A stretch of 11,935 bases of DNA, taken from assembly GCA_009783975.1 (NCBI GenBank), contig WRCL01000023.1:1-11935 (forward strand). The letters are read 5' to 3'. Numbering within the stretch: position 1 is the first letter of the stretch; each line of letters begins with the position of its first letter. The notes under the pieces are model-generated. The model made no database searches. It was not told where the DNA came from and saw only the letters and a program-made list of their open reading frames with translations. The position numbers were made by a program, and so were the translations under genes. Positions 1 to 11,935 of the stretch are shown here, piece after piece. This DNA comes from Micrococcales bacterium (GTDB taxonomy: Bacteria; Actinomycetota; Actinomycetes; Actinomycetales; Cellulomonadaceae).

Positions 1-678
1 ATCACCAAACGCTCGCGCCTGCTCGTCGAAGACGGCCAGCACGTCGCGGTCGGCACGCAGCTGGTCCAAGGTGCGGTCGACCCCAAGAAGGTCTTGCGCA
101 TCCTTGGCCCCCGGGCGACCCAGAAGCACCTGGTCGACGAGGTCCAGGAGGTCTACCGCTCCCAGGGCGTGGACATCCACGACAAGCACATCGAGGTCAT
201 CGTCCGCCAGATGCTGCGCCGTGTGACGGTGCTCGACTCTGGTGACACCGACCTGCTGCCCGGTGAGCTCGCCGAACGCGGCAAGTTCGAAGACACCAAC
301 CGTGGTGCTGTGGCCAGTGGTGGCCAGCCAGCCTCTGGCCGTCCCGAGCTCATGGGGATCACCAAGGCGTCGTTGGCGACCGACTCGTGGCTGTCAGCCG
401 CGTCGTTCCAGGAGACGACGAAGGTCCTCACCGAGGCCGCGATGTCCTCTCGTTCTGACCCGCTGCTGGGCCTGAAGGAGAACGTCATCCTCGGTAAGCT
501 CATCCCCGCCGGCACGGGCCTGCAGCGCTACCGCGACGTGGAGATCGAGCCCACCGAAGAAGCCAAGGCCGAGCTGTACCCGACCTTCGGCTACGACGAG
601 ATCGACTTCCCGACCCTGGGCCTGGGCACCGGCGAAGCCATCCCGCTCGACGACATCGACTTCGGCGACTTCCGCTGA
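1..678 (+). CDS. rpoC: DNA-directed RNA polymerase subunit beta', C-terminal end (partial)
   Basis: This is the last 225 codons of the largest catalytic RNA polymerase subunit; the frame is open from base 1 and the start lies outside the window. Visible C-terminal landmarks are the [15 protein letters not shown] segment, the stretch ending in [22 protein letters not shown] (window residues about 119-140), and [21 protein letters not shown] near residue 160, all conserved in bacterial beta'. The acidic tail ending in DDIDFGDFR is like actinobacterial RpoC. No frameshift is seen. It ends in TGA directly before a strong hairpin terminator, so rpoC is the last gene of its transcript here. Confidence 0.98.
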
Positions 679-682
679 CGTC

Positions 683-713
683 CCTGGGGCCGCACCACAG
701 GTGCGGCCCCAGG
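683..713 (+). terminator. Intrinsic hairpin terminator after rpoC
   Basis: A perfect 14-bp inverted repeat (683-696 pairs with 700-713, starting CCTGGGGCC) encloses a 3-nt ACA loop and begins 5 nt after the rpoC stop. There is no downstream T-tract, which is common for actinobacterial terminators. Position and stem strength make termination of the rpo transcript the likely role. Confidence 0.88.
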
Positions 714-788
714 ACAATGGGTCTGACCTTTTGGACGCCCACCCAGTTGGGTGCAGGAGCGATGTCCCACACCGGGCTGCCTCGGTCC

Positions 789-817
789 TCGACAGGTTCT
801 TCGCGACGAGATATAGT
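789..817 (+). promoter_or_regulatory. Sigma70-type promoter of the HTH gene
   Basis: TCGACA (789-794, 5 of 6 to consensus) and TATAGT (812-817, 5 of 6) are separated by exactly 17 bp. The predicted transcription start is near 823-825, followed by the Shine-Dalgarno GGGAGGG (834-840) and the GTG at 846. This arrangement decides the gene start: any earlier in-frame start, such as 717, lies upstream of the promoter. Confidence 0.72.
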
Positions 818-845
818 TGCACTTGCTTCAGATGGGAGGGCGAGT

Positions 846-1232
846 GTGACCGTTGATGCGGAGGCGCAGCCGAGTTCGGTGGTGTTCACTGACGGGTCGC
901 GGACTGATCTGACCACGGAGCAGGCCGCCTTGGTGATGTCTGTGTTGTGTGCCCCCCAGCTGCTCAGCCCGAACCAGGCGGCCGAGCTGCTCGGGGTCTC
1001 ACGTCCGATGGTCATGCGTTGGATCGCCGAGGGTGTGCTTGCCGATGTCCGGACCGGATCGCACCACAAGGTTCCCCGCACACAGGTGTTGGCGCTGCGC
1101 GACCGGCGCGCCGAGGCTGGCCGTGCCGCAGTGCGCGCGGTGCGGGCAGCAACCACAGACCCCGACGCTGCCCGCACTGTGGCGTTGGCCCAGGCTGCGG
1201 CGGCGCTGAAAGTGGCGGCCCGCGACCAGTGA
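846..1232 (+). CDS. Excisionase/MerR-like HTH protein, probable antitoxin
   Basis: The 128-residue protein has a winged-HTH excisionase-type domain (HTH_17-like) at about residues 39-83: LLSPNQAAELLGVSRPMV is a classic recognition segment, followed by RWIAEG and a basic wing (SHHKVPRTQVLAL). The N-terminal 30 residues carry a TDGSRTDLTTEQAALV segment that I recall from actinobacterial HTH proteins encoded just upstream of PIN-domain toxins. The C-terminal 45 residues are Ala-rich and helical, suiting toxin binding or dimerisation. The GTG start is supported by GGGAGGG five bases upstream and by the promoter at 789-817. The gene overlaps a downstream GTG frame as GTGA (1229-1232), the usual antitoxin-toxin coupling, but no intact PIN domain follows. 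The DNA-binding role is well supported; the antitoxin role is inference from family context. Autorepression would be expected. Confidence 0.82.
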   Translation: MTVDAEAQPSSVVFTDGSRTDLTTEQAALVMSVLCAPQLLSPNQAAELLGVSRPMVMRWIAEGVLADVRTGSHHKVPRTQVLALRDRRAEAGRAAVRAVRAATTDPDAARTVALAQAAAALKVAARDQ

Positions 1233-1537
1233 CAACCGACGAGGACTTTCCGGATGTCGCTGTCCCGTACGAGTTGCGCCTGACTGGCAGGGCACTCGAC
1301 GACATCCGGGTCAAGACTGGGCTTCTCGTCTACCTGGCGGGTGACCTGAGCGCTGGGTTGTCGGCCCGGCCCTCCTGCGGAGCTATTCATCCCCTCATCA
1401 TCTTGGGCGGGGAGAGCACGTCGTGGGCGTCGGGGGTCACGTGCGCCGGGGTTGTCTGCACGCGGCAGGTCTGGGCGGGCACAGGGGGGCGTGGGGGTCA
1501 CATGTTCGCTTGTGGGGGCGCGGGTGGGTCCCGATGA
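1229..1537 (+). pseudogene. Small frame coupled to the HTH gene, possibly a degraded toxin
   Basis: A GTG at 1229 overlaps the preceding stop as GTGA and opens a 102-codon frame. The first 45 or so residues (begin MTTDEDFPDVAVPYEL) look like ordinary protein, with a mixed hydrophobic and charged pattern. After about residue 48 the sequence becomes Gly/Cys/Trp-rich (GGESTSW, GGRGGHMFACGGAGGSR) and reads like non-coding GC-rich DNA. I do not recognise a PIN, RelE or other toxin fold: there is no set of spaced acidic PIN residues. It may be a toxin remnant disrupted after about 1370, a very short unrelated gene, or a chance frame. Confidence 0.25.
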
Positions 1538-1584
1538 GCATGGTGTGCAACAGACCCCCTGGAGCACACAGTGTCGATCCCTCC

Positions 1585-1632
1585 GGCCTGCGGCCATGGC
1601 GTTTGGTTACCGCCATGGCCGCAGGCTGTTTT
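1585..1632 (+). terminator. Intrinsic terminator with T-tract
   Basis: A 16-bp stem pairs 1586-1601 with 1611-1626 (core GCGGCCATGGC) around a 9-nt loop, and TGTTTT (1627-1632) follows. The T-tract is on the plus side, so it should end plus-strand transcription from the HTH promoter at 789-817, about 350 nt after the HTH stop. This implies that the transcript runs through 1233-1585. Confidence 0.8.
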
Positions 1633-1703
1633 GCGAGGGGTGAGGCCGGCACAGGCAGGCATCAGGGGGGATGAGAGCCAGGTGGCACACACAGTGCCGA
1701 CAG

Positions 1704-1848
1704 CTGCCGATGGGGACACACGAGGGCGACGGTCCGATGGGCACGAGCACCACGGTTGCCGCTGGGCGCACAAGGCGACGGGTACACGGGGCGACGGCTG
1801 CCGCTGGGTACACGGGGCGACGCTTGCCGCTGGGTACGCGGGGCGACG
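1704..1848. repeat. Degenerate tandem array of about 25-bp units
   Basis: Near-identical units lie at 1798-1822 (25 nt) and 1823-1848 (26 nt), both of the form C-T-(T)-GCCGCTGGGTAC-(A/G)-CGGGGCGACG. A related unit is at 1756-1780, a truncated one at 1781-1797, and more diverged ones at 1704-1731 and 1732-1755. Unit length is not a multiple of three and varies by 1-3 nt, which argues against a coding repeat. There are no unique spacers between units, so it is not a CRISPR array. Divergence increases leftward, suggesting newer duplications on the right. Function is unknown. Confidence 0.7.
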
Positions 1849-1954
1849 CTGGGCGCAGGCCGGGGCCACCGCTGGCGACGGTCAGACGCAGTGGCGTGGT
1901 CGCGATCGAGGTTGGCGCTGTCCTGGCAGGGGCGGCAGATGAGAGGGTGGGCTG

Positions 1955-2698
1955 GTGGTGATTCCTGACGAGCTGCCGCGGTCGCCGACGGGGCGGATCC
2001 CCCAGTGGGTGATCGACGAGGCTGCTGCTCGTCGTGCCCAGACGCCGGGCGGTCCCCACGAGCCGTCCGTCGTGCGCCGGCGGGGCGGGCGTCGGTGGTG
2101 GGTGGGGGTGCTTGTTGGGGTCGCGATCGTGGCCGTCGGTGTCGCGTTCAGCTGGTCGGCGGCGCCGTGGGTGCACCCGGCGGCGTCGGTGGACGTGGCA
2201 GACCTTGCCAGCGACGCTGCGATGAGCCCGACAGGCCGCCAGCTGTTCTACGACAACGACCCGCAGCTGCTGGGTGACGACGGGTTCACAGACCACTGCC
2301 CAGAAGGGTCGAGCGGGTGCTACAACGCTGCGGAACGGTCGATCGTCGTCTACCGCTACCCCGACCAGCGCCTGCGCGGGCTGGTCGTCACCGCCGCGGC
2401 GCACGAGATGCTCCATGTGGCCTACGAGTCGCTGAGCCCGGCCGAACGCCGTGAGGTCGACCAGCTGCTGGCGTCGGTCGTGCGAAGCCTCGACCCGGAC
2501 GACCCTGTGCTGGAGCAGGTGGCATGGTCTGTGGGGGACCGCGAGCAGGTCCGCGGTACTGAGCACTTCGCGTACGTCGGCACCCAGGTCGCCTACCTCG
2601 ACCCGCGGTTGGAAGAGGTCTACGCCCGGTTCTTCGACGACCGGCAGGTCGTCGTGCAGACCTATACCACGACGATGCGTCTGGTCGCCGGCGGCTGA
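1955..2698 (+). CDS. Membrane-anchored putative HExxH zinc metallopeptidase
   Basis: The 247-residue protein has an N-terminal cytoplasmic segment of about 47 residues that is basic just before the membrane (VRRRGGRRWW), one transmembrane helix at about 48-68, and an extracytoplasmic domain. That domain contains HEMLH at 150-154, matching the HExxH zinc motif, and a downstream GTEHFAYVGTQ segment whose Glu203 is a plausible third, gluzincin-type ligand. Cys115 and Cys122 could form an extracytoplasmic disulfide. Orientation follows the positive-inside rule. The start is one of two adjacent GTG codons (1955 or 1958) preceded by GAGAGGG (1941-1947). Similar small actinobacterial membrane proteins with a HExLH and GTE pattern are familiar to me but have no assigned substrate. 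It has no functional tie to the convergent gab operon. Protease activity is inferred only from the ligand pattern. Confidence 0.8.
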   Translation: MVIPDELPRSPTGRIPQWVIDEAAARRAQTPGGPHEPSVVRRRGGRRWWVGVLVGVAIVAVGVAFSWSAAPWVHPAASVDVADLASDAAMSPTGRQLFYDNDPQLLGDDGFTDHCPEGSSGCYNAAERSIVVYRYPDQRLRGLVVTAAAHEMLHVAYESLSPAERREVDQLLASVVRSLDPDDPVLEQVAWSVGDREQVRGTEHFAYVGTQVAYLDPRLEEVYARFFDDRQVVVQTYTTTMRLVAGG

Positions 2699-2706
2699 CC
2701 GGTCAG
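2695..2706. repeat. Palindrome containing both convergent stop codons
   Basis: CTGACCGGTCAG is a perfect 12-bp palindrome at the meeting point of two convergent genes. The plus-strand TGA (2696-2698) and minus-strand TGA (2703-2705 read in reverse) sit symmetrically in its arms, with only 4 bp between genes. The stem is short and has no loop or T-tract, so a terminator role is doubtful. Confidence 0.55.
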
Positions 2707-3407
2707 GCCGGCTCGTCGTGGGAGCGCCGGCGGGGCAACCATGAGCGCCGGGGGTTGCGTGGGGCGGAGGCGGCGACGAGGTCACGCAGGGGCAACGGGC
2801 GGTCTTGGGCGCGGTGGCGGGCCATGACCAAGAAGATCAAGGCGGTCGTCCAGGCGTCGCCCAAGGCGTGGTGCGGGGTGAAGATCGGCAGGCCGAGGCG
2901 GGTGGCGACCGTCTCCAGACCGGGCGAGCGGTGCGGGTCGCGGCGCACCGCGAAGTGGTCCCAGGTGAGCTCGGCGGTGTCGACAGCCGGCATGTGCACC
3001 GACAGTCCGCAGCCCAGCAGCACCCGGTCGAGGAAACCGGTCTCGACCCAGGCGGCGTGGGCGACGAGCACCCGGCCAGTCAACGCCACGAACAACGGGT
3101 CGAGAGCCTCGGGCAGGCCCGGGGCGTTGCGCAGGTCCGACGGCCTGATGGCATGGACACGCACCGACTCAGGAGACGGGGGGATCTGCGGGCGCACCAA
3201 CCCGTAGACCGACGAGCGTCCGACGACCCGGCCAGAGTCGATGTGGACCGCCCCGAAGGAGATGATCGCGTCGTCGTCACCCAGACCTGTGGTCTCGAAG
3301 TCCAGCACGGCAAGACGTGCGCGGTCCCACGGCAGCTCGAGCTGGGCGTTGACCTCGCCCTGCCCGTCGATGAAACCGGACATGAACGACGAGACTGCGG
3401 CGGTCAT
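2703..3407 (-). CDS. DnaQ-like DEDDh 3'-5' exonuclease
   Basis: The 234-residue protein resembles the DNA polymerase III epsilon/RNase T exonuclease superfamily. ExoI is clear (LAVLDFETTG, Asp36 and Glu38). ExoII is VLVAHAAWVETGFL at about 113-126, with Glu122 where most members carry Asp. ExoIII is HHALGDAWTTA, with His180 and Asp184. There is no polymerase or clamp-binding domain, so it is a stand-alone nuclease acting on DNA or RNA ends; the substrate is unknown. The ATG overlaps the preceding DUF294 stop as ATGA, with a GAGGAC ribosome site 9 nt upstream, indicating translational coupling. In many bacteria such exonucleases sit beside cNMP-CBS-DUF294 proteins, as here, so the two probably act in one regulatory function. 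It is the last gene of the five-gene minus-strand operon. Confidence 0.9.
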   Translation of the reverse strand: MTAAVSSFMSGFIDGQGEVNAQLELPWDRARLAVLDFETTGLGDDDAIISFGAVHIDSGRVVGRSSVYGLVRPQIPPSPESVRVHAIRPSDLRNAPGLPEALDPLFVALTGRVLVAHAAWVETGFLDRVLLGCGLSVHMPAVDTAELTWDHFAVRRDPHRSPGLETVATRLGLPIFTPHHALGDAWTTALIFLVMARHRAQDRPLPLRDLVAASAPRNPRRSWLPRRRSHDEPA

Positions 3408-5182
3408 ACCCGCGACGTCCTCGCGGTCAACGCGGACTGGACGGCGTCGATCGCCCGGAACGCCTCACGCAGCTGGCGGCGCTCGAGCGGGTCCAGGCGG
3501 TCTGGGCGCAAGAACCCGGTGGGTTTCTCACCGGCTTTGATGGCCCTGACCTGGTGCTCGGCCAAGACGGTCAAGGACACTTTGTACGCCCCGGCGAGCA
3601 TGTCGCGTTCGTCGTCGGTGATCAGGCCCGCAGCGGCCCCACGGTCGAGGCGTTCGAGGGTGCTGCCGGTGACGTCCCCGGCGCGCAGCGCCAACCACCG
3701 GGCCAGCGAGCTCACCGGGACCAGCCCACCCTTTTTCAGGTCCAGGTGGCCGCGGTGCTCGCCGGACTGGTGGACGACGAAGTCGCGCACGAACCCCAGC
3801 GGGGGACGGCGGGTGAGGGTGTGGCGGGTGAGCACCGCCATGAACAGCTCGTGGGACACCGCTTCGGACACAGCGTCGACCAGGGGAGAGGCCTGGCCTC
3901 CACACACCGGCCGAGAGTCGGCGACGATCGAGGCCAGCGCCAGGGCCCCGGCCTCCTCGTCGTTGTCGAACCAGCTGGCCACAGCCTGGCGCCACTGGTC
4001 TTCTGAGCGGTTGAACAGCGAGTTGTCGGCGTTCGCCCCACGGTCGCATGTGGCAAGCCCTGTGCGTTCGACCAGGCGCAGCACCCGTGAGGCGTGGGCG
4101 AGGTAGTCGCCCGGGTCGCCGTCGTACCAGCACAGGGCTGTGTCGACGTCTGAGCCAGGCAGCGGCTCGCGCCGTGCGAGCGAGCCTTGCACGAGCCATG
4201 TGGCTTCCCGGGACGCCTGCGGCGCGGGGACGAGGGCGACCGCGCGGCGCAAGATCGCCCCGACCACCCCGGACTGCAACCGCCCGATGTACTCGATCGG
4301 CAGGCCACGGGTGACCAGCTCGATGATCGACGGGCTCACCAGGGCGCTGGCCTCGACAAGCTCGTCAGGGGTCTGGGCGCGTTCGACCGCTCCGCGCACG
4401 ACCAGGGGGTCACGCAGCTCGGCAGAGGCGACGTCGACGACACGGACCACCCCGACCGGGCGGCTCTGCAGGTCCACGACGACCAGGTGGTGGATGCTCG
4501 CCTCGACCATCGCCAGGTACGCGTCACCGAGCAGCGCGTCGCAGGTGATGGTCCGTGCCGGGAACGACGCGATCGTCCCGACCGCTGCGGTGACCGGGAC
4601 CTTCCCGGTCGCCACCTGGCGCCGCAGCTCAGAGTCGGTGATGACCCCGAGCCCACCGTCGGGGGCGCTGACCAGGGAGCACGAGGTGCGTGACGCGGTC
4701 ATCGCCGTGGCCACATCAGCGATCGAGGTGTTCGCCGGGTGGATGATCACCGGGCGCATCGAGTCGGTCACCTTGCCCTGGGCGGCGTCGAAGAGCCGTT
4801 CGGGGCGTGTGAGCTGGCTGGAGGTGCTGACCGGGGCGAGGTTGCCCTCACGGAGCGTGTCAGGCAGGGGCACGAGGTAGAGCAGGGTGTCTTCGGCGGC
4901 TTTGACCGCGTGGGCGTACTGGCGGCCGGCACGGACGGTCTCCAGGGCGAGCAGGTCACCGGGGTCGACCTCGTCGACGACCGTGCCGGCCGGTCCGATC
5001 ACCTCCAGCCGGCCCACACGCACCATGACCGCAACCCCGAGGCTGGGCTGCCCCACCTCGACGACCAGGTCACCAGCCAGGTGGTACTTCGCGTCGATGA
5101 CGACCGCGAGCTGTTCGAGCTCTTCACGGTCGAGGTCGCTGAACGGCGGGTACGCCTCGAGGAAGTCGGCGATCTCTTTCAT
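3404..5182 (-). CDS. cNMP-binding / CBS / DUF294 nucleotidyltransferase-like regulatory protein
   Basis: The 592-residue protein has four regions. A cyclic-nucleotide-binding-like beta roll occupies about 10-115 (PPFSDLDREELEQLA start). A CBS-domain pair lies at about 135-262 (MRPVIIHPANTSIADVATAM; HHLVVVDLQSRPVGVV). A DUF294 nucleotidyltransferase-like domain follows, with GSLARRE (333-339) and SDVD (344-347) matching the GS...DxD signature of GlnD/GlnE-type enzymes. A DUF294_C domain occupies about 450-590. A soluble cytoplasmic regulator sensing a nucleotide and possibly modifying a protein or nucleotide target is the family expectation; no substrate is established. The start has GAGGGGGT about 5 nt upstream and sits 34 bp after the permease stop. 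Its stop overlaps the exonuclease start as ATGA. DUF294 proteins often lie next to transporters, and here the adjacent transporter is the amino-acid permease. Confidence 0.93.
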   Translation of the reverse strand: MKEIADFLEAYPPFSDLDREELEQLAVVIDAKYHLAGDLVVEVGQPSLGVAVMVRVGRLEVIGPAGTVVDEVDPGDLLALETVRAGRQYAHAVKAAEDTLLYLVPLPDTLREGNLAPVSTSSQLTRPERLFDAAQGKVTDSMRPVIIHPANTSIADVATAMTASRTSCSLVSAPDGGLGVITDSELRRQVATGKVPVTAAVGTIASFPARTITCDALLGDAYLAMVEASIHHLVVVDLQSRPVGVVRVVDVASAELRDPLVVRGAVERAQTPDELVEASALVSPSIIELVTRGLPIEYIGRLQSGVVGAILRRAVALVPAPQASREATWLVQGSLARREPLPGSDVDTALCWYDGDPGDYLAHASRVLRLVERTGLATCDRGANADNSLFNRSEDQWRQAVASWFDNDEEAGALALASIVADSRPVCGGQASPLVDAVSEAVSHELFMAVLTRHTLTRRPPLGFVRDFVVHQSGEHRGHLDLKKGGLVPVSSLARWLALRAGDVTGSTLERLDRGAAAGLITDDERDMLAGAYKVSLTVLAEHQVRAIKAGEKPTGFLRPDRLDPLERRQLREAFRAIDAVQSALTARTSRV

Positions 5183-5216
5183 CGCCGACCCCCTCGAACG
5201 CGGTCGTTGTCCATGG

Positions 5217-6803
5217 TCACACTGTAAGGTCTGGCGGATCGTCCTCTATCGCGTCCTGGGTCGGCGTCCCGCCTTTGACGGGGATAGCGTCGCCGGACGG
5301 GGTGTCGGAGTGCCGGTACGGGTGGGCGGTGAACAGGTAGAACAGCCCGGAGCCGATGACGACGCAGGCGGTGAGCATGACGAGCCAGACGTCGTACCAC
5401 TTGAACCCGGGTTCGCCCAGGTCCCAGGGCCACACGATCGCCAAGATCCCCAGGACGCCCCAGGTCAGGGCGCCGATGTTCACCGCCAGGCCCCACTTGC
5501 CCAGGCGGAACTTGCCTGAGGGCTGCCAGCCTTTGAGCCGGGCGCGCAACGCGGCGAGCACGACGGACTGGAACCCGAGGTAGATGCCGATGGCGGCGAA
5601 GCCGATGATGCGCCACAACGCGCTCTCAGAGAGCATCGACCCGATCGCGATGGCCGCGGGGACGCCGCCGGCGACGAGCAGGGCGACCGGCGGGACGTGC
5701 CGGGACTGCCAGAACACGCGCAGGAAGCGGTGGCCCATGATCATCTTGTCGCGCGAGAACGAGAACAGCAGGCGGCTCGCAGCGGCCTGGAGGCTGATCA
5801 AGCACGACAAGAACGCGAGGACGACGATGAGCAGGACGATCTTGTCCGCCGACCCGAAAGCCTCGTGGATGGTGTGGCTCACCGGGTCCAGGGCTCCGGT
5901 CGCGCACTCGCCGGTCCGCTCGTCGAAGTCGATGCACGCACCGCCAGAGTTGATGACCGCCGTGATGTTCGGCACGACCGCCATGATCAAGGTGAACGCG
6001 GTGAAGGTCGCAGCAAAACCACCGATGTAGATCGTCATCCGCATGGCTTTGGGAATCTGGACACCAGGGTTGGGGACCTCTTCGGCAAGGTCCCCGCACG
6101 CCTCGAACCCGTAGTACTGGAACACGGCGACAAGACCAGCCGAGGCGAAGGCGAAGAAGTACACCTTGCCGTCCGCGGCGCCCATCGTCTTGAAGATGAC
6201 AGAGAAGTCGTGGCTGCCGCGCACGAGCAACCACGCGCCCACACCCACCGCGCCGATGAGGCCGGTGATGAAGCCCATCGTCACGGCCATCGACAAGACC
6301 TTGGTCCCACCAAGGTTGACGATCGTCGACAGTGCCAGCAGCGCAAGGGCTGCGACGACCATGTACCGCACCGAGTAGTTGTGGCCGAGCATCGAGGCGA
6401 CGAACGGGCTGGCCCCGCACGCGATCCCGCCGATCGAGGAGAACAGGGCGAACATGTAGATCCACCCGGTCATCCACGCCCAGCGTCTGCCCCACAACCG
6501 CCTGGCCCACGGGTAGATCCCGCCGGCGACCGGGTATTGCGAGACGATCTCGCCGAACACCAGGGCGACGAGGAACTGCCCGCACCCGACGATCAAGAAC
6601 GCCCACACCATCGGCGGGCCGGCTGTGGCGATCGCCGCCGAGAACAGCGTGTAGACACCGACGATCGGTGACAGGTAGGTGAAGCCGACGGCGACGTTGC
6701 CCCACAACCCCATCTCACGTTTGAAGTCGGAGGTGTAGCCGAGCGCCGCAAGCTGCGCCGCATCGTCGTCGACATGCCCATGGGCGGGCTGGTTGGAATC
6801 CAT
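5217..6803 (-). CDS. APC-superfamily amino acid permease, likely GABA uptake
   Basis: The 528-residue polytopic protein has about 12 predicted membrane helices. Family signals include GNVAVGFTYLSPIVGVY in TM1 (about 35-51), SQYPVAGGIYPWARRLWG (88-105), and FQYYGFEACGDLAEEVPNPG (228-247), typical of the amino acid/choline (ACT) type of APC transporters that includes GABA permeases. Cys290 and Cys300 lie in an extracytoplasmic loop and may pair. The chosen ATG at 6803 has AAGGAA 7 nt upstream (6811-6816). A longer frame to 6986 would overlap gabD heavily and encodes Arg/Pro-rich, non-membrane sequence. It lies 35 bp after gabD and 34 bp before the DUF294 gene in one transcript. GABA as substrate is inferred from the operon; another amine or amino acid is possible. 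Confidence 0.9.
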   Translation of the reverse strand: MDSNQPAHGHVDDDAAQLAALGYTSDFKREMGLWGNVAVGFTYLSPIVGVYTLFSAAIATAGPPMVWAFLIVGCGQFLVALVFGEIVSQYPVAGGIYPWARRLWGRRWAWMTGWIYMFALFSSIGGIACGASPFVASMLGHNYSVRYMVVAALALLALSTIVNLGGTKVLSMAVTMGFITGLIGAVGVGAWLLVRGSHDFSVIFKTMGAADGKVYFFAFASAGLVAVFQYYGFEACGDLAEEVPNPGVQIPKAMRMTIYIGGFAATFTAFTLIMAVVPNITAVINSGGACIDFDERTGECATGALDPVSHTIHEAFGSADKIVLLIVVLAFLSCLISLQAAASRLLFSFSRDKMIMGHRFLRVFWQSRHVPPVALLVAGGVPAAIAIGSMLSESALWRIIGFAAIGIYLGFQSVVLAALRARLKGWQPSGKFRLGKWGLAVNIGALTWGVLGILAIVWPWDLGEPGFKWYDVWLVMLTACVVIGSGLFYLFTAHPYRHSDTPSGDAIPVKGGTPTQDAIEDDPPDLTV

Positions 6804-6838
6804 GTTCGTGTTCCTTCGGTTCGTCTCGTGGTGCCGGA

Positions 6839-8308
6839 TCAACCCAGGACGAGTGTGTACTTGGTGGTGAGGTACTCTTCGATGCCTTCGCGGCCGCCTT
6901 CTCGGCCAAGGCCTGACTGTTTGACACCGCCGAAAGGCTGGCTGGCGTCGGAGACGACCCCGGTGTTCAGCCCGAGCAGGCCGCACTCGAGGGCGTCGAT
7001 GAGACGTGTGGCCCGGTTGAGGTCTTGTGTGTAGGCGTATGCGGCCAGGCCGTACTCGGTGGTGTTGGCCAGGGCGATCCCATCAGCTTCGTCAGCGAAC
7101 GTCGTGATCGGCAGCACCGGGCCGAAGATCTCCTCGACCATGACCAGCGCGTCGGCCGGGACACCGCCAAGGACCGTCGGCTCGAAGAAGCAGCCGGGAC
7201 CTTCTGGTGCTTTTCCGCCGGCGAGCACCTGGGCGCCACGTCCGACGGCGTCGGCGACCAGGCGCGCGCAGTTGTTCACGGCAGCGTCGTCGATGAGGGC
7301 GCCGATCTGCACCCCGTCGTCGGTCCCAGGGCCGACTTTCATCGCCGCGACACGTTCGGCGACCTTGGCCGAGAACTCTGCGACGACCGACTCGTGGACG
7401 ATGAACCGGTTCGCCGCCGTGCACGCCTCACCGATGTTGCGGAACTTGGCTGCCAGCGCACCGGTGACCGCCGCGTCGACGTCCGCGTCGTCGAAGACGA
7501 GGAACGGGGCGTTGCCGCCGAGCTCCATCGAGGTGCGCAAGACGTTCTGCGCGGCCTGGCGGATGAGCACCTGGCCGATCTCGGTGGACCCCGTGAAGCT
7601 CACCTTGCGCAGGCGCGGGTCTGCCAGCAGCGGCGCGGACTGCGACGAGGAGCTGTTCGTCGGCACGACGTTGACCACCCCGGCCGGGACACCAGCCTCA
7701 TGCAGGATCTGCATGAAGGCCAGCGTCGTCAGCGGTGTGAGCTTCGCGGGTTTGACGACCATCGTGCACCCTGCGGCCAGGGCCGGGGCGATCTTGCGCG
7801 TGGCCATGGCCAGCGGGAAGTTCCACGGGGTGATGAGGTAGCACGGGCCCACAGGGTGGCGTGAGACGACCGCGTGGCCGGTGCCGATGGGGTTGGTCCC
7901 GAACCGGCCGGTGATCCGCGCAGCCTCCTCGGAGAACCAGCGGACGAACTCGGCGCCGTAGGCGACCTCGCCGCGGGCCTCGGCCAGGGGTTTGCCCATC
8001 TCCAGCGTCATGATCAACGCGATGTCTTCGGTGCGGGCCACGAGCATGTCGAACGCCCGGCGCAACGTCTCACCACGCACCCGCGGGGGTGTGGCCGCCC
8101 AACCAGGCCCGGCCGCCACAGCAGCGTCGAGGGCTGCCATGGCGTCGTCGGGGGTGCCGTCGGCGACGTCGGCGATACGCTCACCGGTCGCCGGGTTCGT
8201 CACAGCGAACGTTGCGCCGCCCGACGCGGGCCGGAACGCCCCGTCGATGTACAGGCCGGTGGGGGTGGTGCCCAGGAGGGCCTCGATCCGCTGCGGGGCC
8301 ACGCTCAT
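6839..8308 (-). CDS. gabD: Succinate-semialdehyde dehydrogenase
   Basis: The 489-residue enzyme oxidises succinate semialdehyde, the product of the adjacent transaminase, to succinate. The ALDH fold is complete. Asn163 lies in TPWNFPLA, Lys186 in VVKPAKLTP, the FTGSTEIG cofactor loop spans about 238-245, the general base Glu262 is in MELGGNAPF, and catalytic Cys296 is in NIGEACTAAN. The C-terminal QPFGGVKQSGLGREGG motif is typical of SSADH-like enzymes. Lys189 replaces the glutamate common in KPxE of NAD-preferring relatives, hinting at NADP use. The ATG overlaps the gabT stop as ATGA (8305-8308), so the two are translationally coupled. The substrate is assigned from gabT linkage and overall similarity; glutarate semialdehyde is the main alternative. 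Confidence 0.93.
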   Translation of the reverse strand: MSVAPQRIEALLGTTPTGLYIDGAFRPASGGATFAVTNPATGERIADVADGTPDDAMAALDAAVAAGPGWAATPPRVRGETLRRAFDMLVARTEDIALIMTLEMGKPLAEARGEVAYGAEFVRWFSEEAARITGRFGTNPIGTGHAVVSRHPVGPCYLITPWNFPLAMATRKIAPALAAGCTMVVKPAKLTPLTTLAFMQILHEAGVPAGVVNVVPTNSSSSQSAPLLADPRLRKVSFTGSTEIGQVLIRQAAQNVLRTSMELGGNAPFLVFDDADVDAAVTGALAAKFRNIGEACTAANRFIVHESVVAEFSAKVAERVAAMKVGPGTDDGVQIGALIDDAAVNNCARLVADAVGRGAQVLAGGKAPEGPGCFFEPTVLGGVPADALVMVEEIFGPVLPITTFADEADGIALANTTEYGLAAYAYTQDLNRATRLIDALECGLLGLNTGVVSDASQPFGGVKQSGLGREGGREGIEEYLTTKYTLVLG

Positions 8309-9645
8309 GCTGCTGCTCCAATCTCGGCCAGACCGGCCAGGATGATGTCGATACCTTCGGCGAGCAGGGCCTCGTCGATGGTCAGGGGGGGCAAGAACCG
8401 CAGCACGTTGCCGTAGCTGCCGCAGGTGAGGGTGATGACACCACGGCCGCGGGCCAGGCCTGCGACCTGGTTGGCCAAGGCGGCGTCGGGGTCTCCGGTC
8501 GCCGGGTCGACAAGCTCCATGGCGATCATCGCGCCACGTCCGCGCACGTCACCGATCCGGCTGTCGCCGGCCTGGGCTGCGCGCAGACGCTGGACGAGCA
8601 GGTCTTCGATGACCTGGGCCTTGGCGATGAGGCCGTCGGCCTCGTAGGTCTCGATCGCCGCGAGCGCCGCGGCGCACGCGAGCGGGTTGCCGCCGTACGT
8701 GCCACCCAGGCCCCCAGGGCCGCTGGCGTCCATGATCTCGGCGCGTCCGGTCACCCCCGACAGGGGCAGACCGCCAGCCATGCCCTTGGCGGTGGTGACC
8801 ACGTCGGGCACGATGCCGAACAGCTCGGAGGCGAACCAGGCGCCGGTGCGGGCGAACCCGGTCTGCACCTCGTCGGCGACGAACACGATGCCGTTCGCAC
8901 GGCACCAGTCGACGACCGCAGGCAAGAACCCATCAGCAGGCACGATGAACCCGCCTTCGCCGGCGATCGGCTCGATGACCACGCACGCGGTGTTGCCCGG
9001 GCCGACCTGGCGGGTGATCTGCTCGATCGTGCGCCGCGCGGCCTGGGCACCAGACAACCCGTCACGCAGGGGGTACGAGCCGGCCACGCGGTACACCTCG
9101 GGGCTGAACGGACCGAAACCGTCTTTGTACGGGACGTTTTTTGCCGTCATCGCCATCGTGAGGTTGGTGCGGCCGTGGTAGGCGTGGTCGAGGACGACGA
9201 CCGCCTGGCGTTTGGTGTAGGCCCGGGCGACCTTGACGGCGTTCTCGACGGCTTCGGCGCCAGAGGTGAACAGCGCTGACTTCTTGGGGAAGTCGCCGGG
9301 GGTGAGTGCGTTGAGCTTTTCGCAGACCTCGACGTAGGCCTCGTACGGGGTGACCATGAAGCAGGTGTGGGTGAAACGCTCGAGCTGGTCGCGGACCGCG
9401 GCGACAACCCGTGGTGCTGCACCACCGACAGAAGTCACGGCAATCCCGGCGCCAAGGTCGATGAGGCGGTTGCCGTCGACGTCGGCGAGCACCCCACGGT
9501 CGGCCCGGTCGGCGAACACCGGCATCGTCGTGCCGACCCCGCGGGCGACGGCCGCCGTCTTTCTCTCCATGAGGTCTTGCGACCGCGGGCCGGGAATTTC
9601 ACTGTGCACGGACCGCTCCTGCGGCACACCGGATGCGTTGGTCAT
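8305..9645 (-). CDS. gabT: 4-aminobutyrate aminotransferase
   Basis: The 446-residue class III PLP transaminase transfers the amino group of GABA to 2-oxoglutarate, giving succinate semialdehyde and glutamate. Visible sites are the phosphate-binding SGAEAVENA (128-136), DHAYHGRT (153-160), the cofactor-contacting ADEVQTGFAR (257-266, Asp258 and Gln261), and the Schiff-base Lys287 in TTAKGMAGGLP. THTCFMVTPYE, VVIEPIAGEGGFI and GLGGTYGGNPLACAAA also match actinobacterial GabT. The N-terminus (MTNASGVPQERSVHSEIPGPRS) is family-typical. The ATG has GAGGA (9652-9656, read on the minus strand) 6 nt upstream. It is the first gene of the five-gene operon and is divergent from pucR. A diverged copy of its promoter and first codons lies at 11406-11600. 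Confidence 0.96.
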   Translation of the reverse strand: MTNASGVPQERSVHSEIPGPRSQDLMERKTAAVARGVGTTMPVFADRADRGVLADVDGNRLIDLGAGIAVTSVGGAAPRVVAAVRDQLERFTHTCFMVTPYEAYVEVCEKLNALTPGDFPKKSALFTSGAEAVENAVKVARAYTKRQAVVVLDHAYHGRTNLTMAMTAKNVPYKDGFGPFSPEVYRVAGSYPLRDGLSGAQAARRTIEQITRQVGPGNTACVVIEPIAGEGGFIVPADGFLPAVVDWCRANGIVFVADEVQTGFARTGAWFASELFGIVPDVVTTAKGMAGGLPLSGVTGRAEIMDASGPGGLGGTYGGNPLACAAALAAIETYEADGLIAKAQVIEDLLVQRLRAAQAGDSRIGDVRGRGAMIAMELVDPATGDPDAALANQVAGLARGRGVITLTCGSYGNVLRFLPPLTIDEALLAEGIDIILAGLAEIGAAA

Positions 9646-9712
9646 GTTCCGTCCTCAAGATCGGAGGGGTTCGTCCCTCGAATCACGTCGTCGGAGTCGA
9701 AGGGTTGCCCAC

Positions 9713-9761
9713 AAGGTATCGGGTTGATCGGGACTTCTGTCCTCGACGTGCTGTCGAAAGA
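9713..9761 (-). promoter_or_regulatory. gabT promoter with candidate activator operator
   Basis: Read on the minus strand, a TCGAC-N5-GTCGA palindrome (9743-9757) lies upstream of TACCTT (9718 to 9713), which fits the actinobacterial TANNNT -10. There is no good -35; the nearest candidate is AGGACA. The palindrome centre is 32 nt before the first base of the -10, or about -44 from the likely start, a typical position for an activator contacting RNA polymerase. The same layout recurs at 11425-11473 with identical spacing. The PucR protein encoded divergently is the obvious candidate binder, but this is inference. Confidence 0.6.
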
Positions 9762-9796
9762 GTCGTCAGACCATGGCCAGACCGTCCAACAGGCTC

Positions 9797-9802
9797 TAGT
9801 GT
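9797..9802 (+). promoter_or_regulatory. Candidate -10 for leaderless pucR transcript
   Basis: TAGTGT fits TANNNT. Transcription starting 7-8 nt after it would begin at or next to the GTG at 9810, giving a leaderless mRNA. No Shine-Dalgarno sequence precedes 9801 or 9810, which agrees with leaderless translation, common in actinobacteria. The -35 is not evident. Confidence 0.4.
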
Positions 9803-9809
9803 GTGCCAT

Positions 9810-11378
9810 GTGCCCATCACTGTCCGCGATGTCCTACAACGCCGGGACCTCCAGCTGCGCCCAGTCGTCGACGCAGGACCAGCTGCTCTTGACGCGCCCG
9901 TGACCTGGGTCGCTGCCTCAGACCTGGCTGACCCGACCCCGTTCCTGGACCGCGGGAACCTGCTGCTCACCACAGGGCGCCAGCTCGACCCGCAGGGCGA
10001 GGACGCCACCGGCGAGCAGCGCTACACCGGCACCGACGCCTATGTCGCTGCGCTGCGGCGCCGTGGTGTCAGCGCTGTGGGGTTCGGCACGCGGGTGCTG
10101 CACGCCGGGACACCACCCTCGCTCGTCGAGGCGTGCACAACCCACGCGATGCCGCTGTTCGAGGTGCCGTACCACATCCCGTTCATCGCCGTCGTCCGCG
10201 CTGCGGCCGACCTCATCGACGCCGCAGGGCACCGCCGGGCCGCGTGGGCGCTGGCAGCAACCCGTGCGGTCTCGGCAGCGGTCTTGCAGACCTCACCGGT
10301 CGACGCGGTGCTCGGCGAGCTGCGCCGCCAGCTGGGGTGCGGTGTTGTCCTCGTCGACCAGCGCGGGCGGGCCCGGGCGGTCCACGGGCTGCTGGCTGAT
10401 GACCCGATCGTCGCAGCCGCTGGGGCTGAGGCGACGTCGTTGTTGCGCCGCGGCCACCACACCGGTGCCACCGTCTCGGTGCCGTTCCCGCCGCCACCGG
10501 CACCAGCAGGCCGGCCGCGCCCGACGTCGCAGGCCACGACGGCGTACCTGACGATGCAGACCATCGGACCTGACACAGGGCTGCGCAGCGTGCTCGTGCT
10601 CGTGGGCCCCTCAGGGATCGACTCGGCTGAGCAGGCGGTCGTGGCATCGACTGTCGCGCTGCTGTGGTTCGCGATCGGCGAGGGGACCGGTGGTGCGGTG
10701 CGTGCGTCGTTGCGCCGGGCCTTGTGGCACCTGCTGGTCAGCGGCGAGGCCGACGTCGTGCGGACCGAGGCCCCGTCGGTGGGGATGTGCCTGCCTGGCG
10801 AACCGGTCCGGGCTGCGGCGTGGTCCCCAGGGCTCAACACGGTGACCGCACGGGCGTTGCAGGCTGCCTGCGACGGGGGGCACGCGATGGTGTTCTCCAC
10901 CGTCGACGACGTCGTCCTGGCGTGCGTGGGGGCGCAGGACGCCCCTGGGCTCGGTGCGCTCGACCCCGAACGAGGGGTGGGGCTGAGCGAGCCGGTGACG
11001 TTCGCGGACCTGCCCGCGGCTGTGGACCGCGCGCGCCGCGCCGCCCGGTACGCCGCACCTGGCAAGGTCGTCGCCCTCGACGACCCGGGCGCGGGGGTGC
11101 TCGCCGCGGTGGCCACGATGCCAGAGCTCGCCGACCGGGCCCACGCGATGCTCCACCTGCTCGTCGGTGACGACAGCGCTGAGCGCCTGCTGGAAGCCCT
11201 CGCGGCGTGGCTGGCGGCCAACGGCAGCTACGAGGCCGCCGCGAGGACGCTTGGCCTGCACCGGCACACGCTCAGCGCACGGGTCGCACGTGCCGGGGGG
11301 CTGCTGGGACGAGACCTTGACGACGTCGACACCCGCACCGACCTGTGGCTTGCCCTGCGCATGACCGGACGGGTCTGA
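9810..11378 (+). CDS. PucR-family transcriptional regulator, likely GABA-operon activator
   Basis: The 522-residue protein has the PucR N-terminal domain at about 1-125 (ITVRDVLQRRDLQLRPVV; WVAASDLADPTPFLDRGNLLLTTG). A central CdaR/GGDEF-like sensory region follows, and a C-terminal PucR HTH at 460-522 (NGSYEAAARTLGLHRHTLSARV...LDDVDTRTDLWLAL) binds DNA. The start was placed at GTG 9810 because the PucR domain begins immediately there. GTG 9801 is a close alternative, and 9633 would add 59 non-conserved residues running over the gabT start. The gene is divergent from gabT with about 160 bp between them. In C. glutamicum a PucR-type protein, GabR, activates gabTDP in response to GABA, so I infer the same role here. 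The symbol is left blank because the function is inferred by context. Confidence 0.92.
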   Translation: MPITVRDVLQRRDLQLRPVVDAGPAALDAPVTWVAASDLADPTPFLDRGNLLLTTGRQLDPQGEDATGEQRYTGTDAYVAALRRRGVSAVGFGTRVLHAGTPPSLVEACTTHAMPLFEVPYHIPFIAVVRAAADLIDAAGHRRAAWALAATRAVSAAVLQTSPVDAVLGELRRQLGCGVVLVDQRGRARAVHGLLADDPIVAAAGAEATSLLRRGHHTGATVSVPFPPPPAPAGRPRPTSQATTAYLTMQTIGPDTGLRSVLVLVGPSGIDSAEQAVVASTVALLWFAIGEGTGGAVRASLRRALWHLLVSGEADVVRTEAPSVGMCLPGEPVRAAAWSPGLNTVTARALQAACDGGHAMVFSTVDDVVLACVGAQDAPGLGALDPERGVGLSEPVTFADLPAAVDRARRAARYAAPGKVVALDDPGAGVLAAVATMPELADRAHAMLHLLVGDDSAERLLEALAAWLAANGSYEAAARTLGLHRHTLSARVARAGGLLGRDLDDVDTRTDLWLALRMTGRV

Positions 11379-11405
11379 CCGGCGACAACCGTGACGATCG
11401 ACTAT

Positions 11406-11602
11406 CTGGCCAGGCGCAGACAGATCTTTCGACACAACGTCGAGGACGGAGGTCCCGACCCGCGGGATATCGTGTGGACGTCCCTCGACGACGAGGTGGC
11501 CGAGGCCCGCAGCCAGCCGATCCGAGGACCGAACATGACAAAAGCGACCGTCGCGTCGCAGGCACGGTCGTTGCACACCGTGTTTCCCGGTCCACGGTCT
11601 GG
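11406..11602 (+). repeat. Diverged inverted copy of the gabT promoter and 5' coding region
   Basis: This stretch matches the gabT upstream and start region (about 9780 to 9578, minus strand) in opposite orientation on the other side of pucR. The best block is 11425-11458 against 9761-9728, with 30 of 34 bases identical. Other shared blocks are CTGGCCA (11406 and 9780), GATA(C/T)C-(T/G)TGTGG around the -10, and CCGATC-n-GAGGAC-n-GAACATGAC over the ribosome site and start. Distances from CTGGCCA to ATG are 129 and 135 nt. The match continues into codons (see the entry at 11535). Confidence 0.78.
11425..11473 (+). promoter_or_regulatory. Second gab-type promoter with the same operator
   Basis: TCGAC-N5-GTCGA (11429-11443) lies upstream of TATCGT (11468-11473), a TANNNT -10. 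The centre-to-(-10) distance is 32 nt, exactly as in the gabT promoter. The -35 region is again weak. Transcription would run right, through the gabT-like remnant towards the oxidoreductase gene at 11810. Confidence 0.5.
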
Positions 11603-11813
11603 CAACCAACACGCCGCGATGGCGGTCCAGGTGGTGAGCGGACGTGCTGATCACGAGAGTGTGCTGGTCACGGGTCGGTCGCAGTCGTTGTCTCCACCTT
11701 TGACAGACGAAGGTGGAGTCGGTTGGATACACAGACACGGTCTGCGGGTCGCGTCCATGGACGGTCGCATCGGGACTGGCCGGTCCGAGTCGAAAGGAGT
11801 CCTCACACCATGA
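11535..11813 (+). pseudogene. gabT 5' remnant (or leader ORF) overlapping the next gene
   Basis: An ATG with GAGGA 6 nt upstream opens a 92-codon frame. Its first 22 codons resemble GabT: M-T-x-A, Q-x-RS, H and PGPRS are shared, 12 of 22 residues. In PGPRS three of five codons differ only at the third base, showing past protein-level selection. Beyond codon 22 similarity to GabT is lost, codon third positions become less GC-rich, and the frame crosses an inverted repeat and a promoter. It ends as ATGA (11810-11813) with the oxidoreductase start. Most likely it is the surviving start of a deleted gabT paralogue; a retained leader ORF coupling translation to the next gene is the alternative. 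Confidence 0.45.
11692..11728 (+). promoter_or_regulatory. Promoter with inverted-repeat operator over the -35
   Basis: TTGACA (11700-11705, perfect consensus) and TTGGAT (11723-11728) are 17 bp apart. A perfect 9-bp inverted repeat, CTCCACCTT (11692-11700) and AAGGTGGAG (11710-11718) with a 9-nt gap, covers the -35 and part of the spacer. This is the position of a repressor operator. It differs from the TCGAC-N5-GTCGA site, so a different regulator is implied. The predicted start near 11735 gives a 5' UTR of about 75 nt for the gene at 11810. As RNA the repeat could also form a hairpin, but no T-tract follows. Confidence 0.6.
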
Positions 11814-11935
11814 CGGTGACCACACCCTCAGATCTCAGTGCGATCATTGGTGAGCTGAAGCACGCGCTGGGCGACGAGTACGTCACGACCGACTACCACC
11901 AAAGGGCAATCCGGACTTCGAGTGCGTCGCCGATG
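11810..11935 (+). CDS. N-terminus of a probable FAD-linked oxidoreductase (partial)
   Basis: Forty-two codons are visible before the window edge, starting with ATG 10 nt after AAAGGAG (11793-11799). The segment ELKHALGDEYVTTDYHQRAIRTSSAS resembles the region just before the PF01565 FAD-binding domain in glycolate-oxidase and D-lactate-dehydrogenase-like flavoproteins, where LGxxxVxTDxxxRxxxSxDAS is common. The diagnostic FAD-binding loop would be downstream, so the family call is tentative. Placement behind a duplicate gab promoter suggests a link to amine or hydroxy-acid catabolism. Confidence 0.5.
   Translation, partial: MTVTTPSDLSAIIGELKHALGDEYVTTDYHQRAIRTSSASPM

Follow-up and report, generated by a model that had tools for sequence, protein, structure and literature searches.

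A partial, inverted duplicate of the gabT control region beside a GabR-type pucR gene and the possible recruitment of an FAD/Etf operon

How did a sequence resembling the promoter and first codons of gabT come to lie in front of an oxidoreductase gene, on the far side of the regulator gene pucR? The window analyzed here, a stretch of 11,935 nt, is one entire contig of the assembly G000 (68% complete, 430 contigs). It encodes gabT, gabD and an amino acid permease divergently to pucR. 3' of pucR follows the second copy of the gabT-like sequence and then the start of a gene for an FAD oxidoreductase (Table 1). No GGDEF-like domain was matched in the PucR protein at E <= 1. The permease gene occupies the position of gabP and reached 23 bits against the GABA permease model TIGR01773 (reference 678). 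The first-pass annotation had described the two sequences as diverged duplicates and had offered two origins, the loss of a second gabT or a promoter capture which rewired the downstream gene.

Table 1. Features of the window discussed in the text.
Feature	Position	Strand	Evidence or remark
Amino acid permease, gabP position	5217..6803	-	PF13520 E 8e-33
gabD, succinate-semialdehyde dehydrogenase-like	6839..8308	-	TIGR01780 E 8e-166, 552 bits, under cut-off 646
gabT, 4-aminobutyrate transaminase	8305..9645	-	NF004714 723 bits (cut-off 639); TIGR00700 597 bits (cut-off 507)
P1, first copy: gabT promoter and 5' end	9577..9781	-	within the pucR|gabT divergent intergenic region
Candidate operator before gabT, same type as in P2	9728..9761	-	pattern match, dyads intact
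pucR, GabR-type PucR regulator	9810..11378	+	PF07905 7.7e-21; PF13556 5.4e-18
P2, second copy of the gabT control region and first ~22-23 codons	11405..11605	+	before the FAD oxidoreductase gene
Candidate operator, 34 nt, TCTTTCGACANNACGTCGAGGACNGANGTCCNGA	11425..11458	+	dyads TCGAC-N5-GTCGA and GGAC-N4-GTCC
-10-like box TAnnnT (TATCGT), putative promoter element	11468..11473	+	12 nt past operator GTCC
gabT stub, 22 codons, MTKATVASQARSLHTVFPGPRS	11535..11600	+	17/22 identical to GabT of the relative G421, 12/22 to window GabT
Open frame from the stub, 92 codons	11535..11813	+	ends in ATGA overlapping the FAD gene start (11810-11813)
GlcD-like FAD oxidoreductase gene, 5' end	11810..11935	+	cut by the contig end, 126 nt present

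The two copies, P1 on the gabT side and P2 on the oxidoreductase side, are inverted relative to each other. Alignment of P2 with the reverse complement of P1 (inputs 11400-11620 and the reverse complement of 9560-9800) gave a local score of 117. In 1000 dinucleotide-preserving shuffles of both stretches the mean was 18.8 (sd 2.5) and the maximum 30; as none reached the observed score, chance similarity of the two copies was rejected. The details given by the first-pass annotation were confirmed as well: its coordinates (9780 to 9578 and 11406-11602) are correct within a few bases, one block is exactly 30/34 identical (TCTTTCGACAgcACGTCGAGGACaGAaGTCCCGA vs TCTTTCGACAcaACGTCGAGGACgGAgGTCCCGA), and start context and N-terminal peptide pattern are common to both copies (MTKATVASQARSLHTVFPGPRS vs MTNASGVPQERSVHSEIPGPRS). 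With 11390-11640 as DNA query against the whole window genome, the gabT copy was recovered with E 2.6e-20 and 72% identity. A third copy was not found among the 40 of 55 first-look candidates that were scored in this 68% complete genome. The third best of 42 matches had E 0.011 over 25 nt, and 40 of the 42 were at most 35 nt long, so a mobile or repeat element was rejected. Besides the candidate operator with its two adjacent dyads and the TAnnnT box, P2 includes a ribosome site and some 22 codons of gabT; the downstream gene starts about 200 nt past the end of P2.

A related locus was found on contig WRMB01000018.1 (MAG: Micrococcales bacterium isolate Th196P3bin61; genome G421), which belongs to the genus of the window and is probably derived from termite gut, as the label 'Th196' is also used in work on termite-gut MAGs. 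Its PucR is 72% identical to that of the window. G421 and G541 were treated as one genome because the PucR match lies at the same contig coordinates. In the flipped order of G421, a serA-like gene and pucR point leftwards. Facing pucR follow the genes for the FAD oxidoreductase, an Fe-S-type protein, etfB, etfA, a second Fe-S-type protein, a permease, a CBS-like protein, an exonuclease, gabT, gabD and gdh, of which the CBS-like gene and gdh were named by eye. Thus, the FAD operon instead of gabT is divergent to pucR in G421, and gabT is located 12 kb away. Per-gene identities between the window lineage and G421 are 83% for gabT, 82% for gabD, 83% for the CBS-like gene, 79% for the permease, 73% for pucR, 86% and 74% for the two Fe-S-type genes, 84% for etfB and 70% for etfA. 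Third-position divergence in nine common genes ranges from 0.30 to 0.45. P2 resembles the promoter and initial codons of G421 gabT (score 119; maximum of 200 simple shuffles 28) and the window gabT copy (117), and scored 81 against the G421 FAD promoter.

All four control regions of the two genomes contain intact TCGAC-N5-GTCGA and GGAC-N4-GTCC dyads, 15 and 12 nt in length, and a TAnnnT 12 nt after GTCC. The operator in P2 matches the 34-nt pattern without mismatch, the pattern itself being drawn from these copies. In G421, one mismatch was found before gabT and none before the FAD oxidoreductase gene. The second dyad would overlap the -35 region, as placed from the TAnnnT box. Across the four copies 28 of the 34 core columns are invariant, compared to 64 of 178 ungapped columns outside the core (60 of 177 and 63 of 168 under two other alignment settings). 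Because the core was chosen after the alignment had been inspected, a column permutation test was run, in which an equally good 34-column window appeared in 1 of 10000 permutations. The operator was kept while its surroundings drifted, which, judged from the alignment, argues for selection on both copies.

The stub continues as an open frame into the start of the FAD gene, which has its own AAAGGAG site as read from the sequence. In G421 the counterpart of this frame, 348 nt long, extends in frame into the FAD gene. The 92-codon frame is probably not a conserved gene. It gave no family match, and in a search of relatives sharing exact 5-residue words its sole match was a 140-aa protein, 100% identical and encoded by the window itself. 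As this search recovered no homologue, a conserved leader peptide was rejected. Of the 66 positions of the gabT start, 16 differ between stub and G421, 20 between stub and window gabT and 18 between window and G421 gabT. With such similar distances among the three starts, the duplication may date from around the time when G421 and the window lineage separated, or from somewhat earlier.

Over the 41 residues encoded in the window, the FAD protein shares 85% identity with its G421 counterpart. Residues 122-510 were found on contig C66 of the same assembly, with 83% identity to G421, so that the operon appears to continue there; this join is drawn from the FAD protein, of which about 80 residues fall into the gap. 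After the FAD gene, C66 encodes an Fe-S-type protein (86% identical to its G421 counterpart), EtfB (84%), EtfA (64%) and a second Fe-S-type protein (73%), where the Etf and Fe-S-type names go back to matches under the respective cut-offs. Together, window positions 11810-11935 and C66 (L037) 1647-8054 hold a five-gene FAD oxidoreductase/Fe-S-type/EtfBA/Fe-S-type operon. Beyond its last gene a ribosomal S7-like frame was named by eye. The FAD protein is similar to GlcD and D-lactate dehydrogenases, reaching 193 bits with TIGR00387 (GlcD, cut-off 568). Among 98 genomes around G421 it was found at E <= 1e-60 only in G421 itself. The protein collection contains 820 homologues, the best with 90% identity; the best 120 of them reach down to 53%.

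For the distribution of the operator we searched with a core pattern drawn from the four sites of the two PucR carriers. When up to 3 mismatches were allowed, 9 of 81 genus genomes contained it, with exact matches only in these two carriers, twice each. The matches in the other 7 genomes all have 3 mismatches, and a reversed control pattern gave 3 matches. In an order-wide draw of 396 genomes, from which G421 was absent, sites with at most 1 mismatch were seen in 2 genomes, namely that of the window and another which has one such site, with 1 mismatch. This PucR was found at E <= 1e-60, with a subset of the first-look candidates scored in each set, in 2 of 81 genus genomes and in 18 of the 396 order genomes; apart from that of the window, these are 17 genomes whose proteins are 38-42% identical. 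In the 221 family genomes, scored in the same manner, it likewise occurs in 2; this count would be explained by acquisition through transfer, or by disappearance from the majority of family members. At the 17 distant loci, gabT is divergent to pucR within 1.5 kb in 12 cases. Ten of them were followed over 16-18 kb: gabT stands beside pucR in 6, of which 5 also have gabD close by, no gabT was present inside the stretch in 4, and FAD or Etf genes were found in none. Since 12 of 17 distant loci have the pucR|gabT arrangement and 0 of 10 have FAD/Etf genes, the pairing of pucR with gabT probably came first and the FAD operon was added later. Searched in the 17 distant loci, the operator gave 4-6 mismatches in the best three sites per locus, with none in L018. 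In the 12 distant pucR-gabT intergenic regions the best sites have 6-9 mismatches of 19, which 12 to 200 of 200 shuffles reach. The link of operator and PucR rests on two genomes, because these 12 regions stay within chance. The full arrangement, the operator before gabT and the FAD operon together with this PucR, was found in two genomes only.

Duplicating a promoter in front of other genes is a known route of rewiring in bacteria. We consider it likely that the FAD/Etf operon joined a GabR-type regulon when part of the gabT control region was duplicated in front of it. According to this explanation, 11405-11605 would be a partial, inverted duplicate through which the five-gene operon acquired a GabR-type operator with a -10 box, followed by a ribosome site and some 22 codons of gabT. 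Since P2 contains gabT codons, copying would have gone from gabT to the FAD operon; these codons would be a leftover, now part of the 5' leader of the operon. The duplication probably took place before the two known carriers of the locus diverged. With its gene flanked by P1 and P2, PucR most likely binds to both operators and would activate both gabT-gabD-permease and the FAD/Etf operon, which would most likely have come under the same control as gabT. Of the two origins offered by the first-pass annotation, promoter capture is the better supported: the homology of donor and recipient promoters exceeds chance, part of the donor's coding sequence is present at the junction, and operator and TAnnnT stand before gabT and the FAD operon in two genomes despite rearranged neighbours. 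The 10 outgroup stretches without FAD/Etf genes fit as well, although a promoter of the FAD operon from before the capture was not seen in them; homologues of the FAD protein also exist in metagenomes. The G421 FAD leader shows a weak resemblance to the G421 gabT start (58; shuffles 34.9 +- 5.0, reached by 1/1000), and scored 39 against window gabT (14/1000 shuffles) and 37 against the window stub (22/1000). In view of this weak gabT-leader trace, the capture might have been independent in the two lineages.

The other origin, in which a whole gabT with its promoter was duplicated beside pucR and a later deletion left the promoter and about 22 codons, found little positive support, and we regard it as improbable. 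The stub does read as gabT codons and is identical to G421 GabT at 17 of 22 positions, compared to 14 of 22 for window GabT, and of the informative core sites 4 group P2 with the G421 gabT promoter, 0 with the FAD promoter and 1 by species. In Corynebacterium aurimucosum, additional copies of gabR and gabT are also described next to the cluster (PMC7652997). However, past 22-23 codons no clear gabT similarity was seen in 11601-11810: the forward strand scored 51 and 55 (200 shuffles: mean 45-46, maximum 61-62), and the reverse complement 57 (reached by 6/200) and 51 (49/200). A longer pseudogene was therefore rejected. In the 68% complete genome G000, the next gabT match after the known one is only 36% identical. 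In addition, GabT diverged from its G421 counterpart as much as gabD and the CBS-like gene, so that the two GabT proteins look like orthologues and not like survivors of an older pair; an older-paralogue model for gabT is not supported by the per-gene identities. The core sites also allow a somewhat different, though rather unlikely, course of events: crossing-over between the inverted copies could invert pucR and swap the operon, gabT or FAD/Etf, that shares its divergent promoter. Of the core sites that split the four copies, 4 separate pucR-facing from other promoters, 0 separate by gene and 1 by species under three alignment settings; site counts in the upstream, leader and untranslated stretches are mixed and vary with the setting. 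The 48 nt upstream of the core in P1 match the pucR-facing promoter of G421 (score 34, 0/1000 shuffles). For the upstream flank of P2, homology between window and G421 was not significant (96/1000 shuffles), so that the assignment of P1 and P2 rests on the core sites. Window and G421 would then be two outcomes of a partner swap, in which the core types stay with their position at pucR and the genes behind them are exchanged. Further rearrangements would be needed to reach the G421 order, and the 3' end of pucR left no footprint upstream of G421 gabT (74 vs a mean of 62, 48/500 shuffles; 70, 251/500). For these reasons crossing-over is treated as a possibility.

Promoter capture also has to be weighed against explanations in which the duplicated block has another role or none. 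As a silent scar, with the FAD operon driven from elsewhere, it would be consistent with a stub frame without detected homologue and with the drift between operator and start; this is quite unlikely, since operator and TAnnnT persist in front of the FAD operon in the two genomes in spite of the third-position divergence. Even less probable is a functional leader whose translation is coupled to the FAD gene, through the ATGA at 11810-11813 in the window and in-frame read-through in G421. The frame from the stub-like ATG is open up to the FAD start in both genomes, but such open frames are expected by chance at about 0.11 in the window and 0.17 in G421. Moreover, the relation of the frame to the FAD gene differs between the two, and both the missing homologue and the FAD gene's own ribosome site speak against coupling. 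Chance or an assembly artefact is hardly conceivable: although the window is a single contig of an incomplete and fragmented assembly, the shuffles exclude the former, and against a fold-back of the assembly the copies differ at about 28% of sites and G421 carries two operators too.

The gene arrangement is similar to that of GabR and gabTDP in Corynebacterium glutamicum. In the report on that system (PMC7652997), GabR is a PucR-type regulator without GGDEF-like domain, encoded divergently to gabTDP, which it activates by binding two 21-bp inverted repeats just upstream of the -35 region, between -87 and -23. The window shares the divergent PucR-type regulator without GGDEF-like domain and the gabT-gabD-permease order. 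The two adjacent dyads of the candidate operator between pucR and gabT may correspond to the two repeats; they are shorter, as compared by length alone. Activation of both operons by PucR from paired dyads is inferred from this analogy. Its authors infer that GABA use requires no further GabR-activated genes and consider GabR a local regulator, which speaks against a second target operon, in contrast to the window, where the dyads recur before the FAD/Etf operon. Also unlike C. glutamicum, the divergent partner of pucR in G421 is the FAD operon. Within the titles and abstract openings of the literature surveyed, a second GabR-linked operon of this kind was not found. The C-terminal HTH region of the window PucR matches PmfR-type PucR activators (NF045769, E 1.1e-12), but membership was rejected with 47 bits against a cut-off of 800, and a literature search for PmfR with inverted repeats gave no match. 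Like the FAD/Etf lactate dehydrogenases (LctD of 7qh2), the operon has a GlcD-like FAD protein beside EtfB and EtfA. The FAD protein matches 7qh2_C with 3.3e-34, while 3pm9 and the D-lactate dehydrogenase 8jdb match slightly better. Unlike LctD of 7qh2, the window lineage has extra Fe-S-type proteins in its operon. In the citT case of the E. coli long-term experiment, a promoter-bearing piece was reportedly duplicated before a gene and gave it new control. The piece in the window differs from this: it is inverted and short, at about 200 bp, is located next to the regulator gene, and includes a candidate operator together with start codons.

The locus would be a natural example of how a local activator may come to control a further operon, as the candidate operator, the promoter and the initial codons of gabT can still be recognized in front of the FAD gene. 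For the GabR-type regulator of this lineage it predicts a concrete candidate operator sequence, and it links, as a prediction, an uncharacterized FAD/Etf oxidoreductase operon to GABA catabolism. If crossing-over did occur, a regulator with its own recombining promoter pair could exchange partner operons.

Two further observations concern the surroundings of gabT in G421. In the intergenic region between the exonuclease gene and gabT (L032 5041-5392), a frame ending VPIHLVGIEFAEEDHKIVAFESDTIAP looks like the remaining 3' part of a degenerate gene. The gene 3' of gabT-gabD (L032 674-1981) was read as glutamate dehydrogenase, which could regenerate 2-oxoglutarate for the transaminase. A glutamate dehydrogenase homologue was also seen between gabT and gabD in one outgroup locus (L044).

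Follow-up and report, generated by a model that had tools for sequence, protein, structure and literature searches.

Introduction

Corynebacterium glutamicum controls its GABA genes through GabR, a PucR-type regulator without a GGDEF-like domain, which, as set out in the text available from the paper describing it, binds a pair of 21-bp inverted repeats in the gabR-gabT spacer, immediately upstream of the -35 element (PMC7652997). A gabR deletion strain fails to grow on GABA, for which activation of gabTDP is required (PMC7652997). The actinobacterial locus analysed here is like this system in layout: a PucR-type regulator with no detected GGDEF-like domain is divergent from gabT, the spacer holds inverted repeats, and gabT, a gabD-like gene and a permease gene follow in the same order. 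Unlike the C. glutamicum system, as far as that text describes it, the locus has a second copy of the gabT promoter that leads into an Fe-S/ETF operon (PMC7652997).

This operon also has described counterparts. Mycobacterial EtfD has been proposed to carry electrons from ETF to menaquinone, and here, as there, ETF genes adjoin a protein with 4Fe-4S domains and two CCG stretches (PMC13083937). Unlike the mycobacterial genes, as portrayed in the accessible part of that paper, these stand together with genes for a GlcD-type dehydrogenase and a separate CCG protein, and they lie behind a gabT-type promoter with no tie to beta-oxidation (PMC13083937). The dehydrogenase, here called FADox, has the same FAD_binding_4 and FAD-oxidase_C domains as the GlcD / D-lactate dehydrogenase family, which includes LctD (PDB 7qh2), but it scores under the cut-off of the GlcD equivalog TIGR00387 (193 of 568 bits) and is therefore filed as a GlcD-type FAD dehydrogenase.

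Regulons can expand by promoter capture, in which partial gene duplication joins a promoter and a piece of its old gene to a new gene. We consider it likely, with a probability of about 0.7, that a duplicated gabT promoter was captured by the electron-transfer operon, which would thereby have joined the regulon of the GabR-like PucR. If so, the locus shows legibly how an operon can enter an existing regulon through a ready-made promoter, with a stub of the old gene still attached and with donor promoter, regulator and recipient start all on one small contig. Unlike promoter capture in general, donor promoter, regulator and apparently captured operon still adjoin, and the pairing of pucR is swapped in a relative. 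Among the papers listed by a literature search on promoter capture, none describes a comparable case, as judged by title and the start of the abstract.

Results

The gab cluster and its divergent regulator

The window, meaning the whole stretch of DNA that was analysed, is an entire contig (C23) of 11,935 bases; the gene downstream of the second promoter copy is consequently cut by the contig end. The genome (G000) is 68% complete in 430 contigs, which bounds the scope of all searches of it. The features are:

5217..6803, minus strand: amino-acid permease, putative GABA transporter (AA_permease_2; start at 6803 estimated)
6839..8308, minus strand: gabD-like succinate-semialdehyde/aldehyde dehydrogenase (Pfam Aldedh)
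8305..9645, minus strand: gabT, 4-aminobutyrate--2-oxoglutarate transaminase, intact (TIGR00700, PRK06058)
9646..9781, minus strand: P1, the gabT promoter, leader and ribosome site (alignment partner of P2)
9728..9761, minus strand: operator-like core of P1, TCGAC-N5-GTCGA then GGAC-N4-GTCC
9801..11378, plus strand: pucR, GabR-like regulator (PucR, HTH_30; GTG start at 9801 estimated)
11405..11534, plus strand: P2, inverted and diverged copy of the gabT promoter and leader (alignment, own-genome search)
11425..11458, plus strand: operator-like core of P2 (30/34 identical to the P1 core; perfect match to a 21-base motif)
11468..11473, plus strand: candidate -10 element TATCGT (by eye, from the four-copy alignment)
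11535..11600, plus strand: remnant of gabT, codons 1-22, MTKATVASQARSLHTVFPGPRS (peptide and DNA alignments)
11601..11813, plus strand: open continuation of the remnant frame (no gabT DNA homology)
11793-11799, plus strand: FADox ribosome site AAAGGAG (by eye)
11810..11935, plus strand: start of FADox, FAD-linked GlcD-type dehydrogenase (cut by the contig end)

The gabT product exceeded the cut-offs of two NCBIfam models (TIGR00700, 597 bits against 507; PRK06058, 723 against 639). The gabD-like protein scored 552 bits with TIGR01780, under its cut-off of 646, and the permease scored 22 bits with the GABA permease model TIGR01773, whose cut-off is 678; profile searches of the permease used longer frames, to 6986 and 6905. 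Divergent from gabT, pucR encodes a protein with PF07905 (75 bits) and PF13556 (HTH_30, 65 bits) on the frame 9786-11378, and no Pfam match to a GGDEF-like domain was found at E 0.001 for this protein or at E 1 for that of the relative (P0003).

A partial copy of the gabT promoter beyond pucR

The sequence-only reading had placed an inverted, diverged duplicate of the gabT promoter on the far side of pucR, and our alignments bear this out. When the reverse complement of 9300-9840 was aligned with 11380-11815, positions 11405-11599 (+) matched 9781-9581 (-) with a local score of 108, far above all of 1000 dinucleotide-preserving shuffles (mean 21.8, maximum 38). In inverted orientation, the module resembles the promoter and ribosome site of gabT and its opening 22 codons over ~200 bp at 72% identity. 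Within it we recovered the block of 30/34 identities described earlier, ungapped (11425-11458 against 9761-9728), the common ribosome site and start GAGGACnGAACATGAC with its context, and, over 22 codons, the peptide pattern M-T-x-A...Q-x-R-S-x-H...P-G-P-R-S. A search of the same genome with 11380-11935 (E 0.001) returned the gabT promoter as its sole non-self match. A partial duplication of the gabT promoter region at P2 is confirmed.

Coincidence or misassembly would be a far-fetched explanation of this duplication. The assembly is an incomplete draft of many contigs, one of which ends inside FADox; however, the gap between 108 and the shuffle maximum led us to reject a chance match, the association of the core with FADox recurs in a second assembly, and the longest exact match between P1 and P2 is 11 bases, which is short for a repeat misjoin and makes a repeat-driven assembly error unlikely.

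The operator-like core

Two inverted repeats are present in all four copies of the core, two in this genome and two in the relative, with invariant arms (TCGAC-N5-GTCGA and GGAC-N4-GTCC) and a variable middle; they are putative GabR-type sites. By eye, TAnnnT can be read in all four copies ~10 bases beyond the 34-base core. A consensus sigma-70 scan of 11360-11935 returned no promoter, although activator-dependent high-GC promoters may escape such a scan.

Genome-wide, the motif TTTCGACNNNNCGTCGAGGAC gave 60 listed sites at <=3 mismatches in the two genomes (G000 and G084), of which 4 were perfect, two copies per genome; because the motif was drawn from these same four sites, and G000 is incomplete, the informative part is the absence of others. 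The core of P2 is one of the only two perfect 21-base matches in its own genome, and the sole site with 1 mismatch, also in G000, lies within a 380-codon open reading frame. With perfect sites included, the motif outnumbered its reversed control at <=3 mismatches by 24 to 11 in G000 and 36 to 10 in G084, so sites of this family are not scarce in either genome. The excess of imperfect sites may reflect base composition, the sole explanation that we offer for it.

Extent of the gabT remnant

The remnant peptide reached BLOSUM62 raw scores of 61 against the gabT product of the same genome and 87 against that of the relative, and 0/1000 shuffles scored as high in either comparison. The alignment with the relative passes codon 22, with a run-on to about residue 77 that is too weak and was excluded as homology. 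At the DNA level no gabT homology was found after codon 22, where 912 and 619 of 1000 mononucleotide shuffles scored as high against the two gabT genes. Since homology ends at codon 22, P2 carries a 5' fragment of gabT and not a gene: its 5'-end homology is significant and most of the gene is missing. Over the first 66 coding bases, with the G058 remnant left out, the remnant agrees with the gabT of the relative (G058) at 8 sites and with its own gabT at 4, and the two gabT genes are alike at 6.

A fragment of this kind could also be what is left of a complete second gabT that once followed pucR and was almost wholly deleted, with P2 a leftover that perhaps has no function now. We regard this origin as unlikely, although it has points in its favour: 22 codons of the copy are in the gabT frame, the remnant is slightly nearer to the gabT of the relative (50/66 bases) than to its own neighbour (46/66), and additional copies of gabR and gabT next to the cluster are mentioned for Corynebacterium aurimucosum in the available text of the GabR paper (PMC7652997). 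Against it, besides the end of DNA homology at codon 22, P1/gabT and P2/remnant agree better in the operator core (30/34) than over the coding start (46/69), and a copy precedes FADox in two genomes, which would be hard to account for as idle debris. Within the 68% of its genome that is represented, no complete second gabT was found, other matches having 30-36% identity; the relative likewise yielded one gabT, at 83%, and other matches at 30-38%. Later gabT sequence was sought in the FADox leaders of both genomes, and none scored above control windows. An apparent extension in the G058 leader, with 1 and 4 of 1000 mononucleotide shuffles scoring as high, was rejected as a trace of a full second gabT, since windows from elsewhere in both loci scored as high or higher.

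In the window the remnant frame (11535-11813) has no stop for 92 codons and ends in a TGA that overlaps the FADox start (ATGA); that of G058 enters FADox in frame without a stop. The chance of such a frame staying open is 0.26 for the window and 0.31 for G058, so openness is insignificant by itself and only suggestive. A complete second gabT may possibly have existed earlier. The best reading is that the coding portion of the copy is a by-product that has decayed: 22 gabT codons are left here, and G058 keeps, by eye, the start and a few codons. Of the two alternatives put forward in the sequence-only reading, a lost second gabT and promoter capture, capture is the better supported.

FADox and a putative electron-transfer operon

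The start of FADox in the window has 85% identity to residues 1-41 of its counterpart in the relative. FADox residues 122-510 lie at the end of another contig of the same genome (G000:C66, L046), followed by genes for a CCG/Fe-S protein, EtfB, EtfA and an EtfD-like protein; beyond these come the genes of ribosomal proteins S12 and S7 and the first part of a gene for an elongation factor. We infer that the two contigs join across a gap of ~240 bases, and FADox to EtfD probably form one operon. FADox carries FAD_binding_4 and FAD-oxidase_C; its best structure match is a 'putative oxidoreductase' (3pm9, E 8e-38), and LctD (7qh2) matched at E 3e-34. The EtfD-like protein, which adjoins EtfB and EtfA, has two CCG stretches and Fer4 domains and matches PDB 9ojn ('Iron-sulfur-binding reductase', E 3e-74), which we guess to be EtfD. 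Its match to the heme membrane domain Nitrate_red_gam is weak (E 0.0045, 17 bits against a cut-off of 23).

The first positions of the window hold the end of an RNA polymerase large-subunit gene, presumably rpoC. In bacterial genomes rpoC and rpsL-rpsG-fusA are usually close neighbours. With the end of rpoC on C23 (in the stretch 1-2700), genes of the rpsL side on C66 and the two contigs joined as proposed, these two groups appear to flank the gab/pucR/FADox cluster.

The same elements in a relative, differently arranged

At E 1e-30, pucR was found in 3 of 81 genus genomes: G000, G084 (73% identity) and the distant G065 (41%); weaker PucR-family matches occur in further genus genomes. Other PucR proteins, P0002 and P0004-P0006, have 65-72% identity. 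G084, which is apparently the same as G058 (WRMB01000018.1, L037; a Micrococcales bacterium MAG), shares protein identities of 66-86% with G000 over eleven shared genes compared. Its gabD and gabT lie at C18:44098-46904 (-), gabD being followed by a glutamate dehydrogenase family gene (L047 2673-3980). In a second stretch a promoter copy leads FADox to EtfD, with genes for a permease, a DUF294 protein and an exonuclease. Upstream of FADox stand the core, the ribosome site, the start and the first codons; the remaining copy lies before an intact gabT. Unlike in the window, where pucR faces gabT, pucR is here divergent from FADox; it is followed by a D-2-hydroxyacid dehydrogenase family gene (L037 7670-8425), presumably SerA-like. 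The comparison with relatives suggested by the sequence-only reading thus recovered both cores, but in a different gene order. The glutamate and hydroxyacid dehydrogenase genes beside the G058 cluster differ from the rpoC/rpsL side of the window, and they hint at turnover of 2-oxoglutarate/D-2-hydroxyglutarate.

The leaders between remnant and FADox cannot be aligned between the genomes (521/1000 shuffles as good). A common junction before FADox was rejected on this ground, and independent captures are conceivable. The G058 leader (L047 18278-18626; G058:C18:58278-58626) weakly resembles the 3' end of the exonuclease gene in the window, 2704-2815 (score 38, 1/1000 simulated as high, blastn E 0.013); no match was found between it and the exonuclease gene of G058 itself.

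The exchange of partners raises the idea, which we hold to be rather doubtful, that P1 and P2 acted as recombination arms, a crossover flipping pucR and swapping its divergent partner between gabT and FADox, with the window and G058 as the two outcomes. Among 17 informative two-to-two columns, 6 pair the four copies by their nearness to pucR, 1 by the gene downstream and 10 by species, in an alignment of poor quality over the coding bases; in the columns before the -10-like element (0-84) the counts are 5, 1 and 4. These patterns lean at most slightly toward an exchange of pucR. One inversion between P1 and P2 could swap pucR, with moves of the permease block and of gabT-gabD also required; loss and capture in parallel, or gene conversion inside one genome, may possibly lie behind the swap instead. 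If a flip did occur, the captured promoter would have both widened the regulon and made the partner of the regulator exchangeable.

Distant loci point to gabT as the donor

Matches to pucR occur in 41 other genomes of the order, and in the best 19 of them we inspected 1.5-kb flanks. gabT is divergent from pucR at 14 of these 19 loci and was not found within the flanks at the other 5. The TCGAC/GGAC repeats are absent from all 14 gabT-pucR spacers, so the operator is lineage-specific and is linked to PucR by position only. In eight spacers from other genera (L006, L066, L067, L070, L076-L079), which lack TCGAC-type repeats, TGTACA can be seen by eye; this suggests that the regulators of those genera may use a different operator.

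FADox was examined at 12 distant loci, 11 of them with upstream sequence (3.2-6 kb). No gabT, pucR or motif was found in that sequence at any of the 11, and the Fe-S (CCG) gene lies directly upstream of FADox at each (11/11; L082-L093). The order is thus CCG first in distant hosts and FADox-CCG in this genus. Scores against the gabT leader were 20-30 for distant FADox genes, compared with 87 for G058 and 108 for the window, and fell within the range of 20 shuffles each, save for 1 of 11 that lay one point above. FADox occurs in 2 of 81 genus genomes, G000 included (E 1e-100); for the order the count is 4 of 396 genomes and for the phylum 10 of 396, with G000 counted in each (E 1e-80). This rare and scattered distribution fits an operon acquired patchily. 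Because pucR faces gabT at most of the distant loci and distant FADox genes have no gabT leader, P1 at gabT is likely the original, and P2 the copy gained by FADox.

Discussion

A probable captured promoter and its possible role

We prefer promoter capture because both genomes with the pucR locus have the core before gabT and before FADox, and all 11 distant FADox genes with upstream sequence are without such a leader; the locus sample comprises two genomes, whose gene orders are unlike. The operator, promoter, leader, ribosome site and first codons of gabT would have been duplicated and placed before an unrelated operon for a FAD-linked hydroxyacid-type dehydrogenase, an Fe-S (CCG) protein, EtfB, EtfA and an EtfD-like Fe-S oxidoreductase. 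The gabT codons of the copy would then have decayed as the operator core stayed nearly unchanged. Judged from its sequence, P2 is most likely a working captured promoter, and the FADox operon would have been rewired into the GABA regulon, as the sequence-only reading had put it.

FADox does have a good ribosome site of its own and could have another promoter, which is a counterpoint to capture. P2 might then be an extra binding site and nothing else, serving regulator titration or pucR itself. This role seems quite improbable to us. The AAAGGAG site and a FADox leader of about 209 bases without gabT homology would suit it, as would the formation of octamers and binding of paired sites by C. 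glutamicum GabR reported in the available text (PMC7652997). It fits poorly with the presence in both genomes of a whole module (-10-like element, ribosome site, start) in FADox orientation, and the consensus scan shows no other promoter nearer FADox.

Under promoter capture, PucR would recognise the inverted-repeat cores of P1 and P2 and activate the genes for GABA uptake and breakdown along with the electron-transfer operon, so that GABA might induce both, presumably to the benefit of the cell. Electrons from the FAD dehydrogenase would pass to ETF, then to the EtfD-like protein and on to menaquinone. A tentative rationale lies in 2-oxoglutarate/glutamate turnover, with electrons drawn from a D-2-hydroxyacid, for example D-2-hydroxyglutarate. 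The latter can be formed from 2-oxoglutarate by SerA enzymes, according to the portion of the report available (PMC9504171). Given this product, the use of 2-oxoglutarate by GabT and the hydroxyacid and glutamate dehydrogenase genes of G058, D-2-hydroxyglutarate is a reasonable guess as a candidate substrate of FADox. If the proposed regulation holds, GABA catabolism would be tied to an electron route of the ETF-menaquinone type, which lies outside the genes needed for GABA use in C. glutamicum as the available part of the GabR paper gives them (PMC7652997), and the core would be a specific operator candidate.

Other features of the window

Directly after rpoC, 717-1232 encodes a small helix-turn-helix protein (HTH_17), which we assume to be excisionase- or antitoxin-like. 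Between rpoC and the exonuclease gene, in a region with no evident gene, positions 1780-1850 hold a tandem repeat of a 26-base unit, present 2.7 times.
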